64,000 nt of DNA from Pelagihabitans pacificus (GTDB lineage Bacteria > Bacteroidota > Bacteroidia > Flavobacteriales > Flavobacteriaceae), in the NCBI RefSeq assembly GCF_009371985.2, contig NZ_VIKU02000004.1:248001-312000 (forward strand), written 5' to 3'. This document shows, one piece after another, positions 1-64,000 of this stretch (positions are counted from its first letter, which is position 1; each line of letters begins with the position of its first letter). Made by a program: the position numbers and the translations under genes. A model generated the notes under the pieces. It saw nothing but the letters and a program-made list of their open reading frames with translations. It had not been told where the DNA came from and ran no database searches.

Positions 1-56
1 AGGAAATTGAGGGGGAGTTAAACTGAAAAACGCGCAATAATTTCATCCGATTAACA

Positions 57-755
57 ATGCTAAAAATGAAGAAATTCAATAGTCTATATCGGCTGAGTGC
101 TAAAATACAAAATCAATTATTCAGGCGAAAGAACAATTCTAAATGGTTGTTGGCCAGTATTGTTCTACTATTGCTGTTGCCGATTCTAATACAGCTTTAT
201 CCAGATTATCGAGTTATCCTTTTCCAAATTGCATTGTCTTTGTTTGTGTTTACAGGAATCCAACTCATCTCGAATACCTTAAAACATTTCGTTGCGGGTA
301 TAACAATTGGGGTGATAGCAATATTTTTTATCTGGTTGGGAGCGGAAAATTCAACTGGTTTTTTTATAAAACTGGCTAGGACCCTATCTGCAAGCTTATT
401 TCTTCTCTTCTTGGGATACCGGCTCTCTACTATTATCGGAAGGAGCAAAAAGATAACGCTGAATATAATTGCTGCGGCAGTTTCAGGGTATTTTTTAATC
501 GGACTCTTCGGGGGTCAATTGTGTCAGCTATTGAATCTGATTTTCCCCAAGTCTTTTACTATAATTGACAACGGCTACTATCTGTACGGCCTTACTTACT
601 ATTCCTTTACCACATTGACTTCACTTGGTTTTGGGGATATTCTACCTGTGAGCCCACCAGCACAATCCGTTTCATTATTGATCGCCATTGCGGGCCAGCT
701 CTATCTTACTATACTAGTAGCTATTTTGGTTGGCAAATATCTTATTCAAGATTGA
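57..755 (+). CDS. Potassium-channel-like membrane protein
   Basis: Predicted ion-channel subunit of the inner membrane, 232 aa. The N-terminus is short and basic. About five hydrophobic segments follow, and near residues 183-198 there is a pore loop reading TTLTSLGFGDILP. Its T-x-GFGD core matches the K+-channel selectivity filter (usual form TxGYGD or TxGFGD), and a final membrane helix comes after it. This is the 2TM/6TM K+-channel pore layout. No cytoplasmic RCK/TrkA-N ligand domain is present, because the protein ends 40 residues after the filter. Two in-frame ATGs (57 and 66) are both possible starts and neither has a Shine-Dalgarno sequence, which is normal in this phylum. Gating and true selectivity cannot be read from the sequence. 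It stands alone, 146 bp before the next gene. Confidence 0.75.
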   Translation: MLKMKKFNSLYRLSAKIQNQLFRRKNNSKWLLASIVLLLLLPILIQLYPDYRVILFQIALSLFVFTGIQLISNTLKHFVAGITIGVIAIFFIWLGAENSTGFFIKLARTLSASLFLLFLGYRLSTIIGRSKKITLNIIAAAVSGYFLIGLFGGQLCQLLNLIFPKSFTIIDNGYYLYGLTYYSFTTLTSLGFGDILPVSPPAQSVSLLIAIAGQLYLTILVAILVGKYLIQD

Positions 756-901
756 AAACTCAGCGCCATCTAAGGTTTCAATGTCATACTTCATAAACGT
801 TCGGAAATCAAAAGAGCACTTTAGGAAACTCGTGCAAGTAAATCGATTGTCCCCCATCTAGTTTTACCTCATAATTGATTGAATCCAAGATTTTTTTGAA
901 A

Positions 902-1690
902 ATGAAACAAGCAAAGAAAATAAAGTACCTCGCAATCTTGTTGCTAATGGCCTTTACACAGGTCATGTCTCAGTTGACCGAGGAGGAGTTGGCTAAAATC
1001 GCCCAGAACCCCTTAGCAAATATCATAAGTGTTCCGTTTCAGAACAACACCAATTTTGGAATAGGTCCTTTTGACAGAACACAGAATACCCTGAACATTC
1101 AACCGGTTATTCCCTTGGCAGAGGGTAAATTCATTATTCGAGCTATTCTTCCCATTATAAATCAACCCAATATCCTATCCGAGACAGGAAATTATAATGG
1201 GATAGGCGATATTTCGCTATCGGCATTCTACACAAACAATAAAGGAAAAATTAATTGGGGCGCAGGTCCAATAATCAACCTTCCTACGGCAGGAGAAAAT
1301 CTTGGTATTAAGGAATGGGGTGTTGGTCCATCCATTGTCGGGGTAATAAAACCTGGGAGTTGGGTAATAGGTGTTTTGATAAATAATGTTTGGTCCTTGG
1401 AAAGTGACCTATCGGCATTTACGTTTCAACCTTTCATCAACTTTAACCTGCCAAACGGTTACTACTTAAGCACCTCCCCAAAAGTTACCGCAAACTGGCA
1501 AGCCGACTCTGGAAACAAATGGACCATTCCTATAGGTCTTGCATTCGGAAAACTTATCAAACCCAAAGGGTTTTTACCCTTCAATATACAAGGTGGGGCA
1601 TATTACAATTTAGAGAAACCCGAGTTTACCGGAGCAGAGTGGCAACTGCGAGTTGCCATCACTGCACTAATACCCAAAGCAATATTTTAG
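902..1690 (+). CDS. Outer-membrane beta-barrel protein of unknown substrate
   Basis: Exported protein of 262 aa. The chosen ATG gives a clean signal peptide (KYLAILLLMAFTQVMSQ); an upstream in-frame TTG at 875 would bury it. The mature part has alternating hydrophobic/polar strands (INWGAGPIINLP, WVIGVLINNVWSL, YYLSTSPKVTANWQ) and ends in an aliphatic/aromatic terminus, as expected for a barrel. Proteins that look like this are often annotated as neuromedin U or putative transporters; no substrate can be assigned. It opens a compact + strand run with the sulfatase (41 bp gap) and two further barrel proteins, so it may let the sulfatase substrate or product cross the outer membrane. That role is inference from position. 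Confidence 0.6.
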   Translation: MKQAKKIKYLAILLLMAFTQVMSQLTEEELAKIAQNPLANIISVPFQNNTNFGIGPFDRTQNTLNIQPVIPLAEGKFIIRAILPIINQPNILSETGNYNGIGDISLSAFYTNNKGKINWGAGPIINLPTAGENLGIKEWGVGPSIVGVIKPGSWVIGVLINNVWSLESDLSAFTFQPFINFNLPNGYYLSTSPKVTANWQADSGNKWTIPIGLAFGKLIKPKGFLPFNIQGGAYYNLEKPEFTGAEWQLRVAITALIPKAIF

Positions 1691-1731
1691 AAAAACCCCA
1701 AACCAATTTATAAAACTTAAAACGTGCAAAA

Positions 1732-3486
1732 ATGAAAACAGTAAGATATTATCAAATTTTGTTTGCCTTTTTTGGGTTGTGCATCAATAGCTTGTTGGCA
1801 CAGGATGCAACCAAGGAAAGGCCGAACTTCATCGTCATCGTTGCGGATGATATGGGTTTTTCCGATATGGGCGCCTTTGGAGGGGAAATCAACACCCCTA
1901 ATTTGGACAAACTCGCATTGGAAGGCGTACGTTACACCAACTTTTATGTGGCCCCAACCTGTTCACCGACACGTTCCATGCTTTTGACTGGAATAGACAA
2001 TCATTTGGTCGGCTTGGGAAATATGTATGAATATCCCGCGCCAAATCAGCTCAATGAAAAGGGGTATGAAGGCTATCTTACCAAGGATGTCCCCACTATT
2101 TCAGAAATACTAAAGAACAACGGCTACCATACGTATATGGCAGGTAAATGGCATCTTGGCAAGGATTCGGAACACATTCCGGCAGCGCAAGGTTTTGAAC
2201 GCTCTTTTTCAATGTTATCAGGTTCGGGAAGCTATTTTTCTTTTAACGGACCGGATGAAGATGCCACTCCAAATCATTTTAACGAAGACGGAATCTATCT
2301 TAATAAACTTCCGAAAAACTATTACGCGACTTCCACTTTTACCAATAAGATCATATCCTATATCGACGAAAACAAAAATGATGGTAAACCATTCTTTGCC
2401 TATTTAGCACATCAGGCCCCGCATGACCCTTTGATGGCCCCGGAAAAGTACTTGCGAAAGTATAAAGGTGTATTCGATAAGGGTTGGGATGTGCTTAGGG
2501 ATGACCGACTCAAAAAAATGGTCGAACTGGGCATTCTATCCGAAAAAACCGAGATGGGTGAACGCCTTTGGTATGTTCCGGGATTTGACAAGCTCAAGCC
2601 ACTCACTCAGGTTGTAACCGCCCGTAAAATGGAAGTCTACGCCGCCGTTTTGGATTATATGGATATGGAAATCGGGCGGTTGATGAAATACCTTAAAGAC
2701 AATGATTTGAGAAAGAATACCTATATCGTCTTTTTCTCAGATAATGGTCCAGATGTCAATGATAAATCTTCGACCTATCGAAAATATCCGGCCACAGCTG
2801 CCGCCAATTGGATGGCCAAGACCTACAGGCATGGTTTTGAAAATTGGGGTAGAGCCGAATCTTTTACTGCCTACGGCCCTTCTTGGGCGCAAGTATCCAC
2901 TGCACCCTTTTATGGATTCAAATACACGACCTACGAAGGAGGTATACGCTCGCCTTTGATAGTAGTCACACCAGATAAAAAGGGAGCAGGCCAAATCAAT
3001 ACGGAAGGCATTATGCATGTGAAAGATATTGCACCAACCTTTTTGGAGCTTGCCGGAATCGAACAACCAAAAATCTACAAAGGAGTCAAGGTTTTACCGA
3101 TGCAAGGGAAATCTTGGGTACAAACGATCCGAGGAGAGAATACCTCCCCAAGAACGGAAACCGATTATTTAGGCACAGAACTTTGGAATGCCAAATCAAT
3201 TCGAAAAGGGAAATGGAAGATTGTAAATGTACCCGTTCCCATAGGGACAGGGGAATGGCAACTTTATGATATTGAAAATGACCCCGGTGAACGCGCAGAT
3301 TTAGCTGAACAAAACCCCGAAAAGCTGGAAGAGCTAATAAATGATTGGAATTCCTATATGGAGGAAAACAATGTCATTTTACCTAACCGGACCACTTATG
3401 ACGGAATGGCAGATAAACTTCCTCCGAGACCACCTGTATACGATCCCGACTTCGGTCGAGGTAGTGAAAAAATAGAGGATAACTAA
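1732..3486 (+). CDS. Arylsulfatase (type I, formylglycine-dependent)
   Basis: Exported sulfatase of 584 aa that should hydrolyse sulfate esters in the periplasm or at the surface. The signal peptide is about residues 1-24 (ends NSLLAQ). The alkaline-phosphatase-like fold starts at NFIVIVADDMG, with metal-binding Asp39/Asp40. The modification motif CSPTR has Cys77 as the residue converted to formylglycine, so a separate maturase is needed; none is in the window. GKWHLG and FFSDNGPD supply the other catalytic and Ca2+-binding residues. The length fits the large AtsA-like arylsulfatases rather than the shorter carbohydrate sulfatases. It sits between outer-membrane protein genes with no SusCD pair or glycoside hydrolase, so this is not a normal polysaccharide locus and the substrate is unclear. 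Confidence 0.93.
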   Translation: MKTVRYYQILFAFFGLCINSLLAQDATKERPNFIVIVADDMGFSDMGAFGGEINTPNLDKLALEGVRYTNFYVAPTCSPTRSMLLTGIDNHLVGLGNMYEYPAPNQLNEKGYEGYLTKDVPTISEILKNNGYHTYMAGKWHLGKDSEHIPAAQGFERSFSMLSGSGSYFSFNGPDEDATPNHFNEDGIYLNKLPKNYYATSTFTNKIISYIDENKNDGKPFFAYLAHQAPHDPLMAPEKYLRKYKGVFDKGWDVLRDDRLKKMVELGILSEKTEMGERLWYVPGFDKLKPLTQVVTARKMEVYAAVLDYMDMEIGRLMKYLKDNDLRKNTYIVFFSDNGPDVNDKSSTYRKYPATAAANWMAKTYRHGFENWGRAESFTAYGPSWAQVSTAPFYGFKYTTYEGGIRSPLIVVTPDKKGAGQINTEGIMHVKDIAPTFLELAGIEQPKIYKGVKVLPMQGKSWVQTIRGENTSPRTETDYLGTELWNAKSIRKGKWKIVNVPVPIGTGEWQLYDIENDPGERADLAEQNPEKLEELINDWNSYMEENNVILPNRTTYDGMADKLPPRPPVYDPDFGRGSEKIEDN

Positions 3487-3500
3487 TCAAAAAGAAGATC

Positions 3501-4493
3501 ATGAAGAAAGCGATAATCATATCAATAATAGTTATTACCACATTCAAAATGCATGCTCAACTGGATGGTCCTAGAACTTATTGGGCCCTTCCGAAAAACT
3601 TGAACATACTGAGTGCACATGTAATCAATGCAAAAGTTAATGCCTCGGTGAATAATTTGAGCTTCGTTAATCCGAGTGTAACCGTCGATAATAATCTATA
3701 TATGCTTAGCTATACTCGAAGTCAACCCCTATTTGGAAGAACTTTTTATTCGACATTGATTCTTCCTGCCGGGAATATTACCGCGGATGTCAATGTGGGC
3801 CTTCAGGGTCCGGCTGCTACTTCCACTACAATATTTCAACACGGTTTTGGGGATATCATTTGGTCCAATACCATTAATTTAATCGGTGCAAAAGGACTTA
3901 TGATCAAGGATTTTGTAAGGCACGAAAACCCGACCTTGGTTTACTTACAAGCCGCTATGACCTTCCCTACGGGGAAGTACGACCCCAGTAATGCTATAAA
4001 TATAGGAAGCAATCAATTCAAGTTTAAGTTGGGCTCACCGATTGTTCAACGGATAGGCCCATGGGTGGAAGGTCAAAGAACGACTTTGGAGCTATTTCCA
4101 TCCTATAATTTAATCTCGAAGAACGATGATTTTCAAGGACAAGAAATCGATCAAAAGGGAGTTTTCGTTCTCGAAGGACATTTGACCAGGGACATCACAA
4201 AAAAGGGATTTCTCTCGCTCGACTATTCCTATATCAACGGCGGAAGTTCTGATTTTATATCAAAGGAAACCGGCGCAATCATTGCGGAACAAGCTGGCCA
4301 AAATGCACACTTGATTGGCGCAACAGTTGGCTTTAATATCAATGACCGTCTCAATCTTTTCTTGACTCATAACCAAACTTTTTCCTCAGGCAATGATAGC
4401 GTATCCCTAGAAGGTACGGTAACCAAGCTGACACTAAGCTGGAGCTTCCACGATTTCCAAGAAAAATTCAAAAGCTATATGGATAGTAATTAA
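3501..4493 (+). CDS. Outer-membrane transporter-like protein (MetA-pathway-type barrel)
   Basis: Exported 330-aa protein, 14 bp after the sulfatase. The signal peptide is residues 1-19 (ends KMHAQ). The mature protein carries many amphipathic strands with the features of the putative phenol-degradation MetA-pathway outer-membrane family (PF13557): FPTGKYDP in the middle, a GPWVEGQRTTLELFPSY segment and a regular strand pattern to the C-terminus. Members are thought to be barrel transporters for hydrophobic or aromatic molecules. An arylsulfatase next to such a barrel suggests uptake or handling of an aromatic or steroid sulfate, but that is inference. Family call moderate, function weak. Confidence 0.6.
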   Translation: MKKAIIISIIVITTFKMHAQLDGPRTYWALPKNLNILSAHVINAKVNASVNNLSFVNPSVTVDNNLYMLSYTRSQPLFGRTFYSTLILPAGNITADVNVGLQGPAATSTTIFQHGFGDIIWSNTINLIGAKGLMIKDFVRHENPTLVYLQAAMTFPTGKYDPSNAINIGSNQFKFKLGSPIVQRIGPWVEGQRTTLELFPSYNLISKNDDFQGQEIDQKGVFVLEGHLTRDITKKGFLSLDYSYINGGSSDFISKETGAIIAEQAGQNAHLIGATVGFNINDRLNLFLTHNQTFSSGNDSVSLEGTVTKLTLSWSFHDFQEKFKSYMDSN

Positions 4494-4516
4494 ATGAGTA
4501 CTAAAAACTACATATC

Positions 4517-5065
4517 ATGAGAACAAAATTTTACCCTTTGAGCGTTGCATTTCTGTTAACTCTTGTAAGCTGTGGCGGTTTAAGGGTTATAAGCGAGCAA
4601 AGTGAAACTGCAGATTTAAACAAGTATAATTTCTATACGCTAACAGATATTGAGCCAGGCTTTTTGCCAGATGTAAATCCTACCCAAAAAGCGCAAATCG
4701 AGAGCGCCATAACTGCTGAAATCGAAAAATTATCCACTGTAAATGGAAATTCTGGTGTAACCGGGCCAGATATTCTAATCAGTTATTTCGTAATAGTGGA
4801 TACCAAACAAGATGTTGATACCTATACCAATTACTACGCTCGTCGTCGATGGCAGTACCAAATAATAGATGTGGATATAAAGGAATATAAGGAAGGCACC
4901 CTGCTACTTGATTTTATAGATGCCAAAACAAATGAAGTGGTATGGCACGGTAGTGCTACAAGTATGGTTACATCAAATTCCATTCAATTGGAAAAGAAAA
5001 TAAACGAGGCAGTAATGGCTTTGTTCGAAAAATACAAAGAAGACCAAAAAAATGAGTCAAAATGA
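4517..5065 (+). CDS. DUF4136-type lipoprotein
   Basis: Small lipoprotein of 182 aa. The lipobox reads TLVSCGG, with Cys19 as the lipidated residue. The pattern that follows (DLNKYNFYTL near residues 33-42, ISAITAEIEKL-like helix, D-I-L-I-S-Y-F, then KEGTLLLDFIDAKTNEVVWHG) is the DUF4136 signature; the LLDFIDAKTNEVVW core is especially typical. Function is unknown for the family. The gene overlaps the next one by four bases (ATGA), so the two are probably translated together, which ties this lipoprotein to the barrel protein downstream. Confidence 0.75.
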   Translation: MRTKFYPLSVAFLLTLVSCGGLRVISEQSETADLNKYNFYTLTDIEPGFLPDVNPTQKAQIESAITAEIEKLSTVNGNSGVTGPDILISYFVIVDTKQDVDTYTNYYARRRWQYQIIDVDIKEYKEGTLLLDFIDAKTNEVVWHGSATSMVTSNSIQLEKKINEAVMALFEKYKEDQKNESK

Positions 5066-5955
5066 AAAAAGAAATTATACTATTCGTCACACTGCTGTTC
5101 ATCATGACTTTGGTAAGGGCACAGGAGGAAGATTTTAACCTAGCGGGATTGAGTTATACGCTAAATCCGGGGGTAGGATTAAAAAACCCGTCAAACCAAC
5201 AACTGAATGACGTCGAAATAAACTTATCAGAATTCAGGGCATTTCTTTTACTACCGTTTCGTCTGAAAAATGATAAGACGATCTTGCTGGCCGGGGTTGA
5301 TTATCTATTTTTAGGGGGACCTCTAGAAGATCTGCCAAATGACAGGAAAGTAGATGCCAATTTACACGCGTTGCGCGTAACTGTAGGGATTAACCAAAAA
5401 CTTGGAGAACAATGGGGATTTCGAGCATTGCTCTCACCAACCTTGGCTTCCGATTTTTCGGGAAATATAAGTTCCGACGCATTCACATTACAGGCATCCG
5501 GGGTCATTCGAAGAATTACCGAACGTGGATTTAAATATGGTTTGGGTGTTGCCTATACCAACGGATTTGGAGAACCCCGAGTAGTACCATTGGCCGAATT
5601 CATCTATAAAAAAGATAATTTTGACGTGTTGGTTTTGGCGCCGGTACAAGCCACTATTAGGTATAGATTGAACAAGTTTATTCTAGGTTTTCGAGTAGAT
5701 TTACAAGGAAACGAATATGCCTTGAATGTAGATAGCAATCTTCCTAATTTGCAACAGGTGGAAAGCGTCAAATTTTCGAGATATAACGTTGGCCCGACTT
5801 TGGCCATGGATATATCGAAGGATATTAGGCTTCAGTTATCAGGCGGACTTTCCCTAAAAAGAAAGCTTACTTCGACCAATGCTGATCAAACGACTGAAGA
5901 CTACGGCTTAGAAAATGGAGCATTTTTTAAAGCTAGCTTTTTACTCGTCAAATAA
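5062..5955 (+). CDS. Outer-membrane barrel protein (DUF6268-like)
   Basis: Exported 297-aa protein starting inside the stop of the DUF4136 gene (ATGA overlap). The signal peptide is residues 1-20 (ends TLVRAQ). The rest is a run of about ten amphipathic strands (LLAGVDYLFLGG, GFRALLSPTLASDFSG, YGLGVAYTNGFGEP, ILGFRVDLQGNEYALN), with the last strand reaching the C-terminus (FFKASFLLVK). That is the usual look of a 10-12-strand outer-membrane barrel; the DUF6268 assignment is from memory and not checked. It is the third barrel-type gene in the sulfatase run. No substrate can be proposed from sequence alone. Confidence 0.55.
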   Translation: MKKEIILFVTLLFIMTLVRAQEEDFNLAGLSYTLNPGVGLKNPSNQQLNDVEINLSEFRAFLLLPFRLKNDKTILLAGVDYLFLGGPLEDLPNDRKVDANLHALRVTVGINQKLGEQWGFRALLSPTLASDFSGNISSDAFTLQASGVIRRITERGFKYGLGVAYTNGFGEPRVVPLAEFIYKKDNFDVLVLAPVQATIRYRLNKFILGFRVDLQGNEYALNVDSNLPNLQQVESVKFSRYNVGPTLAMDISKDIRLQLSGGLSLKRKLTSTNADQTTEDYGLENGAFFKASFLLVK

Positions 5956-5999
5956 AAAGGGTGTAAATCTTTTGTAGCTACATAAGGTATCTTTATAAG

Positions 6000-7109
6000 A
6001 TGGAGGTGCATCCAAAATATAGGCGGTATTTTTCAAGAATCGTGAGTTTTGGACTAATCTGGTTGGTCTTTGGATTGGCCTATAGTTTTGTGGAGTATGG
6101 TATTATGGGGCGGGAGACTATATATCCTGCTACCGGAAACAAATATAACTTCCAAAGTACGCTGCTTTATGCTGGGTTTGGAAGCTTTCTTATGGGACTC
6201 TTGCAAGGATGGATTGAGGTCATCTGGCTCAGAAAACGTTTTGAGAATAAACCTTTTTGGCTTAAGATTATTGTAAAGGGTAGCTTCTATGTTACCCTGA
6301 TTATATTCTTTTTGACATTTGTTGCCATTGCTACCAACATGGAACATTTAAACAGTGGCCCCTTTGACCCTGCTGTTCTAGACAGTCTATATAGATTTAT
6401 AAGAAGATTCTCGTTTTGGAGCATAATTATTTACGTCTCCCTTATTCTCGGAGTCTCGCTGTTCTATTCGGAGGTAAGCGAATATCTGGGATTTGGCGTT
6501 TTGCGTAATTTTTTCATTGGGAAATATCATAGTCCAAAACTGGAAACCCGAATATTTATGTTTCTTGATATGAAATCATCAACTACCATAGCAGAAAAAA
6601 TAGGTCACAAGAAGTTCTTTGACCTGCTTAAAGACTATTATGCCGATATGACCAATGCCATTTTGGAAACCTCGGGTCAAATCTACCAATATGTCGGGGA
6701 TGAGATTGTCATTTCTTGGAATAAAAATGAGGGTTTATATAAAAATAACTGCCTTCAATGCTTTGTAAAGATTTTAAATGCAATCACCGAAAACAAAGAA
6801 AGCTATTTAGAAAAATTTGGTGTCATTCCAGAGTTCAAAGCAGGCTATCATATCGGAGAGGTTACAAGTGGTGAAATAGGAATTCTCAAGAAGGATATTA
6901 TCTACACAGGTGATGTTTTGAATACAACGGCACGTCTTCAGGCGCAGTGTAATAGATATAATGCCAAGGCACTTATTTCTGGGCAGTTGTTGGAAGAATT
7001 GCAAATGGATGATTCCATTTCCTATTCAAAAATTGGCGAATTAGCCCTTCGTGGAAAGTCGGAACTTATAAGCTTGTATAGTTTGGATTTTCAAGACTTA
7101 TTAAGTTAA
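6000..7109 (+). CDS. Membrane class III adenylate/guanylate cyclase
   Basis: Makes a cyclic nucleotide (cAMP or cGMP) from ATP or GTP at the inner membrane; 369 aa. Residues 1-170 contain four membrane segments, roughly 14-32, 53-71, 92-112 and 137-155, with no recognisable sensor domain. The catalytic domain begins at FMFLDMKSST, where Asp190 is the first metal ligand. Asp234 in YVGDE is the second. DVLNTTARLQ, about residue 312 onward, holds the Asn and Arg that stabilise the transition state. All key residues are present, so it should be active as a homodimer. It lies 44 bp after the sulfatase run and may be cotranscribed. A cAMP-type Crp/Fnr regulator with a CRP-like site is 1.3 kb away, which is suggestive but not proof of a circuit. 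Confidence 0.85.
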   Translation: MEVHPKYRRYFSRIVSFGLIWLVFGLAYSFVEYGIMGRETIYPATGNKYNFQSTLLYAGFGSFLMGLLQGWIEVIWLRKRFENKPFWLKIIVKGSFYVTLIIFFLTFVAIATNMEHLNSGPFDPAVLDSLYRFIRRFSFWSIIIYVSLILGVSLFYSEVSEYLGFGVLRNFFIGKYHSPKLETRIFMFLDMKSSTTIAEKIGHKKFFDLLKDYYADMTNAILETSGQIYQYVGDEIVISWNKNEGLYKNNCLQCFVKILNAITENKESYLEKFGVIPEFKAGYHIGEVTSGEIGILKKDIIYTGDVLNTTARLQAQCNRYNAKALISGQLLEELQMDDSISYSKIGELALRGKSELISLYSLDFQDLLS

Positions 7110-7257
7110 GGGATTGTGCCATAATAGGAACGTTTTTTAAGACTTTGCTATTCTTTCCAACCAGTTTTGTTAAACGGCCTATTTATAGAGCGACTTTGGC
7201 CGGGACTGGAATAACTATCATTACAAATGTAGGGTTTGGCAATTTAGCTAGCATTAA

Positions 7258-7283
7258 AACTGCCCCTTTGCCTTGGGGCAGTT
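7258..7283 (-). terminator. Intrinsic terminator of the small-protein operon
   Basis: Perfect 9-bp stem AACTGCCCC/GGGGCAGTT with an 8-nt loop. Read on the minus strand it is followed by TTTAAT, so it most likely ends the minus-strand transcript of the DUF2892 gene. It lies in the 305-bp gap between the cyclase and DUF2892 genes. The stem is nearly the same as the terminator at 8461-8490. Confidence 0.65.
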
Positions 7284-7332
7284 CATTAAATACTATCCTT
7301 TTCATAGCCAACAGTATAATCAAAGAGTCTTG

Positions 7333-7371
7333 AAAACCTTGTTAGCTGCGATCAAAAGCAGTGGTTTTTTT
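7333..7371 (+). terminator. Possible plus-strand terminator in the 7110-7414 gap
   Basis: AAAACC pairs with GGTTTT, with an inner GCTGC/GCAGT pairing, and the stem runs into seven T residues on the plus strand. It would end read-through from the cyclase gene, although it is 220 bp from its stop. The remainder of the 7110-7414 gap shows no convincing gene. Confidence 0.35.
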
Positions 7372-7414
7372 AAAGTATCCAAAACAATGCCATGGGGATT
7401 ACCATAGGGTTCGA

Positions 7415-7636
7415 TTAATTTTTATCACGTACCTCTTTTATCGAACAGGTACTGATTCCGAAAGGCGCATACAGCGGACAAAAGCTGATAAAGCTAGTTA
7501 AAAGGAATACACCCGCTAAGACTAACAACACTATGCCCAAAGTTCCCGTTATGGTTCCTGTAAAATACAACGCTGCGATTATTGCGGCGATGATGAATCG
7601 AATAATTCGATCTGAGTTACCCATGTTTTTTTTCAT
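7415..7636 (-). CDS. Small inner-membrane protein, DUF2892 (YgaP transmembrane-like)
   Basis: A 73-aa protein with a polar N-terminus (NMGNSDRIIR) and two membrane helices (residues 11-32 and 34-56), followed by CPLYAPFGISTC. The R-I-I-R start, two glycine-rich helices and C-P-L-Y-x-x-F/L-G motif are the DUF2892 signature, also found at the C-terminus of the sulfurtransferase YgaP. No rhodanese domain is attached here. Function is unknown in stand-alone form. It follows a 31-aa membrane peptide gene by 11 bp and ends at the terminator 7258-7283. A CRP-type site and a -7 element precede the pair, so it is probably under Crp/Fnr control. Confidence 0.8.
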   Translation of the reverse strand: MKKNMGNSDRIIRFIIAAIIAALYFTGTITGTLGIVLLVLAGVFLLTSFISFCPLYAPFGISTCSIKEVRDKN

Positions 7637-7647
7637 GTCGATATATT

Positions 7648-7743
7648 TTAGTTAGACAATTTTTGAAAGACAAGAACAATACCCGAAACTACTACTATGC
7701 AGATTAGGCACACCCATAAAAATTGGAATACTTTCTTGCTCAT
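7648..7743 (-). CDS. 31-residue single-helix membrane peptide
   Basis: Short open frame of 31 codons plus TAA. It starts MSKKVFQFLW, continues as one strong membrane helix (VCLICIVVVSGIVLVF), and ends QKLSN. The positive-inside start and single helix are what a real small membrane protein looks like. Support comes from context: a TACTTTTG -7 element ends 12 bp before the ATG, a perfect TGTGA-N6-TCACA site is about 42 bp before the expected transcription start, and the DUF2892 gene follows at 11 bp. Small genes like this are easily missed by gene finders. Function unknown. Confidence 0.6.
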   Translation of the reverse strand: MSKKVFQFLWVCLICIVVVSGIVLVFQKLSN

Positions 7744-7755
7744 GTTTCTTTTTAT

Positions 7756-7763
7756 CAAAAGTA
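7756..7763 (-). promoter_or_regulatory. Bacteroidota -7 promoter element (TACTTTTG)
   Basis: On the minus strand this is an exact TAnnTTTG match, 12 bp upstream of the 31-residue gene. No convincing TTTG -33 element is at the usual spacing, which fits a promoter that depends on an activator bound at the neighbouring palindrome. Confidence 0.55.
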
Positions 7764-7783
7764 CTCAGGTAATTTTAGCTGTG

Positions 7784-7801
7784 CTGTGACTGTAGTCACA
7801 G
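7784..7801. promoter_or_regulatory. CRP-type operator TGTGA-N6-TCACA
   Basis: An 18-bp palindrome, CTGTGACTGTAGTCACAG, with perfect 8-bp arms and a 2-bp centre. Its inner 16 bp are exactly the CRP consensus TGTGA-N6-TCACA. It lies right after the stop codon of the Crp/Fnr gene. If transcription starts about 6 bp after the -7 element, its centre falls near -42, the class II activation position. Confidence 0.7.
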
Positions 7802-8416
7802 CTACAAAATTTCAATACCGTTGACATGCTGTTTTACCAATCCTTCAATCTCCAGTTTCTTCATTACTCGACTTATGACTTCTCTTACGGTTCCCAATTC
7901 ATCGGCTAGCTGTTGATGTGATAATTTGAGCGGATTCTCTTCCCTGACCAACGTTTTGGTCTTCAGATGGTCGTACAATCTTTGGTCCATCTTGTTGAAA
8001 AGTACGTGGTGTATCGTATCGAGAAGTTCGCTGTAGCGTTGTTTATATTGTTGAAAGAAAAGTGTATTGATGTCTGGAAATTGCGCTATCCATGTCGAAA
8101 CTTTTGCGACCGGTAATAATAAGGCTGTGGTGTTTTCCTCTGTTTCGGCGAACACTTGACTCGGTTCGTTTTTTATACTGGCCGAAAAAGACATGATACA
8201 ACTTTCATCGGGACGTATGTAGTACAACAAAAGTTCCCTATCCTGATACCGAGTGTACACTTTTATCAAGCCTTTTAGTACTATGGGGATGACTTTTATA
8301 AATTGGCCTTCACGTAGTATTTGGGTGTTCTTTGGAATTTCCTTTAAAATCGATGCCTTTTGTATCCGTTCTACAAGTTCAGGGTTTAGATAGGAAAGCG
8401 ATTTTGAGATATCCAT
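7802..8416 (-). CDS. Crp/Fnr-family transcriptional regulator
   Basis: DNA-binding regulator of 204 aa from the ATG at 8416; an in-frame GTG at 8443 would add nine residues. Residues 15-120 form a cyclic-nucleotide-binding-type beta-roll (ILREGQFIKVIPIVLKGLIKVY). A long dimer helix follows, then a winged helix with HQQLADELGTVREVISRVMK. The recognition helix carries R-E-x-x-S-R, close to CRP's R-E-T-V-G-R, which reads TGTGA. No N-terminal cysteine cluster is present, so it is not an Fe-S oxygen sensor of the FNR kind. Whether it binds cAMP is uncertain, because the classic phosphate-binding RxS motif is not obvious. A matching operator lies immediately downstream. Confidence 0.88.
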   Translation of the reverse strand: MDISKSLSYLNPELVERIQKASILKEIPKNTQILREGQFIKVIPIVLKGLIKVYTRYQDRELLLYYIRPDESCIMSFSASIKNEPSQVFAETEENTTALLLPVAKVSTWIAQFPDINTLFFQQYKQRYSELLDTIHHVLFNKMDQRLYDHLKTKTLVREENPLKLSHQQLADELGTVREVISRVMKKLEIEGLVKQHVNGIEIL

Positions 8417-8460
8417 AATGGCAAGGGGTTTTTGTAAAGGCACGATAAATATAGAAATTA

Positions 8461-8490
8461 AAACTGCCCCAATGAGCCTTGGGGCAGTTT
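8461..8490 (-). terminator. Intrinsic terminator of the lipoprotein operon
   Basis: Perfect 12-bp stem AAACTGCCCCAA/TTGGGGCAGTTT with a 6-nt loop; on the minus strand the stem is followed by TAATTTC. It lies between the 296-aa lipoprotein gene and the Crp/Fnr gene and should end the lipoprotein transcript. Confidence 0.75.
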
Positions 8491-8602
8491 AACAAAAAAC
8501 CTTCCTTTTTCATAGCGGGGAAACTTCATCAAGGAATAAAGAAGATTTTTGCGGTACAACTAAAATCGGGGAACACTAGCCGGCTTTCACCCATAAGCAG
8601 GT

Positions 8603-9493
8603 CTAATCCTTTTCAAAGGTCAATAGGTCGGTGCCACCATTTCCCCCGCTCACATGCTTGAGCTCGATTTTGGAGGCAGAGTAGGATACAATATTCCAAT
8701 CCTCTGAAAGTTCGTTGAAATCCTCAGGTGCTGCAAAAAATATGTTGAAATCTATTTCCCCAGTAGAGTTTCCACTGTTAAAGTTGCCCAAGGTACAACC
8801 GTTATTGAAACGTAATCGGTCTTCTCCGTTTATTCTCATATCAACTTTGGATTCTCCATTGTATAATTCAATTTCATGCAATGTCCAAGTATCCTGAAAA
8901 TCCGCCAAATCGGCAACGGTCAGTACAACTTGAATGTTGTTGCCACTTCCGGTGGCTTCCCAACTCCCAGTATAGTTATTGGAGCCAGTACTTACCGTAA
9001 CGGTGCCATCGGCGGAAAAGTTAAAACGATAACTACTATAATTATCTTCCAAATCATTATCGTTACGCTCTAATTTATCCACAAACCAGTCGGTACATGC
9101 GGTCAAAACGTTAGTAAGTTGCTCAACCGTACAAGCATTGCAATCATCAACATTATCACCACTTGAACTGTCGTCATCGGAGTCATCACTGACATCGTCA
9201 TCTATTGTTATGGACCAGGTGCCCGTAACGGTGGTGTTGCCATTTTCTGCCACTAGGCTTCCATCTTGGTTAAAGGTAAAACCATAGCCCATAAAATCAG
9301 CCGTCTCATTTTTACCGGAATCAACAAAGTTCGTAATACTCCATGCACCGGAGGTAGCGGTAACGGTGATTTCCTCAACGTCTGCTTGTAACTTGGCAAG
9401 ATTGTCATTATCGTTGTCATCGCTATCCGATGAGCAAGCATTCAGAATCAATGCCGTTACTAAAATTCCTAGGTTTACAATGTTCTTTTTCAT
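8603..9493 (-). CDS. Modular lipoprotein with a nested domain insertion
   Basis: Surface or periplasmic lipoprotein of 296 aa. The lipobox LILNACSS has Cys20 as the lipidated residue; an Asp/Ser-rich linker follows. Residues 47-97 (WSITNF...GTWSI) and 245-296 (EDWNIV...SGGNGGTDLLTF) are the two halves of one beta-rich domain. Residues 118-233 are a separate module with a DWFVDKLERND core, bounded by cysteines. The same module and intact copies of the split domain occur in the 593-aa protein encoded 28 bp upstream, so the arrangement is a domain inserted inside another. The fold looks lipocalin-like but is not assigned. It is the second gene of an operon controlled by the motif at 11335-11368. 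Function unknown. Confidence 0.7.
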   Translation of the reverse strand: MKKNIVNLGILVTALILNACSSDSDDNDNDNLAKLQADVEEITVTATSGAWSITNFVDSGKNETADFMGYGFTFNQDGSLVAENGNTTVTGTWSITIDDDVSDDSDDDSSSGDNVDDCNACTVEQLTNVLTACTDWFVDKLERNDNDLEDNYSSYRFNFSADGTVTVSTGSNNYTGSWEATGSGNNIQVVLTVADLADFQDTWTLHEIELYNGESKVDMRINGEDRLRFNNGCTLGNFNSGNSTGEIDFNIFFAAPEDFNELSEDWNIVSYSASKIELKHVSGGNGGTDLLTFEKD

Positions 9494-9521
9494 AGTGTTC
9501 TATTTTTAATTATTATTTGGG

Positions 9522-11303
9522 TTACTGTTTTGTAAAAACCAACATGTCAATATCTCCATTACCACCACTTACGTCACTAAGTCTTATCACTGTTTCAGTT
9601 GCCAAGATGACGTCCCAGTCATCGTTAAATTCATTCAAGGGTATTGTGTTACCAAAGTCCAATGTTAGTTGGTTATCGCCATTTTGTGCTGCCCAGGTGC
9701 CATTTGTGGTACCGCCATTTGAGGCGATAACGGTACCATTGGAATTAAAATCAAAGGTAAAGCCGGCATAATCGGTGGTCTGATCAGTTCCATTATCTCG
9801 ATAAGAAGATACTGTCCAGATACCGTCAATGATAACTGTACTTAAATCGGAACTGGTATTGCCATTGTCTATTGGGTTTCTCCTAAAGGTCAAGAAATCA
9901 ATGTCATCCGTCCCTCCACTAATGTCCTTTAATCTTATAATATTGTCGTTGGCTTCAAGAACGTCCCAATCTTCCAGTAGTTGATCAAATGGAGGGTTTG
10001 TTCCAAAGTTCAGGTTCAGTTCCACATTAGTTTCGTTACCCATGTTGGTAGTCCAGCTTCCATTGGTAGTTGTACCAGTTTCACTGGCGGTGGCGGACCC
10101 ATCCAAGGCAAAGTTGAAAACCAACCCATCAAAAAGTGCAGTCTCGTCACCATCATCAAAATAATTGGTCACATACCAGTCACCTGTGGTCAAGACCTGT
10201 ACCAGAGCACTGTCGTCAACATCGTTGTTTGAAACACAGTCACTTTTAAACCTAAGGCGGTCATCTCCCATTCTTAGGTCGACCTTACTTTCATTTTGGT
10301 CCTGTTCTATTTCGTTGAGGTTCCATGTGGCATTAAAGTCCGGAAGGCTAGGTATGTTGATTGTAACCGAAATGTTGTTTCCAGAACCATTGGTTTCCCA
10401 AGTACCTGCAAATGAATTTGTGTTGAAAAGAGCAGTTAAGGTACCATCGTTTTCAAAACTGATCAGATAATCTGTGTAATTGTCTTCCAGGTCTTGGTCA
10501 TTTCGCTCCAACTTATCCACTCTCCAATCGGGACAATCCACCAATACGTCCGTGAGTTGGCTTGTGGTACAATCATCGCAATCGTCGTCGTCAAAATCAT
10601 TGTCATCATCTTCATCACAACTGTCTTTGGCATTCTCTATGATACTTTCCAGCTCGACTAAACCAAATACTTCTTTCTCGGTACGATCGTTCAATATTAC
10701 GATGATGGGGAAATCAATGCTAACAATGTCCTCTGGGTCCAGATCCAGGATAAAATTATATAGCATTTGATCGTTCTGTATGGAAATGGTGCTTGTTAGC
10801 TCACTATTAGGATTAAAGAGAGAAGCCCCAAAAGGATATTTAATATCTACACATTCTATATCATCATCTTCCTGATTCTCCGGACCGCAAGCTTGTGCAA
10901 GAGCGTCCAGCTCATTCTGGTCTGATACGGTCAACTCTGTAAAATCATTTAGTGTAACAGCAATTGGAAAAGTAATTTCCAAAGTGTCATTGTCATCGTC
11001 CATCAGTTCAAAGATATCCTCGATGGTATCAAAATCATTAGGGGTTTCCACAACGACCACCGTACCATTTACCGTAACGGTAACCGGCAAGACCAGCGTA
11101 AGACAATTTGCACCATCAATTATATTGTCATCGGACCCATCCTTTAAAGAAATCCTCTGTAGAAGGTTGGCAACGTTTGAATCTGGAGGTAAAGCCTGTT
11201 CCGGAGGGGTTCCTATAAACTCAAACTCTTCCTTCTTACAGGAGAGGTTGATGAGACTTAATACTAGTAATAAAAGACCAATAAGCTGAACACCATTTTT
11301 CAT
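9522..11303 (-). CDS. Large repeat-containing lipoprotein
   Basis: Lipoprotein of 593 aa with lipobox LINLSCKK (Cys22). Two N-terminal repeats, about 66-140 and 151-230, each contain a P-x-x-V-x-L-N-D strand pair. An acidic linker leads to module A (242-356, DWRVDKLERND). Two tandem copies of module B follow (364-475 and 486-593), each opening with W-x-V-x-x-Y-x-D-x-G and ending D-W-D-V...L-x-D-x-S-G-G...F. Modules A and B are shared with the 296-aa lipoprotein downstream. It diverges from an ECF sigma/FecR/TonB-receptor operon, so it may be a surface partner of that receptor; no SusD homolog is present. The substrate is unknown. The very acidic composition may reflect metal binding, which is only a guess. 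Confidence 0.7.
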   Translation of the reverse strand: MKNGVQLIGLLLLVLSLINLSCKKEEFEFIGTPPEQALPPDSNVANLLQRISLKDGSDDNIIDGANCLTLVLPVTVTVNGTVVVVETPNDFDTIEDIFELMDDDNDTLEITFPIAVTLNDFTELTVSDQNELDALAQACGPENQEDDDIECVDIKYPFGASLFNPNSELTSTISIQNDQMLYNFILDLDPEDIVSIDFPIIVILNDRTEKEVFGLVELESIIENAKDSCDEDDDNDFDDDDCDDCTTSQLTDVLVDCPDWRVDKLERNDQDLEDNYTDYLISFENDGTLTALFNTNSFAGTWETNGSGNNISVTINIPSLPDFNATWNLNEIEQDQNESKVDLRMGDDRLRFKSDCVSNNDVDDSALVQVLTTGDWYVTNYFDDGDETALFDGLVFNFALDGSATASETGTTTNGSWTTNMGNETNVELNLNFGTNPPFDQLLEDWDVLEANDNIIRLKDISGGTDDIDFLTFRRNPIDNGNTSSDLSTVIIDGIWTVSSYRDNGTDQTTDYAGFTFDFNSNGTVIASNGGTTNGTWAAQNGDNQLTLDFGNTIPLNEFNDDWDVILATETVIRLSDVSGGNGDIDMLVFTKQ

Positions 11304-11334
11304 TGATAAACTATTTTATCATTTTGTGACTACC

Positions 11335-11368
11335 TATAGAACAACCAAACGATAAAAACTCCTGAAAA
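11335..11368 (-). promoter_or_regulatory. Candidate ECF-sigma promoter (copy 1) before the lipoprotein operon
   Basis: Read on the minus strand: TTTTCAGGAGTTTTT, 9 bp, TTGTTCTATA, ending 31 bp before the ATG at 11303. The same two blocks with the same 9-bp spacing occur at 15733-15766 before another minus-strand gene. Both flank the ECF sigma operon, which makes it the natural candidate to read them. Confidence 0.55.
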
Positions 11369-11427
11369 TTTTTGTTTTTTTTTAAAAATCTAGTTTCCTT
11401 ACTTTTAACGAATAATTAAAAAGTTTC

Positions 11428-11952
11428 TTGAAAAAAGATTTGCATAAGGATATTTGTGAGGAAAAGGTGTTCGCTGGCATCTATAACAAATACGCCAAAA
11501 GTCTTCATGATTTTCTTTATTACAAATACGGGGAAAACTTGAACCCCGGTGACAAAGCACAAGATGCTTTTGCAAAATTATGGGAAAGCTGTAAGAAGGT
11601 AACACCTGAAAAAGCCAAATCGTTTTTATACACTGTAGCCAATAATTTGATGTTGAACGAAACAAAACATCAAAAAGTAGTTTTAAAATACAAAAGCGAG
11701 GCACCCAAAGGTTATACAAACGAAAATCCGGAGTTTATTTTTGAAAAGGAGCAATATTATAAAAGATATCAGGCAGTACTCGCCAGACTATCCGAGGAAC
11801 AGCGGACCGCATTTATGCTGAACAAGGTTGAAGGAAAAAAACATGAGGAAATAGCGCAAATTTTAGGGGTAACCAGAAAAGTCGTGGAGTACCGTATTTA
11901 TTCAGCTTTTGACCAATTGAAAAAGGAATTGGAAAATTTTAAGATAAAATAA
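11428..11952 (+). CDS. ECF RNA polymerase sigma factor (FecI/RpoE-like)
   Basis: Alternative sigma factor of 174 aa. Region 2 spans about residues 20-85, with LNPGDKAQDAFAKLWE and KAKSFLYTVANNL giving the -10-recognition helix. Region 4 is about 115-165 (LSEEQRTAFMLNKVEGKKHEEIAQILGVTRKVVEYRI), a normal helix-turn-helix for the -35. The start is TTG; no in-frame ATG before region 2 gives a better protein. The gene is followed by a FecR-type anti-sigma gene (48 bp) and a TonB receptor, the standard surface-signalling triplet of this phylum, in which receptor occupancy releases the sigma factor. Its likely targets are the two promoters with the shared bipartite motif. Confidence 0.9.
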   Translation: MKKDLHKDICEEKVFAGIYNKYAKSLHDFLYYKYGENLNPGDKAQDAFAKLWESCKKVTPEKAKSFLYTVANNLMLNETKHQKVVLKYKSEAPKGYTNENPEFIFEKEQYYKRYQAVLARLSEEQRTAFMLNKVEGKKHEEIAQILGVTRKVVEYRIYSAFDQLKKELENFKIK

Positions 11953-12000
11953 TCGGGAGAATTAATAGTTCGGTTGTTATATATACAAAGAGCCGTATTG

Positions 12001-12912
12001 ATGGATAAGGACAACTTAATACAAAAATGGCTGTCGGATGAATTGACAGTTGAAGAAAGAAAAGCATTTGAAGCCATGGAGGATGCTGCATTCTATGAAG
12101 ATATCGTAAAGAACGCGGGTATGTTCAAGGCGTCCAATTTTTCTACTGTAGCGGATTTTGAGACCTTTAAGAATAGGGCAGTTAAACCGGATACACCAGT
12201 AAGAAAACTTCATTGGTTAAAGCCAGCACTTAGGATTGCAAGCATTCTTGTAGTTTCCTTTGGGCTGTATTACTTTTTAACCTTAAATAAATCCATTGAA
12301 ATACAAACACTGGCAGCCGAAAAAACAACCATAGAATTACCCGATGCTTCAACGGTGGAACTAAATGCCCTTTCCCAAATCAGTTACAATAAAAAGGAAT
12401 GGGACAAGAAAAGGGAAATTCAACTAGAAGGTGAAGCCTTTTTTGATGTTGCGAAGGGAGCTAAGTTTGATGTGGTTACCTCCCAAGGTACGGTAAGCGT
12501 TTTAGGAACGGAGTTTAATGTAAAGCAACGGGGCACTTATTTTGAAGTTGCCTGTTTTGAGGGTACGGTACGTGTTGTTGCAGGAAAGGATGTTAAAATC
12601 CTAAAAGTAGGCGATAATTTTACCTCCATTAACGGTGAAGTTGTTTCCGGAAAAAATACTTTTGAATCACCTCAATGGACCAAAAACATCAGTTATTTCC
12701 AGCGCATTCCTGTATCAGAGGTTATTGCGGAATTGGAAAGACAGTATAATATAAAAGTAACAGTTGAAAATATTGATGCTGATTTACTTTTCACAGGAGG
12801 TTTTGCCCATGGCAATCTTGAGAACGCTCTATTAGCTATAAGTGAGCCCCTTGGGCTTAATTATGAAATACTAAAGCCAAACAAAGTACGTTTTAGTAAA
12901 CGTGAGAAATAG
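12001..12912 (+). CDS. FecR-family anti-sigma factor
   Basis: Single-pass inner-membrane regulator of 303 aa from the ATG at 12001; a TTG at 11974 is in frame but less likely. Residues 1-65 are cytoplasmic and should hold the sigma factor (IQKWLSDELTVEERKAFE). A membrane helix follows at about 70-88 (IASILVVSFGLYYFL). The periplasmic FecR domain has its hallmark LPDASTVELNALSQISY and GEAFFDVAKG, then GTEFNVK. The C-terminal DUF4974-like segment (VSEVIAELERQYNIKV) is the part that touches the receptor's STN domain. The gene overlaps the receptor by 11 bp. Confident family call. Confidence 0.92.
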   Translation: MDKDNLIQKWLSDELTVEERKAFEAMEDAAFYEDIVKNAGMFKASNFSTVADFETFKNRAVKPDTPVRKLHWLKPALRIASILVVSFGLYYFLTLNKSIEIQTLAAEKTTIELPDASTVELNALSQISYNKKEWDKKREIQLEGEAFFDVAKGAKFDVVTSQGTVSVLGTEFNVKQRGTYFEVACFEGTVRVVAGKDVKILKVGDNFTSINGEVVSGKNTFESPQWTKNISYFQRIPVSEVIAELERQYNIKVTVENIDADLLFTGGFAHGNLENALLAISEPLGLNYEILKPNKVRFSKREK

Positions 12913-15412
12913 ACTACTGGTCCTACTTTGCGTTACAATATTAGGTTGTTTATATACCGCGGCTCAAGAGGCAGAGCCATCCAAAAACCTTGATAGCGTT
13001 CTAATCCAGTTGCAGGAACGTTTTGACGTACAATTTAACTATGCATCAGTACTTGTAGATGGAATATCCATATATCCTCCAGATGCATCACTTAATTTAA
13101 AGGAATCCCTCAATTATATAAGCGAAAAAAGCAAGCTCGACTTTGTTTTTGTGTCCGACCGAATTATTTCGATAAAGTTAAAAAAGATACTGCTTTGCGG
13201 TTATCTAAAGGACAAGGACAGTGGTGAGGCTTTGCCTTACGTAACTGTCCAGAATGGCTCGAATGGAGTAATTTCCAATGAGGAAGGTTTTTTTGAACTC
13301 GAGATAAAAACTATTGAGGATATTGTTCAAATACGCCATATTGGCCATAAACCTATTCGTAGGGAAGCCAGATTTTTTAATGCAGGAGAATGTGGAACAA
13401 TATATCTGGTGCCCAATCAGGAAAAATTGGCGGAGGTTACGCTTTATGATTATTTAATACGCGGAATTGACAAACTTGATAATGCTGCCTTTCAAATAGA
13501 CTTTAATAAGTTTAGCATACTTCCAGGTCTAATAGAGGAGGATGTTCTACAATCCGTTCAGGCATTTCCAGGGATTCAAAGTGTTGATGAAACCGTTTCC
13601 AATATTAACATAAGAGGAGGTAGTAACGATCAAAATCTTATCTCTTGGGATGGAATAAAAATGTATCAGTCCGGACATTTTTTCGGATTGATATCCATGT
13701 ACAATCCAAATATTACCCAAAAGGTAGAGCTACGTAAAAATGGTACGAGTGCTTCTGATACAGACGGTGTTTCGGGTACCATAGCCATGCAGACCGAAAC
13801 CTATTTAAATCCTAAATTGAAGGGTAATATTGGAGTAAATCTTTTGGATGCCAATGGTTTTGTGGATACTCCTTTAGGCAAAAACATGTCCCTGCAAATA
13901 GCTGCGCGTAAGTCCATAAGCGGTTTTGTGGAAACACCGACCTATTCGGAGTATTTTAATCGTATTGCCCAGGATACCGAAATAGAAAGAAATAATGGCA
14001 CGGTCACTAATTCGGACTTGTCATTTGACTTTTACGATGCTTCCTTTAGATGGTTGTACCATGCCACGGACAAAGACCGTTTTAGAACCAACTTCATATA
14101 TACTACGAACAGTCTAAATTTTAATGAAAATGCAGATGTATCGGGAACCACGGAAATCCGTGAAAGTAACCTTACTCAAAGTAGTATAGCCGGTGCATTT
14201 AACTATCAAAGGGAATGGACGGAAAACTTTTCAACAGAAGCGAACTTCTACGAAACCTACTATAAGTTAAATGCCGTTAATGCGAATATTTTGGAAGATC
14301 AACGATTTTTACAAACCAACGAGGTTTCGGAAACAGGAATTAAGCTAACAGCCAAGAACAGGATAGCGCAGCAGATTCATTTGAACAGTGGGTATAATTT
14401 CATAGAGACAAAAGTGACAAATCTAGATGATGTGGACGATCCGAGATTTGTAAGGTTGGAAGGAGAAGTGTTACGGGCACACGCAGTTTTTGGAGAAATG
14501 GGTTTTTCCTCGGAAAATTCAAAGACCCAACTTAATCTGGGGGTTCGCTATACGTATTTGGAAAAATTTAAAAAGCAGCTATTGGAACCCAGATTTGTTC
14601 TCAATCACAGCTTTGGCCAAGGATTTAACGTAGAAGTGCTTGGAGAATTTAAACATCAAAATACTTCTCAGATCATCAATTTCCAAAATGATTTTTTAGG
14701 TGTGGAAAAGCGAAGATGGCAGTTGTCCAATGACGAGTCCATACCGGTTATTACAAGCAAGCAAGCATCCTTGGGTCTAAGCTATAATAAAACAGGCTGG
14801 TTGATGGATCTGGTTTCATTTTATAAAAAAATAGACGGGATCACTACACAGAGTCAAGGATTTCAGGATAGTTACGAATTTGTAAGAACAGCCGGGGCTT
14901 ATGATGCTACAGGCATTGATGTCTTACTTAGAAAACAGCTAAATAAAAGTAACGCCTGGCTTAGCTATGCTTACCTTAAGAGCAACTACTTTTTTAATGA
15001 ACTGCCGGAAACAGGTTTCCCAAGTAATTTTGATATTACCCATATAATTACCTTAGGTGCCAATTACACTTTAAATGATTTCCTTTTTGCGGCCGGATTA
15101 AATTGGCGTACTGGAAAACCTTTCACACAACCTATTGCCGACAATGAAGTAACTGATGGAAATATTAATTTTGGCAATGCCAATGAAGCGAGGCAGGATG
15201 ATTACTTGAGGGTGGACATTTCGGCAAAATATGAATTTAAATTTGGACGTAAAACAAAGGCACAGATAGGAATGGCCGTTTGGAATGTACTGAACCGAGA
15301 TAATACAATCAATACTTTTTTTAGAACAAATTCTTTGAACCAATTACAGATAATTGAACAAAGTTCTCTTGGTATAACGCCCAATGCCACTTTCAGACTT
15401 TTCTTTTTATAA
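12902..15412 (+). CDS. TonB-dependent outer-membrane receptor with STN signalling domain
   Basis: Receptor of 836 aa starting at GTG inside the FecR gene. After the signal peptide (ends LYTAAQ) comes an STN/secretin-type signalling domain, about 28-98, which talks to FecR. A carboxypeptidase-regulatory-like domain follows, about 98-180 (CGYLKDKDSGEALPYVTVQ). The plug begins near residue 210 (SVQAFPGIQSVDETVSNINIRGG) and the barrel runs to the terminal FRLFFL. No SusD lipoprotein accompanies it, so this is more like a FecA-type uptake receptor than a glycan SusC. Cargo is unknown. The gene is AT-rich compared with genes beyond 16.3 kb (one hand-counted 60-base line at 14221 is 35% GC). Confidence 0.92.
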   Translation: MRNRLLVLLCVTILGCLYTAAQEAEPSKNLDSVLIQLQERFDVQFNYASVLVDGISIYPPDASLNLKESLNYISEKSKLDFVFVSDRIISIKLKKILLCGYLKDKDSGEALPYVTVQNGSNGVISNEEGFFELEIKTIEDIVQIRHIGHKPIRREARFFNAGECGTIYLVPNQEKLAEVTLYDYLIRGIDKLDNAAFQIDFNKFSILPGLIEEDVLQSVQAFPGIQSVDETVSNINIRGGSNDQNLISWDGIKMYQSGHFFGLISMYNPNITQKVELRKNGTSASDTDGVSGTIAMQTETYLNPKLKGNIGVNLLDANGFVDTPLGKNMSLQIAARKSISGFVETPTYSEYFNRIAQDTEIERNNGTVTNSDLSFDFYDASFRWLYHATDKDRFRTNFIYTTNSLNFNENADVSGTTEIRESNLTQSSIAGAFNYQREWTENFSTEANFYETYYKLNAVNANILEDQRFLQTNEVSETGIKLTAKNRIAQQIHLNSGYNFIETKVTNLDDVDDPRFVRLEGEVLRAHAVFGEMGFSSENSKTQLNLGVRYTYLEKFKKQLLEPRFVLNHSFGQGFNVEVLGEFKHQNTSQIINFQNDFLGVEKRRWQLSNDESIPVITSKQASLGLSYNKTGWLMDLVSFYKKIDGITTQSQGFQDSYEFVRTAGAYDATGIDVLLRKQLNKSNAWLSYAYLKSNYFFNELPETGFPSNFDITHIITLGANYTLNDFLFAAGLNWRTGKPFTQPIADNEVTDGNINFGNANEARQDDYLRVDISAKYEFKFGRKTKAQIGMAVWNVLNRDNTINTFFRTNSLNQLQIIEQSSLGITPNATFRLFFL

Positions 15413-15476
15413 ACACGAATTACCGGATTTATAAAGTAAGTTTCTTTTCTATCCATAAACTAAAATGTGGTCATAA

Positions 15477-15511
15477 AAAAACTGTGCCCTGGGGAAACAG
15501 GCACAGTTTTT
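15477..15511. terminator. Bidirectional intrinsic terminator
   Basis: Perfect 12-bp stem AAAAACTGTGCC/GGCACAGTTTTT around an 11-nt loop. A T tract follows on both strands, so it can end the receptor operon (+) and the convergent 47-residue gene (-). Confidence 0.85.
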
Positions 15512-15563
15512 CATCTTATATTAAAATAAAAGTAGGTTCTTTAAAAGGGGGTTGGGTTTTAAG

Positions 15564-15707
15564 CTATATTAGTACAAATAGTACCCCGAATTGCAGAACG
15601 GTAAAGGCGATAAGTCCTTTTAAAAAAATACTCTGACATTCAAATATTCTATCTATTTCTTCTTTTTCTTCTCTTTTTAATACAAAGGTTGATACGAGCT
15701 TTTTCAT
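15564..15707 (-). CDS. 47-residue membrane-anchored small protein
   Basis: Short gene, 47 codons plus stop. The first half is charged (KREEKEEIDRIFECQ) and the second half is one membrane helix (GLIAFTVLQFGVLFVLI). Reading the frame further upstream is possible but gives a longer, less likely protein, and the conserved promoter motif at 15733-15766 lies 25 bp before this ATG. The motif matches that of the lipoprotein operon, so the gene probably belongs to the ECF sigma regulon. A terminator at 15477-15511 closes it. The short cytoplasmic/membrane layout could suit an accessory to the TonB or anti-sigma system, but no homolog is recognised. Confidence 0.55.
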   Translation of the reverse strand: MKKLVSTFVLKREEKEEIDRIFECQSIFLKGLIAFTVLQFGVLFVLI

Positions 15708-15732
15708 TATGTAATTTTTTGGTCTGTTTGTA

Positions 15733-15766
15733 TATAAAACAATCCAAAGGCAAAAACTCCTGAAAA
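15733..15766 (-). promoter_or_regulatory. Candidate ECF-sigma promoter (copy 2) before the 47-residue gene
   Basis: Minus strand: TTTTCAGGAGTTTTT, 9 bp, TTGTTTTATA, ending 25 bp before the ATG at 15707. The first block is identical, and the second identical but for one C/T change, to the site at 11335-11368. Confidence 0.55.
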
Positions 15767-15940
15767 AAAATTGATTTTTTTCGAAAAAATCTGTAATCCA
15801 AGTAAAACGGGCCATTACACTAGGTAATACAAACAAGAAAATTCTGAATAATATTGGCATTTTTCGCTGAATTGACGCATATTTTAGTATGGTTCTAATG
15901 AATCTTGTTTAAAATAGGACGATACCTTTAGTCAAATTAG

Positions 15941-16030
15941 AATACGTTTTTTGATTTTTACCGGAACGGTTAGCTTGATTAAAATTCATTGGGTATAACG
16001 CCCAATGCCGTACTGAGGATTTATTTTTAA
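15941..16030 (+). pseudogene. Decayed C-terminus of a second TonB-dependent receptor
   Basis: In one frame the 30 codons read NTFFDFYRNG*LD*NS followed by LGITPNAVLRIYF and a stop. The intact receptor ends NTFF...LGITPNATFRLFFL and stop, with the same order and nearly the same spacing. An 18-base stretch (GGTATAACGCCCAATGCC) is identical between the two. Two in-frame stops show that it is dead. Nothing recognisable remains upstream, so only the 3' end of the old gene survives. Confidence 0.65.
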
Positions 16031-16146
16031 TATTCAAGGCAAATTAGACTGTAGGGCCGGAAAAGTGGTAGGAAATAACTGTTTAAGAAGTCCGGCCAAC
16101 GAACGTTTGACAAGACTTCTACATTTTCTTTTATATGATTCATTAA

Positions 16147-16266
16147 ATGGCCGCTATATGGTTTGGGGTACTATTTATTGCCATACGAACAGGAATGCCC
16201 GCTCTACTTGCGGGACGCCCAGAATGTTTGGTGATGATATTTACCGTTGTATTACCCGTTCGGTAG
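16147..16266 (+). other. Uncertain 39-codon hydrophobic frame in the 16031-16337 gap
   Basis: The 16031-16337 stretch has no clear gene. One short frame (ATG at 16147) encodes a hydrophobic peptide beginning MAAIWFGVLFIAIRTGMP and ending VVLPVR. It could be a small membrane protein or a leftover piece of a gene from the same decaying region as the receptor remnant. An inverted pair GGCCGGA (16055-16061) and TCCGGCC (16091-16097) lies just before it. Evidence is weak. Confidence 0.2.
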
Positions 16267-16337
16267 AAGTCCCTGTGGTATTAGTTCGGTTACAGCCATA
16301 TCTCGGAAAGTGGCACGAACTGGGGCAATAAGATATT

Positions 16338-17783
16338 TTAATAATTAGGTGGATTTACAAATCCTTCGGTATGTTTGGATACCAATTTTGCGAAATGTAG
16401 TAGATCGGGTTCACTCCAATAGGGCCCAAGCACTTGAACCCCGACAGGCAATCCTTCCTTACCAAGACCCAATGGGATACTTATGGCCGGGTGACCACTT
16501 GCATTGAAACAAGCGTTGTACGGATATACATAATCAATGTATTTCATGGTTTTTCCCTCATAAGTAATGGGTGTTCCAATTTTACATCGCTTATATGCAG
16601 GACCAAAGCCGGGCGGGCATACCAAAAGATCGAATTCTTCGAAATAGGTTTCCCATTCCTTGATAAGCTGCATTCTTAGCCCTATGAGCTGTGAGTAATC
16701 CGAAAAGGTATCCTTGAATTTCCAAGGGATAGTTCCCATGCCTTTTAAATATCCGTTCTTTAATCCCTTTACCATTAAAGGTTTCACAAACCATGGAAGA
16801 TCTTGCATAATGCTCATAAATGACAACCTTTGATGCAGCTCAAGTGTTTGGCGATGAAGATCTGGTTTAGGAATCAATTGCCGGGTATCTCCTCCTTGGT
16901 CCTTGATCAACTGTATGAATCTTTCGATTAGGTGTTTGGTCTGTTCGCTGGTTTCATAACCTTTCCAACCATGGACCCAAGCCACTTTATAATCACTTAT
17001 GCTCCTTTGATCGGGTGTCTTCCAATGGATCGGAGGAATTCTTCGATCGATTTTATCGGCGCCCTTCAGAATGTGCCATGACAACTCCAGATCTTCCGGT
17101 GTTCGCGCCATAGGCCCCACCACTGCCATTTCGTTCAGAAAACCTTTGGCTTCTTTGGGTTTGGGAACCAGTCCATGGGTGGGTATCGTGGATTCTGTGG
17201 TCTTCAAGCCGTAAACACCACAAAAGTTTGGAGGTATACGAACTGAACCTCCCATATCACCGCCCAATTCAATAGGAACCATCCCTGTAGCCAAAGCGAC
17301 TGCGGAACCCCCTGAACTTCCACCGGGAGAATAGGCTTCATTGTATGGGTTAACACATGTGGGATAGATGTCCCCATCAACCTGGTAGTCCAACATTTCC
17401 TTGGAGATATTGGTTTTCCCCAATAGTATGGCACCCGCTTCCTTTAAGCGGGTAACGACCAAAGCATCTTCCGGGGCTATCCAGTCCTTCAAACGATTAC
17501 TATTCAATGTTGATTTGAAACCTTTTAACCAAAATTGTTCCTTAATGGTCATGGGCACTCCATGCAGTGGACCTCTAAATTGCCCCTTCTTCGCTTCCTC
17601 GTCACAAGTCAGTGCTTCCTTTAATGCTTCTTCTTCCAATAACAGGACGACCGCGTTTAATGAGGGATTGTGCTTTTTGATATGCGCGATGTGTTCTTGT
17701 ACGACCGCTGTGGAGGTAGCTTTTCCGTTGCGAATAAGCCCGGCGAGTACTATGGCGGATTTAAAGATAAAACGACTCGACAT
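16338..17783 (-). CDS. Amidase-signature-family hydrolase
   Basis: Amide hydrolase of 481 aa with no signal peptide, so probably cytoplasmic. The Ser-cisSer-Lys triad is visible: GVPMTIKE carries the Lys, GGSSGGSAVALA the cis-Ser, and DMGGSVRIPP the nucleophile Ser. The glycine/serine signature and overall length match the amidase-signature family. The C-terminal GHPAISIPLGLGKEGLPVGVQVLG is also typical. It is not a GatA, because it stands alone with no gatB/gatC. Substrate unknown; fatty-acid amides and aryl amides are usual for such stand-alone members. Base composition is clearly GC-richer than the TonB-receptor region just to the left. Confidence 0.88.
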   Translation of the reverse strand: MSSRFIFKSAIVLAGLIRNGKATSTAVVQEHIAHIKKHNPSLNAVVLLLEEEALKEALTCDEEAKKGQFRGPLHGVPMTIKEQFWLKGFKSTLNSNRLKDWIAPEDALVVTRLKEAGAILLGKTNISKEMLDYQVDGDIYPTCVNPYNEAYSPGGSSGGSAVALATGMVPIELGGDMGGSVRIPPNFCGVYGLKTTESTIPTHGLVPKPKEAKGFLNEMAVVGPMARTPEDLELSWHILKGADKIDRRIPPIHWKTPDQRSISDYKVAWVHGWKGYETSEQTKHLIERFIQLIKDQGGDTRQLIPKPDLHRQTLELHQRLSFMSIMQDLPWFVKPLMVKGLKNGYLKGMGTIPWKFKDTFSDYSQLIGLRMQLIKEWETYFEEFDLLVCPPGFGPAYKRCKIGTPITYEGKTMKYIDYVYPYNACFNASGHPAISIPLGLGKEGLPVGVQVLGPYWSEPDLLHFAKLVSKHTEGFVNPPNY

Positions 17784-18158
17784 CTTCCGGTATTAAACAA
17801 GTATCAAATATCGAAAAGGTGCGGTGGCATTCAAATGATAAATATCATCTGTTTGAACTTTAGGAAGTTGGATCGATGAATCCGTTCACAGGGATAATTT
17901 TGTAGAACCAACGTTTTACCGGACATAGTCGTTCTTTTACATTTCATTTTTATTATTGGCCGTTCGTTTATAAATAAGGCGGTAATTTACGTTCTATTTG
18001 GTCACTACCTTCCCGGTCAAATAAAACTTCCAAGTACTGCAATTCAGTAGAGAAGAAGGGAAAGTTGCAGAAACAATCGTGTCGGTAGCAGAAGTGGTCT
18101 AAGCGCTGGAAATCGGGTTAATTTCAACGCTATTGAAATACCTCCAAAAGGTAAAAAG
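17784..18158. other. 375-bp gap before tRNA-Arg; no clear gene
   Basis: Holds a short palindrome ATGATA-AA-TATCAT (17835-17848), 52 bp before the amidase start, that could be an operator. From about 18001 to 18157 one plus-strand frame reads like interrupted protein text (for example FQVLQFSREEGKVAETIVSV, a stop, then ALEIGLISTLLKYLQKVK), possibly a gene relic. I do not recognise it. Confidence 0.25.
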
Positions 18159-18230
18159 TAGCCTCGGCAAGAATCGAACTTGCATCTAAAGTTTAGGAAA
18201 CTTCTATTCTATCCATTGAACTACGAGGCC
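18159..18230 (-). tRNA. tRNA-Arg (anticodon CCT)
   Basis: A 72-nt cloverleaf on the minus strand. The acceptor is GGCCTCG/CGAGGCT with a G1-U72 wobble and discriminator A. The D stem is GTTC/GAAT. The anticodon stem GAAGT/ACTTT encloses loop TTCCTAA, giving anticodon CCT, which reads the arginine codon AGG. The T arm is GCAAG-TTCGATT-CTTGC. The CCA end is not encoded. Confidence 0.93.
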
Positions 18231-18291
18231 ATTGTACATAATGGAGGGCAAAAATAAAATATTTTGGTAAATTTTTCGGCTTTCCCCAAGA

Positions 18292-19263
18292 TTAAAGCGT
18301 TTTTAGGTAATCAAGACTCCGCTTTAGGGCTACTTCGGGCTCTTTTACCAGATCCTGCTCCACAAAAAAGTGTTTGGCGCCGTTTTCCCGGGCGGTCTTT
18401 ACGATTATTTCCAAATCCAACTCCCCATCGCCTGCCGTGGTCATATGGGGAAAAAGCGACATCCATTGGGAGGCATCGGAGCCGTCCCCTGCAAAGTGGG
18501 CTTTGGGTTTCATATCCTTCAAATGCATCAAATGGTAACGGCCTGCATATTTTTTTAAGTAATCTACCGGATTGGCCCGGCCGGCAACCGTCCAAAAAAT
18601 ATCCATTTCCAGGAATACCAGATTAGGGTCTGTTGCTTCGATCATTGTTTCGAAGGGTACCTGGCCATCGACCTCCTGTAGACCATACCCATGGTTGTGG
18701 TACGCGAATTTGAGTCCCATTTTTTGGGCATTTTCACCAATGGTGTTAAAGGTGTCGGCCATTTTTTTGTAAGCGTCCAGGGTAGTTCTTCGATCGTCGG
18801 GGATGGCGGGAATGGTTACATACTCAAATCCCAACGTTTCCCTGGCTTCGGAAAATGCTTCGATATTGGTTTCCAAGGTATCCAAATCGGTATGTACCGA
18901 AGGTATGGTCATCCCGTTTTCGTTCAAAATAGCCTTTACCTCATCTGCAGAGCGGCCAAAAAAACCGCTCCCGCTAAAACCCAACATAGGTGTAATCGCC
19001 TGCCAACTGGCCTTGGCACTTTCGGTACTAAAGGAATACGGACCAAAGAGCTCCAGTTCGGTATAGCCCATTTTGGCTAGCAGGGCGATACCTCCTTCAA
19101 AATCGGCTTCCAGTAGCTTCGGCAGCGAGAACAGTTGTATGCCAATAGTTTTCATAGGTGCGTTCGTTTTTTTCGTGAATAGTTGGGCCAGCAAGTGATC
19201 TGCCCCGAATAGGCCCATGGTACCTGCCAAGCCTGCTTGTTTCAAAAAATCCTTTCTTTTCAT
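18292..19263 (-). CDS. Sugar-phosphate isomerase/epimerase-like TIM-barrel protein, exported
   Basis: Predicted AP-endonuclease-2-fold sugar isomerase/epimerase of 323 aa. The N-terminus MKRKDFLKQAGLAGTMGLFG is a Tat-like signal, common for periplasmic members of this family in Bacteroidota. The barrel shows the metal-binding pattern: E near MGYTELELFGPY, H in SVHTDLDTL, H and G in FAYHNHGYGLQ, E in FLEMDIFW, H in YHLMHLKDMK, and a terminal FVEQD. It overlaps the upstream hydrolase gene by four bases, so the two are translationally coupled. The sugar substrate is not known; the neighbouring esterase and PfkB kinase point to carbohydrate metabolism. Confidence 0.85.
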   Translation of the reverse strand: MKRKDFLKQAGLAGTMGLFGADHLLAQLFTKKTNAPMKTIGIQLFSLPKLLEADFEGGIALLAKMGYTELELFGPYSFSTESAKASWQAITPMLGFSGSGFFGRSADEVKAILNENGMTIPSVHTDLDTLETNIEAFSEARETLGFEYVTIPAIPDDRRTTLDAYKKMADTFNTIGENAQKMGLKFAYHNHGYGLQEVDGQVPFETMIEATDPNLVFLEMDIFWTVAGRANPVDYLKKYAGRYHLMHLKDMKPKAHFAGDGSDASQWMSLFPHMTTAGDGELDLEIIVKTARENGAKHFFVEQDLVKEPEVALKRSLDYLKTL

Positions 19264-20087
19264 TGTTGTGGTTCTTTACTTCTTTGTACAACAAAATCCA
19301 ATAACAACGGAATGGCCGGGTACACCATATCGTGTCCATACCCGTCCAATTCCATTAGCTCGATGTCGGGATGCCCTACCACTTTCATCATCCGATAGAA
19401 ATAGGCGTTCTCTTCATAACGCCCCAATAGTTCCAATTCCCGATTTCCGGTAATTAACAAGATGGGAGGGGCATCTTGTCGCACGTGGTACAAAGGGGCA
19501 TAGCGGTCAATAAGCGGTCGGGTGCCCGCAATGCCCATCTCTTTTCGGACAGTGAAGTGGGTAATGGTATGCCCACTAAAAGGGATGAGCCCGGCAATGT
19601 CGTCGGCATCGATATCGTGTTTGGCCAAATAGGTGGTATCCAGTCCTACCATACTGGCGAGGTAGCCACCGGCCGAATGCCCGGTGACAAAGATTTTTTT
19701 AGGATTCCCGTTATACTTTTCAATGTTTTGAAAGGTCCATGCGACAGCAGCGGCGGCATCCTCGATATAGCTTGGATGTTGCACCTTGGGGTATAACCGG
19801 TAGTTGACCGTAACCACGATGACCCCTTTCTCTCGAAGTCCGTATGGAATGTGCTTTTCCCCGAATTCCAGACCGCCTCCATGAAACCACACGATGGCCG
19901 AGGTGTTGAGGGTATCCTTTGGGTAATACACATCGAGTTTACATCGTTCGCTCCGATAAGCATCCCCGCTTTCATCGGCCTGCTCGAGGTACGACAGGTC
20001 GTTGATGTGTTCATAAGCCCTTTTCTGGGCGGCTACCATCCAAGAAACAAATAGGCAAACAACAAAACATGTGAGGTTCTTAGTCAT
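19260..20087 (-). CDS. Secreted alpha/beta hydrolase (BD-FAE/HSL-type esterase)
   Basis: Exported esterase of 275 aa with signal peptide 1-20 (ends WMVAAQ). The oxyanion motif HGGG sits in IVWFHGGGLEFGE, and the nucleophile is the Ser in GHSAGGYLASM. A late Asp/His pair (LLITGNREL, GYGHDM) completes the triad. This is the carboxylesterase type B/hormone-sensitive-lipase-like subgroup, often acting on acetylated sugars or feruloyl esters. The stop overlaps the isomerase start (ATGA), so the pair forms an operon. A divergent PfkB kinase begins 183 bp away. Substrate unproven. Confidence 0.85.
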   Translation of the reverse strand: MTKNLTCFVVCLFVSWMVAAQKRAYEHINDLSYLEQADESGDAYRSERCKLDVYYPKDTLNTSAIVWFHGGGLEFGEKHIPYGLREKGVIVVTVNYRLYPKVQHPSYIEDAAAAVAWTFQNIEKYNGNPKKIFVTGHSAGGYLASMVGLDTTYLAKHDIDADDIAGLIPFSGHTITHFTVRKEMGIAGTRPLIDRYAPLYHVRQDAPPILLITGNRELELLGRYEENAYFYRMMKVVGHPDIELMELDGYGHDMVYPAIPLLLDFVVQRSKEPQQ

Positions 20088-20270
20088 CTGAACGAACAGT
20101 AAAGGATTTTTTGCGATTCATGCGCCCTAGCGCATCTCTTTCGCTAATTTATACAATTCCGATAGGCCATCCCTTAATTTTTTGTATTTTCCATAGCGTT
20201 ATCGAGGTGGTGATTTCGAAGGTCATTGCAAGAAACACCACCAACAAACCAGAAATACTAGGCAATTCTT

Positions 20271-21254
20271 ATGGCAAACCACAAGGTCGGGGTCCTTGGC
20301 CCCATTCCAAGAGATCATATTACCACCCATCGGGGAGAAGTCATTGAAAAATATGGCTGTGCCACACACACGGCCATTGGTCTTTCAAAATTGTTGAACG
20401 ACGATGGTACGGTGTACCTTGTTTCCCATCTACGACAGAAAGATGAGCAAGCGGTCAAGGAAATCTTGGGTGTCTATCCAAATATCAATTTGGATCACAT
20501 TACGTCCGATGCCGATCAAGGGGATGTCATCAGTCTACGATTTGTTGACCAGAACAACCGCCTTGAAAAACAAACGGGCTTTATGAACCCCATACTCCCC
20601 GAGGATATTGAAGGGTTACTCGATTGTGAGGTGTTCATCTGCGTCCCGATTACCGATTTCGAAATTCCTTTGGAAACCCTCAAGTATATTCGGGAGAATA
20701 GCGAAGCCATCATTATTTTCGACGCCCACGGCCCCACCAATACCTGTACTACATCGGGTGATCGACTTACTCGATTTTGGATCGATCGCGACCAATGGTT
20801 GCCTTATATCGATGTGTTGAAAATGAATTTGGAGGAGTCAAAATGTTGCTGGTTCGAGAAAGAATATGAGACTGAAAATCTAGGTCGTTTTGATGAGGAA
20901 GATACCTCACACCTCCCTGCTTTGGCGGCCCATGTGCTCGATAGGGGCGTCAAGTCGTTGATTGTGACGCTCGATGCCGGTGGGGGAGTGGTTTTCTATA
21001 AAAAGGAAGGGCGGATCCAAGAAGAAATCGTCCCATCGGTGAAGGTCGATCATGTGGTAGATACCACCGGATGCGGTGATTCTTTTGCAGGTGGTCTGGG
21101 ATACGGCCTCCTGGAAGACCCTACCGACTATATAAAGGCCACCAAATATGCCAATGCCTTAGGGGCGTTACGCACCCAAGGGCGTACGTTCGAAGTTTTT
21201 AAATCGAAGCAGGAAACCGACCGAATCATCACCGAGACCTACGGTAGTCTCTGA
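20271..21254 (+). CDS. PfkB/ribokinase-family sugar kinase
   Basis: Cytoplasmic carbohydrate or nucleoside kinase of 327 aa. The N-terminal VGVLGPIPRDHI stands where the family's first glycine motif lies, and DTTGCGDSFAGG near residue 265 is PfkB signature 2, containing the catalytic Asp and anion hole. The mid-region LIVTLDAGGGVVFYK matches the ATP-binding strand. Residues 150-200 are longer than in ribokinase, so substrate preference is not readable. It diverges from the hydrolase/isomerase pair and converges with the RidA gene (10 bp between stops). Confidence 0.9.
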   Translation: MANHKVGVLGPIPRDHITTHRGEVIEKYGCATHTAIGLSKLLNDDGTVYLVSHLRQKDEQAVKEILGVYPNINLDHITSDADQGDVISLRFVDQNNRLEKQTGFMNPILPEDIEGLLDCEVFICVPITDFEIPLETLKYIRENSEAIIIFDAHGPTNTCTTSGDRLTRFWIDRDQWLPYIDVLKMNLEESKCCWFEKEYETENLGRFDEEDTSHLPALAAHVLDRGVKSLIVTLDAGGGVVFYKKEGRIQEEIVPSVKVDHVVDTTGCGDSFAGGLGYGLLEDPTDYIKATKYANALGALRTQGRTFEVFKSKQETDRIITETYGSL

Positions 21255-21264
21255 TTCCAGCGGC

Positions 21265-21846
21265 TTAGTCATATACTTCCACTACCATTTCGACCTCGAC
21301 GGCCATATTTCCAGGAAGTGAACCCATTCCCACGGCTGCCCGCGCATGCCTGCCCTTTTCGCCAAAGACTTCGACCATCAGATCGGAATAGCCATTGATG
21401 ACCTTGGAATGATCGGTAAATTCGGGTAGGGCGTTCACCATGCCCTTGACTTTTACGATTCTTTTTACCTTGTTGAGGTTCCCCAACTCTGCTTTTAATA
21501 CCGCCAATTGATTGATTCCGGCGGTCCGTGCCGCTTCGTACCCTTGTTCCAGGCTTAGGTCGGCACCCAATTTGCCTACGATATTTTCCCCGTCGGCTTT
21601 TTTGGGACCCTTTCCTGCTAAAAACAAGAGGTTCCCCGTTCGAACGGCGTGCACATAGTTGGCGACCGGGGTCGAAGGGGTCTGGAGCTCGATTCCCAGG
21701 GCTTTCAAGCGTGCCTCCGGATTGTAACTTTCATCGATTTCGACGGTTGTGGGTACTATGTCTTGCATCGCTTCCTTATCTTCCCGTACCGAATTACAGG
21801 CAAGGAGACATAGTGTTAGCATGCTTAAAAAGGCTACTGTCTTCAT
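21265..21846 (-). CDS. RidA/YjgF-family lipoprotein
   Basis: Exported member of the RidA (YjgF/YER057c) family, 193 aa from the ATG at 21846. Residues 1-18 are a lipoprotein signal (LTLCLLACNS, Cys lipidated). The RidA domain has YVHAVRTGNLLFLAGKGP and the closing signature RAAVGMGSLPGNMAVEVE, including the Arg that holds imine/enamine carboxylates in cytosolic RidA. An envelope-anchored version cannot protect cytosolic PLP enzymes, so its job here is different or unknown. It begins 4 bp after the M16 protease stop and should be cotranscribed with it. The upstream in-frame start would remove the signal peptide. Confidence 0.85.
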   Translation of the reverse strand: MKTVAFLSMLTLCLLACNSVREDKEAMQDIVPTTVEIDESYNPEARLKALGIELQTPSTPVANYVHAVRTGNLLFLAGKGPKKADGENIVGKLGADLSLEQGYEAARTAGINQLAVLKAELGNLNKVKRIVKVKGMVNALPEFTDHSKVINGYSDLMVEVFGEKGRHARAAVGMGSLPGNMAVEVEMVVEVYD

Positions 21847-21850
21847 AACA

Positions 21851-24577
21851 TTATTTGGATTCGGATTTCTGAAAATCACCTGCGTTGACCACCGTCCATT
21901 TTTCATAGGGTAAGATGTACTTTTTGATAGCCGCGTTTACATCGGCCACGGTCAGTTCGGCAACTTTTTCTTCCAGTTTTTTGTGGAAGTCCATATCCCT
22001 TCCGTAGAAAATATTGTTATTCAATACGCTGGAAAGCTCATTGTCCTTGGCCCTGGACACGCTCTGCGCCTGGATCCAACCGTTTACGGCATCGGTGAGT
22101 TCCTCTTCGGTAATGCCGTCTTTGATAAAGCGGTCGATTTCTTCCTTAAGGCCCAACTGTACCTTCCCGTAGTTTTCAGGGGCATAAATCGCATAGATAT
22201 TTAAACTGGAATTTCGATCGTTCTTACTACCGTCTCCATTGAACCAGGCTCCGGCACCGTAGCTCACCCCATCTTTTTGCCGTAAACGGTCGGCGATACG
22301 GGAATTCAAAAAACCTCCGCCCAAGATGGTACCCGCAATATTCATGGCGGCATAATCCTCATCGTATTGGCTCATTTCGATTCCCAGCGTGCCCCAGGTC
22401 ATCGCATTTTTCTTATCCGGGGTCAGGATATCCTCATTGGCGGCCTTGGTCGGGGTATAGGGGTCGGGAATCACGGCGTACTCGTAGTTACTTTCGAAAT
22501 CGCCAAACTCCTTTTCGATAAATGCCTTGACCTCCTCGGATTTTACATTTCCGATACCGATTAAAATCGATTTTCCCAAACCATAGTAGTCGTTGTAAAA
22601 GTTTTTCACATCCTCGATAGTCACTTTTCTTATGGCTTCTTCCTGTTCTTCGATGGTCATCGTGTAAAATGGATGCCCCTTTGGATGCACGTTATTGATT
22701 TCCGAAGCCCGTTGACGTGCCAAAAATTGGGGCTCGTTCTTATAACTTTCAATTTGTGCCAATTGCTCGGTTTTCAATTTTTCCAACTCCGCGGGATCAA
22801 AAGCTGGGTTCTTGAGCATGTCGGCCATCAACTCCAAGGTAGGCATCAGATTTTCTTCGGTTGAATTGATGGTCGCATAAATGTTCCCATTGGAACCTCT
22901 CAAATTAATGGAGCTTTTTAACTTGCTCAGCTCATCCTCGATCTGCTGTCGCGTTCTGGTTTTGGTGCCTTTGTTCAGCATGTTCGCTGTAAAAGACGGA
23001 ATCATTCCCTTGTTCATCAGGTCGTCAACGGTCGCGTTGCGACCACTAAAGCTAACGATGACCGTATTGCCTCGGTTGTTTTTTTCAATAAAACCGTATT
23101 GTACCCCGTTTTCCAAGGTGCCGCCCTGAAAACGTTCCTGAATAGCGTTGTAGGCTACATCAAAGGCTTCGCCCGTGCCCATGCCCTCCTTACCCTCATA
23201 ATTGGATACCAAGGAATCCAAATTTTGGACATGCGCAATAGCGACCCGTTCAGGGGTTTTGGTGGGGTTGAATCTGCCAACGGTACGGTTTGTGGGTATC
23301 AAATATTTATTCATGGCGGCATTCACTTGGTCCAAGGTCATTTCCTCGACCCGGTCTCTTTGAATAAAGGACAGGCGCCAGTCACCGGCACCGATAAACT
23401 CGCTCATGTAGGTACCTAGGAATCCGGAGTTTCGGGTGATTTCATCGATCTGCTTGGCGATATTGGCCTTGGCACGTTCTAATTCTTCCTGGGTAATCGG
23501 GTTGTCTTTTAAACTGTCCAAAGTGTTTCGTAGTATCCTCTGTACCTCATCGGCATCCTTATCGGAAGGAACTTCCACATTTATGTAAAGGAAGCCAGGC
23601 TCTTTGGTAAAGGGGGAAAAAGACCACAACGAAGAGGCTTTTTGGGTCTCTACCAAAGCCTTGTACAAACGGCCCGAAGGTTCATCGGTCAAAACATTTT
23701 CCACGATGGCCATGGCCGCATAGTCGATGTCGGACCCGGCAGGGGTATGATAGAGCGCGGCAACGAGCTGCAAATCGCCCACCCTGCTCACATTCACGAA
23801 TTTCTCCCCATCCTGTGGGGGTTCCTCGGTATACGAATCCCGAATATGAGTATCGGGCTTTTCAATGTTACCGAACTTCTCTTCGATAAGTTTCAAGGTT
23901 TTTTCCTCATCGAACTTTCCGGTCACCATCAACACCGCATTATCAGGGCGGTAGAATTTCTTATAAAAGGCCTTTAGGTTTTCGATAGGTACCCGTTCGA
24001 TGTCGGAGCGGTTTCCGATGGTCGAGTTACCATAGTTGTGCCATAGGTAGGCTGCGTCGGTTACTTTTTGTAGCAATACCCTGGTCGGGTTGTTTTCACC
24101 GCTCTCGAATTCATTGCGCACCACACTGAATTCCGACTCCAAATCTTCTTTGGCGATATAGGAATTGACCATACGGTCGGCTTCCAGGTCCAAGGCCCAT
24201 TCCAGGTTTTCATCGGTCGCGTTGAAGGTCTCGAAATAATTGGTGCGATCGTACCAGGTGGTACCGTTGGGGCGTGCACCATGGGAACTCAGCTCTTTTG
24301 GGATGTCTGGGTGGTTCGGAGTGCCTTTGAAGACCATATGCTCCAAAAGATGGGCCATCCCTTTTTCTCCATATCCCTCATGTCTCGAGCCTACGAGATA
24401 GGTAATATTGACGGTAATGGTCTGGGACGAATTATCAGGAAAAAGCAATACTTTCAACCCATTTTCCATCTGGTATTCCGTTATCCCTTCCACCGAAGTC
24501 GTCTTGGTCATTTGGGCCATCAACAGGTTACTAAAAACAATGGCCGCCAAGCAGCTGAGCAAAAATTTTATTTTCAT
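21851..24577 (-). CDS. M16-family zinc metalloprotease (two-domain, periplasmic)
   Basis: Pitrilysin-type protease of 908 aa from the ATG at 24577, giving signal peptide MKIKFLLSCLAAIVFSNLLMAQ-like. The inverted zinc motif HLLEH (about residue 75) is in the N-terminal half, with the distal Glu expected in the EFSVVRNEFE segment. The C-terminal half repeats the fold without a zinc site and has the R/Y pair region (GGGFLNSRIADRLRQKDGVSYG), so one polypeptide contains both halves of the clam-shell. These enzymes clear short peptides in the periplasm. A 34-residue longer start is open but has no signal. The RidA-type lipoprotein gene follows at 4 bp. Confidence 0.93.
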   Translation of the reverse strand: MKIKFLLSCLAAIVFSNLLMAQMTKTTSVEGITEYQMENGLKVLLFPDNSSQTITVNITYLVGSRHEGYGEKGMAHLLEHMVFKGTPNHPDIPKELSSHGARPNGTTWYDRTNYFETFNATDENLEWALDLEADRMVNSYIAKEDLESEFSVVRNEFESGENNPTRVLLQKVTDAAYLWHNYGNSTIGNRSDIERVPIENLKAFYKKFYRPDNAVLMVTGKFDEEKTLKLIEEKFGNIEKPDTHIRDSYTEEPPQDGEKFVNVSRVGDLQLVAALYHTPAGSDIDYAAMAIVENVLTDEPSGRLYKALVETQKASSLWSFSPFTKEPGFLYINVEVPSDKDADEVQRILRNTLDSLKDNPITQEELERAKANIAKQIDEITRNSGFLGTYMSEFIGAGDWRLSFIQRDRVEEMTLDQVNAAMNKYLIPTNRTVGRFNPTKTPERVAIAHVQNLDSLVSNYEGKEGMGTGEAFDVAYNAIQERFQGGTLENGVQYGFIEKNNRGNTVIVSFSGRNATVDDLMNKGMIPSFTANMLNKGTKTRTRQQIEDELSKLKSSINLRGSNGNIYATINSTEENLMPTLELMADMLKNPAFDPAELEKLKTEQLAQIESYKNEPQFLARQRASEINNVHPKGHPFYTMTIEEQEEAIRKVTIEDVKNFYNDYYGLGKSILIGIGNVKSEEVKAFIEKEFGDFESNYEYAVIPDPYTPTKAANEDILTPDKKNAMTWGTLGIEMSQYDEDYAAMNIAGTILGGGFLNSRIADRLRQKDGVSYGAGAWFNGDGSKNDRNSSLNIYAIYAPENYGKVQLGLKEEIDRFIKDGITEEELTDAVNGWIQAQSVSRAKDNELSSVLNNNIFYGRDMDFHKKLEEKVAELTVADVNAAIKKYILPYEKWTVVNAGDFQKSESK

Positions 24578-24743
24578 TGTACCGTGTTTTTGATGTACCT
24601 CAATGATACGAAAATTCTTCGTTAAAGGAAGGTTAAATTTGGAGGCTAGTGTCCTGCAAATACAAGCTTTACCAATCATACGAGGTATTCACCCGTGAAT
24701 CGTGCCTGATAATTTTTCGGATGCCTTCCTGGAGTAGATCGTC

Positions 24744-25778
24744 CTAACTATCCGAAACTTTATACTCCTTTACGGCATCGATAAACGCCTTTGCGTTTTC
24801 TACGGGGATATTCGGTAATATGCCATGCCCCAGGTTGACCACATATCGGTCCTTTCCGAATTCATGGATCATTTGGGTCACCATTTCTTTGATTTTGGCC
24901 GGAGGCGACAATAGTCGCGCGGGATCAAAGTTTCCTTGCAGGGTAATCTTACCTCCGGATAGATAACGGGCGTTTTTGGCCGAGCAGGTCCAATCGACCC
25001 CTAAGGCGGCGGCTCCCGATCGGGCCATTTCACCCAAGGCGAACCAACAGCCTTTCCCGAAAACGATGACGGGGGTTTCCTCCTTTAGCGCATCGACAAT
25101 TTGCTGGATATATTGAAACGAAAACTCCTGATAGTCCACAGGCGATAGCATACCGCCCCATGAATCGAAAACTTGAACTGCATTTACACCGGCATTCACC
25201 TTGGCCTTGAGATAGGCAATCGTGGTATCGGTGATTTTTTGTAATAATTCGTGCGCCACCATCGGTTGGGTAAAACAAAGTTCCTTGGCCTTATCAAAGG
25301 TTTTGCTGCCTTGTCCTTGAACACAATAACAAAGAATCGTCCAAGGCGAACCGGCGAAACCGATTAAGGGCACTTCATCGTTCAGCTTTTCCTTGGTTTC
25401 CTTGATGGCTTGCATCACATAATCCAGAGCGTCGCCTACTTCTGGAACAATTACATGGTCCAGATCTTTTTTGGAACGAATGGGGTTGGGTAAATAAGGT
25501 CCAAAATTGGGTTTCATCTGTACTTCGATATTCATGGCTTGTGGAATCACCAAAATATCGGAGAAGAGTATTGCGGCATCCATCCCGAATCGGCGAAGGG
25601 GTTGCACGGTGATTTCGGATGCCAGCTCCGGGGTCTGACAGCGGGTAAAGAAATCGTACTTCTCCTTGATTTCCATAAATTCCGGGAGATAGCGGCCGGC
25701 TTGGCGCATCATCCAAACAGGTGGACGATTTACGGTTTCTCCTTTCAAGGCTCGAAGAAAAAGGTCGTTTTTTAACAT
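24744..25778 (-). CDS. hemE: Uroporphyrinogen decarboxylase
   Basis: Converts uroporphyrinogen III to coproporphyrinogen III in haem synthesis; 344 aa, normal length. The signature [14 protein letters not shown] (residues 21-34) contains the substrate-binding Arg pair. FSDIL supplies the conserved Asp, and [16 protein letters not shown] and LGVDWTC are further family blocks. It is the last gene of hemA-hemCD-hemE on the minus strand, 38 bp after hemCD. It is cytoplasmic and works as a dimer. Nothing unusual is seen. Confidence 0.96.
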
Positions 25779-25816
25779 AGTTGTTCGTTCATTTCCGTAA
25801 ACACGGAATCAATTTT

Positions 25817-27400
25817 TTAAGGACTATCAAATGATTCATTCACCAAGTCGATGACACTTTCCACGGTAGGTATCCTAGCCACCAATACTTCAGAAAAATG
25901 TTTTCGGGCTTCCTTTGCAGTGGTTTCCCCAATACAATAAACCATCCTGTTTGTCCCGTTTTCCAAGAGATAGCTTTCAACGGCTGATGGACTGAAAAAT
26001 AGGACCCCTTGCACGGTATCCTCCATTTGAACGGGATTATACTTGGTTTTATAGGCTTCTACCTCGTGTACCGTAATATTGTTGTTCGCCAAAATGGTGG
26101 GCAGCTCGTCTCTTCGAAGATTTCCGCAAAAATAGGTAACTTCCAATCCTTCCATATATTCGACCAAATATTCCGCTAATTTTTTGGCATTCTTGGCTAC
26201 ATGCGTTACGGTACCGATACGGTTTTCAATCAACCGCTTGGTTTTACGGCCGACACAGTAGATATTGTTGAACCGCAATTCCTCGGGAGCAAAATTTGTT
26301 AGTAGCGATTCTACCGCATTTTGACTGGTAATAACCACATTGCGAATTGGCGACTTCACAACCGAGGGAGCAATACGGGATGGACTCACTTTGATGAAAT
26401 CTTCCGATTTCACTCGAAGTCCGTCTTTAAAACGTTGTAACTGCCCCTCGGTCAATTTTTTAGTCGAAAAAAGCTGGGCGGAGGTATCGGTACCATGCAT
26501 TTCGTTCATCAACCGTTTTCCACCACGGTTAAGGATGTATTCTGCACAAAGCCGTCCTAAATCTTCGTGTTGGCCCAAGGGTGCCTTGAACTCGACCTCC
26601 AGTTTTTTAGATCCGTCGATGCTGAGCAATATGCCCTTTAATGTCACCTGTTCCTCCTCGTTGATTTTGGCCAAGGCCCCAATAGGTGCGGTACAGCCGC
26701 CTTCCAATATCCGCAAGAACTCCCGTTCCAGGCCTACACAGATTTCGGTCGGTTCATGGTTCAGTTGGGCACAGGCTTCTTGTACAAATTCATCGTTTTC
26801 CATGGCTACGACCATGATCGCACCTTGGGCCGGTGCGGGAAGCATCCAAGTGAGGCCTATCGTATTTTCCGGTTCCAGACCAATGCGTTCGAGTCCTGCT
26901 GCCGCAAAAATGGCTCCGTTCCAGTCGTTATTTCCCAACTTTTGGTACCGGCTGTTCACATTGCCCCGAAGGTCGACCACCGTATGGGTCGGATAGCGGT
27001 TGAGCCACTGTGCTTTTCGACGCAGGCTGCCTGTGGCTATTACCGCCTCCCGTTGTGCCAAAAACTCTTGGTTATGCTTGAAGGCCAGGATATCCAGATA
27101 GTTGGCACGCTCAAGAACCGCCGCTTGCACAATACCTTTAGGAAGGGCCGTAGGTACATCCTTCATACTATGAACGGCGATATCGATATTGCCATTGAGC
27201 ATGGCAACATCCAAAGTCTTGGTAAAAATTCCGGTAATACCCAGTTCGTAAAGGGGTTTGTCAAGAACCAGATCGCCAGTAGATTTTACGGGTACCAATT
27301 CTGTTCGATGTCCCAGGGTTTCCAACCGGGTTTTTACGGTATTTGCCTGCCATAATGCCAATTCACTATCGCGGGTACCGATTCGGATTACCTTGGTCAT
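25817..27400 (-). CDS. hemC-hemD: Fused porphobilinogen deaminase / uroporphyrinogen-III synthase
   Basis: Bifunctional haem enzyme of 527 aa. Residues 1-300 are HemC: IGTRDSELALWQA start, VHSMKDVPT, TGSLRRKAQ, and EGGCTAPIGA with Cys236 as the dipyrromethane attachment site. Residues about 310-527 are HemD-like: VVITSQNAVESLL, YCVGRKTKRLIE, VLFFSPSAVES and YCIGETTAKEA are the four typical blocks. The fusion lets hydroxymethylbilane pass directly to ring closure and saves a separate hemD. The start overlaps the hemA stop by four bases (ATGA). Hybrid HemC/HemD proteins are known in other bacteria, so this is an expected variant. Confidence 0.93.
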   Translation of the reverse strand: MTKVIRIGTRDSELALWQANTVKTRLETLGHRTELVPVKSTGDLVLDKPLYELGITGIFTKTLDVAMLNGNIDIAVHSMKDVPTALPKGIVQAAVLERANYLDILAFKHNQEFLAQREAVIATGSLRRKAQWLNRYPTHTVVDLRGNVNSRYQKLGNNDWNGAIFAAAGLERIGLEPENTIGLTWMLPAPAQGAIMVVAMENDEFVQEACAQLNHEPTEICVGLEREFLRILEGGCTAPIGALAKINEEEQVTLKGILLSIDGSKKLEVEFKAPLGQHEDLGRLCAEYILNRGGKRLMNEMHGTDTSAQLFSTKKLTEGQLQRFKDGLRVKSEDFIKVSPSRIAPSVVKSPIRNVVITSQNAVESLLTNFAPEELRFNNIYCVGRKTKRLIENRIGTVTHVAKNAKKLAEYLVEYMEGLEVTYFCGNLRRDELPTILANNNITVHEVEAYKTKYNPVQMEDTVQGVLFFSPSAVESYLLENGTNRMVYCIGETTAKEARKHFSEVLVARIPTVESVIDLVNESFDSP

Positions 27401-28656
27401 ACGTGGGAATCGATTTCGAGTTGAAAAACTTTTTGGATGAGTTCCAAACTGGTATCCGCGTCGATATCCCCGTCTTTGAGATGGTTGGCGAACTGTTTGG
27501 TGATCTTTTGGATGATGCGGTTCGATACCACCTCTGCCTGTTCCGCATCAAAATCGGACAACTTTTTGGACTGGTAGTCCAATTCTTCGTCCTTCATGGT
27601 CTTTAATTTCTTTTTGAGCGCTTTGATTACCGGTGCAAATTTCCGGGTTTCGAGCCATTGGATAAAATCCGATTTTACCGCTTCGATGATGATTTCGGCC
27701 TTTGGGATGAATTGCTTTCTGCGTTCCAAGGTCTCATCGGTCATTTGGGAAAGATGGTCAAGATGAATAAGGGTAACATTTTCCAATTCTGCCACATCGT
27801 CGGCGACATTTTTCGGTATTGAAAGATCTAAGACCAACAAAGGTTTTTTGGAATAAATGAGTTCTTTCGAAATCGTAGGGGCCTGGGCTCCCGTGGCAAC
27901 GATCAAAATATCGGTCGTGCGGATTTCGGTCTGCAGGTCCCCATAATTCTTGACTACCAAGTTGAATTTTCCAGCAATTTTCTCCGCCTTGTCCTTGGTG
28001 CGGTTGATAAGGGTGATGTGATTGTTCTTGGTATGTTTTATAAGATTTTCACAGGTATTTCTTCCTATTTTTCCGGTTCCAAAAAGGAGAATATTTTTTT
28101 CGGAAACCTCCGGTACGTTTTTAAGGATGTATTGAACCGAAGCAAAGGCGACCGATGTGGCACCGGACGAAAGCTCTGTTTCATTTTTGATGCGTTTGCT
28201 GGCTTGGATTACCGAATTGGTCAGGCGTTCGATGAAAGGGTTGGCTATTTGGTGCTTTTTGGAGCGGATAAAACTCTGTTTCAGCTGGCTGATGATTTCA
28301 AAATCGCCCAAAATCTGACTGTCTAGTCCTGTACCCACTCGAAAGAGATGGCTGATTGCATCGTTGTTCTTGTAAACGTAGGCGACCTCCTGAAATTCTT
28401 CGACGCTACCCCGGGTGTTGTCGCATAGCAGTTTGATCAATTGAAAGGGATGTTGCGCAAACCCGTGCAACTCGGTACGGTTGCAGGTAGAGGTGACCAA
28501 GAGTCCGTCGATACCCTGTTCCTTCGCCTGCCGTAACAACACATCCATCTTGTCAGCTCCAAGGCTGAACTTTCCACGAACTTCGGCATCGGCCTTTTTA
28601 TAACTCAGCCCGATGGTGTAGAACGAGTGATGTCTTGAAATATGGTAATCCTTCAT
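27397..28656 (-). CDS. hemA: Glutamyl-tRNA reductase
   Basis: First committed step of tetrapyrrole synthesis by the C5 route: reduces Glu-tRNA(Glu) to glutamate-1-semialdehyde with NADPH. 419 aa. TIGLSYKKADAEVRGKF matches the N-terminal signature. Catalytic Cys is in STCNRTELHGF. LFGTGKIGRN is the NADPH-binding loop, and the C-terminal dimerisation helix is present. It heads the hemA-hemCD-hemE operon. A -7 element TATTTTTG (28677-28684) lies 20 bp before the ATG. A palindrome overlapping it suggests control at transcription. Confidence 0.95.
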   Translation of the reverse strand: MKDYHISRHHSFYTIGLSYKKADAEVRGKFSLGADKMDVLLRQAKEQGIDGLLVTSTCNRTELHGFAQHPFQLIKLLCDNTRGSVEEFQEVAYVYKNNDAISHLFRVGTGLDSQILGDFEIISQLKQSFIRSKKHQIANPFIERLTNSVIQASKRIKNETELSSGATSVAFASVQYILKNVPEVSEKNILLFGTGKIGRNTCENLIKHTKNNHITLINRTKDKAEKIAGKFNLVVKNYGDLQTEIRTTDILIVATGAQAPTISKELIYSKKPLLVLDLSIPKNVADDVAELENVTLIHLDHLSQMTDETLERRKQFIPKAEIIIEAVKSDFIQWLETRKFAPVIKALKKKLKTMKDEELDYQSKKLSDFDAEQAEVVSNRIIQKITKQFANHLKDGDIDADTSLELIQKVFQLEIDSHV

Positions 28657-28674
28657 GTGTACCTGACAAACGTT

Positions 28675-28692
28675 GGCAAAAATACGTTTGCC
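28675..28692 (-). promoter_or_regulatory. hemA promoter -7 element inside an inverted repeat
   Basis: GGCAAA-N6-TTTGCC has perfect 6-bp arms. On the minus strand TATTTTTG (28677-28684), an exact TAnnTTTG match, lies within it. A protein bound here would block hemA transcription directly. Confidence 0.4.
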
Positions 28693-28817
28693 GTTCGCAA
28701 AAAAATAACGCTAGCGGAACTTTTAATGCCGTTTCGGGTTTTTTAAGCCCATTTTTGATGAGAAACGCTAAAAATCTGCTATTTTTAAGGCGTTCTGAAG
28801 CTTAATCCTTGATTTTA

Positions 28818-28834
28818 TTTAGAATGTTTCTAAA
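28818..28834. promoter_or_regulatory. Fur/PerR-like palindrome before the AraC gene
   Basis: TTTAGAA-TGT-TTCTAAA, perfect 7-bp arms. Read as a 7-1-7 box it is TTAGAAT-G-TTTCTAA, close to the PerR/Fur form TTAnAATnATTnTAA. It ends 8 bp before the AraC-type gene and 160 bp before hemA. Confidence 0.4.
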
Positions 28835-28842
28835 TAGATAAG

Positions 28843-29751
28843 ATGGTAAATGGAAGTACTATGGAAGAAAAAAATGTCGCTATCGGTTCTTTTCAGGAAG
28901 TCTTGATAGAGGATGGTTTTTTTGTATTCAAAATTCAAAACGACTCCCCGCAAACACAGAAAGTTAGCCGTGCCATCGACAGTACCTTCATCCAGTTTCA
29001 TTTCTGTTTGAAGGGTGACGCCAAATTCGTTTTCAATGAAGGTCGTTATGCGCTGGAGGTGAAGGAGGAAAATTCGCTGTTGCTTTACAATACCCAAATG
29101 GACCTTCCTTTGAACCTGGAGTTACAGCCTAACTCTTGGCTGGTTTCCGTGGTGATGACCATTCGTAAGTTTCACTCGCTCTTTTCCAGAGAGGCCGATT
29201 ACATACCGTTTTTAAGTGCCGGCAACAAGGATAAAAAATACTATACCCAAGAAGCATTTAATCCGGCCATTGCCGTTATCCTGAGCCAGATAATGAACTA
29301 CAACTTGCATCCCTCCATCAAGTCGCTCTACATTAAGGGAAAGGTATATGAATTGATCGCCCTATATTTCAATAAAACCGATGACCTCGACGTGGAGCAG
29401 TGCCCGTTTTTGGTCGATGAGGACAATGTACATCGCATCCGAAAGGCAAAGGAAATCATCGTCGCCAGAATGGCCGAACCTCCTACCTTGGTCGAACTAT
29501 CGGAAGAGATTGGGCTATCCCTCAAAAAACTAAAGGAAGGCTTTAAACACATTTATGGCGAACCCGTTTTTAGTTTTCTCTTTGACTACAAAATGGAGTA
29601 TGCACGCCGTATGTTGGAGGCGGGCCAACACAATGTGAACGAAGTAGGCCTCAAGGTGGGGTATAGTACTGCCAGCCATTTTATCGCCGCCTTTAAGAAA
29701 AAGTATGGGACCACTCCGAAAAAGTATTTGATGACACGCTCCAACGGCTAG
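28843..29751 (+). CDS. AraC-family transcriptional regulator
   Basis: Regulator of 302 aa, divergent from hemA. Residues 1-190 are a ligand-type N-terminal region with a cupin-like strand pattern (FIQFHFCLKGDAKFVFNEGRY). Residues 200-300 are the two helix-turn-helix AraC domain: LVELSEEIGLSLKKLKEGFK and NVNEVGLKVGYSTASHFIAAFKKKYGTTPKKY, the classic signature. Position suggests it controls the haem operon, perhaps in response to iron or haem, but the effector is unknown. The palindrome at its start could be its own or a Fur-type operator. Confidence 0.9.
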   Translation: MVNGSTMEEKNVAIGSFQEVLIEDGFFVFKIQNDSPQTQKVSRAIDSTFIQFHFCLKGDAKFVFNEGRYALEVKEENSLLLYNTQMDLPLNLELQPNSWLVSVVMTIRKFHSLFSREADYIPFLSAGNKDKKYYTQEAFNPAIAVILSQIMNYNLHPSIKSLYIKGKVYELIALYFNKTDDLDVEQCPFLVDEDNVHRIRKAKEIIVARMAEPPTLVELSEEIGLSLKKLKEGFKHIYGEPVFSFLFDYKMEYARRMLEAGQHNVNEVGLKVGYSTASHFIAAFKKKYGTTPKKYLMTRSNG

Positions 29752-29782
29752 TTTTTAGCGGCGGGTCATACGAAAATCAAAG

Positions 29783-29830
29783 GTTTTACGGTTATCTATA
29801 TAACCTAGTAGACGAGAACTACCGTAAAAC
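29783..29830 (+). promoter_or_regulatory. Nested inverted repeats in the thuA leader
   Basis: GTTTTACGGT (29783-29792) pairs perfectly with ACCGTAAAAC (29821-29830), 7 bp before the ThuA start codon. Inside it GGTTAT-CTAT-ATAACC (29790-29805) is a second perfect palindrome that shares three bases with the first left arm. They could be DNA operators or alternative RNA hairpins. Confidence 0.45.
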
Positions 29831-29837
29831 AAGTCCA

Positions 29838-30641
29838 ATGCTATTCCCAAAAAAAACCGTTCCTGTAGTTTTGTTTACCCTTTTTGTCTTGGCGTGTTCC
29901 GAAGACACCGGGGAGTTTTTGGAAGAAGCCCCTTCCCAAGATGAAATCGAAGAGGAAGATGGGGAGGATGATATGGGAGACGGTACGGAAACCGATAGTA
30001 TTTTGATATTCTCCAAGACCGAAGGATTTCGACACGGGTCTATCGACAAGGCCTATAGCACCCTGGAAAATTTGGGAAAAGACCATGATTTTATGTTGGA
30101 ACGAACAGAAAACGCCGCAGATTTTAATGACGAAAACCTTAAAAAGTACGCCGTGATAGTGTTTTTGAGTACTACCGGCAATGTGCTCAACGAAGAACAG
30201 CAAACTACCTTTGAAAACTACATACGGAACGGCGGAAACTTTATGGGCATTCATTCGGCCACCGATACGGAATACGATTGGCCCTGGTATGGCCAACTGG
30301 TCGGGGCCTATTTCAATGGTCATCCCAGTATTCAAGACGCGCGTATCGAGGTATTGACAGACAATCATCCTGCTACGGCACATTTAAAAGACACGTGGGA
30401 TAGGAGGGACGAGTGGTACAATTTCAGGGATATCGATCCGAGTCTTAACGTACTTTTGAACTTGGATGAAGACAGTTATGACGGGGGCACGAACGGAGAT
30501 AACCACCCCATCGCCTGGTATCATGAGTTCGATGGAGGACGCTCTTTCTACACGGCCGGTGGTCATACAGAGGCCTCCTACGATGAACCGGACTTTCAAC
30601 TGCACTTGCTGGGAGGCATCAACTATTGTTTGGGTAGGTAA
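29838..30641 (+). CDS. ThuA-domain lipoprotein
   Basis: Lipoprotein of 267 aa with lipobox LFVLACSE (Cys15) and a long acidic linker, residues 18-50. The ThuA domain (residues 53-267) is class-I-glutamine-amidotransferase-like: ILIFSKTEGFRHGSI at its start, GGNFMGIHSATDTEYDWPWYG in the centre, DNHPATAHL, and a terminal FYTAGGHTEASYDEPDF. ThuA proteins are tied to sugar (trehalose, gluco-oligosaccharide) use, and surface versions are common in Bacteroidota, but the biochemical activity is not settled. It follows the AraC gene by 86 bp, with a structured leader between. Confidence 0.85.
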   Translation: MLFPKKTVPVVLFTLFVLACSEDTGEFLEEAPSQDEIEEEDGEDDMGDGTETDSILIFSKTEGFRHGSIDKAYSTLENLGKDHDFMLERTENAADFNDENLKKYAVIVFLSTTGNVLNEEQQTTFENYIRNGGNFMGIHSATDTEYDWPWYGQLVGAYFNGHPSIQDARIEVLTDNHPATAHLKDTWDRRDEWYNFRDIDPSLNVLLNLDEDSYDGGTNGDNHPIAWYHEFDGGRSFYTAGGHTEASYDEPDFQLHLLGGINYCLGR

Positions 30642-30675
30642 CAATACCGATTTTACAATACTAAGGGCCTTAAGG

Positions 30676-31521
30676 TCATAAGGGTCTCGCAACCATAATT
30701 CCGGTATTCTTTTTAATACCTTTCAAATAGTCGGCCAACGGACGTTTGGATACCTCGACCTGCATCGACCCGGTAGAAGCATGCAACAAATGGATACGCC
30801 CATCCTTTTCGCGGGTAGCGATGCCGGTGTGGGTGATGTCGAGTCCGTCGACAGCGGTCGTCAAAGCAATAATATCCCCTGATCGGATCAAATGCTCGTT
30901 GGCTTCGATTTGGTCTTGGGGTAGTATACAAAGGGCCTGGTTATTTAGATACTCTTCGGAGACTTGTATTTTTTTGAAGTTCTCCTCGTCCTCTTTTAAA
31001 AAGGGGTACAACTCCCGATGGGTACTCATAAAGTTGATTTCTTTGGTGATTTCGGTACCCCCAATTTCCGAGGTAACATCCTTCAGTACGCCTTTGGCCT
31101 CGTTGTTGGCGATCCATTCCGAAAAATAGTGCAGACGTGAAGCATAGCCATCCAGGTTGCCATCCTTGTAGCGAATACGTTCCAAGGTCTCGGTAAAGGT
31201 ATCAAAGTCGGACTTCCCCTCCCTCAACAACAAACTAAAGGCAAGTACGTTTTCAACATAGGTGGTACAATCCAACCCATGAAGGTTAATGACCAAGGAT
31301 TCCGTTTCGCCCACTTCCAATGTTTTGGCAACATAGGGGGTTTCCAAGAAGGTCTTCCCGACGGCCACAATCGTTTTTCCAAAATTATCTTCCAGCAGTC
31401 CGTCGATTTCGATGGTCTTGTCCTCAAAAGCTTGCCTATCCTTTAATGAGCAGACGATGTCTTGGGCAAATCCTATCTGAAAGCAGGTTACTAATAAGAT
31501 CAGTGTCTGATAGTGCCTCAT
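30676..31521 (-). CDS. DUF1460 (NlpC/P60-fold, amidase-like) exported protein
   Basis: Exported 281-aa protein with signal peptide 1-19 (ends FQIGFAQ). The pattern FLETPYVAKTLE, then LHGLDCTTYVENVLAFSLLL with Cys near residue 85, is the DUF1460 hallmark. HTGIATREKDGRIHLLHAS further on holds the His of the Cys-His active site. Proteins of this family are thought to be N-acetylmuramoyl-L-alanine-amidase-like, acting on cell-wall material or related amides. It converges with thuA (34 bp between stops). Substrate unproven. Confidence 0.8.
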   Translation of the reverse strand: MRHYQTLILLVTCFQIGFAQDIVCSLKDRQAFEDKTIEIDGLLEDNFGKTIVAVGKTFLETPYVAKTLEVGETESLVINLHGLDCTTYVENVLAFSLLLREGKSDFDTFTETLERIRYKDGNLDGYASRLHYFSEWIANNEAKGVLKDVTSEIGGTEITKEINFMSTHRELYPFLKEDEENFKKIQVSEEYLNNQALCILPQDQIEANEHLIRSGDIIALTTAVDGLDITHTGIATREKDGRIHLLHASTGSMQVEVSKRPLADYLKGIKKNTGIMVARPL

Positions 31522-31864
31522 AATACTTTTTATTTAAGCTCAAAAATAGCGATTTCAATCGTTCCTAGCATCCCATAAAAAGCACTTATCCGGGTATAAC
31601 GAGTGAAAAATGGGGATGATGGCGTAACAAATCCGAAGTTTCTTCTACTCATAAAACGAACAGTTCGGCGATCCTGCTTTTACACCTCGGTTTTTTTGCC
31701 GAAATTGGAACACTATTTACGAACCCCCGGGTTCTATTTCACTCGATAATCGAGAATTATTTGCTTCAGCATGTGCGCCGGAATAACGTGTTAAATTTTC
31801 TTTTAATGTTTTCTGTGCATGCCTAGAGGTTATTTATTAATCCATAAAAACGAAAAACCATACT
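31522..31864. promoter_or_regulatory. 343-bp upstream region of the AAA+ operon with paired palindromes
   Basis: No gene is visible. Two perfect palindromes lie close together: GAACCC-CC-GGGTTC (31721-31734) and CTCGAT-A-ATCGAG (31742-31754), about 110 bp before the first gene of the operon. No exact TAnnTTTG element was found on the plus strand. Confidence 0.45.
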
Positions 31865-33208
31865 ATGGCCGATGATTTTGATTTATTAGAAACCGATTCC
31901 AACTCCAAGCAAGAACAAGTTGATGTCAATTGGGGAAAGACGGTCGACCAAATGAAGTCTAAACTTGCCCAGGAAGACGACCCCGAGATACGACAGAAAA
32001 TATTGAACGCGACCCTAGACGATGTGGTAGGGATGGCCGAAAAAGACCGTGCTACCCTATTGGATGCCATAAAAGACCTAACGGACTATCAGGATGAGGT
32101 CGGGATTATCTTTGAAAAGTTTTCCACCTTGAACGCTGCAGAGCAAAAGGTGATAGATGATGCACAGAACGCATTGGACCGGGCCAAACAGGAATTGGAA
32201 GAAGCCGAAAAGGTCAAGGATAACTGGTGGAACAACCTTTGGGGACGTAAATCAAAGATAAAGAAACGACAAGCGGAACTGGATGCCGCCCAAAAGGTAC
32301 GGGACGGGGCCGATTTGAAAGCCAAGGCGATGTTTCAGGAACGAATTGAGTCGGCCGATATACAGACCTTGTTGAACGAACTTTCCTATAAAAGTCAGGC
32401 AGCAGTGGGCCGCCTAAAAAATCGGGAAGTCGAAATTAAAGAGGTCGAGGACAAACTGCAGGTCGCTATCGTAGAGGCCAGTAAAAATCATACAAAAGCA
32501 CTCGAACGAAAAAAGGAAACCGAAGAGAAGCTGGAAGAGCAATATGCGCTTCTCAAACAGGCGAGGCAAACACTGGAGGAAATTTCCGATAAGCAGTCCT
32601 CCGAGTATTCCGAGGCAATCGGTAAAGTAACCCAAATCGAACAGAAGGTCGAGGAGTTGGAGGGCCTCAAAAACGCCTATACCACCTTGGCGGCCAGTAA
32701 GGACAGTTTTGTACATAAACACAACCTTACCATTAAGGTACTGACCTCCTTGCGAAGCAATCTGCAATCGCACCGGGCGAAACTAAAAAGTGATACCGAT
32801 GAGCGGTTGAAATATTATGATGGTTATGTTGTGGCCTTGAAGGCAAGGACCGATCAGGAATTTGCCGCTATCCTGGAGCACTTGGGTGTGAAGACCGATG
32901 AACATATCGGCCAGACCTTGGCCGCGATGCATACGGCCAGTGCCAAGGCGAGACAGGAGATGATGGACAATATTCCGGTGCACGAAAAAGTAATGCAGGG
33001 GGTGTACTCGAGCTATGCCGAATCGCTGCAGGAAATACGGGTCAAGGATGCCGAAATACAAAAGAACTTCGCCGATCGCTACGGTATCGATATGAAGGAA
33101 ATCTTCGAGGAATACTATGCGACCGATGGCAATGCACCGGCCGATGGTGGCGGTGACGATACCCCTATGCCCCCGAAACCCTCGGTCGAAGACGACTTAC
33201 TGAGTTAG
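31865..33208 (+). CDS. Long coiled-coil protein, first gene of the AAA+ operon
   Basis: Cytoplasmic protein of 447 aa, no signal or membrane helix. Residues 1-85 are acidic (MADDFDLLETDS at the start). From about residue 90 to 340 heptad-rich helices dominate, interrupted by a Trp patch (DNWWNNLWGRKSK, near 121-133). The segment 265-400 remains helical (LTSLRSNLQSHRAKL, QEFAAILEHLGVKTDEH). The tail is Gly/Pro/Asp-rich and ends VEDDLLS. I do not recognise the family; resemblance to TelA-type or PspA/ESCRT-III-type coiled coils is only general. Being followed by a AAA+ gene, it could be the polymer or substrate on which that ATPase works. 184 bp separates it from the next gene, more than elsewhere in the operon. 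Confidence 0.8.
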   Translation: MADDFDLLETDSNSKQEQVDVNWGKTVDQMKSKLAQEDDPEIRQKILNATLDDVVGMAEKDRATLLDAIKDLTDYQDEVGIIFEKFSTLNAAEQKVIDDAQNALDRAKQELEEAEKVKDNWWNNLWGRKSKIKKRQAELDAAQKVRDGADLKAKAMFQERIESADIQTLLNELSYKSQAAVGRLKNREVEIKEVEDKLQVAIVEASKNHTKALERKKETEEKLEEQYALLKQARQTLEEISDKQSSEYSEAIGKVTQIEQKVEELEGLKNAYTTLAASKDSFVHKHNLTIKVLTSLRSNLQSHRAKLKSDTDERLKYYDGYVVALKARTDQEFAAILEHLGVKTDEHIGQTLAAMHTASAKARQEMMDNIPVHEKVMQGVYSSYAESLQEIRVKDAEIQKNFADRYGIDMKEIFEEYYATDGNAPADGGGDDTPMPPKPSVEDDLLS

Positions 33209-33392
33209 GGCAGTAGCGTTTTCTATGATGGTGGTCACCGGGATATGTGTACGCTCTTGTCTATGTACCTATTGTTGGGTGGGAAGGGTATCTACGGAAA
33301 CCCGTGTGTGATGACCCCCATCGGTTTTGGGCACCATTTCTATTCGTGTAATGATACGAACAAACCAAAAAACGACTTAAAAGTCAATTCCA

Positions 33393-34457
33393 ATGTCGAT
33401 TAACCAAATAGTCACTCCTTTGGATAGTGCTGTTCTTGAGACCAAAGAACAGTATAAGGTGTATTTTAAAATTGTGACGCACGCTTTTGAGGAATTGGTG
33501 AAAAGTATCGCCGACAAACGCTTGTGCAGCGAGATCGAGGCCAATTTCGTAAAACAATACTGCGAACTGATTACCTATTCTTTGGAGGCTTTTCGCATCA
33601 AGTACCTCTATGACGACGAGGAAAAAATGCGGATCGACTTGACCGAATCTGGTTTCCCGAACTATCTGGAATTTCGCTACTTGTACAACGATTTGGAATT
33701 GAGGCAACAGCACATTGGTAAGTTGCCGAAGGTAGAGGAACTAAAGCAGGAGTTCTTGGATACCCTGCTCAAAAACAAACGACCCATTCCGGAGCGTCGG
33801 TTACAGCAGGCAGCATCGATTATCTATTATTCGTCGGTGGAGCGACAGTATATTTTCAAACGTTTTGTACAGGGTAAGATCGTGGAGCTGGGCAATAACG
33901 CGGAAGCTCCTTATTTAATTAGTTGGGCGTTCTACGACGTTACCCATAACCGGCCCTTCATCTGCTTCATGTATTTTGATCTGTACAAAGAAAAGCTGGA
34001 GGCCTATCGCCAACGGATTTATCAAGTATTGGAACAGACCGCCGACCGCAATATGGACCTCGATATGATGGCTTATGCCATTGACAAAAGATTACCCAAA
34101 CTCTTGCCGAAAAAAATCCGCAAGATCGATTTGGGACCGTTGCACAATGTATTTGCCAAAGATGAGCTAATTGTTACCCACACCGTTTTGGAGGCGATAA
34201 TCAAGAAAACACTCGACCTCTCCGCTTTCGCGGTTTCGTTGCGTATGGATGAAACAGTTTCCACAGGGGATTTTGCCGAGGGGAATTTTTTTAGCAAACA
34301 ATACCTGCAAGTCTGGGCACCTACCAAAGTCAGTACCTATTTATTGGCCCCGCATCGGGTCATTCAGGTTTTCTATGATAACATACCCGAGGCCTTACAT
34401 GAATTAACACAGGAACCGATTGAAATTTCGGCCTTAAAATTACAAAATGGAGCATAA
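33393..34457 (+). CDS. Unknown soluble protein, second gene of the AAA+ operon
   Basis: A 354-aa protein with no signal, membrane helix or recognised motif. It is mostly helical, with many aromatic residues in the first half (for example NYLEFRYLYNDLELRQ near 89-104) and a mixed alpha/beta second half that ends with a beta-rich part (QVWAPTKVSTYLLAPHRVIQVFY). A basic patch, KRLPKLLPKKIRKIDLGP, sits around residues 229-246. The stop overlaps the AAA+ start by 11 bp, so it is translationally coupled and likely works in the same complex. No function can be named. Confidence 0.8.
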   Translation: MSINQIVTPLDSAVLETKEQYKVYFKIVTHAFEELVKSIADKRLCSEIEANFVKQYCELITYSLEAFRIKYLYDDEEKMRIDLTESGFPNYLEFRYLYNDLELRQQHIGKLPKVEELKQEFLDTLLKNKRPIPERRLQQAASIIYYSSVERQYIFKRFVQGKIVELGNNAEAPYLISWAFYDVTHNRPFICFMYFDLYKEKLEAYRQRIYQVLEQTADRNMDLDMMAYAIDKRLPKLLPKKIRKIDLGPLHNVFAKDELIVTHTVLEAIIKKTLDLSAFAVSLRMDETVSTGDFAEGNFFSKQYLQVWAPTKVSTYLLAPHRVIQVFYDNIPEALHELTQEPIEISALKLQNGA

Positions 34458-36411
34458 CAGTACTTTTCCAATAAAGCTAAACGAATTGGAAGCCCTTCGC
34501 AACGAGGCTACCTCTTATCTGAAGGGGGTGCAGTGGGAACAGGGAGGAAAGGCAAAAAGCCGTGACAAAGACCAGAAAGACAGTTCTATTCTATTGTATC
34601 TCTCCAAGGCGAATGGCACTGCGGCCAATGAAGTCATCTCGGTCTCCAAGACCATCCTTTCCCTAAAAAAAAGGCTGTTACCCGATTCCGTTGCCATTCC
34701 GGTACACTTAAACCAAGCGCTTTATTCCCTGCAAGAGGGTCTCACGATGGGTATTTGGCTAAAAGACAGTTATTACGACGCTTCAGGGCTTTCTTCCCTG
34801 AACGAACGAAAGAGCACCTTGGACAACTCGCAACGTCGGGAATATGATTCCAAGCTACAAACTGCCACTGCTTTTATGCTCTATGGCATCGCATACCGCA
34901 TTTTGTACGATTTGAAACCCATGGTCTCCGACGACCTAAGCGTCATGAAGAACAAATTTGCCGGTATTCCCGAGGTTTCCCTGATGTCGCCACTCAAGGG
35001 TGTTTCGTGTATGCTATTCTATTTCGATAAGTACTTGGGCCATCCCGAAATTATTACCTCCGATGAAGAGGTACTGCATTTTACGGTGGTGTATTTCGAA
35101 GCGCTAATTGCTGAGATACAGATGCGCATCAACAGCCTGGAATATACCGAAACCATCACCGATCGTACCTACAAGCTTGAAAAAAGTGAATTTGCCGTTT
35201 CAGGCTGGGAGAATGTTTTGGAAGGAACCGCCAAAAGTGTTGAGTTCAATAAAATTCAATTTGAGGAAATTGTGGGCAATCGGGATGCCAAACATTTCGC
35301 ACGCAGATTAACGGAGCGTATGCTGAGCTACGATTTTGTAGCCAAGAAGAATCCCTTTCAGGAATTAGGTGGTTTTATGCCTGTATTTATGGGCTATGGC
35401 ATTCCTGGAACAGGTAAAAGTATGCTAATCGCGGCCATTGCGACCCGACTCAAGGAGCATTGTGATGAATTGGAGATTCCATTTCTGTTCCATCCCATGC
35501 CAGATACCTTGATATCGACCTTTCAAGGAGGTTCGGCCGAGAAAATGGTACAATGGATGAAGCCCTTACAAGACCCGAGTAGGCTCATTTTTGCGCCGAT
35601 AGACGATGCGGAGAACAATTTACAGGAACGTACCGCACAAGGAGTATCCGCCGGGGTTAAGGAAGTAATCGGGGTATTTTTGCGTTATACCGAAGGGGCC
35701 TATGCCATAAATTATGGCAACAGCTCTATCGGACTTTTTACCAACCTGCCCGAAATGTTGGACAAGGCGGTCATATCCCGTGTGCAAGGACGTTTCAAAA
35801 TCGATGGCGCCCGGACCATTCCCGATTTTGTCGACCAGGACTACCTCTGGTGGCGTAAGCTGAACGACAGCATGCCAAACTTCGTTAACATGAAAAACCC
35901 GGAGAAATACGAGTTCCTGAGTGAGCAGGGTCTTGCCAAAAACTTAGGGGAAATTCTCGACCAATCCGATAAGCCGACCGAAGAAAAGGTCTTGGAGATT
36001 TACGAACAGACCGAGGCGAAGTACAAAACGGACACGCATTTATTTTTTGCAGAACTCTACAAAAACATTCAAAAGGCCTTCCCTTTCTTTTCTTCAAGGG
36101 ACATTCGAAACATTCAGAGTGCCATTTCATTACGGCTCACCGATTTCGATTTGCCGGAAGCGTGGTTCACCGATGCCTCGTTGTACTTTAAGAAAGACTA
36201 CGATACCAAGTTTGCCATGTTGCAAGAACTGATGAAGCAGAATATGAAAGGGCTCGATTTTTCGGATATCCGAAGGCAAGAAGTAGTAAGGTATCTCGAT
36301 AATGTGGCCACCATTGCGGACACCGACTTTAAACGGAAGGTCGAGAGTCGGGTGCACGACATGAACGTAAACCTGGAAGCTAACCGCATTTTTGAAAACG
36401 GGGGAAGATAA
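34447..36411 (+). CDS. AAA+ ATPase of an uncharacterised operon
   Basis: Cytoplasmic ATPase of 654 aa. Residues 1-250 are a helical N-terminal region without a known fold. The AAA+ core follows: Walker A GIPGTGKS (318-325, Lys324), Walker B RLIFAPIDDAEN with Asp386/Asp387 then Ala-Glu389, sensor-1 TNLP (432-435), and SRVQGRF with arginines placed for an arginine finger. The Walker B reads D-D rather than the usual D-E; Glu389 is two residues on. Residues 500-654 form a helical lid and tail. No protease, DNA-binding or zinc motif is fused. The gene sits between two unknown soluble proteins with overlapping or near-overlapping ends. This is the likely engine of the operon. Confidence 0.88.
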   Translation: MEHNSTFPIKLNELEALRNEATSYLKGVQWEQGGKAKSRDKDQKDSSILLYLSKANGTAANEVISVSKTILSLKKRLLPDSVAIPVHLNQALYSLQEGLTMGIWLKDSYYDASGLSSLNERKSTLDNSQRREYDSKLQTATAFMLYGIAYRILYDLKPMVSDDLSVMKNKFAGIPEVSLMSPLKGVSCMLFYFDKYLGHPEIITSDEEVLHFTVVYFEALIAEIQMRINSLEYTETITDRTYKLEKSEFAVSGWENVLEGTAKSVEFNKIQFEEIVGNRDAKHFARRLTERMLSYDFVAKKNPFQELGGFMPVFMGYGIPGTGKSMLIAAIATRLKEHCDELEIPFLFHPMPDTLISTFQGGSAEKMVQWMKPLQDPSRLIFAPIDDAENNLQERTAQGVSAGVKEVIGVFLRYTEGAYAINYGNSSIGLFTNLPEMLDKAVISRVQGRFKIDGARTIPDFVDQDYLWWRKLNDSMPNFVNMKNPEKYEFLSEQGLAKNLGEILDQSDKPTEEKVLEIYEQTEAKYKTDTHLFFAELYKNIQKAFPFFSSRDIRNIQSAISLRLTDFDLPEAWFTDASLYFKKDYDTKFAMLQELMKQNMKGLDFSDIRRQEVVRYLDNVATIADTDFKRKVESRVHDMNVNLEANRIFENGGR

Positions 36412-36414
36412 ATT

Positions 36415-37665
36415 ATGGACAAACTGAAGGAAGCAGGATTGATCGATGGGGCCTTGGTGGCGCTTTCCGGCTCCTTGGTGGTACGCTACAATGAATGTTT
36501 GGCCCTGTTGGGTGTGAAACCCACAAAACTAAAACAGTTTTCCATCGATGGCATGGGTTGGAGCAAGGAGGTCGCTGTCGAGAAGAAAAACAATTGGTAT
36601 TTGAATACAGGCGAGGCGAACGTCAACGCCATCGTATTATCACCAGACCAAAACGGAAAGCCGGTGCACATGCCTTCGCACAGTTTCGACCGGGACGTGA
36701 TGACCGCTGTATTCGCTGCCTATGGTAGGGAAATCAAGGATATCACCAAAGACGCTGCGCTGATCGTGCATTTAGATCAGAGTATCGATACCTTTTTCGA
36801 TCCCTTTGACCTCTTGCGCTACGATACTATTACGGTGCGCTTTACGCTACTGAACAAACTGCATGAGAAGCAACAGGAACAACGTGCCCTAATCCAATGG
36901 TTCAATCGTAAAAACAACTTTATCGATCGGGAGGTGCACAAGAAGTTATTGGAATCCGCCAAAAAATATGGGGACCTTCGAAAGCGAAAATTGGACTTGG
37001 ATCCCATTACCTTGCCGGTCAACTCTTTTTACACCCGAGCCTTTGGAGGGGTTTTTGTGCTAAAGGATTTTATAGAGACTATCTTGGTATTTGAGGATGG
37101 GAAGTGGTTCAAAAAGGCCACCAATGATACCGCGCACGAAGTACTGCTGTTTCATGTAAGCCATGATGAATTGATAGAGACCTTAGTGCGTCATTTAGTA
37201 TTGGAAAGCAACTTGAAAAGTTCGGTTCGTAGCTCGCGCTATGAGCGTATTAAAAAGCATTTGTTTTCCGAAGAGCTGACCAAAAAAGAGCATTCCATCA
37301 AAGAAATATTGGAGAACAAGTTATTGTTCAAAAAATATTTGGACCAAATGCCCTTGGAGGTCAAGAAAAAGATATCGGGTACGGAGATCTATTTCCAACG
37401 CCTCATCGTAGACCGGTCGTTGAAGCTTGAAGAGTTTGTCGATACTGCCTATCGAAAAGCGTTGCATCGACCGCATTCCTCTTTGTTGGAAGAGCAGAAA
37501 GAGCTGATATGGAAGCTTTTGGCAAAGATCATGCCCAAAGATCCCCTACATTTATATTGGTATGACAAAGAGGCTTTTTACAAAGCCTATGAAACCTGGG
37601 ACCCTACCTATCAGGAGTGGGTCATCGAGGATATTTTAAGGAACAATAACAATCAACCATCATGA
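36415..37665 (+). CDS. Unknown soluble protein, fourth gene of the AAA+ operon
   Basis: A 416-aa protein starting 3 bp after the AAA+ stop. No signal peptide, membrane helix or catalytic motif is seen. The first 140 residues are alpha/beta (LKEAGLIDGALVALSGSLVV, then NAIVLSPDQNGKPVHMPSHSF), and the remainder is strongly helical and basic, with many Lys/Arg/Glu pairs (EVKKKISGTEIYFQRLIVD). A tryptophan/tyrosine-rich end (LYWYDKEAFYKAYETWDP) may be a binding face. The stop overlaps the next start (ATGA). Family unknown to me. Confidence 0.8.
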   Translation: MDKLKEAGLIDGALVALSGSLVVRYNECLALLGVKPTKLKQFSIDGMGWSKEVAVEKKNNWYLNTGEANVNAIVLSPDQNGKPVHMPSHSFDRDVMTAVFAAYGREIKDITKDAALIVHLDQSIDTFFDPFDLLRYDTITVRFTLLNKLHEKQQEQRALIQWFNRKNNFIDREVHKKLLESAKKYGDLRKRKLDLDPITLPVNSFYTRAFGGVFVLKDFIETILVFEDGKWFKKATNDTAHEVLLFHVSHDELIETLVRHLVLESNLKSSVRSSRYERIKKHLFSEELTKKEHSIKEILENKLLFKKYLDQMPLEVKKKISGTEIYFQRLIVDRSLKLEEFVDTAYRKALHRPHSSLLEEQKELIWKLLAKIMPKDPLHLYWYDKEAFYKAYETWDPTYQEWVIEDILRNNNNQPS

Positions 37666-38195
37666 CATTAGAAATCATCGTATTTGTACTAGCCATCCTT
37701 TTTGGGATTGTATGGTATTGGAGGGAGTCAAAAAATAATAAGCTATACCGACTGGCCAATAAAATTACCCACTCCAAGGAGTTGCAAATGAAGCCCGACA
37801 ATAAAAAAGGGTTTGTACATCAACAGAATTTCCTGTTACGTTTGGTATGGATAACGTTTCTTTTCGTGATGGCTTCGGCCATCATCACCTTTCTCATTCC
37901 AATTAATTTATTTTTTATACAGCTCTTCGCTTCGGCTATCGTTGGCACATTGATCGGAACGTATATCGCGTCCGGGTTTATATTGGCCCAGGACAGAACG
38001 AGTAAGGAAAATCTGGAGAAAGTGTTTGACAAAGGTAAAGAGCTTTTAGAGGATTTGACGGACGGTAATGAAACGGAAGCGGCAGAACAAAAGTTGGAGG
38101 AAACCCCTGAACCGGAAAAATTGGAATCAAATCCGGAACCCGAACAACCCAAATCGGCAAGAGATCGTTTAAGGGACAAGGGAATGATAAAATAG
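37662..38195 (+). CDS. Small membrane protein, fifth gene of the AAA+ operon
   Basis: A 177-aa membrane protein. Helix 1 is residues 4-19 (IIVFVLAILFGIVWYW), and helices 2 and 3 are about 57-76 and 79-106 (FIQLFASAIVGTLIGTYIASGF). The C-terminal 65 residues are acidic and proline-rich (repeated PEPE) and end in a basic motif, ARDRLRDKGMIK. That tail may be the docking site for the soluble components of the operon. The start overlaps the preceding stop by four bases. No family is recognised. Confidence 0.75.
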   Translation: MTLEIIVFVLAILFGIVWYWRESKNNKLYRLANKITHSKELQMKPDNKKGFVHQQNFLLRLVWITFLFVMASAIITFLIPINLFFIQLFASAIVGTLIGTYIASGFILAQDRTSKENLEKVFDKGKELLEDLTDGNETEAAEQKLEETPEPEKLESNPEPEQPKSARDRLRDKGMIK

Positions 38196-38222
38196 TAGAC
38201 AGTAATGAATACGAAGTAATCG

Positions 38223-38261
38223 GTAGTTGGTATCTGATACTTTATACGCTGTACTAACTAC
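38223..38261. repeat. Inverted repeat between the last two AAA+ operon genes
   Basis: GTAGTTGGTA (38223-38232) pairs with TACTAACTAC (38252-38261) with one G-T pair and a 19-nt loop. The whole 83-bp spacer is rich in TAGTA/TACTA words. It could be an RNA-processing or stability hairpin that sets the ratio of the two membrane proteins. Confidence 0.35.
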
Positions 38262-38278
38262 TAAATACTAAAAGAAAC

Positions 38279-39952
38279 ATGATCAAAACATACTGGCAAA
38301 AGGGAAAAAAGCAAAAACGCATCCTCGTAGTAATAGGGATCATCGTGTTGGGACTATTATTTTTCCTTAGGGATGATTACCAACCAGCCTTGCTTTTTCT
38401 TCGGAAATATATTTTCATTATCCTCCTTTCAGCAGGATTCCTTTGGTTCACACTCTTCAAGTTTCGAGGTGCCGCAAGCGCTGGTAAACGGATACTGATC
38501 TTAGTCGGAATCGTGGCTTTCTTCACCACCCTTTGGTTTTTTGGATGGAAACTGAGCTTGTACCAATACATGCAGACGTATAACGTGTACAAAAATTTAG
38601 ATTTGGTAGAACTTCAGGAATTACCACTCACCCAAAATGAACGGATACAGCCTTTCAATAACATCGTGACCATGGCCTATGAATCCATTGGGGAAACTCA
38701 GGAAGTATCGCTGCCTCAGTTGGTTCGACTGGATGGTAGTAATCAATGGACGATGGCCGTACAGCCTGCCAAGGAATATACCTGGCAACGTATCAATGAC
38801 AATACCGAGGAAGTGTTCACCGTGGAGAGTACCTCCCCGTTCCCGCGATTTTCGAACGAAAATCGCATTCCGGTTACTTTTTCGATCGGGGAGTCATTGG
38901 CATTCAGTCGCAATACCTATAATGCCGTGGTACAGCGTTTCAATCTCTTTCAATTGTTTACGCTGGAGCCCAGCGATGTATTCTATATGAAGAACGATCA
39001 GGACCAATGGGTACAGGTCGTGAATCTCATTAAATGGAAGGGATTTTTCTTCCCGTATCCGACCTATGGGGGCGTAATGGTCATCGAGGCTGGCGAGCAC
39101 GATTTTAACGATTATCTGGAAAGGGTCACCATTGGTAAGGGTACCTATATTCAACAATCCGAAATCAAAAATTATCCGTACTTGAAGGGGCAAAATACGT
39201 TGGCGGAAAAAATTTCCAGAATCCAGGCCCAATCATTGCAGTTTTTGGGAGGGTTTACCGACCCCCTTCCCTGGAACATGAAAACAGCGGTTAAAATACC
39301 CGAACTACCCGAAGACCAAAATCAGCAACCCTATGTCACCGACTTCAACTTCGAGGGAATGAAAGTGGATGCTTTCGACGGACTCTACCACTGGTTCGGT
39401 CTGGAACCTATTGGGGACGAGCGAACAAGTCTTGCCTTTAGCGTACTGATACCAGCCGATGGCACCGACAAACTCTATTATTACAATCATTCCGCAAAAA
39501 AGGAGGGCTTTGCAGGGGTGTCGGCCATGCCGCTAAAGGTAATCGAATCACGGAAAGAATACGATTGGTCTGCCAACAAACCCGTGGAGTTTCGCCCCTT
39601 CATAAAAAAGATTGCCGGTAGAAAAAGATTGTTCGTGCTCGGTACGGTTGCTGCGGTTCGCGATAGTAGTAAACAGTTCGATGGGGCCGCTACCCCGGAT
39701 TTGGCACTAGTGGATGCCGAATATCGCGATGTTATCTGGATCGATGCCAAGCACCCCTCGCAGTGGACCAGTACCATTTTACATCAGTTGGGTGAAACTT
39801 GGAAGGCATCGGAACGCCTGACGGATGCGGATCTTTATCCCGACAAATCCGATAGCGATATGAACCCGTTGCAAGAGCTGGACAGTGTTCAAGGCGATAC
39901 CATTAACACGACCCAGTCGGAAGTGGTTCTTGATAGTTTGGGAGCCAACTAA
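38279..39952 (+). CDS. Membrane protein with large soluble domain, last gene of the AAA+ operon
   Basis: A 557-aa protein. Three membrane helices are at residues 14-30 (RILVVIGIIVLGLLFFL), 41-60 and 71-93. The remaining 460 residues are one soluble beta-rich domain with no recognised motif, on the outer face of the membrane if the N-terminus is inside as its basic residues (WQKGKKQKR) suggest. Notable patches are WTMAVQPAKEYTWQ, GFFFPYPTYGGVMVI and KPVEFRPFIKK. It follows the fifth gene by 83 bp and ends the operon; the neighbour is on the other strand. It probably connects the cytoplasmic ATPase complex with the envelope, by inference only. Confidence 0.78.
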   Translation: MIKTYWQKGKKQKRILVVIGIIVLGLLFFLRDDYQPALLFLRKYIFIILLSAGFLWFTLFKFRGAASAGKRILILVGIVAFFTTLWFFGWKLSLYQYMQTYNVYKNLDLVELQELPLTQNERIQPFNNIVTMAYESIGETQEVSLPQLVRLDGSNQWTMAVQPAKEYTWQRINDNTEEVFTVESTSPFPRFSNENRIPVTFSIGESLAFSRNTYNAVVQRFNLFQLFTLEPSDVFYMKNDQDQWVQVVNLIKWKGFFFPYPTYGGVMVIEAGEHDFNDYLERVTIGKGTYIQQSEIKNYPYLKGQNTLAEKISRIQAQSLQFLGGFTDPLPWNMKTAVKIPELPEDQNQQPYVTDFNFEGMKVDAFDGLYHWFGLEPIGDERTSLAFSVLIPADGTDKLYYYNHSAKKEGFAGVSAMPLKVIESRKEYDWSANKPVEFRPFIKKIAGRKRLFVLGTVAAVRDSSKQFDGAATPDLALVDAEYRDVIWIDAKHPSQWTSTILHQLGETWKASERLTDADLYPDKSDSDMNPLQELDSVQGDTINTTQSEVVLDSLGAN

Positions 39953-40014
39953 GTATTTCATCAAAGGAAGAAAGCGTATTTGGAATAGCTTGTGTCATCG
40001 TTGTAAAGGGCCAT

Positions 40015-40587
40015 TTATTCTAGAATAATATCGTATTTTTTTAAGAGGCCCAACACACCGTTTTTGGAAAATTGGGCTTTTTTTAACCGGTTTTGTTCGG
40101 GATCGATCGTAAAATGTATGGCGGTCCTAAAATCGGCTTGCTCCAGATTGGTTTGTAAAAAAACGGCCCCCTCCAAATTGCAGGTATCAAAGGTGGCCGA
40201 CTCGAGATCCGCCCCGGTAAAATCAGTCTGTATCAATCTACAATCACTGAATTTTTGATTTTTGAGTGCCAGTCTGTGAAAAGAAGAATGGTTCAAGATG
40301 CAATCGTGAAAAGTGAAGTCCATAAAAATAGTATTGCATTCCTCGAACTGTAGCCCCAGCAACTTACAGTGTGAAAAGGTGACCTCCTTAAAGATCGTAT
40401 GGGCCAGGTTCGCATTGCTCAAATTGCAATCGATGAACTCACACTCCATGAAGTTCTGATTGTCCACATAACCGTTGGAAAAATCACAGCCCTCGAACAC
40501 ACAGTTTTCATACTCCGCCTTGGGAAGCCTATTTTCGGTGTAGTCGATTCCCTTGAAGGTTTGGTCGGTGATGAATTCCAAGTTCAT
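40015..40587 (-). CDS. Pentapeptide-repeat protein
   Basis: A 190-aa protein made of pentapeptide repeats of the A(D/N)LXX type (CDFSN, CEFID, CNLSN, ANLAH, ADLES, CNLEG, ANLEQ-like, ADFRT) from about residue 28 to 157, forming a right-handed quadrilateral beta-helix. It is shorter than Qnr or MfpA gyrase-protection proteins (around 215 and 183 aa respectively) but of the same general class, with many Cys in the repeats as in Qnr. Whether it binds DNA gyrase cannot be told from sequence. It is convergent with the AAA+ operon (62 bp between stops). Confidence 0.88.
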   Translation of the reverse strand: MNLEFITDQTFKGIDYTENRLPKAEYENCVFEGCDFSNGYVDNQNFMECEFIDCNLSNANLAHTIFKEVTFSHCKLLGLQFEECNTIFMDFTFHDCILNHSSFHRLALKNQKFSDCRLIQTDFTGADLESATFDTCNLEGAVFLQTNLEQADFRTAIHFTIDPEQNRLKKAQFSKNGVLGLLKKYDIILE

Positions 40588-40608
40588 GGTTTGTTATTGG
40601 TGATCATT

Positions 40609-40681
40609 TGTCATTGTTATTCCGAGGCTCGAGGAATTTCTTGAAAGTTTAGGGAGATTCCTCATTTCATTTGGAATGACA
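40609..40681. repeat. REP-like hairpin element
   Basis: A 73-bp imperfect palindrome with outer ends TGTCATTG...GGAATGACA, and inner arms GAGGAATTTC (40631-40640) and GAGATTCCTC (40654-40663) with one mismatch. It resembles the REP-like dispersed elements that begin TGTCATTCCGAG in many Flavobacteriaceae. It lies between the pentapeptide gene start and the stop of the next minus-strand gene. Confidence 0.6.
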
Positions 40682-40689
40682 CTGAACGG

Positions 40690-43600
40690 TTACTGTTCAA
40701 TGAGTATCGCCGGCAACCCCAAGTCCTTGTACATGGTATTGTAGGCTACCATTTCCTCATCGACAATCGCATTTCGTTCGGTCTCGAACTCCTTCCACTG
40801 CTTTTGTAAATCGCTCCAGCGTTCCTTGGCTCCTTCGGTGAGCTTGGGTTCTGCCACATCTATATAGCCTTTTAGATGCAGCAGCTGGGCGTTCAGTTTG
40901 TTGTTAAAATTGATGACATCTTGAAAGGTCTTTTGTTTCGGCTGGATGAGGTTCTGCTCCCAGGTATCGATGCGTTCTATGAGTGATTTTCCTTTCTCCA
41001 AAAGTTCGGAGGCCTTCTCATTGTCTTTCAATAATTTGGCATAACCTTTCAATTGCGACTTGGCCGAACGCATGGTGTTGACCGATTCATGAATGTTTCT
41101 AACGGTACGTTCAATGTCTTGCAGCAATGCCTGTTGCTCTTCATATTCTTCCATGGTGGCTTGTATGTTGGGATTGGGCAGTATTTTGACGGAAGTCTCG
41201 GAAGTGAGTTTATCCAAGGTCAGTTTTAAGGTATACTCCCCAGGGCCGACACTAGATCCGGCATGGCCCCCGAATACGAATACCTTATCGATCGAAGGGA
41301 GATTTTCCCGTCTAAAATCCCAGGTGAAGCGGTTATAGCCCTTTTTTGAAGGAAGTATTTTTGGCTTCGAAGGTCCACCCGGCCAGGATTTAAAATCTTT
41401 CGGTTTTTGGTTCGAATAGGTCCGTAGCAGTTTGTTATCCTTATACACCTCAAGGGTCAAATCAAGGCTATCCGCATTCGTATCCAAATAGTAATCGAAG
41501 GTTACTCCTTGTTTGGGGTTATCTCCCAGCCCGGGTCGGGGTTTATCGCTGCTGCCACCAAAGAGAAGATAGGTGTCTTTTGGTTCGAATATCTTCACCG
41601 GGGCCTTGGGAGTTTCCAATTGCTGTACCGCACCGAGGTCATCCAAAATCCAAAAGGAGCGTCCGGCCGTAGCCGCTACCAAATCGTTGTCCTGGATGGT
41701 CAGGTCGTTGATAGGCACTACCGGAAGGTTTAATTGAAAGGGTTGCCAATGTAATCCATCATTCCAAGAGACAAAAAGGCCCGTTTCCGTTCCCGCATAG
41801 AGCAGTCCCTTTCGCTTGGGATCTTCCCGAACTACGCGCGTAAAGGTATGGTCGCCATTAATGCCATTAACGATTTTGGTCCATGTTTTTCCGTAATCGG
41901 TTGTTTTGAAAATATAGGAATTCAAATCCATTGACTTATACCGCATCACGACCACGTACGCAGTAGCGGCATCATGAGGTGATACTTCAATACTGTTGAC
42001 AATACCTTCTGGAATTCCAGGTGGCGTCACATTTTCCCAATTCTGGCCTCCATCTATTGTCACGTGTAGTAGGCCGTCGTCGGTTCCCGCCCATAGCACT
42101 CCTTTTTCATGCGGCGATTCGGTCAAATAACTAATGGTATTATAATTTTCACCTCCTGCCGCTTCATTGGTATACGGACCTCCACCAGGACCGTGCTTGT
42201 CCGTTTCGTTTTTGGTCAGATCGGGACTTACGACCGTCCAGGTCTGGCCCTCGTCGGAAGACTTGAACACCACATTGCCCGCATGATAGATAGTACTACG
42301 GGCGTGGGGAGAGGTGATGATCGGGGCGTTCCAATTGTAGCGGTATTTTGAATCTTTGGGAGCAATGCTCAAACCAAGTTCCGGATACTCTTTAATGGGT
42401 TTCGATTCGCGGGATTTGGCATCCCACTTGTCAATATTTCCTTGATAGGTGCCTCCGTAGATTACTTCGGGCTTGTCGGGGTCAAAGGCCAAGAAAGCAC
42501 TTTCCCCACCAGCGACGGCATACCAATCTTTCCAATCAATGCCTTGATCATTGGTGCGACTGGCAATCGCAACGGTAGAATTATCTTGTTGGCCACCGTA
42601 GACATTATAGGGAACCAAATTGTCGGTAATCACGCGATAGAATTGGGCCGTATTTTGGTTTTGTTGGGTACTCCAGCTTTTGCCCCCATTATTCGAAATG
42701 TTGGCACCTCCGTCGTTCGAATTGATCATTTTTTGGTTGTCGTGTGGATGAATCCATAGATGGTGGTTGTCACCATGCGGGGTTGGGAGGGGAGTAAAGG
42801 TGCGGCCCCCATCGATCGATTTAGTGACCGGGGCGTTCAGGACATAGACCACATGTTCGTTTTGGGGGTCCGCAAAGATTTCCATATAGTACCACGAACG
42901 GGCGATGTTGATGCGGTCTTTGTTCACCTGCGTCCATTTCTTTCCGGCATTGTCGGAACGGTACACGCCGCCTTTGGTGCCTTCGGCTTCTATGACCGCA
43001 AATACGAGTTCATTGTTGGCTCTTGATACCGAGATGCCCGCTTTCCCAAATTCCTTTGGAAGGCCTTCTTTCATTTTTTTCCAGGTGCTTCCACCATCGA
43101 CCGATTTGTATAATCCCGAATCTTTCCCACCCGATTCCATAATCCAGGGATAGCGACGATGTTGCCACATAGCGGCGTAAAGAATCAGAGGATTTTTCAT
43201 ATCCATCGAAAGGGAGGAGGCCCCTGTATTTTCATTTACGTAGAGCACTCTTTCCCAATTGGCACCACCGTTAGTAGAACGATAGATGCCGCGTTCGGTC
43301 GAAGGGCCGTACTGTGCCCCTTGGGCCGACACAAAAATAATCTCGGGATTCGTCGGGTGGATGATGACATCCGAAATATGTCTTGTGTAATCCAAACCGA
43401 TGTGCTTCCATGTTTTTCCAGCATCGGTCGATTTGTAGACGCCGTCACCCATTGAGGTCATTACCCCACGGGCAGCATGTTCGCCCATCCCCGCGACGAC
43501 GATATTGGGATTGCTTTCGGAAACGGCAATAGCTCCTACGGTACCTGTTTTTAGAAATCCGTCAGAGACGTTTTTCCAAGTAATACCATCGTCTACGGTT

Positions 43601-43833
43601 TTCCATATACCCCCGCCAACGGTACCCATATAATAGGTCATCGGTTGCCCGACGACGCCGGAGGAAGCGACACTACGCCCCCCGCGAAACGGTCCGATAT
43701 TTCGCCATTTGAGGCCGTGGAACAGGGAATCCTCGACAACAAGCGTCGGTGACGTATTCTTCTTTTTACGCTGGGCTTGTAGGGACAGAGGAACTATGAG
43801 TAAAGCAATCAATACTAGTTTAAATGGTTTCAT
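40690..43833 (-). CDS. Large VPS10/BNR-repeat exported protein
   Basis: Exported protein of 1047 aa with a signal peptide ending SLQAQ (residue 20). Residues 30-740 are a beta-propeller of sortilin/VPS10-type repeats with BNR Asp-boxes such as [29 protein letters not shown] and [10 protein letters not shown]. Residues about 740-880 are beta-rich ([19 protein letters not shown]), and the last 150 are helical. Proteins of this build are often called glycosyl hydrolase in annotations, but no catalytic residues support that. Periplasmic sortilin-like proteins are abundant in Bacteroidota; the ligand is unknown. It heads the minus-strand run that continues from Rieske to M20, though 41 bp separates it from the Rieske gene. 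Confidence 0.85.
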
Positions 43834-43874
43834 GGCTATTTGAATTAGTCGGTGATTTGAATATTTTCGATTTT

Positions 43875-44873
43875 TTAATTGGCAAGCCCTTCTTTTTTCA
43901 TCGCACGGCGATAATTCATGGCGACGGCGTCAAACTTGAGATGTAATTCCTCGGTAAAATCAAAAGGTACCTGCTCGGGTCGTTGCGACTCTACGATTCG
44001 CTTGTCCTGATCGAATATGACCTGTTCGAAATCCTGTAAGATGGTATCTGGATCCCCTAGGTCATAGTTGCGGCCGATCACGCAGTAGCCACGGCACTTA
44101 TTGGCAGAAACGGGTTGGGAAACAAAAAAATAGATCATCCCTTCCTCTCCACCCCATCCCAAACGGAGTACGATGGTATAGGGGAGATATAAACGGTATA
44201 GGCTCCGTCGTTCTGGTCGTATCACGTCATCATTGGCAAAAACAGGATAATCTTCACTGTTGCTTGCCTCTGGCCGTACTATTGAATAATACAATACGCC
44301 CTCTTTAATTTCTACGTTGTAATCTGGGACTAGGGGCCGTTCGGGATCGCCCAATAACCCGGGATGTACCCATGGAAAATGCCCGAAGTCGGTAAAGTTC
44401 TCCACTTGGCGCGAGGCATCACTTTTCCACTCAAACGGACCTGTATTTACCCATTTCCATTCATCATCTTTATATTCGGGTATATCGGGTAAAGCGTATA
44501 TCGGGTCTTTAATGGCTACCCAGACCAAACCGAATTTTTCCTGACAGTGATATACGGGCGTTCTTGCCTTTTTTGGAATTTCGGCATCGGGTGCCTGTGG
44601 AATGTGCACGCAAGCGCCGTTTTGGTCATATTCCCAAGCATGATAAGGGCATACCAGGCAATTTTCCCTGATCCAGCCCAATGATAAGGCGGTACCTCGA
44701 TGAACACATAGGTCCCGCATGGCATGGGCCATACCGTCGACGCTTCGCCAAATGACCACCGCTTGGTCCAGTAAAAAAGTGCCATAGGGAGTATCGCCAA
44801 TTTCATGACTATAGCCCACCGGATGCCAGCAGGAATAAAGTTTTTCTGGAAAAGTACGGGTCAGTGGCGTCAT
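43875..44873 (-). CDS. Rieske non-haem iron oxygenase (ring-hydroxylating type, alpha subunit)
   Basis: Oxygenase of 332 aa from the ATG at 44873. The Rieske [2Fe-2S] site is C-x-H (CVHRG) and C-x-x-H (CPYHAWEY), 17 residues apart, and the mononuclear iron site begins [11 protein letters not shown] with two His ligands. This is the PobA/VanA-like class of aromatic ring-hydroxylating or demethylating oxygenase alpha subunits, usually needing a separate reductase. No reductase gene is nearby. The substrate is not readable; a methyl ether or quaternary amine is possible. Start TTG at 44876 is less likely. Confidence 0.88.
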
Positions 44874-44900
44874 CAATTTAATGTTTTCTCCTTTGGAAGG

Positions 44901-46454
44901 TCAATCCTTTCCGCCATCCCTGTTGGCTGATCTTGGTTCGGGCCAAACGCCTTTTTTTCCGGTCCGTGGATCGATGCCTAGCACTGCTTTTTCCCGAGAC
45001 GTTTTTTCGGGGTCTTCACTAGCCATATAGGCTAAGACAGCTGTAAGGATGGCGTTGTTTCGAACATCGTCGAATACAATTTTATCATAGGTGTCCAAAT
45101 TGGTATGCCAGGTATAGTCCCGGTAGCTCCAGCTGAGGGAACTCAACGAAAAACCAGGAGCGCCTTTGGCTACAAAAGAGGCGTAATCGGAACCTCCACG
45201 ACCCGGATTCCCTGGAAAGGTAGTTTCGATATGCTGGGTGATTTCTTTAGGGACCGCTTCCAACCAACGGCCCAAATAGTCATACGAATGCAAAAATCCT
45301 TGTCCTGAGATTCGTACTACCCGTCCCGTACCGTTGTCTTGATTGAACAAAGCCTGAAGGCCTTCCACGACTTCTGGATGGTCTTCCACATAGGCCCGCG
45401 AACCGTTGAGTCCCTGTTCCTCGCTTCCCCAATGGCCGATAACGATGGTGCGTTTGGGGTTGGGATATATTTTTTTAAGAATGCGTGCCGCTTCCAACAT
45501 GGTGATGGTACCTGTTCCATTGTCGGTGGCTCCCGTAGCACCGTCCCAAGAATCAAAATGGGCCGATAGCACGATGTATTCATTGGGTAGCTCCTTGCCG
45601 GGAATGGTTGCTATGGTGTTGAATGTGGGTACGGTGCCTAGTTCCTTCGATTCGGCTACTACTTTGATAAGTGGTTTTTCACCATGCTCTACCATGCGAT
45701 AGAGCATACTGTAATCTTCCAAGGAAAGGTCCACCACTGGGACTTTTTTGGTACGGGCACTAAAGATTTTATTCGCACCAAACCCATCGGACCAACGGGA
45801 CTGTACAATACCAACGGCTCCGGCCTCCTCCAATGCAGCATTGATGGTTCTGCCGGTATAGCCCGTATTCTCAAGGTTTTGACGCCATGCTTTTTCTTGG
45901 GATTCTCGGGCGGTTTTCATTTTTTCCAAGGATTCCGGCGTAGCAAATTCTTCCCAATTGTAATCGGGACGGCCCGTAGGTTGGTTCATTGAGACAAGAA
46001 CGAACTTTCCTTTAACAGCAGGCAGCCATTTCGAAAAGGCCACAGAATCGGATACTTCAGGGAGTGTGATCAGTGCGGCGGTAATTCCTTTTTTTGAAGT
46101 ACTTGGGCTCCATGCCAACTGCATTCCGCTTAGGGAAACCACACGGGGCGCAACTAAATCGATATGGGTAATGCCCCGTTCCCAACCACGCCACTCGCCC
46201 CAAGTTTCGTTCGTTGCTTCGATACCCCATTTCGAGTACGTATGAACCGCCCATTCATGGGCCTTTTTCATTTGGGGGGTGCCGACCAATCTGGGGCCGA
46301 TCACATCCATCAATTCATAAGCAAGCTGTTCTAGTTGGGAATTCTCGGTGGCTTCTTTTTGAATTTGTGCGACAATTTCCTCCGTAGATTGTGCAGGGGA
46401 AAAGGTGCTTGTGAGTAGTAAAAATAAAATGGCAATTGGTAATCTTTTTTTCAT
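44901..46454 (-). CDS. M28-family zinc aminopeptidase, exported
   Basis: Exported peptidase of 517 aa from the ATG at 46454; signal peptide ends TFSPAQ. The di-zinc residues of M28 are visible: SAHFDSWDGATGATDNG gives His and the bridging Asp, EEQGLNGS the catalytic Glu and metal Glu, FNQDNGTG an Asp, and YTWHTNLDTYD the last His. A PA-domain-like insert lies around residues 130-250, as in glutamate carboxypeptidase II. It should remove N-terminal residues from peptides in the periplasm. It lies in the minus-strand series with the Rieske gene. Confidence 0.93.
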   Translation of the reverse strand: MKKRLPIAILFLLLTSTFSPAQSTEEIVAQIQKEATENSQLEQLAYELMDVIGPRLVGTPQMKKAHEWAVHTYSKWGIEATNETWGEWRGWERGITHIDLVAPRVVSLSGMQLAWSPSTSKKGITAALITLPEVSDSVAFSKWLPAVKGKFVLVSMNQPTGRPDYNWEEFATPESLEKMKTARESQEKAWRQNLENTGYTGRTINAALEEAGAVGIVQSRWSDGFGANKIFSARTKKVPVVDLSLEDYSMLYRMVEHGEKPLIKVVAESKELGTVPTFNTIATIPGKELPNEYIVLSAHFDSWDGATGATDNGTGTITMLEAARILKKIYPNPKRTIVIGHWGSEEQGLNGSRAYVEDHPEVVEGLQALFNQDNGTGRVVRISGQGFLHSYDYLGRWLEAVPKEITQHIETTFPGNPGRGGSDYASFVAKGAPGFSLSSLSWSYRDYTWHTNLDTYDKIVFDDVRNNAILTAVLAYMASEDPEKTSREKAVLGIDPRTGKKGVWPEPRSANRDGGKD

Positions 46455-46521
46455 AATATGGGTCATTTTACGCAATCTGCTTTACTAAATATAACAATTA
46501 AGAAAGTGTCTTGATTCTGTT

Positions 46522-46965
46522 TCATCTTATCTTCAACGAATCGATATAGCTAGGTAGGCTTTCCTTAATAAAATAATTCCATCCTGCGGTGCAACTTTCC
46601 CGTGTAAATTCGGGAACATCGTCGGGATAGCTTTCGATACCATAGCATCGGAGGGTCAAGATCGATTTTTCGCCTTTTTGTTCAAGCTCGAAAACAGTGT
46701 AAGAATCGACTTCGTACCCCATGAAAGACCAGCTATATACCAATTGTGTGGGTGGCCGAACTTCGGTTACCTTCCAAATATGTAAAAAATCCCGTCCATT
46801 CGATTGCACGTTGAATCGGGTTTCAAAGCCCACCTCGGGCTTAAAGGCGGGAATGTTATCAAAATACCAGCACTTCATTTGATCTACCTCGGTGATGGCT
46901 GTCCAGATATTTTCCAAAGGGGTGTCGAATTCCTGTGTAACCACCACGGGTATGGGAGGTTTCAT
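46522..46965 (-). CDS. SRPBCC/AHSA1-type START-like protein
   Basis: A 147-aa protein of the SRPBCC fold. VVTQEFDTPLENIWTAITEV is the opening strand-helix, MKCWYFDNIPAFKPEVG the pocket loop, and the terminal helix (GWNYFIKESLPSYI) closes the cavity. AHSA1-type members bind small ligands or act as Hsp90-ATPase activators, but no role is known here. It starts 6 bp after the stop of the M20 hydrolase gene. Confidence 0.85.
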   Translation of the reverse strand: MKPPIPVVVTQEFDTPLENIWTAITEVDQMKCWYFDNIPAFKPEVGFETRFNVQSNGRDFLHIWKVTEVRPPTQLVYSWSFMGYEVDSYTVFELEQKGEKSILTLRCYGIESYPDDVPEFTRESCTAGWNYFIKESLPSYIDSLKIR

Positions 46966-46971
46966 ACGATT

Positions 46972-48264
46972 TTATTTTAATGTCTTGTCCAGCGCCAACA
47001 GGGTATACAATAAAACGTTGGCCCCTTTGGCCATATCTTCGGGGGAGGTGTACTCTTTTGGGGAATGACTGATACCCCCCTTACTGGGAACGAAAATCAT
47101 TCCCGTGGGAGCGATGGTCGCCATATCCTGTGCATCGTGCCCCGCGCCGCTGGGCATTTGATTGGTGGACAGCCCCAATTTTTCAGCTGCTTTTTTGATT
47201 TCCTCTTGAATGGAGGGATCGGTCAAGGCAGGATCGGCCGTCGTATCGAGCGGTCGAAATTCGATTTTGACATGGGAAGCGTCGGCAATTTCCTCCCCTT
47301 TTTTCTTGATTGCCTGGAACACTTCTTCAATAACTTCGGAAGAAAGATCTCGAATCTCCAGGCTAGTGACGACCTTTCCTGGAATGACGTTTGGTGCCCC
47401 TGGCTCGGCCTTGATACGACCCACGGTGCCCACCTGTCTTCCCTCAAAACTATTGGTGATGTCATTCACGGCAACTATAAATTTCGCAGCGGCTAAAAGC
47501 GCATCCTGTCTGGCGTTCATAGGGGTGGTGCCGGCGTGGTTGGCAAAGCCTGTAAATTCCACATCCCACCATTTGAGTCCGACGATGCCTTCCACAACAC
47601 CGATATCAATACCTTTTTGCTCCAGAATTCCACCCTGTTCAATGTGCAGTTCCAGAAAGGCGGCCATCGCCCCTTCGTCGCGTTTTACTTCCGCAATTCG
47701 AGTGGTGTCCCCTCCGAGACGCATGATACCTTCGCCCATGGAGTAACCCGTACTATTGACTACTTCAAACGCTTTTTCGCTCAGATGCCCGCTTATGGCC
47801 CGACTTCCCATGACCCCGCCTTCCTCATTGGAAAAGATGATGACTTCCAAGGGATGTTTGGTCTGGATGTTATTTTCGTTGAGGGTCTCGACGACCTCCA
47901 AAGCGGCCATCGATCCTACACAACCGTCGTAATTGCCTCCATTCGGTACGCGGTCGATATGGGAACCAAAGGAAATGGGTTTGAGGTCTTTTTTTCCTTT
48001 TCGGGTGCCAACGATGTTTCCGGCGAAGTCGATATGGGTTTCCAAGCCCAGGTTGACCATGGTGTTCATCACCCACTGTCGAGCCTCGATATCGGCATCG
48101 CTAAATGCCACCCTCTCGGTTTCCCCGTTTTCTTGAAGTCCATAACTCGCAAGTTCCAGGATGCGGTTTTCCAAACGTCCTTGATTGATCAAGGGTTTGG
48201 ATTTTTGGGCAAGAAGGGTACTACCAACGAAGAATAACAGTACTGAAAACAAGCGTAAAGGCAT
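46972..48264 (-). CDS. M20-type amidohydrolase (carbamoylase/allantoate amidohydrolase-like), exported
   Basis: Zn hydrolase of 430 aa with a signal peptide ending STLLAQ. Metal ligands: GSHIDRVPNGGNYDG (His, then Asp), FSNEEGG (Glu-Glu), LELHIEQG (His), and a late MPSGAGHDAQDM (His). The dimerisation domain has FTGFANHAGTTPMNARQDAL. This matches the allantoate amidohydrolase / N-carbamoyl-amino-acid hydrolase branch (AllC/HyuC) rather than simple peptidases. Secretion is unusual for that branch, which acts in the cytosol in E. coli. Substrate unknown. Confidence 0.88.
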   Translation of the reverse strand: MPLRLFSVLLFFVGSTLLAQKSKPLINQGRLENRILELASYGLQENGETERVAFSDADIEARQWVMNTMVNLGLETHIDFAGNIVGTRKGKKDLKPISFGSHIDRVPNGGNYDGCVGSMAALEVVETLNENNIQTKHPLEVIIFSNEEGGVMGSRAISGHLSEKAFEVVNSTGYSMGEGIMRLGGDTTRIAEVKRDEGAMAAFLELHIEQGGILEQKGIDIGVVEGIVGLKWWDVEFTGFANHAGTTPMNARQDALLAAAKFIVAVNDITNSFEGRQVGTVGRIKAEPGAPNVIPGKVVTSLEIRDLSSEVIEEVFQAIKKKGEEIADASHVKIEFRPLDTTADPALTDPSIQEEIKKAAEKLGLSTNQMPSGAGHDAQDMATIAPTGMIFVPSKGGISHSPKEYTSPEDMAKGANVLLYTLLALDKTLK

Positions 48265-48349
48265 GGGTTGGATAATTTGCCCTTAAAGTATGAAATAAAA
48301 TTTAGTGTAAGACTGCTATCAATAACCAAATATCTCCGGTTGCCTTAAC

Positions 48350-49642
48350 CTAATTTCTCAGGTCGATCACGCTGATCGGTTTTCGGCCCAATTTCGACAA
48401 CCGCAACTTCTGGATCTCCTCTATCGGTCGGAATTCAATGCCCGGGGTGACCCTAAGCTTGGAACGAAAATGGTCTTTGATTCGGTGCAACAGATCGTTG
48501 GAAGGTTTTTTTGTAGCTAATTTGATGCGTATTTCGTCCGTTCCGATTTCGTTGTAATAGATTTCGATTACAAAACTATCCACTTCGGTAAAATCGTTCA
48601 ATGCATTATGCATCGCCGGTGGATACAACGTGGTGCCCTTGTATTTGATCATTTGTTTTTTTCGCCCGAGCACCGGTCCCAACCGTAGGCTGTTACGACC
48701 ACAGATGCAGGGGTCGGTATGGGCGGTGATAATATCCCCCGTCTTAAAACGGATCAGCGGCATGGCCTGCACTCCCAGGGTGGTAATCACTAATTCACCT
48801 TCCTTTCCGTTGGGAACGGGATTCTCATTTTCGTCCAGTACTTCCACAATAATCAATTCGGGATGTTGGTGTCCTCCTTGTTGGGCGATGCATTCAGTAA
48901 AAGCGGTACTCATTTCAGTGGAGGCGTAGGTCGAATAGAGGTCGATATCCCAATGTGATTTGATGTTCGCTCCCAGCGTGTTTAGCGAAAAGTCTTGGTT
49001 TCGCAACGGTTCCCCGATACAGATGGCTCCCTTTATGCCGGAATCGGATAACGAAATGCCATTCGCATGGGCGTATTGGATGAGTTTTAGAAGAAAGGAA
49101 GGTACTACGATCAGATACGACGGGTGAAATTTGAAGATGGTATCCCATTGCAATTCGGGAATGCCCGCACCGACCCGGATGATACCCGCTCCCAGTTTCC
49201 GTACCCCTAAAAAGTAAGCGAGGCCTGCCATAAATCGGCGGTCCATGGTGGTGGTAAGCTGTAAAATGTCGCTCTCTCCTATACCGGCACAGGCGAACGA
49301 AATGGCTTCGTTATAAGCTAAACGATCTAGGTCTTTATCTGTGAGACCAATGGTCACAGGTTCGCCCAGGGTCCCTGAAGTGGTCACAAAATCGATGATC
49401 TTTGACTTGGGTACGCACAAAAAGTCATCATTGTACCTTTGCAATTGATCTTTGGTCGTGGTCGGGATTCCGGTGAGGTCTTCCAAGGATTGGATGTCCA
49501 AGATGTTTATTTTGTGTTGTTTGAAAAGCCTTCGATAATAAGGGGAATGCGCACTTACATAGTGCAGTACCTCTCTTAACTTTTCTTCTTGGAAGGATTT
49601 GATTTCGGAGGGAGTCGCTTGTTCAATTTCAGGAATACTCAA
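48350..49642 (-). CDS. PaaK-like acyl-CoA/adenylate ligase
   Basis: Adenylating ligase of 430 aa that should activate an organic acid with ATP. TTSGTLGEPVTIG is the P-loop-like AMP motif, STYASTEMST the A5-type motif, and FKTGDIITAHTDPCICGR the A7/A8 region. The final domain is PaaK-like (RPIEEIQKLRLSKLGRKP near the end). The start TTG overlaps the stop of the preceding acyltransferase gene as TTGA, so the two are translationally coupled. As last gene of the polyene-type cluster it probably activates a carboxylic acid for the C45-type acyltransferase or for release of the product. Confidence 0.85.
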   Translation of the reverse strand: MSIPEIEQATPSEIKSFQEEKLREVLHYVSAHSPYYRRLFKQHKINILDIQSLEDLTGIPTTTKDQLQRYNDDFLCVPKSKIIDFVTTSGTLGEPVTIGLTDKDLDRLAYNEAISFACAGIGESDILQLTTTMDRRFMAGLAYFLGVRKLGAGIIRVGAGIPELQWDTIFKFHPSYLIVVPSFLLKLIQYAHANGISLSDSGIKGAICIGEPLRNQDFSLNTLGANIKSHWDIDLYSTYASTEMSTAFTECIAQQGGHQHPELIIVEVLDENENPVPNGKEGELVITTLGVQAMPLIRFKTGDIITAHTDPCICGRNSLRLGPVLGRKKQMIKYKGTTLYPPAMHNALNDFTEVDSFVIEIYYNEIGTDEIRIKLATKKPSNDLLHRIKDHFRSKLRVTPGIEFRPIEEIQKLRLSKLGRKPISVIDLRN

Positions 49643-51315
49643 TGTAACCGTCGTTTTAGTTTACGAATATAGCGTTCTACCCGTTCTCGATCGGGAATAG
49701 TGGTAATTTCTTTGGTTTCGGCCTTTTGAAATGCTTGAAACGCCAGCGTATCGTAGCCTCTATTATAATTATAGAGCCCGATGAGATAATGTACTTCCCA
49801 GAACTCGGGATTGCTTTCTTCAAAGGCCTTGAGAACCGATGTTTCCAAACGGGTGCCGGTTCCTATGGCTTTGGTCACCAGTTGGGATAGTTCTCGATAG
49901 CGCTCGTAGTCGCGATAGGCCTCTGTTTCGAGAAAGGGATCCTTGGGAATATTCAATTCGTTTCTGGCAACTGAACTTACTTGCGGATTGGTGTTTCTTT
50001 TCTTAAAGATCTCGTTCAAATCATAGGCAACGAATTCCCCTAATTGATAGGGATTGCCCGATACCCATACCAATAGGTCCTCAGGTTGGAAAACAATGCC
50101 ATGGTGCGCCATTAGCTGGTTCAAGGCCTTTTCGTTACCATAACCAATGGCTTTTTCATCGAGGCCTTCACGGTCCCGTAACAGGTCTACCGCTGATTCC
50201 GGGGTCATTTTGGATTGCTCTTCCAGTAGCTCTTCCATACGTTCGTAACGGTACTGGGAGTGACTTTCCAAAATATGTTTTTGGTTGTCCTTGTCATCGG
50301 CATAGGCGGCACTTTGAAAGTGGTTCGAACAGATTAGTTGGTCGGAGTTTTCCACTTCGTAAACCCCGAATTTTTTCGGTGACACCTCGATGACAGCCGC
50401 TTTTTTATCCTTCGCGCTTCCTACGAAGATAGATTCCGAGACAAAGACCTCACGTTTTTTGGCAATAGTGATGGCTTCCTCGATGGTGGAGGCGTATTGC
50501 AGTATTTCACGGGTTACGATGGAGATGGGAGTCTTGGCCACCAAAGGAATGGAAGACTTGCCGGCATTGATGGTCACCGTTAACCCCTGGTCATTCATGC
50601 CGGAAAGCACCCCGATAAAGCCTCCCCAGGTAACCGACATGAAGTTGTGCCCTTCATCGGGGGCAACAAAGGCGATAATCTTGTTCTTGGCAAAGTCGTC
50701 CCCAGCGTAGAAATCGAAATTACGGCCGATAAGTAATTTCCCATCTTCCGTCTTGTCTCCCCAAGCTGCGAACGAGGAACAACCCACCAACGCCAAGTCC
50801 TGTAGCGCATGTCCGATATCATGTGCCCCATGAAAATAAAGGACCCGTAGGTAGGGTTCCGCTACATGATCGTAGCCCTCGGAGGCGTATTGTGAAAGTC
50901 CGTAAATCTCGGTTTTGAACTGTTCGTCTATGTTGAGATACATCTTTCGATTGTACCACGCCAAAAACTTTTTAAGGAGTCTTTGCTTCCCCTCTGAGGG
51001 AACCAACTCATTGATTTTGTCTATAAAAGTTCGCTCTTGAAATTGAAAGAGCTCTTGTGTAAGGCTTCCGGTCTTCAAACCTATTTCAAATGGATTGCCA
51101 TCGACATAGAGTTCCCACAGTCCTTGTTCGTTTTTGGTCAGGAAGTTGTTTCCTAAGGTAAAGGTGGAATCGTTGAGTTGTTGGCGCTTTGGGATTTGGA
51201 TCTGGTATTGACTTGTATCGGGCAGGTCTTGCAGTGATTTTTTTACCCCACAAGAGGTCAGTAGGAAAAAGATTCCTACGAATTGAACAATAACTTTTAT
51301 GACCCTGTTTGGCAT
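49639..51315 (-). CDS. C45-type acyltransferase/hydrolase, lipoprotein
   Basis: Predicted autoproteolytic acyltransferase of the isopenicillin-N acyltransferase (C45, Ntn-hydrolase) class, 558 aa. The lipobox LLTSCGVK (about Cys22) anchors it in the envelope. LVGCSSFAAWG holds the Gly-Cys site (Cys179), where self-cleavage would free the nucleophile; IGRNFDFYAG and VTWGGFIGVLSGMNDQGL are typical of the fold. The C-terminal 130 residues are helical and TPR-like. Family members form or break amides. The gene is coupled with a PaaK-like ligase (TTGA overlap), so an activated acid could be its acyl donor, although their predicted locations differ (envelope versus cytosol). Start ATG chosen over the GTG at 51318. 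Confidence 0.82.
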   Translation of the reverse strand: MPNRVIKVIVQFVGIFFLLTSCGVKKSLQDLPDTSQYQIQIPKRQQLNDSTFTLGNNFLTKNEQGLWELYVDGNPFEIGLKTGSLTQELFQFQERTFIDKINELVPSEGKQRLLKKFLAWYNRKMYLNIDEQFKTEIYGLSQYASEGYDHVAEPYLRVLYFHGAHDIGHALQDLALVGCSSFAAWGDKTEDGKLLIGRNFDFYAGDDFAKNKIIAFVAPDEGHNFMSVTWGGFIGVLSGMNDQGLTVTINAGKSSIPLVAKTPISIVTREILQYASTIEEAITIAKKREVFVSESIFVGSAKDKKAAVIEVSPKKFGVYEVENSDQLICSNHFQSAAYADDKDNQKHILESHSQYRYERMEELLEEQSKMTPESAVDLLRDREGLDEKAIGYGNEKALNQLMAHHGIVFQPEDLLVWVSGNPYQLGEFVAYDLNEIFKKRNTNPQVSSVARNELNIPKDPFLETEAYRDYERYRELSQLVTKAIGTGTRLETSVLKAFEESNPEFWEVHYLIGLYNYNRGYDTLAFQAFQKAETKEITTIPDRERVERYIRKLKRRLH

Positions 51316-51399
51316 CACTACAAATAATAACGATCTGAATGTACGGCCGTTTTTTTTACCCTTTCCAAGGGCTTCTTTGGGCTCGGAGGCATCGCATGA

Positions 51400-52269
51400 T
51401 CAGGAGGCCATATTTTTCTCGGTTCTTTTGATTGCAAGCTCCTCTTTATAATCCAACCATTTTTGACCCCAATACTTTCTGGTGAAATTATCGATATTTC
51501 GCATTATCAATACGTTGTACAACATGGTCGCAAAACGGGCCGGCTTTCTTGGGAGGGCTCGTAATGTCATCGAAAAGCCCCCGTTTAGATACCGAATCGA
51601 ATGCCAGTAACCACTTGGCATATACAAGGCATCCCCGTGTTTCATTTCGGCCCGAATGCCTTCTGCGTATTGTAAGGCAGGATATTTGTCAAAATCGGGA
51701 TTGTCCATGTCGATGTCTTCGATGTTGTGAATCGAGAAGGGCACTCTATACAGATACTTGGTCTGGGCAGGTGAAAACAGCGTTACAGTCTTATCACCGT
51801 CAAAATGAAAATGCATGCTGTCGGGGAGGTCAATGTCGTAGTGCATAAAAACCTTGCTTTCCCCTCCCCCAAAAAATAGGGCAGGAAGCTTTTTGAAGAA
51901 TTTGAGACCGATATCCGGATACTCAAAATCCTTGAGGAGCTCTGGCATTTCCTTCAAGATGTTGTAAAAGAAAATGCGAAGGTCTGTCGGTTGGGTCTTA
52001 AGGATCTCGATATAATCATATAGTTTCATCTCTTCGGCCGGGGCATAGACACTCTGCTTATCCTTGGCCGGTTCGTTATTGTACAAAGGTACGATTTGGC
52101 CCCCTGCACGTTCTTGTATATAGTCAAGTTTCCACTTTTCATAAGCAGGCCAATCTTTGGTAAGACCGGTAATCAATACAGGGATTTGGGGTTTGTAGAA
52201 ATTTTCTACAAAGTCTTTTTTCGAAATATGCGCTACCCGCGTTACCGGGCTGATTTTAAACTGTCCCAT
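51400..52269 (-). CDS. JmjC/cupin-8-like oxygenase-fold protein
   Basis: A 289-aa protein of the cupin_8/JmjC type. PVLITGLTKDWPAYEKW is the usual start. The iron motif is MHYDIDLPDSMHFHF (His-x-Asp), and GDALYMPSGYWHSIRYL supplies the second His. So a 2-oxoglutarate/Fe(II) hydroxylase activity is likely, on a protein or small molecule. It lies inside the polyene-type cluster between the C45 acyltransferase and the CrtI-like oxidoreductase, and may tailor the product. The chosen ATG (52269) is better than TTG at 52281. Confidence 0.85.
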   Translation of the reverse strand: MGQFKISPVTRVAHISKKDFVENFYKPQIPVLITGLTKDWPAYEKWKLDYIQERAGGQIVPLYNNEPAKDKQSVYAPAEEMKLYDYIEILKTQPTDLRIFFYNILKEMPELLKDFEYPDIGLKFFKKLPALFFGGGESKVFMHYDIDLPDSMHFHFDGDKTVTLFSPAQTKYLYRVPFSIHNIEDIDMDNPDFDKYPALQYAEGIRAEMKHGDALYMPSGYWHSIRYLNGGFSMTLRALPRKPARFATMLYNVLIMRNIDNFTRKYWGQKWLDYKEELAIKRTEKNMAS

Positions 52270-52378
52270 TTTCAAGTTCAAGTGTCAAGTTCGGATACAA
52301 ACACAAATTCAAAAGTCAAATACAATTTCAAACCACGTAGTAAAGTCTTTTTTCTCTTCTCTATTTTCTGTTCTCTTT
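52270..52378. repeat. Degenerate TTCAAG-rich spacer
   Basis: The 109-bp gap contains loosely repeated TTCAAG/TCAAA words (TTCAAGTTCAAG, GTCAAGTTC, ATTCAAAAGTCAAA). Low-complexity, probably without a coding role; slippage could produce it. Confidence 0.3.
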
Positions 52379-53926
52379 CTACTCTTCCAACGTTGTTTCC
52401 GGTAATTCTACTCCTTTCGTAATTTTATTCAACAGGTATTCCCCGCCTACTATTTCGGAGCAGGTAAGCACGCCGCTAATGGTCACCCCTAGAATACCGT
52501 GCATGTTAAGGCTTTGGCCCGTGAAAAACAGATTTGGAATTCGGGTACGGGGCGAAATGAACGATTTCAACGGATTGGCCACATCTTTCACATAGCCGTA
52601 CATCGACCCCCGGTTACAACCGATATAATCCCTGTATGATAAAGGTGTTGAGGTGTGCACCGATTGAATGCACTCCCGTATGGTCGGAAACTTCTTTTCC
52701 AGTTCATCCAGAAAGATTTCGGTCTTCACCTTTTTAAACTCTTCGTAGGTCTCCCCACGACTGTTCTTGTTCGCCACCGTATTGAAGGTATCGGTCCAAG
52801 GCGCTACTTCCTCGTAACGCATATAGCTGATAGCGGTCAGCTGGTCGCCCCATTCATCTTGGTTTTTACGAACGCCCATAGAGACCATGTAGGTTTCGGG
52901 CCAACTTTCTTCCGTGTATTGATGGCCGTTCCAAACGGCATTGTAGTCCTTAAAATGATAGTAGTTTTTGTTCAGGTACGGGAAGGTCTTCGGTTTCAGT
53001 ACGATGTGGACACTAAAGGCCGAGATTGTGCTGTCGATTTCCTCTATACGCTTGCCATACGATTTTCTAAAATGTTGCTCTCCCACTAATTTTACCGTAG
53101 TCTTAGGTTCTATGTTCGAGATAAAAAGGTTCCCTTTGACCACATCGCCTTTTTTGGTCGATACTGAAACGACTTTTTTATCTACAACCTCAAAATCGAC
53201 CACTTCTTGATGCTTATAGGCCTCACCGCCATGTTCTTTTAATTTCCGGATAAGCCTTTTGGTGATTTGGCTACCGCCATTGGCACAACGATACGCACTT
53301 TCGATATAGGAATTGACGGAGAGCGCATGTACGTAAAAGGGACTCTTTTCGGCATCACCCGCATACAAGAGGTTCGATCCTGCTAGGACGGCCCGCAACT
53401 TTTCGTTTTCCGTAAGGGAGTCGATATAGGGTTTTGCCGGAGTGGCGAACATATCGGAATCCTCATAATAGGGTTTCCCGACTTTTAGATTATAAAGTGG
53501 AAATTTTTCGCAGGTTTCCCGTAGTTTGGCCGTATATTTTTTGATTGCGTCGGCCTCTTCAGGAAACTGGGCGATCAAGCTATTTTCAAAATTCTCGTAG
53601 CCCTGTGCATGGGGATATTCCTTGGGATCGTTGTCAAAAGTAATGATGTCAAAACCATCCTCGTTGAGCTGAATAAACTCAAGGCCGTCTAAAATATCCA
53701 AATACTCAAAATATCGGTACAGGTTCTGCCCTTTGGAGAGCCCACCCAAATAGTGCACCCCCGTATCGAAAATGGTTTTCTCACGGACGAAGGTTTGTAG
53801 ATTGCCCCCGTATTGGTTGTTCTTTTCGAGCACACAGACCGACTTTCCCTCTCGGGCCAAAATGTTTGCCGCCACGAGTCCGCCCATACCGCTTCCGATA
53901 ATCACTACATCATAGTGCTCCTTCAT
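52379..53926 (-). CDS. CrtI/CrtISO-like FAD oxidoreductase
   Basis: Flavoprotein of 515 aa similar to phytoene desaturase, carotenoid isomerase and all-trans-retinol saturase. VVIIGSGMGGLVAANILAREG is the FAD fingerprint (G-x-G-x-x-G), NNQYGGNLQTF and GVHYLGGL the substrate-entry region, and NLFFTGQSLNMHGILGVTISG the closing FAD signature. In flexirubin- and polyene-type clusters such enzymes saturate or isomerise polyene double bonds. It could equally be a plain carotenoid enzyme, but the surrounding genes favour the first. The start has no Shine-Dalgarno, as usual. Confidence 0.88.
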   Translation of the reverse strand: MKEHYDVVIIGSGMGGLVAANILAREGKSVCVLEKNNQYGGNLQTFVREKTIFDTGVHYLGGLSKGQNLYRYFEYLDILDGLEFIQLNEDGFDIITFDNDPKEYPHAQGYENFENSLIAQFPEEADAIKKYTAKLRETCEKFPLYNLKVGKPYYEDSDMFATPAKPYIDSLTENEKLRAVLAGSNLLYAGDAEKSPFYVHALSVNSYIESAYRCANGGSQITKRLIRKLKEHGGEAYKHQEVVDFEVVDKKVVSVSTKKGDVVKGNLFISNIEPKTTVKLVGEQHFRKSYGKRIEEIDSTISAFSVHIVLKPKTFPYLNKNYYHFKDYNAVWNGHQYTEESWPETYMVSMGVRKNQDEWGDQLTAISYMRYEEVAPWTDTFNTVANKNSRGETYEEFKKVKTEIFLDELEKKFPTIRECIQSVHTSTPLSYRDYIGCNRGSMYGYVKDVANPLKSFISPRTRIPNLFFTGQSLNMHGILGVTISGVLTCSEIVGGEYLLNKITKGVELPETTLEE

Positions 53927-53998
53927 GCGTTTTTTGCAATTTTTTTAAGGCTATAAAGTTATGATTTTGTCCTTTAGGAACGAAATGGGTTTAATTAG

Positions 53999-54808
53999 CT
54001 AGTTGGTCAACTGTGCATATTCGGTCCAGGAGCCATCATAAATGGCTTTGTCATTTCCTAAAACCGATTCGCTGGCTAGGGCTACGATACAGGCGGTAAT
54101 GCCCGATCCACAGGAAAAAACCAAGGGTTTTGTTTCCCCTTCCAATCCTCGAAGCACCTCTTTTAGCTGTTCTTTCGACTTGAACTTCCCGGCTTCCAGT
54201 ACTTCGGTATACGGAATATTGATAGCTCCTTTGATATGTCCGCTTCGCAAGTCGGCTCTTGGTTCGGGTACCCTTGAATGGAAACGATCGGAAGAGCGGG
54301 CATCGATGACCAGGGCCTTGTTTTCCTCGATGTTGCTTCGAATAAAGTCAAAATCCTTTACGGCTGCTGGATTCAAAGTTGCCTTAAAATTTCCGGAAAC
54401 ATATTTTTGTTCCGAAACCGGTTCGGTTTCATACCCCTGGTTTTCCCATTCGGGCAGTCCGCCATCCAAAACGGCAACCTTGTCATGTCCCATGGTTCGG
54501 AACATCCACCATGCCCGTGGACTGGAATAGATACCCCAATCGTCATAGACCACGATGAAACTAGTGGTATTGATTCCCAATTTTCGGCATTCCCGCTTAA
54601 ACTGCTCCGCCGTGGGGAGGGTGTTGGGAAAAGCGCTGGTGGCATCGCTGAACGTCTTCTTGATATCAAAAAACCGGGCCCCTTTGATACGACGCTTTTC
54701 ATTGGTCGATACCGAACCTGCCACTTTGGGAATGGTGGCGTCCAGAATAACGAGGTCGGGTTCGTTCAATCGTCTTTCCAGATCGGCTGCGCTGATGATA
54801 TGTTTCAT
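53999..54808 (-). CDS. Two-domain rhodanese / 3-mercaptopyruvate sulfurtransferase
   Basis: Sulfurtransferase of 269 aa from the ATG at 54808. Two rhodanese domains are seen: an inactive N-terminal one (LVILDATIP, FIVVYDDWG) and a C-terminal one with the active loop FSCGSGITA (persulfide Cys). CGSG-T-A resembles the mercaptopyruvate type more than thiosulfate rhodanese. It begins 5 bp after the MMPL fusion stop, so it is cotranscribed with the cluster, but it is probably housekeeping. No special link to a polyene product is known to me. Confidence 0.9.
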   Translation of the reverse strand: MKHIISAADLERRLNEPDLVILDATIPKVAGSVSTNEKRRIKGARFFDIKKTFSDATSAFPNTLPTAEQFKRECRKLGINTTSFIVVYDDWGIYSSPRAWWMFRTMGHDKVAVLDGGLPEWENQGYETEPVSEQKYVSGNFKATLNPAAVKDFDFIRSNIEENKALVIDARSSDRFHSRVPEPRADLRSGHIKGAINIPYTEVLEAGKFKSKEQLKEVLRGLEGETKPLVFSCGSGITACIVALASESVLGNDKAIYDGSWTEYAQLTN

Positions 54809-54813
54809 TTTGC

Positions 54814-57800
54814 TCAAATCTTTTTTCGTTTATAGGAGAGATACCCTTCACCTTGAACAACCGGTTCAAAACCGAATGCCATGGCATCTTGTGGCGTCAT
54901 CGACTTTCCATCCTTTAAAATAATCAAAATATGGATCGCCGTCATAAAAGATTCCGGTAGGGACGTGGGGTCAATGCTGTCGGTATCGATGATCAGTACG
55001 TTGGGATTCACGCTAAGTACTTCTTCGAGTGAATTCACTACGCTAATCTTGCTGTATTGATGGGTTAGAAAGTTGTTTTGTACAATTTCCCTAGCTTCCA
55101 TCTTTTCAAGGTACAATGAAATTTTCCTATCGATTGCATCCAACGATAACAAAAGGTCGAACTGGCCATAGTTCTTCGAAAGATGTACGACTCGGTCTTT
55201 TTCCCCGAGTTCTTTTGCAATTTGGTAATAGGTGTTCGCCTGTTTTTTTAAATCGTTCTTAACGGCGCTGTAAATCGTATTGCCCTTATACCTATAATGC
55301 TCCAAAATGGTCTTGTGCCAGTAAGTTTCGGTTTCTACCGTATTGCGTAGCCTGCGGAACTGTTGTTTGAAATAGGTCCCGATAGCTTTGCTTCGTGCCG
55401 AATAGGTCCTGCCAAAGCTTGGATCATCGGCCTTAATTCTCGGAAGTATTTCGATGGTAATGCTTCCATCCCTGATAATAAAACTTCCCTTGGGCAATAC
55501 TTCCGAGTTACCATGGATCAGGACCGGGAGGATATCGAGACCAATTTCTTCCGCTAGGTAGAATGCCCCTTTATGAAAACGTTTGATTTTGTTGCTGGTA
55601 GAACGGGTGCCCTCCGGAAAGGCAATTAAGCTGAACCCTTGTTTCACCTTTTTCCTCAGATAGCTCTCCCCGTGTTCAATACCTCCTGAGACGGGGTAAG
55701 CGCCGGCCAACTTGGCGGCCCAACCAAAAACAGGCGAGTTGTAGACCCAATCGTTTACCAGAAAAACAATCTTGGGATGTAGCATACCAATCGAAAGAAT
55801 ATCTAAAAACGATGTATGATTGGCAATGATCATCACGGGTTCCGAGAAGTTTTCATTGTGTGGATTATTGATTTTCTTGGTGACGAAGGGGTTGGTGTAC
55901 AAAACGGAACCCATTAATTTGGAAACGATGGTATGAAACCCGTGGTTCTGCTTCATCCTGCTTTTTGGGGAAATTGTCAATACGACCCACGCATACATCG
56001 AAAGCAAGAAACCGCCTATCCCAAAATAACCGAACGATAGGATCGAATGAACCAAGTAACGCAGGGAAATCGGCCTCTTTTTACGATCTCCGATAAATAA
56101 TCGAAGTAACAGTGGTTGAATGGTAAAGGCTACGAAAGCCGCGCAAAGGATACCGATCAGCGAGACCACCGAAATGGTGTAGAGCACCGGATGTTTGGCG
56201 AAGATCATTACCCCCACCCCGGCAATGGTGGTGATGACCGATAAAATGATAGAAGTCTTGTGGGTGGTGAGGGTCCGCTCCCCGGAGCGGTACTCGGTTA
56301 GGAGTCCATTAGTGATGAATATGCTGTAATCTACCCCCAAACCAAAAATAAAGCTACAGATGATAATGTTGAAGATGTTGAATTCGATATGGAAAAGGCC
56401 CATGATACCCACGGTCAAAAACCAGGTCAGGAAAATGGGAATGCTGGTCACCAAGGTCAATGACAAGCTTTGATAGAAAAAAAGCAAAATCAATAATACG
56501 ACGATCAACGAATACCCGATGAGGCTGTTGAAATCGTTTTTAAGATTGCCCAAAAAGGTTTCGTTAACCTGCTGCCGATCTATGAGTAATGTGTTTGGTT
56601 CACCGGCAAAACGATTTCTTATGGCATCAATATGTGCTTCATCGACCTTTACCAAAGAGGTGATGGTGGTGCCATTTTCATCTTGAACGATGTAATCGTC
56701 GACCGCAAAGGATTTGACAACTTCGAAATCGTTGATTTCCATGGGTTCGAAATCCGCTTCCAACAATTCATAGAATTCTCGGAAGGTATTTTCCTTGAAG
56801 CCAAGGCTGTCGCCACTTTCGATGAGATTTTCCTTGGTCGTGGTTATTTTTTCAGCCTGCCAGAAATCGTTCCAAGCCTGGATTTTTTGTTGTTGTACCT
56901 GTTTCGACCGCACCAAGGCACCAATGGAACTAAAGCTTATGATCTCATTCTTTTGTTGCAATTGCTCCAAAGTTGCATACAGCGAATCGTTTTTACGTAA
57001 TACCTTCTCTTGATCATCCCCGTAGGTAGAAAGATAAATCGATTTGGAACTGATATCGGTAAGTGTTTCCAATCGCTTTCGCGCCTCTGAAAGTATCTCG
57101 GGTTCGTAGTTGAGTTTGGTCAAATCCTGGTTGAAAACAACGGTCCCATAGGTGAACATACTAATAATCGTTATGGCAATAACTCCAAGAATGCTCCAGT
57201 TGCTCTGATGCACGTTGTACGCCGCCAACCGATCGAGCAGTGTTTTTTTGGAAGGAGCCTTGACCGTTCTATATACTTGTGGAATGAACAATAGCGCAAA
57301 TACCGAGGCTCCCGTAACGCTCACTGCGGCAAAGATGCCGAGGTCTTGCAACGCTTGGGATTCCAAAAACAAGAGGCACAGAAAGGCCGACGCGGTCGTA
57401 AGGCTGCTCATCATGATCGACGGGGCCACATCGTAATATAGGCTTTCCAGACTCTTACCATTTCGAATATGTGTAAGTATGTGTAAGGCATAGTCCAAGG
57501 TAACCCCCAGTAAGACCGCCCCGATGCCTAGGGAGATAACCGATATTTTTGTTCGGATAAGGCAAAGGAATGCCACGGCAAGCAACACACCGAATAGGGT
57601 AGGTGTAAACAAGATCAATGGCAGTGCCCATTTGCGGTAGAAGAAAATCATAAGTATCAAAAGCAAGGTCATCGCAATGCTTACGGTAAACTGGATATCC
57701 TTTCTGATTTGTTTGGCGTTGGCGACAGCCACCAGCGCCGCACCGTAGTATTCACTTTGGATTCTACCTTGGTATTTAGTATTCAGTTGTTCTTGCAAGG

Positions 57801-58500
57801 CATATAGTTGGTCTGAAAAGGGAAGGTTTTTATCGGTGGCGTTCGAGCTATGGGTAGGGGTAATAAAGAGTAGGATATTGGTTTCTCTGGTGTCGAGTAG
57901 AAATCCGTTTTTCAATTTAAAATCATCTCCGATTCCGAGTTGCTGCAATTTTTTTAAAGCGACGAACGATAGCCCGAAGGGATCTTTCAGAATGGTTTTT
58001 TTAGCGACGATTCCAGAGGGTGAGATAAGTGTCCGGTAGTTTTTTTCGGTAATTTTTGCAATACTATCCGATGAGAGCTTTTGTTGTATCTGTTGATAAT
58101 CGCCCTCGTCTAAAAATAGCGGCAGGTTGTTATAAATGAGGTCCAAGGTTATGGGCAGGTCGTCTTCATTCACCCTGCCCTGGATATTTTTGATGAATTC
58201 AGCGTTGTTTTTTTGAACGCTATCCAAAAACTCCGTTGCATATTGGGTAAGGTCTTCAACGGTACCTTTATCATCTCTCTGGACATTGACTACGATTTTG
58301 TCAGTGAAGGTAATCGACTTCAGTACTTTTTGAATGCGTTTTGCTTCATCGTTGGCGGGAATCAGGGAGGTAATATCGTCTTCGAATTGAATTTGTCGAA
58401 CAATGGCCAGTAACCCTAGAATTATCAACAAAAGACCCAGAAGACTTGCCCAACTTTTTTGACGGATCACTTGGTATGTTCGAAGAAGAAACCTACCCAT
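54814..58500 (-). CDS. MMPL/RND transporter fused to PlsC acyltransferase and a degenerate methyltransferase-like tail
   Basis: A giant 1228-aa fusion. Residues 1-770 form an MMPL/RND exporter with twelve membrane helices in two sets (LLILGLLAIVRQ, SLGIGAVLLGVTLDYALHIL, then GLGVDYSIFITNG). Near 894 NHTSFLD (H-x4-D) and at about 961 FPEGTRS are PlsC-type acyltransferase motifs. The last 130 residues have a Rossmann/methyltransferase outline (YYQIAKELGEKDRVV), but the glycine-rich SAM motif is replaced by HLSKNYGQF. The start overlaps the preceding GT2 gene by 8 bp. In aryl-polyene/flexirubin clusters such exporter-acyltransferases place the polyene lipid in the outer membrane. ATG at 58500 chosen over an upstream in-frame start that would run deep into the GT2 gene. 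Confidence 0.85.
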   Translation of the reverse strand: MGRFLLRTYQVIRQKSWASLLGLLLIILGLLAIVRQIQFEDDITSLIPANDEAKRIQKVLKSITFTDKIVVNVQRDDKGTVEDLTQYATEFLDSVQKNNAEFIKNIQGRVNEDDLPITLDLIYNNLPLFLDEGDYQQIQQKLSSDSIAKITEKNYRTLISPSGIVAKKTILKDPFGLSFVALKKLQQLGIGDDFKLKNGFLLDTRETNILLFITPTHSSNATDKNLPFSDQLYALQEQLNTKYQGRIQSEYYGAALVAVANAKQIRKDIQFTVSIAMTLLLILMIFFYRKWALPLILFTPTLFGVLLAVAFLCLIRTKISVISLGIGAVLLGVTLDYALHILTHIRNGKSLESLYYDVAPSIMMSSLTTASAFLCLLFLESQALQDLGIFAAVSVTGASVFALLFIPQVYRTVKAPSKKTLLDRLAAYNVHQSNWSILGVIAITIISMFTYGTVVFNQDLTKLNYEPEILSEARKRLETLTDISSKSIYLSTYGDDQEKVLRKNDSLYATLEQLQQKNEIISFSSIGALVRSKQVQQQKIQAWNDFWQAEKITTTKENLIESGDSLGFKENTFREFYELLEADFEPMEINDFEVVKSFAVDDYIVQDENGTTITSLVKVDEAHIDAIRNRFAGEPNTLLIDRQQVNETFLGNLKNDFNSLIGYSLIVVLLILLFFYQSLSLTLVTSIPIFLTWFLTVGIMGLFHIEFNIFNIIICSFIFGLGVDYSIFITNGLLTEYRSGERTLTTHKTSIILSVITTIAGVGVMIFAKHPVLYTISVVSLIGILCAAFVAFTIQPLLLRLFIGDRKKRPISLRYLVHSILSFGYFGIGGFLLSMYAWVVLTISPKSRMKQNHGFHTIVSKLMGSVLYTNPFVTKKINNPHNENFSEPVMIIANHTSFLDILSIGMLHPKIVFLVNDWVYNSPVFGWAAKLAGAYPVSGGIEHGESYLRKKVKQGFSLIAFPEGTRSTSNKIKRFHKGAFYLAEEIGLDILPVLIHGNSEVLPKGSFIIRDGSITIEILPRIKADDPSFGRTYSARSKAIGTYFKQQFRRLRNTVETETYWHKTILEHYRYKGNTIYSAVKNDLKKQANTYYQIAKELGEKDRVVHLSKNYGQFDLLLSLDAIDRKISLYLEKMEAREIVQNNFLTHQYSKISVVNSLEEVLSVNPNVLIIDTDSIDPTSLPESFMTAIHILIILKDGKSMTPQDAMAFGFEPVVQGEGYLSYKRKKI

Positions 58501-59656
58501 TGTCAATCGCCATTTTTCTTTTTGCCATGAGGGTAACATATCCTATAAAACCAAATAAGGCAGCCGCAATAGCTGCCAAGGCAAAGCTTCCGATGACATA
58601 GGTTTTCAAGTGTTTGAGCACCTCGAAATCCAACTTGGGATTGTCCATAGAAAAAGAAAGCTGTTCCCCGGTCAGTAGCATGCCCAATTGTACGCTTCCG
58701 TAAACAATAAAGGGAATAAATGGTGGTATGCTTACGTTCGAGAAAGCAAAGGCAATGGCTTTGTTCAATTTTAAAAAAACTGCTAAGAACAATACAAGAA
58801 GTGTCTGAAAACCCCAAAACGGACTAACGCCTATAAAAACGCCCAAAGCAATGGATAAGGCCTTTTTTTTAGGAGAATCGTTATGATGTAATACGTCTTC
58901 AATCAAGAATTTTTTAAATCCCTTTTTTCGAATTTTTCGAAAAAAATTTCGTGGTTTTATGTAGAATAAGGCCACAATGACAAACCAAGTGTTAAGCACA
59001 CTGATACGCGCAAAATCGGGTACGGTCCTAAAATGGGAGACCCGTTCGTCTTCATCATAGGAGATTTTGACCGGAACATTTTCTACCAAGGTGCCGTTCC
59101 AGGACGCTTTTACGATGACCTCGATTTCGAATTCGAACTTGGGGGTTCGTAGGCTTAGTTTTTCGATTTCCTTTAAAGGATACAAACGAAAACCACATTG
59201 GGTGTCTTTTAACCGCTTGCCGGTTTCAAACCAGAACCAAAAATTGGAAAACTTGTTTCCAAAACTACTTTTTCCGGGCACGTCGGATTGGTCCATGTTT
59301 CTCGCGCCAATCAACAAGATATTTTTGCTTTCGCTCTTCTCCAAGGTCTTCAAAAAAACCGGAATGTCCTCTGGAAAATGCTGCCCATCGGAATCGATGG
59401 TGATGGCATATTCATACCCCAAATCCAACGCCTTTTTAAAACCTACCTTTAAGGCGTTTCCCTTTCCTTTGTTTTCGGGGAGCCGTATTTGATGAATTTG
59501 TTTGTAGTTTTTAAGGATATTCGCGGTGCCGTCGGTTGCGCCATCATTGACCACAATGATTTCGGAGGTCAACCTTAAAATATTATCCAAGACTTTTTGT
59601 AAGGTGCCTGCGTTATTATAGGTCGGTACCAGCACACAACAATGGAGCCGTTTCAT
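58493..59656 (-). CDS. Glycosyltransferase family 2 with DUF2062 membrane domain
   Basis: A 387-aa protein from the ATG at 59656. Residues 1-225 are a GT2 catalytic domain: VLVPTYNNAGTL, IIVVNDGATDGT, ENKGKGNALKVGF, and ITIDSDGQHFPED with the metal-binding D-x-D. Residues 265-387 are a DUF2062 domain with membrane helices (IALGVFIGVSPFWGFQTLL). It resembles polyisoprenyl-phosphate/dolichol-type sugar transferases, so it probably loads a sugar or amino sugar on a membrane carrier or on the polyene head group. It overlaps the MMPL fusion by 8 bp. A TATCTTTG -7 element lies 73 bp upstream. Confidence 0.88.
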   Translation of the reverse strand: MKRLHCCVLVPTYNNAGTLQKVLDNILRLTSEIIVVNDGATDGTANILKNYKQIHQIRLPENKGKGNALKVGFKKALDLGYEYAITIDSDGQHFPEDIPVFLKTLEKSESKNILLIGARNMDQSDVPGKSSFGNKFSNFWFWFETGKRLKDTQCGFRLYPLKEIEKLSLRTPKFEFEIEVIVKASWNGTLVENVPVKISYDEDERVSHFRTVPDFARISVLNTWFVIVALFYIKPRNFFRKIRKKGFKKFLIEDVLHHNDSPKKKALSIALGVFIGVSPFWGFQTLLVLFLAVFLKLNKAIAFAFSNVSIPPFIPFIVYGSVQLGMLLTGEQLSFSMDNPKLDFEVLKHLKTYVIGSFALAAIAAALFGFIGYVTLMAKRKMAIDNG

Positions 59657-59729
59657 GGTTTCTTGTATCGATGGGGTAACGGTCGGCACGGTTAAAATAA
59701 CTAGGTGACTGGGAAGCCACAATTTTTCC

Positions 59730-59737
59730 CAAAGATA
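59730..59737 (-). promoter_or_regulatory. Bacteroidota -7 promoter element (TATCTTTG)
   Basis: Exact TAnnTTTG match on the minus strand in the 188-bp gap between the 165-aa protein gene and the GT2 gene. It would give a leader of about 65 nt. No good -33 TTTG at normal spacing was found. Confidence 0.4.
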
Positions 59738-59844
59738 CGATTACACCGCTTAATTTGTAGTGCTAGCAAATAAGGGAATGCTTTGAAGGCCGGATTTCTA
59801 TATTATGGGTGGCGTATACCGGTTGGGTAGGCTATAAATCTGCC

Positions 59845-60342
59845 CTAGTCGTCAAGGACCGATTGCTTTTCAGACTCGTTAAATATCTTCGATTGCGAAA
59901 TATAACCTTTGATGTATTTTTTTATCTCCGGGTTTTCAACACTTGATAGGTGGTTGAGAATGAAGTCTTTGTCTTCGTCCAGATTCTTTTTGTAGCCTGT
60001 AATCTTTGGGGCATTTTCCTTTACACTGAGGCGAACGTACCTGATTTCGATATTGTTGGGGGCTTTCTCTACCGCATATTCCAAAAATGTTATCCCTTCC
60101 TTAAAAAACATTTTCTTCTCTTTTACCGTTTTCGCATATTTGGCCAGCATCGTAGTCACTCCGCCTTTGTAGGCGATGAGCACATCATCTTCCCCTTTTG
60201 AAATAGTTGAAAGATCTTGATATAACCGTGTCGCGGCCTCCCCATCCGTGGAAGCTTCACGATAGCTTTGCCGCACCTCGGAGATATCCGGAACGGGTAG
60301 GATAGAGAATAGTAATCCAACAATCAACGCTGCCACTTTCAT
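59845..60342 (-). CDS. Exported helical protein of unknown function in the polyene-type cluster
   Basis: A 165-aa protein with an N-terminal signal (VAALIVGLLFSILPV, residues 3-17). The mature part is almost entirely helical and reads like a TPR-type protein (FKEGITFLEYAVEKAPNNIEIRY around residues 81-103). It starts 2 bp after the dehydratase stop and keeps the order of the cluster. I recognise no family; a periplasmic chaperone or adaptor for LolA-like transport is conceivable. Confidence 0.7.
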   Translation of the reverse strand: MKVAALIVGLLFSILPVPDISEVRQSYREASTDGEAATRLYQDLSTISKGEDDVLIAYKGGVTTMLAKYAKTVKEKKMFFKEGITFLEYAVEKAPNNIEIRYVRLSVKENAPKITGYKKNLDEDKDFILNHLSSVENPEIKKYIKGYISQSKIFNESEKQSVLDD

Positions 60343-60344
60343 CA

Positions 60345-60713
60345 CTAGCCGACTATTTTAAAGGTTGCACTTAGTTTTAGTGCCAAAGTATCCTCAAAAC
60401 TTACAGAACTTTTTACTTTTACGAAATCTTCCTCTTCGGATGTATCCAGTATCAGTTGAATCGTGTCGTTTTTTTCCGGGTTGATGATGGCCATGAACTT
60501 GATATTGGAGGCTACCGATAAAAAAAGCTCTTTCCCGGTGGCCTTTTCGGTGAGTTCTTTTATCATTTGAATCATACATACCCCGGGCATTACGGGATTT
60601 CCGGGAAAGTGTCCTTTAAAAACCGCATGCTCTTTATGCAATTTTACCGAAACCAGGATTTTTTGCACCTCTTGTTCGAAACTTACAATGGAATACAATC
60701 CTTTTATCAGCAT
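60345..60713 (-). CDS. FabZ/FabA-like hotdog dehydratase
   Basis: A 122-aa hotdog protein. FKGHFPGNPVMPG contains the catalytic His of 3-hydroxyacyl-ACP dehydratases (GHFPG). The Glu normally found on the next helix (MPGVxxxEA) is replaced here by Gln (MPGVCMIQMI). It should dehydrate the ACP-bound polyene chain if the Gln suffices, as in some aryl-polyene dehydratases; otherwise it is a thioester-binding helper. It lies between the lipoprotein gene and the 165-aa gene in one transcription unit. Confidence 0.85.
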   Translation of the reverse strand: MLIKGLYSIVSFEQEVQKILVSVKLHKEHAVFKGHFPGNPVMPGVCMIQMIKELTEKATGKELFLSVASNIKFMAIINPEKNDTIQLILDTSEEEDFVKVKSSVSFEDTLALKLSATFKIVG

Positions 60714-60729
60714 GGTCGCAATTTAAGGT

Positions 60730-61335
60730 TTAAATAGCTTTAAGGCTAATTTTCAGTTTGAAGTTGTGGTGCTGGATGTCAATCTTCTTTGCAATGTTAT
60801 TACTTATTCCCGAAAAAAGGAAAACTACTTTTTTCTTTCCATTTTTAGCTCTTATGATTTGTAGTAATCGGTCATTTTCGAACACATAATAATGGTTTTT
60901 CCCCAAAATCGAAGCCTTTTTGAGCATCTTGGAGGCTTTGCTAAAATTTTCGATACTTTGAATACTTTCCGTGGTTAGGGCCAGGAAGTCTCTTTTGAGC
61001 ACACTGACCAAGATTTTCCTATCGAGTTCCTTGATAATTCTATTAATGGTCAGGTTATCTCCCTTTAAGGAAAAATCAAATAGGGTATTCCCCATTTCGG
61101 TCGTAAACGCTATACGGTGGTGGTCTTGGCCTAACTTCTTAATGACCAAAATACCACCGAACGAACGGTCGAACACCTCTATGTTCGATTTATATACATA
61201 ATCTATGGATGGATTTGAAAAGTAAGGGTTGCATACTACGGTTGTTTGGACCTTTGAAGCCACGTATCCGTTTTTCTTTGGATAAGAGGCACAGCCTACC
61301 AATAAAAGAAAGAGACTACTGAGTAAAAACCGCAT
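60730..61335 (-). CDS. Lipoprotein of the LolA neighbourhood (LolB-like position)
   Basis: A 201-aa lipoprotein with lipobox LLLVGCASY (Cys15-16). The mature part is mixed beta/alpha: DRSFGGILVIKKLG, HRIAFTTEMGNTLFDFSLKGDNL, then a basic C-terminal half. The strand plan FTTEMGNTLFDFSLKGD recalls LolB or DUF3261-type lipoproteins. It overlaps the LolA-like gene by 20 bp, and LolA plus a LolB-like lipoprotein would move a lipidated product to the outer membrane. Function inferred from position. Confidence 0.65.
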   Translation of the reverse strand: MRFLLSSLFLLLVGCASYPKKNGYVASKVQTTVVCNPYFSNPSIDYVYKSNIEVFDRSFGGILVIKKLGQDHHRIAFTTEMGNTLFDFSLKGDNLTINRIIKELDRKILVSVLKRDFLALTTESIQSIENFSKASKMLKKASILGKNHYYVFENDRLLQIIRAKNGKKKVVFLFSGISNNIAKKIDIQHHNFKLKISLKAI

Positions 61336-61981
61336 CGGGGAGGGGTTGGTTCTGTGTTCGGTTGCTGAAGATGATCTGGGTATAATCGCCGGAAGGTTCA
61401 ATCATTTTGACCTCCTCGACCTCTCCGACCGTACTGAAGGTAATGTGAAAAGCACTTATAAATTCTGCAAACTGCGGGTCTTTAGGAATAAAATGTACCA
61501 AGTCGCCATTGTCTTCTTTATAATAGGAAATATCAAAAGTGGCATCGTCGAACATATCCCCTCTTATACTGGCCGCAATCAGTTGGTTAAGTTGCTTAAA
61601 GATTTTATTATTTCCCAAATCCATATTGCTCTTTTTACCATCGTCGTTAATATAGAGGGTCTGATTTTTGAACAAGACAGCATAGGAAAAGGGTTCGGTA
61701 TATTCCCACTTTACCCAATCGGGTGCCTTGAAGGCCAAGGTCCCTTTTGATATGATGTCGTTCGACAAAAAGTCCAAATGCTTGTACTGTGTAAAGTCGC
61801 TGCTGATCGTTCTTGTGGCCTTGGCGACGGCTTTGACCTTCTTTCTCAGTGCACTTGCTTCCCCAGTGTTCATTTTGGTCTGCGCACCAAGTGGCAAGGA
61901 AAATAGAAATAGCCACAAAAATCCGATTGGGATGAACAGTTTCTTGGGAACAGAGTTCAAAAAGGGGAAAGGGTTACGCAT
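61316..61981 (-). CDS. LolA-like periplasmic lipoprotein-carrier protein
   Basis: A 221-aa protein with a signal peptide ending LPLGAQ. The LolA fold is visible: TISSDFTQYKHLDFLSNDIISKGTLAFKAP (shortened outline: SSDFTQ, G-T-L-x-F), WVKWEYTEPFSY, TLYIND, then VEEVKMIEPSGDYTQIIFSN. This is a cluster-specific LolA, not the housekeeping one, as also seen in aryl-polyene clusters where it shuttles the lipid product through the periplasm. It overlaps the deacetylase gene by 8 bp. Confidence 0.88.
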   Translation of the reverse strand: MRNPFPFLNSVPKKLFIPIGFLWLFLFSLPLGAQTKMNTGEASALRKKVKAVAKATRTISSDFTQYKHLDFLSNDIISKGTLAFKAPDWVKWEYTEPFSYAVLFKNQTLYINDDGKKSNMDLGNNKIFKQLNQLIAASIRGDMFDDATFDISYYKEDNGDLVHFIPKDPQFAEFISAFHITFSTVGEVEEVKMIEPSGDYTQIIFSNRTQNQPLPDAVFTQ

Positions 61982-62750
61982 ACGCTTTTAACTGCAACAA
62001 TTTGTCCACCGGGACCGATTGTAAATGGTTCTCCTGCAAAAATAACAATAACTGTTCCAAAACGGCGATTGTTTTTTCGCTGGTGTCGTGAAGCAATACG
62101 ACATCCCCTTTTGAAATTCTGGAAGTAATTCGTTTTAGAATATTGGAGGCAGTTCGTGGGGTCGTATCCAGCGAGCGTACATTCCAACCAATGGAATAAA
62201 GCTCCCGGGCCTTGACCGCTTTTTCTATCTGGGGATTGGTTACCCCAAAGCAAGGCCTATAGAGTTTCATCTCGAGCCCCGTTAGGTCCTTGACAAGCAT
62301 GTTCGTTTTCCTTAACTCTTCAATCACCCTGTTCAGCCCAAAAAAGCCGAACGATTTGGAATGGGAATAGGTGTGGTTGCCAATGCTGTGACCATGATCG
62401 ATGATATCCAGTAAGATTGTTGGATGCTTTTCTACTTGTTTTCCTATACAGAAGAAGGTGGCCTTGGCATTGTATTGTTTCAACAATTTCAACACTTTTG
62501 GCGTAAACTCGGTATTCGGACCGTCATCAAAGGTAATCGAGACCCAGTTTTCATCAATTGTCTTGTTGGAGTGGTATGACTTTAAATGATAGTTCCAACG
62601 TATCAAAAAAGAGCCAAAAAGGGTAATTACCAACCACGAAAAAACCGTCAGGACAAACCACCACCATGAAACGGGAACGAAAAAACTAGTAATGGCAAGT
62701 GTTGTAAGGACACCAATGGTCAATGTATTTAAGGCACGTCGTTTTAGCAT
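61974..62750 (-). CDS. Polysaccharide-deacetylase-fold protein
   Basis: A 258-aa NodB-type deacetylase. Two membrane helices lie at residues 10-26 and 28-50. The catalytic motifs follow: TFDDGPN (base Asp and metal Asp), HSIGNHTYSHS (two metal His), and late VVLLHDTSE (His). All active residues are present. It is anchored to the membrane and should remove an acetyl or other acyl from an amino sugar or from a lipid head group. It overlaps both neighbours. Confidence 0.9.
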   Translation of the reverse strand: MLKRRALNTLTIGVLTTLAITSFFVPVSWWWFVLTVFSWLVITLFGSFLIRWNYHLKSYHSNKTIDENWVSITFDDGPNTEFTPKVLKLLKQYNAKATFFCIGKQVEKHPTILLDIIDHGHSIGNHTYSHSKSFGFFGLNRVIEELRKTNMLVKDLTGLEMKLYRPCFGVTNPQIEKAVKARELYSIGWNVRSLDTTPRTASNILKRITSRISKGDVVLLHDTSEKTIAVLEQLLLFLQENHLQSVPVDKLLQLKAYA

Positions 62751-63808
62751 CGGCGGAGTAGTACCAGGCTGTGATTTTCACCACGATACTGATTGTATAA
62801 TAAGATCGTCTTAGGTCGGGATACTTCCAATTGATTCAGTTTCACTGCTGTGGGAACGGTTTGGCTTTTCAGGATTTTGGCGGCCAGCCAAAAACCGAAA
62901 CCACTGGCTGTATCAAATTCTCCGGAAAGGTGTTTGTAATAGGCTTGAGGCGTGTTTTTGAAAATACCCTTGCCCAACAGTTCGTAATAGGAATCAAAGT
63001 CGATGTCGCCGTTGTTGCCAAATATCGCCAAATCGAGTTCTTCGGGGGTCAATCCGTTCTGTCCCAAAAATTGGGATACCTTTTCCGAGAGCACACTCTT
63101 GGATAAGGTATTGTAGGTAGTTATAGCAACCAATTCCCCATAAGTAGAAGACTGTTTTTGCCCGGAAAGGACAAAAAAGTGAGCACCTTCGGCCATGACA
63201 CAGCCCTTTGAATTTGATTGCAGTAATTGGCTAGAATCCACCGGTTTGTGCTTAATATGATCGATGAGTCTATGGGTATCCACGTGGTGGTCTACCAGCT
63301 CATCGACTCCACCGACCAAAATATTAGTGGCTTCCTTATTTCGAATCTGCATCAGGGCGTCGAGCAGACTTGATTCGAAAGAGATCGCGGAATGTACGTA
63401 GGTGAAGTTATAGCCCTTGCAGCCGACTCCCAAGGCTATTTGTCCCGAAACAGTGTTATGGGATGATTGTATAAAGCGGGTAGGGGTTAGGAATTGTTCC
63501 TTGTTGTCAATGATGGCGCTCACGAATTTCTCCGAATCCCCGATACAACCGAGTCCGGTACCTACAATGATGGCGTCTATATTTTCCACTCCGGCCTCCT
63601 CCATTGCCGTTTTGGCACTTACGGTACTCATTTTGATGCCCTTGGCCATTCTACGAGCGGCTGCGGGCGTAATGTATGCCTTGTAGTCGGGCTCGATCAC
63701 CCGAATCGTGGTATCATTATAGGTGACGATTTCCTCCAAAAAGTCCTCGTTGTTGAAGGTTTTCTGGGCAGAAACCGAGCCGACGCTATTAATATAAACC
63801 GCTTTCAT
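62744..63808 (-). CDS. Chain-length-factor-like ketosynthase homolog (no catalytic Cys)
   Basis: A 354-aa thiolase-fold protein. The region where ketosynthases have the nucleophile Cys reads YVHSAISFESSLLDAL (residues 138-153) with no Cys, and the later His motifs are altered as well (NNGDIDFD, and KHLSGEFDTAS in place of the GH motif). It is therefore a likely non-catalytic partner of the true ketosynthase next to it, as in KS-CLF pairs of aryl-polyene and type II polyketide systems. The start overlaps the ketosynthase stop (TAATG). Complete gene. Confidence 0.82.
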   Translation of the reverse strand: MKAVYINSVGSVSAQKTFNNEDFLEEIVTYNDTTIRVIEPDYKAYITPAAARRMAKGIKMSTVSAKTAMEEAGVENIDAIIVGTGLGCIGDSEKFVSAIIDNKEQFLTPTRFIQSSHNTVSGQIALGVGCKGYNFTYVHSAISFESSLLDALMQIRNKEATNILVGGVDELVDHHVDTHRLIDHIKHKPVDSSQLLQSNSKGCVMAEGAHFFVLSGQKQSSTYGELVAITTYNTLSKSVLSEKVSQFLGQNGLTPEELDLAIFGNNGDIDFDSYYELLGKGIFKNTPQAYYKHLSGEFDTASGFGFWLAAKILKSQTVPTAVKLNQLEVSRPKTILLYNQYRGENHSLVLLRRC

Positions 63809-64000
63809 TATGCTTTTTTGGAAAATAGCAGGGTGGTACAGTTACCTCCGAAACCAAAGGAATTTGATAGGATGACATTCAATTGTTCTTTTCTGAGTTC
63901 GGTCTCCGGTACCAGTTCGAACTCTTTCATAGGCGTTTTGAAATTCAGGTTAGGGTAAATCGTATCGTTCTGCAAGGCCAGTACCGAGTATACGGCTTCG
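63808..64000 (-). CDS. Beta-ketoacyl-ACP synthase, 3' end only
   Basis: The final 63 codons of a ketosynthase, running off the right edge of the window (the start lies outside). The C-terminus NSFGFGGNCTTLLFSKKA is the classic ketosynthase ending. The stop overlaps the ATG of the partner gene as TAATG, so the two products are made in equal amounts. With the Cys-less partner it makes a likely KS-CLF pair. Confidence 0.85.
   Translation of the reverse strand, partial: EAVYSVLALQNDTIYPNLNFKTPMKEFELVPETELRKEQLNVILSNSFGFGGNCTTLLFSKKA

Follow-up and report, generated by a model that had tools for sequence, protein, structure and literature searches.

In the 64,000-nucleotide window of Pelagihabitans pacificus DNA analysed here, an operon for an ECF sigma factor, a FecR-type protein and a TonB-dependent receptor lies between two long common sequence blocks, one ahead of a divergent lipoprotein operon and the other ahead of a gene for 47 residues. 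This arrangement raises the question of whether the sigma factor governs only its own receptor or a wider set of genes, and by what sequence it would recognize them. From comparison with relatives, we put the probability at about 0.9 that the two blocks (P1 and P3), together with a further copy inside the operon (P2), are promoters of the linked ECF sigma factor. The features of the locus are collected in Table 1.

Table 1. Features of the sigma/FecR/receptor locus, in window coordinates
Feature	Position	Strand	Description
Terminator-like hairpin	8461..8490	-	End of lipoprotein operon, before the Crp-like gene; from hairpin scan
Lipoprotein 2	8603..9493	-	296 aa, second gene after P1; META/lipocalin-like
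Lipoprotein 1	9522..11303	-	593 aa, first gene after P1; invariant Cys22 in the lipobox; predicted lipocalin-like beta-barrels nearer the C-terminus
P1, predicted sigma-dependent promoter of divergent lipoprotein operon	11335..11368	-	Core 11335-11365, TCAGGA-N15-TTGTTCTATA
ECF sigma factor	11428..11952	+	174 aa, TTG start; recognition-helix stretch VTRKVVEYRIYSAF, Tyr155
P2, predicted promoter of fecR and receptor	11953..11983	+	TCGGGA-N15-TTGTTATATA, abutting the sigma stop codon
FecR-type anti-sigma/regulator	12001..12912	+	303 aa from conserved ATG; Pfam FecR E 2.7e-20, FecR_C E 1.7e-9
TonB-dependent receptor	12902..15412	+	836 aa; plug domain, plus a sub-threshold CarbopepD_reg_2-like match
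Probable two-way terminator	15480..15508	.	Gap between receptor and 47-residue gene; inverted repeat AACTGTGCC...GGCACAGTT with runs of A and T on either side; read by eye, its loop of 11 being outside the limits of the hairpin scan
47-residue gene	15564..15707	-	Hydrophilic N-terminus and one hydrophobic C-terminal stretch (read by eye); conserved family
P3, predicted sigma-dependent promoter of 47-residue gene	15733..15766	-	Core 15733-15763

Genes of the locus

The gene order between the two blocks agrees with the initial annotation, which had placed a sigma/FecR/TonB-receptor operon there. The sigma protein carries Sigma70_r2 and Sigma70_r4_2 domains above the Pfam cut-offs within its 174 aa, which identifies it as an ECF sigma factor, and its best matches among solved structures are ECF sigma factors. 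The FecR-domain gene adjoins the sigma gene, as in FecI/FecR/FecA-type systems; an alternative, longer TTG start for fecR at 11974 would fall within P2. At the N-terminus of the receptor, Pfam gives no STN match but a weak FecR_C-like one (E 0.072) over residues ~28-89, a putative N-terminal signalling region. The predicted structure of lipoprotein 1 (mean pLDDT 80.7, pTM 0.40) contains lipocalin-like domains, with DUF4822/lipocalin-like proteins as its best solved matches at a TM-score to the query of 0.15, and these predicted barrels say little on function. A GH43_C match among the nine proteins scanned corresponds to a lipocalin-like C-terminal domain, and the region holds no tandem repeats.

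Beyond the lipoprotein operon lies a gene for a Crp-like regulator (7802-8443, minus strand), which may be part of the module; genes similar by eye stand at corresponding places in two of the related loci (L262, L264).

Three copies of a bipartite motif

The initial annotation had described the motif as TTTTCAGGAGTTTTT-N9-TTGTTYTATA, present in two minus-strand copies, and exact matches do occur at P1 and P3 only, with no further match in the window when three mismatches are allowed and 0 in 100 shuffles at the same tolerance (<=3 mismatches). Its claimed distances of 25-31 bases from the start codons are likewise borne out (31 bases to the ATG at 11303 and 25 bases to the ATG at 15707), and the genome scan that it had proposed locates the 31-base core only at those two places in 4,560,827 bases with up to 3 mismatches, the reversed pattern giving 1 match over the same genome.

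A third copy of the core, P2, was overlooked in that reading and was spotted by comparing 57 loci with sigma relatives; it appears on relaxing one base, and starts directly 3′ of the sigma stop codon, 17 bases ahead of the conserved fecR ATG. The core common to all three copies is TCRGGA-N15-TTGTTNTATA. Exact matches to TCNGGA-N15-TTGTTNTATA number four in the genome, three of them at this locus, while the fourth (C12:57084) lies within coding sequence and is taken as chance. The core consensus is TCAGGA, ~14 bases and GTTGTTnTATA, and the flanking T-tracts that are the source of the close likeness between P1 and P3 stand outside it, as a trait of lipoprotein-type sites only.

Conservation in relatives

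Of 109 loci entered, 101 have a sigma match at E <= 1e-20, and removal of 12 duplicates and 1 short row leaves 88 sigma proteins. A site precedes the divergent lipoprotein in 78 of 87 loci (reversed flanks 0, other strand 0, shuffles 0.25 mean) and another follows the sigma stop codon in 80 of 88 (reversed flanks 1, other strand 0, shuffles 0.0 mean), while none of 87 flanks holds a copy facing the sigma gene. Rows with no called site (8/88 after sigma, 9/87 before it) include some with a short flank or with deviant spacing or bases. Positions internal to the search pattern are conserved by construction, but the G at offset 20, which the pattern does not fix, is conserved at 91-92%. The sites thus keep constant places in dozens of relatives while their surroundings diverge, which argues for the promoter reading.

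Two further kinds of gene accompany the module in some relatives. A lipoprotein of ~237 aa with its own promoter copy occurs in L043, L047, L048, L059, L060, L200, L264 and L265, with a DUF4382 domain in L200, and is absent beside this operon in the window. Downstream of the lipoprotein operon in L036, L038, L039, L042 and L080 (~6890-7700, minus strand) lies a receiver-only response regulator of 142 aa, preceded in all five loci by a class A-like site (the classes are defined below), with the domain content checked by Pfam in L038; through it the regulon may feed a phosphorelay.

Co-occurrence with the sigma module

Across the ten genomes of the genus, exact TCAGGA matches number 7, every one at the module and confined to the five genomes (G000, G003, G005, G006 and G009) whose receptors are 51-100% identical; the remaining 5 hold only a receptor paralogue at 38-40% and 0 exact matches. 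In 299 genomes of the family there are 53 exact core matches against 3 for the reversed pattern, and by hand count 39 of the 53 are within ~5 kb of one of the sigma matches listed. One more (G120) adjoins a sigma gene, and the 13 found elsewhere comprise 8 ahead of lipoprotein-like proteins, 1 ahead of a secreted T9SS-type protein (FG-GAP repeats, T9SS tail), and 4 that appear chance-like. In G179 (L262), a lipoprotein with its site persists with no sigma or receptor match in the surrounding 19 kb; an IS21-like gene pair (named by eye) sits there in the remains of the module.

This pattern bears on the reading that P1-P3 are ECF promoters read by another sigma factor, or by several in common. 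Flavobacterial ECF regulons may indeed overlap, according to one study (PMC9723704), yet the sites co-occur with the linked module in the genus and the genome's paralogous module uses a different -35 half of its own, so that we consider such a reading very unlikely.

The -35 half and the sigma recognition helix

The -35 half of the sites falls into three classes: A (TCAGGA-like), B (GTAGG-like) and C (TYGGGACA-like). The two sites of a locus agree in class at 71 of 71 callable loci (61 A, 8 B, 2 C). This count, like the site counts above and the helix counts below, is partly circular, as the classes and search patterns were set after viewing the sequences, which the controls offset only in part. 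Winogradskyella P1 sites (TCAGTA) belong to class A solely through a widened pattern. On the sigma tree, the classes require the minimum number of changes. Position 155 of the recognition helix is Tyr in 64/64 sigma factors of class A, Lys in 18/18 of class B and His in 5/5 of class C, and positions 149, 152, 153, 159 and 161 also differ between classes. In our alignment register, 155 corresponds to E. coli SigE Ser172 and SigW Thr171, and 159 to Arg176 and Arg175, respectively; these residues are reported to contact bases -34 and -35, with Ser172/Thr171 at base -34 (PMC6713349).

The paralogous module (C1:549500-558500; G000, L247) has a matching layout of divergent lipoproteins, sigma, FecR and receptor genes, with Lys at position 155 and GTAGGG at both sites. 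In loci of this kind GTAGGG stands before the lipoprotein in 8/8 and after sigma in 6/8 within the 110 bases shown, a stretch that cuts off the -10 half in several of the latter. Six genomes of the family (G016, G063, G080, G117, G146 and G238) hold a class A module beside one of class B or C in the same cell. Because there are few class switches on the sigma tree, the covariation represents two or three independent events, not 87, and as sequence evidence it is strong in kind and weaker in number of events.

Covariation of the -35 half with the linked sigma factor's helix also counts against the motif being the operator of a separate regulator, with the genes using other promoters. The Crp-like protein would be an example of such a regulator, its gene adjoining the lipoprotein operon with similar proteins in L262 and L264, but the motif is non-palindromic, its two unlike halves keep one spacing, and its distance to the start codon varies within narrow limits; we judge that the operator reading has very little chance of being correct. 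Recognition by the linked sigma factor remains the preferred reading.

It is scarcely credible that the motif is a version of the Bacteroidota housekeeping promoter. AT-rich and near start codons as it is, it does not contain the TAnnTTTG -7 box of the phylum, as that box is given in two reports (PMC7366714, PMC9723704), and the exact core is essentially confined to the module in a genome of 4.56 Mb. A sigma-70 promoter scan, whose model does not cover this phylum, gave 28 hits against 24.8 in shuffles, which is no excess. TAnnTTTG itself was considered as the sigma gene's own promoter and rejected: it lies upstream of that gene in 19 of 87 loci, compared with 6 for the opposite strand, and this excess is too weak. 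Lastly, P1 and P3 are most improbable as functionless copies of one duplicated stretch, two long common blocks in one neighbourhood though they are, as their 9-base spacers and flanks differ, P2 matches in the core only, and sites are kept in place in other genera.

The 47-residue gene

The 47-residue family is conserved and is nearly always found beside this operon. Its 13 relatives are 47-50 residues long, each after a site at a similar distance, and the family has no Pfam match. In a profile search of 298 family genomes, strong matches (E < 1e-10) come from just 4, in each case next to the module; within the genus, the family is found in 3/10 genomes. The module of G006 is present with the small gene absent, and G009 has an extra, unlinked homologue (C21:38941-39090; L260), which is without a site and has several other lipoprotein-like genes around it. 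With a longer in-frame start at 15860 the gene would contain its own promoter; the start kept in relatives is 15707.

Substitutions over six small-gene pairs fall mainly on the third codon position (53, 51 and 113 at the three positions). In 5/6 pairs dN is well below dS (for example, 0.09 vs 1.19), with many more distant pairs being saturated; the sixth, a tandem pair in L041, has near-neutral values (0.16 vs 0.18).

Proposed regulatory circuit

The initial annotation had suggested a sigma-specific promoter, and positional conservation, co-occurrence with the sigma module and -35/helix covariation all point the same way; sigma dependence of P1-P3 is what we strongly infer. The motif would then be read as a promoter with -35 TCAGGA, a spacer of ~14 bp and -10 GTTGTTnTATA. 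The further suggestion, that control extends beyond the receptor, is also favoured, as sites precede the lipoproteins and the small gene, with the receptor itself probably reached through P2, which the annotation had not seen.

Most likely, the locus is a self-contained regulon of the FecI/FecR/receptor type with Has-like circuit logic. As no copy of the motif points at the sigma gene, basal sigma expression would come from another promoter. Binding of a ligand to the receptor would send a signal through the receptor's N-terminal region to FecR, which would then free or activate the sigma factor. Sigma-bound RNA polymerase would transcribe fecR and the receptor gene from P2, which adjoins the 3′ end of the sigma gene, the two surface lipoproteins from P1 and the 47-residue membrane protein from P3, with further lipoproteins under the same promoter in relatives. 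Because P2 would drive both fecR and the receptor, the module would raise its own receptor together with its own anti-sigma protein, and this joint rise of FecR could allow quick shut-off once the ligand is gone. The start sites, the receptor signalling and the FecR feedback are steps that we infer.

Significance

The kind of system described here is already known, while this promoter and its target set, the 47-residue protein and the rule linking helix to -35 class appear to be new: a literature search, mostly of journals outside subscription, yielded no report of these four. Promoters of single ECF sigma factors are mostly unassigned in flavobacteria; a start-site map of Flavobacterium psychrophilum, which has seven ECF sigma factors, yielded a single ECF-like motif and left their shares open (PMC9723704). 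The present comparison links one promoter to a sigma subfamily and its targets over ~80 loci. It also yields a helix/-35 rule open to testing, defines the surface lipoproteins concerned and adds a family of small proteins, and it may supply orthogonal promoter parts, of which the phylum has few. A bolder proposal, which we consider doubtful, is that the modules are a natural series of sigma-promoter pairs insulated from one another, the -35 element (TCAGGA, GTAGG or TYGGGACA) being set by the helix residue (Tyr, Lys or His, respectively) along with a few positions near it, and that a small membrane protein recruited specifically to the module tunes its receptor/FecR signalling. If the pairs were insulated in this way, flavobacterial ECF regulons could be read straight from the sigma helix.

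Comparison with known systems

In the HasI-HasS-HasR haem signalling system of Serratia marcescens, the sigma factor is reported to switch on the genes for its anti-sigma protein and receptor while leaving its own gene out (PMC9249621). The present module resembles it in the predicted P2 control of fecR and receptor, with a site after the sigma stop in 80/88 loci and facing the sigma gene in 0/87. Unlike in Has, a single site right at the sigma stop codon would control fecR and the receptor gene jointly, the regulon would extend to lipocalin-like lipoproteins and the 47-residue protein, and both phylum and promoter sequence differ. As in the E. coli FecI-FecR-FecA iron-citrate system, an ECF sigma factor, a FecR-domain protein and a TonB-dependent receptor are encoded together; the same source describes fecIR as free of autoregulation (PMC9249621), whereas fecR here is predicted, at the sequence level, to be under the sigma promoter P2.

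The Bacteroidota SusC/SusD polysaccharide loci with ECF sigma/FecR pairs likewise have sigma and FecR genes adjoining a TonB-dependent receptor. Here, in contrast, a lipocalin-like lipoprotein operon takes the place of SusD and carbohydrate enzymes, neither of which was found by Pfam in the nine proteins scanned (6000-17783). The genome holds five FecR genes, two of which belong to the two modules; two others adjoin sigma-like genes and long receptor-like genes of 1097 and 1172 aa (named by eye), and by eye no clear site of the present kind stands at the three non-module FecR genes.

Predicted ECF promoters of the same bacterial family are known as the SM6 promoters of F. psychrophilum, which are reported to carry a CGT box within the -10 region and to lie ahead of T9SS genes (PMC9723704), and the present core differs from them in being TCAGGA plus GTTGTTnTATA. 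For the PM2/SigW-1 type of Bacteroides thetaiotaomicron, TGTT at about -10 is reported in two SigW-1 promoters (PMC12596196), the same TGTT that lies within the GTTGTT of the present motif.

Follow-up and report, generated by a model that had tools for sequence, protein, structure and literature searches.

The closest described systems to the locus analysed here are Vps4/ESCRT-III (CdvC/CdvB in archaea), the PSP system built on PspA/Vipp1, and Pch2/TRIP13 with its HORMA clients. The locus lies in a window of 64,000 nucleotides, the whole stretch of DNA that was analysed, in which six open reading frames on the + strand, labelled A to F here, span positions 31865-39952. Like Vps4/ESCRT-III, it places the gene of a single-domain classical AAA ATPase with an aromatic pore loop (C) beside that of a helical partner (A). 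Unlike Vps4/ESCRT-III, C was found without an MIT domain, A has no ESCRT-III/Snf7 match, there are two extra soluble proteins (B and D), and the Walker B motif carries Asp for Glu. With the PSP system it shares a helical protein proposed at the inner membrane and membrane-protein neighbours, whereas A matches no PspA model, the block is without PspB, PspC, PspF and Toastrack-type genes, and C is not an NtrC-type ATPase. As for Pch2/TRIP13, the rhizobial homologue of C matches the PADLOC TRIP13 model over the AAA domain, but no HORMA match was found in A, B or D with Pfam, and the block lacks CBASS genes. Passages of a PSP survey (PMC11237479) and of an ESCRT survey (PMC10936438) deal with other associations of AAA+ and PspA/Snf7 proteins, not with this gene set. 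The parts are of known kinds (a classical AAA ATPase, a coiled coil and membrane anchors); their combination is, as far as we found, undescribed.

Our main reading, to which we give a probability of roughly 0.45, is that the block encodes an undescribed AAA+ remodelling system, in which the threading ATPase C would remodel or disassemble a membrane-peripheral assembly of A, with E and F as inner-membrane anchors.

Layout and conservation of the six-gene block

The six + strand genes with small gaps and overlaps, as described in the first-pass annotation, were reproduced to the base: 184 bp separate A from B, B and C overlap by 11 bp, C and D are 3 bp apart, D and E overlap by 4 bp, and 83 bp lie between E and F. 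Gene A (31865-33208, +) encodes an elongated helical (coiled-coil) protein of 447 aa, and gene B (33393-34457, +) a soluble protein of 354 aa, neither belonging to a family. Gene C (34447-36411, +) specifies a 654-aa classical AAA ATPase, whose single AAA domain at about residues 265-460 is bordered by unfamiliar N- and C-terminal regions; it is single-copy in the source genome (4.56 Mb, 22 contigs). Gene D (36415-37665, +) encodes a soluble protein of 416 aa. The last two genes do encode membrane proteins, as had been proposed, each with three hydrophobic segments: E (37662-38195, +; 177 aa) adds an acidic tail, and F (38279-39952, +; 557 aa) carries its segments at the N-terminus, ahead of a large C-terminal domain. 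Divergent from the operon, at 30676-31521 on the - strand of the window, lies a gene for an AmiA-like N-acetylmuramoyl-L-alanine amidase (PF07313), which only some of the loci have in this position. Upstream of A, 11 of 75 loci have the flavobacterial promoter motif TAnnTTTG, vs 14 in shuffles, so the motif is not enriched.

With C as the query, a scan of GTDB species genomes gave 242 relatives, of which the best 80 were kept, nearly all of them labelled as Flavobacteriaceae or genera thereof. Among these best 80 of 242, the genes present always follow the order A-B-C-D-E-F on a single strand, in all 74 complete loci as well as in the six that are incomplete on short contigs, and no locus is rearranged; the distance from A to F ranges from 7.1 to 10.8 kb. 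Since the flanking genes vary between loci, with the upstream amidase common to only a subset, the six-gene block is the unit. In a survey of 397 Flavobacteriaceae genomes, where C was counted only as strong matches (E below 1e-100), the 114 genomes (29%) that have A are exactly those that have C. F is found in 115, sharing 112 with A and C, and the assemblies of the two genomes with A and C but no F are incomplete (73% and 79%). The co-occurrence of A and F gives a hypergeometric ln P of -212, a value that ignores shared ancestry. Dispersal of the genes in relatives, which would have spoken against an operon, was not found, with one clear exception to the clustering: in the single-contig genome G380, F lies ~850 kb away from A and C. 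Order and co-occurrence together show that the six genes are a real unit, acting together.

In three further Flavobacteriaceae genomes (G442, G445 and G555), F occurs at 63-66% identity with neither A nor C present; the assemblies of G445 and G555 are incomplete, and that of G442 is 99% complete. Some lineages have extra genes between the operon members, the order remaining unbroken. In Psychroserpens/Algibacter-type lineages a NUDIX hydrolase gene stands between C and D (L053:10955-11539, Pfam E 1e-12), which the window does not have, and similar ORFs occupy the same place in L047, L049, L050, L056, L057, L059, L060, L066, L070, L073, L076, L077, L079, L080 and L081. Genes for small four-helix proteins of the 23S rRNA-intervening-sequence type have also been inserted repeatedly, one of them (L051:8573-8932) being a PF05635 member; such ORFs lie in the B-C gap of L051, L072, L074, L080 and L081 and in the D-E gap of L051, L061 and L079.

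The patchy presence of the block, in 29% of the sampled Flavobacteriaceae, and the unrelated genes inserted in some loci would both suit an anti-phage defence operon with a TRIP13/IetA-like ATPase. C indeed matches IetA weakly (E 1e-4), and rhizobial C matches PADLOC TRIP13 (E 1e-5). However, both matches are limited to the AAA domain, PADLOC finds no match for A, B, D, E or F, and the block is single-copy without a recognisable sensor or effector. Specifically, no HORMA and no CBASS cyclase or effector match was obtained in the six proteins or in the Proteobacterial set, and Pfam gave neither an IetS protease partner nor any other protease in the block. Median identities in the best 80 of 242 relatives are 85% for A, 82% for C, 72% for F, 62% for B, 58% for D and 55% for E; for A and C the identities in these loci run from 78 to 94% and peak within the genus, unlike fast-changing defence genes. 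We consider a defence role improbable. Searched phage records gave no match, and a 395-genome sample across the phylum contained no C outside Flavobacteriaceae, all carriers being of this one family.

The ATPase C and the helical protein A

C belongs to the Pfam AAA family (PF00004) with 35.1 bits vs a cut-off of 21.2, and rhizobial C reaches 41.8 bits. Among solved structures, C is nearest to VCP/Cdc48, Pch2/TRIP13, Vps4, the proteasomal Rpt subunits and FtsH; VCP, Pch2/TRIP13, Vps4 and FtsH are all substrate-remodelling ATPases. We aligned the motifs of 29 C sequences from two phyla. The first-pass annotation had listed an intact Walker A lysine, Walker B, sensor 1 and arginine finger; the lysine (Lys324, codon 35416-35418, +) as well as sensor 1 N433 and the arginines R445 and R449 (35743-35793, +) are invariant in the 29 sequences, but Walker B is not canonical. 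At D386-D387 (35602-35607, +), aligned to the D-E of a VCP-like ATPase, all 29 sequences have I-D-D, with Asp for the usual catalytic Glu; the Pfam AAA membership is independent of Walker B Asp-Glu. This substitution suggests that ATP hydrolysis by C may be slow or regulated. Pore loop 1 (ISTFQG with the aromatic F359; 35512-35529, +) aligns to KYYG/KWVG of a VCP-like ATPase and reads [FY]-Q-G in 29/29, with Y in Proteobacteria. These features suggest that C is a polypeptide-threading AAA ring, which would grip its substrate via aromatic pore loops. The arginine spacing A441-xxx-R445-xxx-R449 resembles that of Vps4/katanin-type ATPases, which we take as a lead only.

For A, the earlier reading as a coiled coil agrees with the AlphaFold model, which predicts helices at residues 40-85, 91-116, 128-163, 166-239 and 246-326 with pLDDT mostly 70-90 and low-confidence ends. 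A has no hydrophobic segment. Three short features stand out in its Flavobacteriaceae homologues. The N-terminal motif M[AS]DDFDLLET (31865-31894, +) keeps FDLLET in 73 of 74 sequences. Between two predicted helices, the aromatic/basic loop W121-K129, WWNNLWGRK (32225-32251, +), is conserved as WNNL[WF]GRK in 74/74, and may be a membrane- or partner-contact site. Past a variable Pro-rich linker, the C-terminal tail motif [ED]DDLL[SG] (33188-33205, +) is found in 71/74, and is a possible recognition tag. In Proteobacterial A, both tails are missing, including FDLLET, and the loop is different, so tails and loop cannot be universal recognition features.

A true PSP/ESCRT system, in which A would be a divergent PspA or ESCRT-III homologue and C its Vps4, was the kinship suggested by the pairing of a classical AAA ATPase with a helical partner, by the presence of Vps4 among the relatives of C, and by a source genome in which profile search found no PspA_IM30 (PF04012; matched in 9 of 14 control genomes). 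The sequence of A argues against it: no PspA_IM30 or Snf7 profile matched at E<=1 in Pfam, and a PDB profile search with A gave nothing significant. No MIT-type N-terminal domain was reported in C by Pfam. We regard this reading as very improbable. Among the matches listed by Foldseek and VIA-align for the predicted model of A there is no PspA/ESCRT-III chain, which proves nothing either way. TelA (PF05816) had no match in A or in the genome, and PDB profile searches with B, D and F gave nothing significant. The PspF/PspA pair, which had been offered as a model beside Vps4/ESCRT-III, compares poorly with this locus, since PspF activates transcription. A genome without PspA would have a place for another system, but this proves nothing.

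The matches listed for the A model are general helical proteins (alpha-pore-forming proteins, F-BAR, SMC, chemoreceptors), with Z values usual for helical bundles and no indication of function. The top VIA-align rows, MakA, AhlB/AhlC and ClyA at Z ~12-13, could be taken to mean that A forms pores or is injected, in the manner of MakA/ClyA, with the ATPase serving its export. Yet values up to ~13 are usual for helical bundles, the identity is 6-12%, BAR domains, SMC and chemoreceptor coiled coils rank close behind, and A is without a hydrophobic segment; we give this explanation hardly any credence.

An A-B-C-D core in Pseudomonadota and the membrane proteins

A tblastn search of a plasmid collection with C and D returned C homologues at 27-32% identity in replicons of Sinorhizobium, Shinella, Rhizobium leguminosarum and Vibrio; the spread across phyla is based on these plasmid-collection records, some of them chromosome-sized replicons. 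In the Sinorhizobium, Shinella, Rhizobium and Vibrio neighbourhoods A-B-C-D stand in unchanged order, the homologue of B directly upstream of C and that of A two upstream of it. Profile comparison with the Proteobacterial counterparts gave a probability of 99.2 for B (E 2e-19), and hhalign one of 99.9 for D (E 1e-35). For A the comparison gave 96.5 (E 1e-9), and since coiled coils inflate such scores, the homology of A is argued as well from where the gene stands and from a shared segment around K306-LxxDTxxR...LK...Q..A. The first-pass annotation had seen no familiar motif in the five partner proteins, which must be corrected for D: it is a member of DUF6638 (PF20343; 93.2 bits vs a cut-off of 27, E = 2e-26). 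This membership holds in both phyla, and PF20343 was found in none of the 14 control genomes.

E and F were found in Flavobacteriaceae loci only. In Sinorhizobium and Shinella a membrane protein with two predicted TM segments follows D, and in S. meliloti it matches DUF2333 (PF10095); F is not detectably related to DUF2333-type proteins (hhalign E 0.29). In Vibrio, mfd comes after D and no membrane protein stands beside the module, and in the R. leguminosarum locus none adjoins D. Since the A-B-C-D order is common to both phyla and E/F are confined to Flavobacteriaceae loci, these four genes form the core, and the membrane proteins differ from lineage to lineage. It follows that E and F cannot be essential to the core activity, and the view of the membrane proteins as an integral part of the machine does not hold beyond the family. 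On this distribution of homologues, the core is older than the family Flavobacteriaceae.

The main rival to the proposed remodelling of A by C has to be weighed at this point, namely a chaperone that assists the assembly or quality control of an envelope complex. C would then act on F, E or D instead of A, with E or F the expected client, and A would be a scaffold positioning the ATPase. F is well conserved (median 72%) and nearly always accompanies A and C, and Sinorhizobium and Shinella likewise add a membrane protein after D. The Proteobacterial loci, however, keep A-B-C-D together without E and F, so that E/F cannot be the general client of C. We judge the chaperone reading unlikely, though worth keeping in view.

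In the Vibrio replicons, the gene two upstream of A (L089:8380-9219) weakly matches a Tus-type model of replication-terminus binding (E 1e-3).

Proposed remodelling of A by C and its wider context

In the remodelling reading, C would form a hexamer and pull on A, perhaps via the conserved acidic Leu-Leu tails, and this pulling would disassemble or reshape an assembly of A at the cytoplasmic face of the inner membrane. B and D would be soluble partners, adaptors or regulators. E and F would anchor the A assembly, and if the C-terminal domain of F is periplasmic, F would link it to the envelope; the AlphaFold model of F (mean pLDDT 50) is unusable. The mode of action would resemble that of Vps4 on ESCRT-III or of Pch2/TRIP13 on its clients, without membership in either system. 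We take A as the candidate client of C because the two are neighbours across phyla, are conserved to a similar degree, and A has conserved tails in Flavobacteriaceae; its placement at the inner face of the membrane is suggested by the aromatic/basic loop together with E and F. That the purpose is envelope remodelling or repair is a guess.

In favour of this reading we count the standing of A and C as the most conserved members, the conserved loop and tails of A, the motifs of C (a pore loop with an aromatic residue, sensor 1 and the pair of arginines) with its substrate-remodelling relatives, the identical order and strand, the co-occurrence, and the A-B-C-D core in Pseudomonadota. On the same side we count that E and F are membrane proteins and that Sinorhizobium and Shinella have a DUF2333-type protein with two TM segments. 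Against it we count the absent tails and different loop of Proteobacterial A, the non-canonical Walker B, the unusable model of F, and the Vibrio and R. leguminosarum loci with no membrane protein adjoining D. The first-pass annotation had arrived at a membrane-associated machine in which the ATPase acts on the coiled coil; what stands of it is a single unit with an ATPase of threading-ring signature, a helical partner and two membrane proteins, while the kinship to PspA/ESCRT-III is not supported, no profile having matched at E<=1. Nor did profile searches place the genes in any described system.

A bolder version, which we think rather doubtful, is that a membrane-remodelling machine arose here independently of PspA/ESCRT-III: a non-homologous helical protein on the inner membrane would be turned over by a classical AAA ATPase and held by exchangeable envelope anchors, E/F in Flavobacteriaceae and the DUF2333-type protein in Sinorhizobium and Shinella. 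If the ATPase does act on the helical protein at the membrane, bacteria such as the source organism, in whose genome no PspA is recognisable, would have their own counterpart of ESCRT-type remodelling. The block is carried by ~29% of the sampled Flavobacteriaceae, its core is common to Vibrio and rhizobia, and we found no description of its function. DUF6638, and in some lineages DUF2333, is tied to one ATPase, so that all of them would be annotated by the same experiments.

No paper that we found mentions DUF6638 or DUF6384, and DUF2333 is mentioned once, as uncharacterised (PMC5256989). Pseudomonas PA1766-PA1769, a lead for a possible DUF2333 operon, was rejected, as papers describe it as a set of ATP-grasp and membrane proteins with a predicted role in modifying proteins of the cell wall. 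In one S. meliloti strain, C and D are separated by an endonuclease-domain gene and an ISRm16 transposase (L091:13914-15659). SMc02733 may be a gene of the S. meliloti locus, which is a guess. One S. meliloti paper reports that SMc02733 holds a ChvI-bound fragment.
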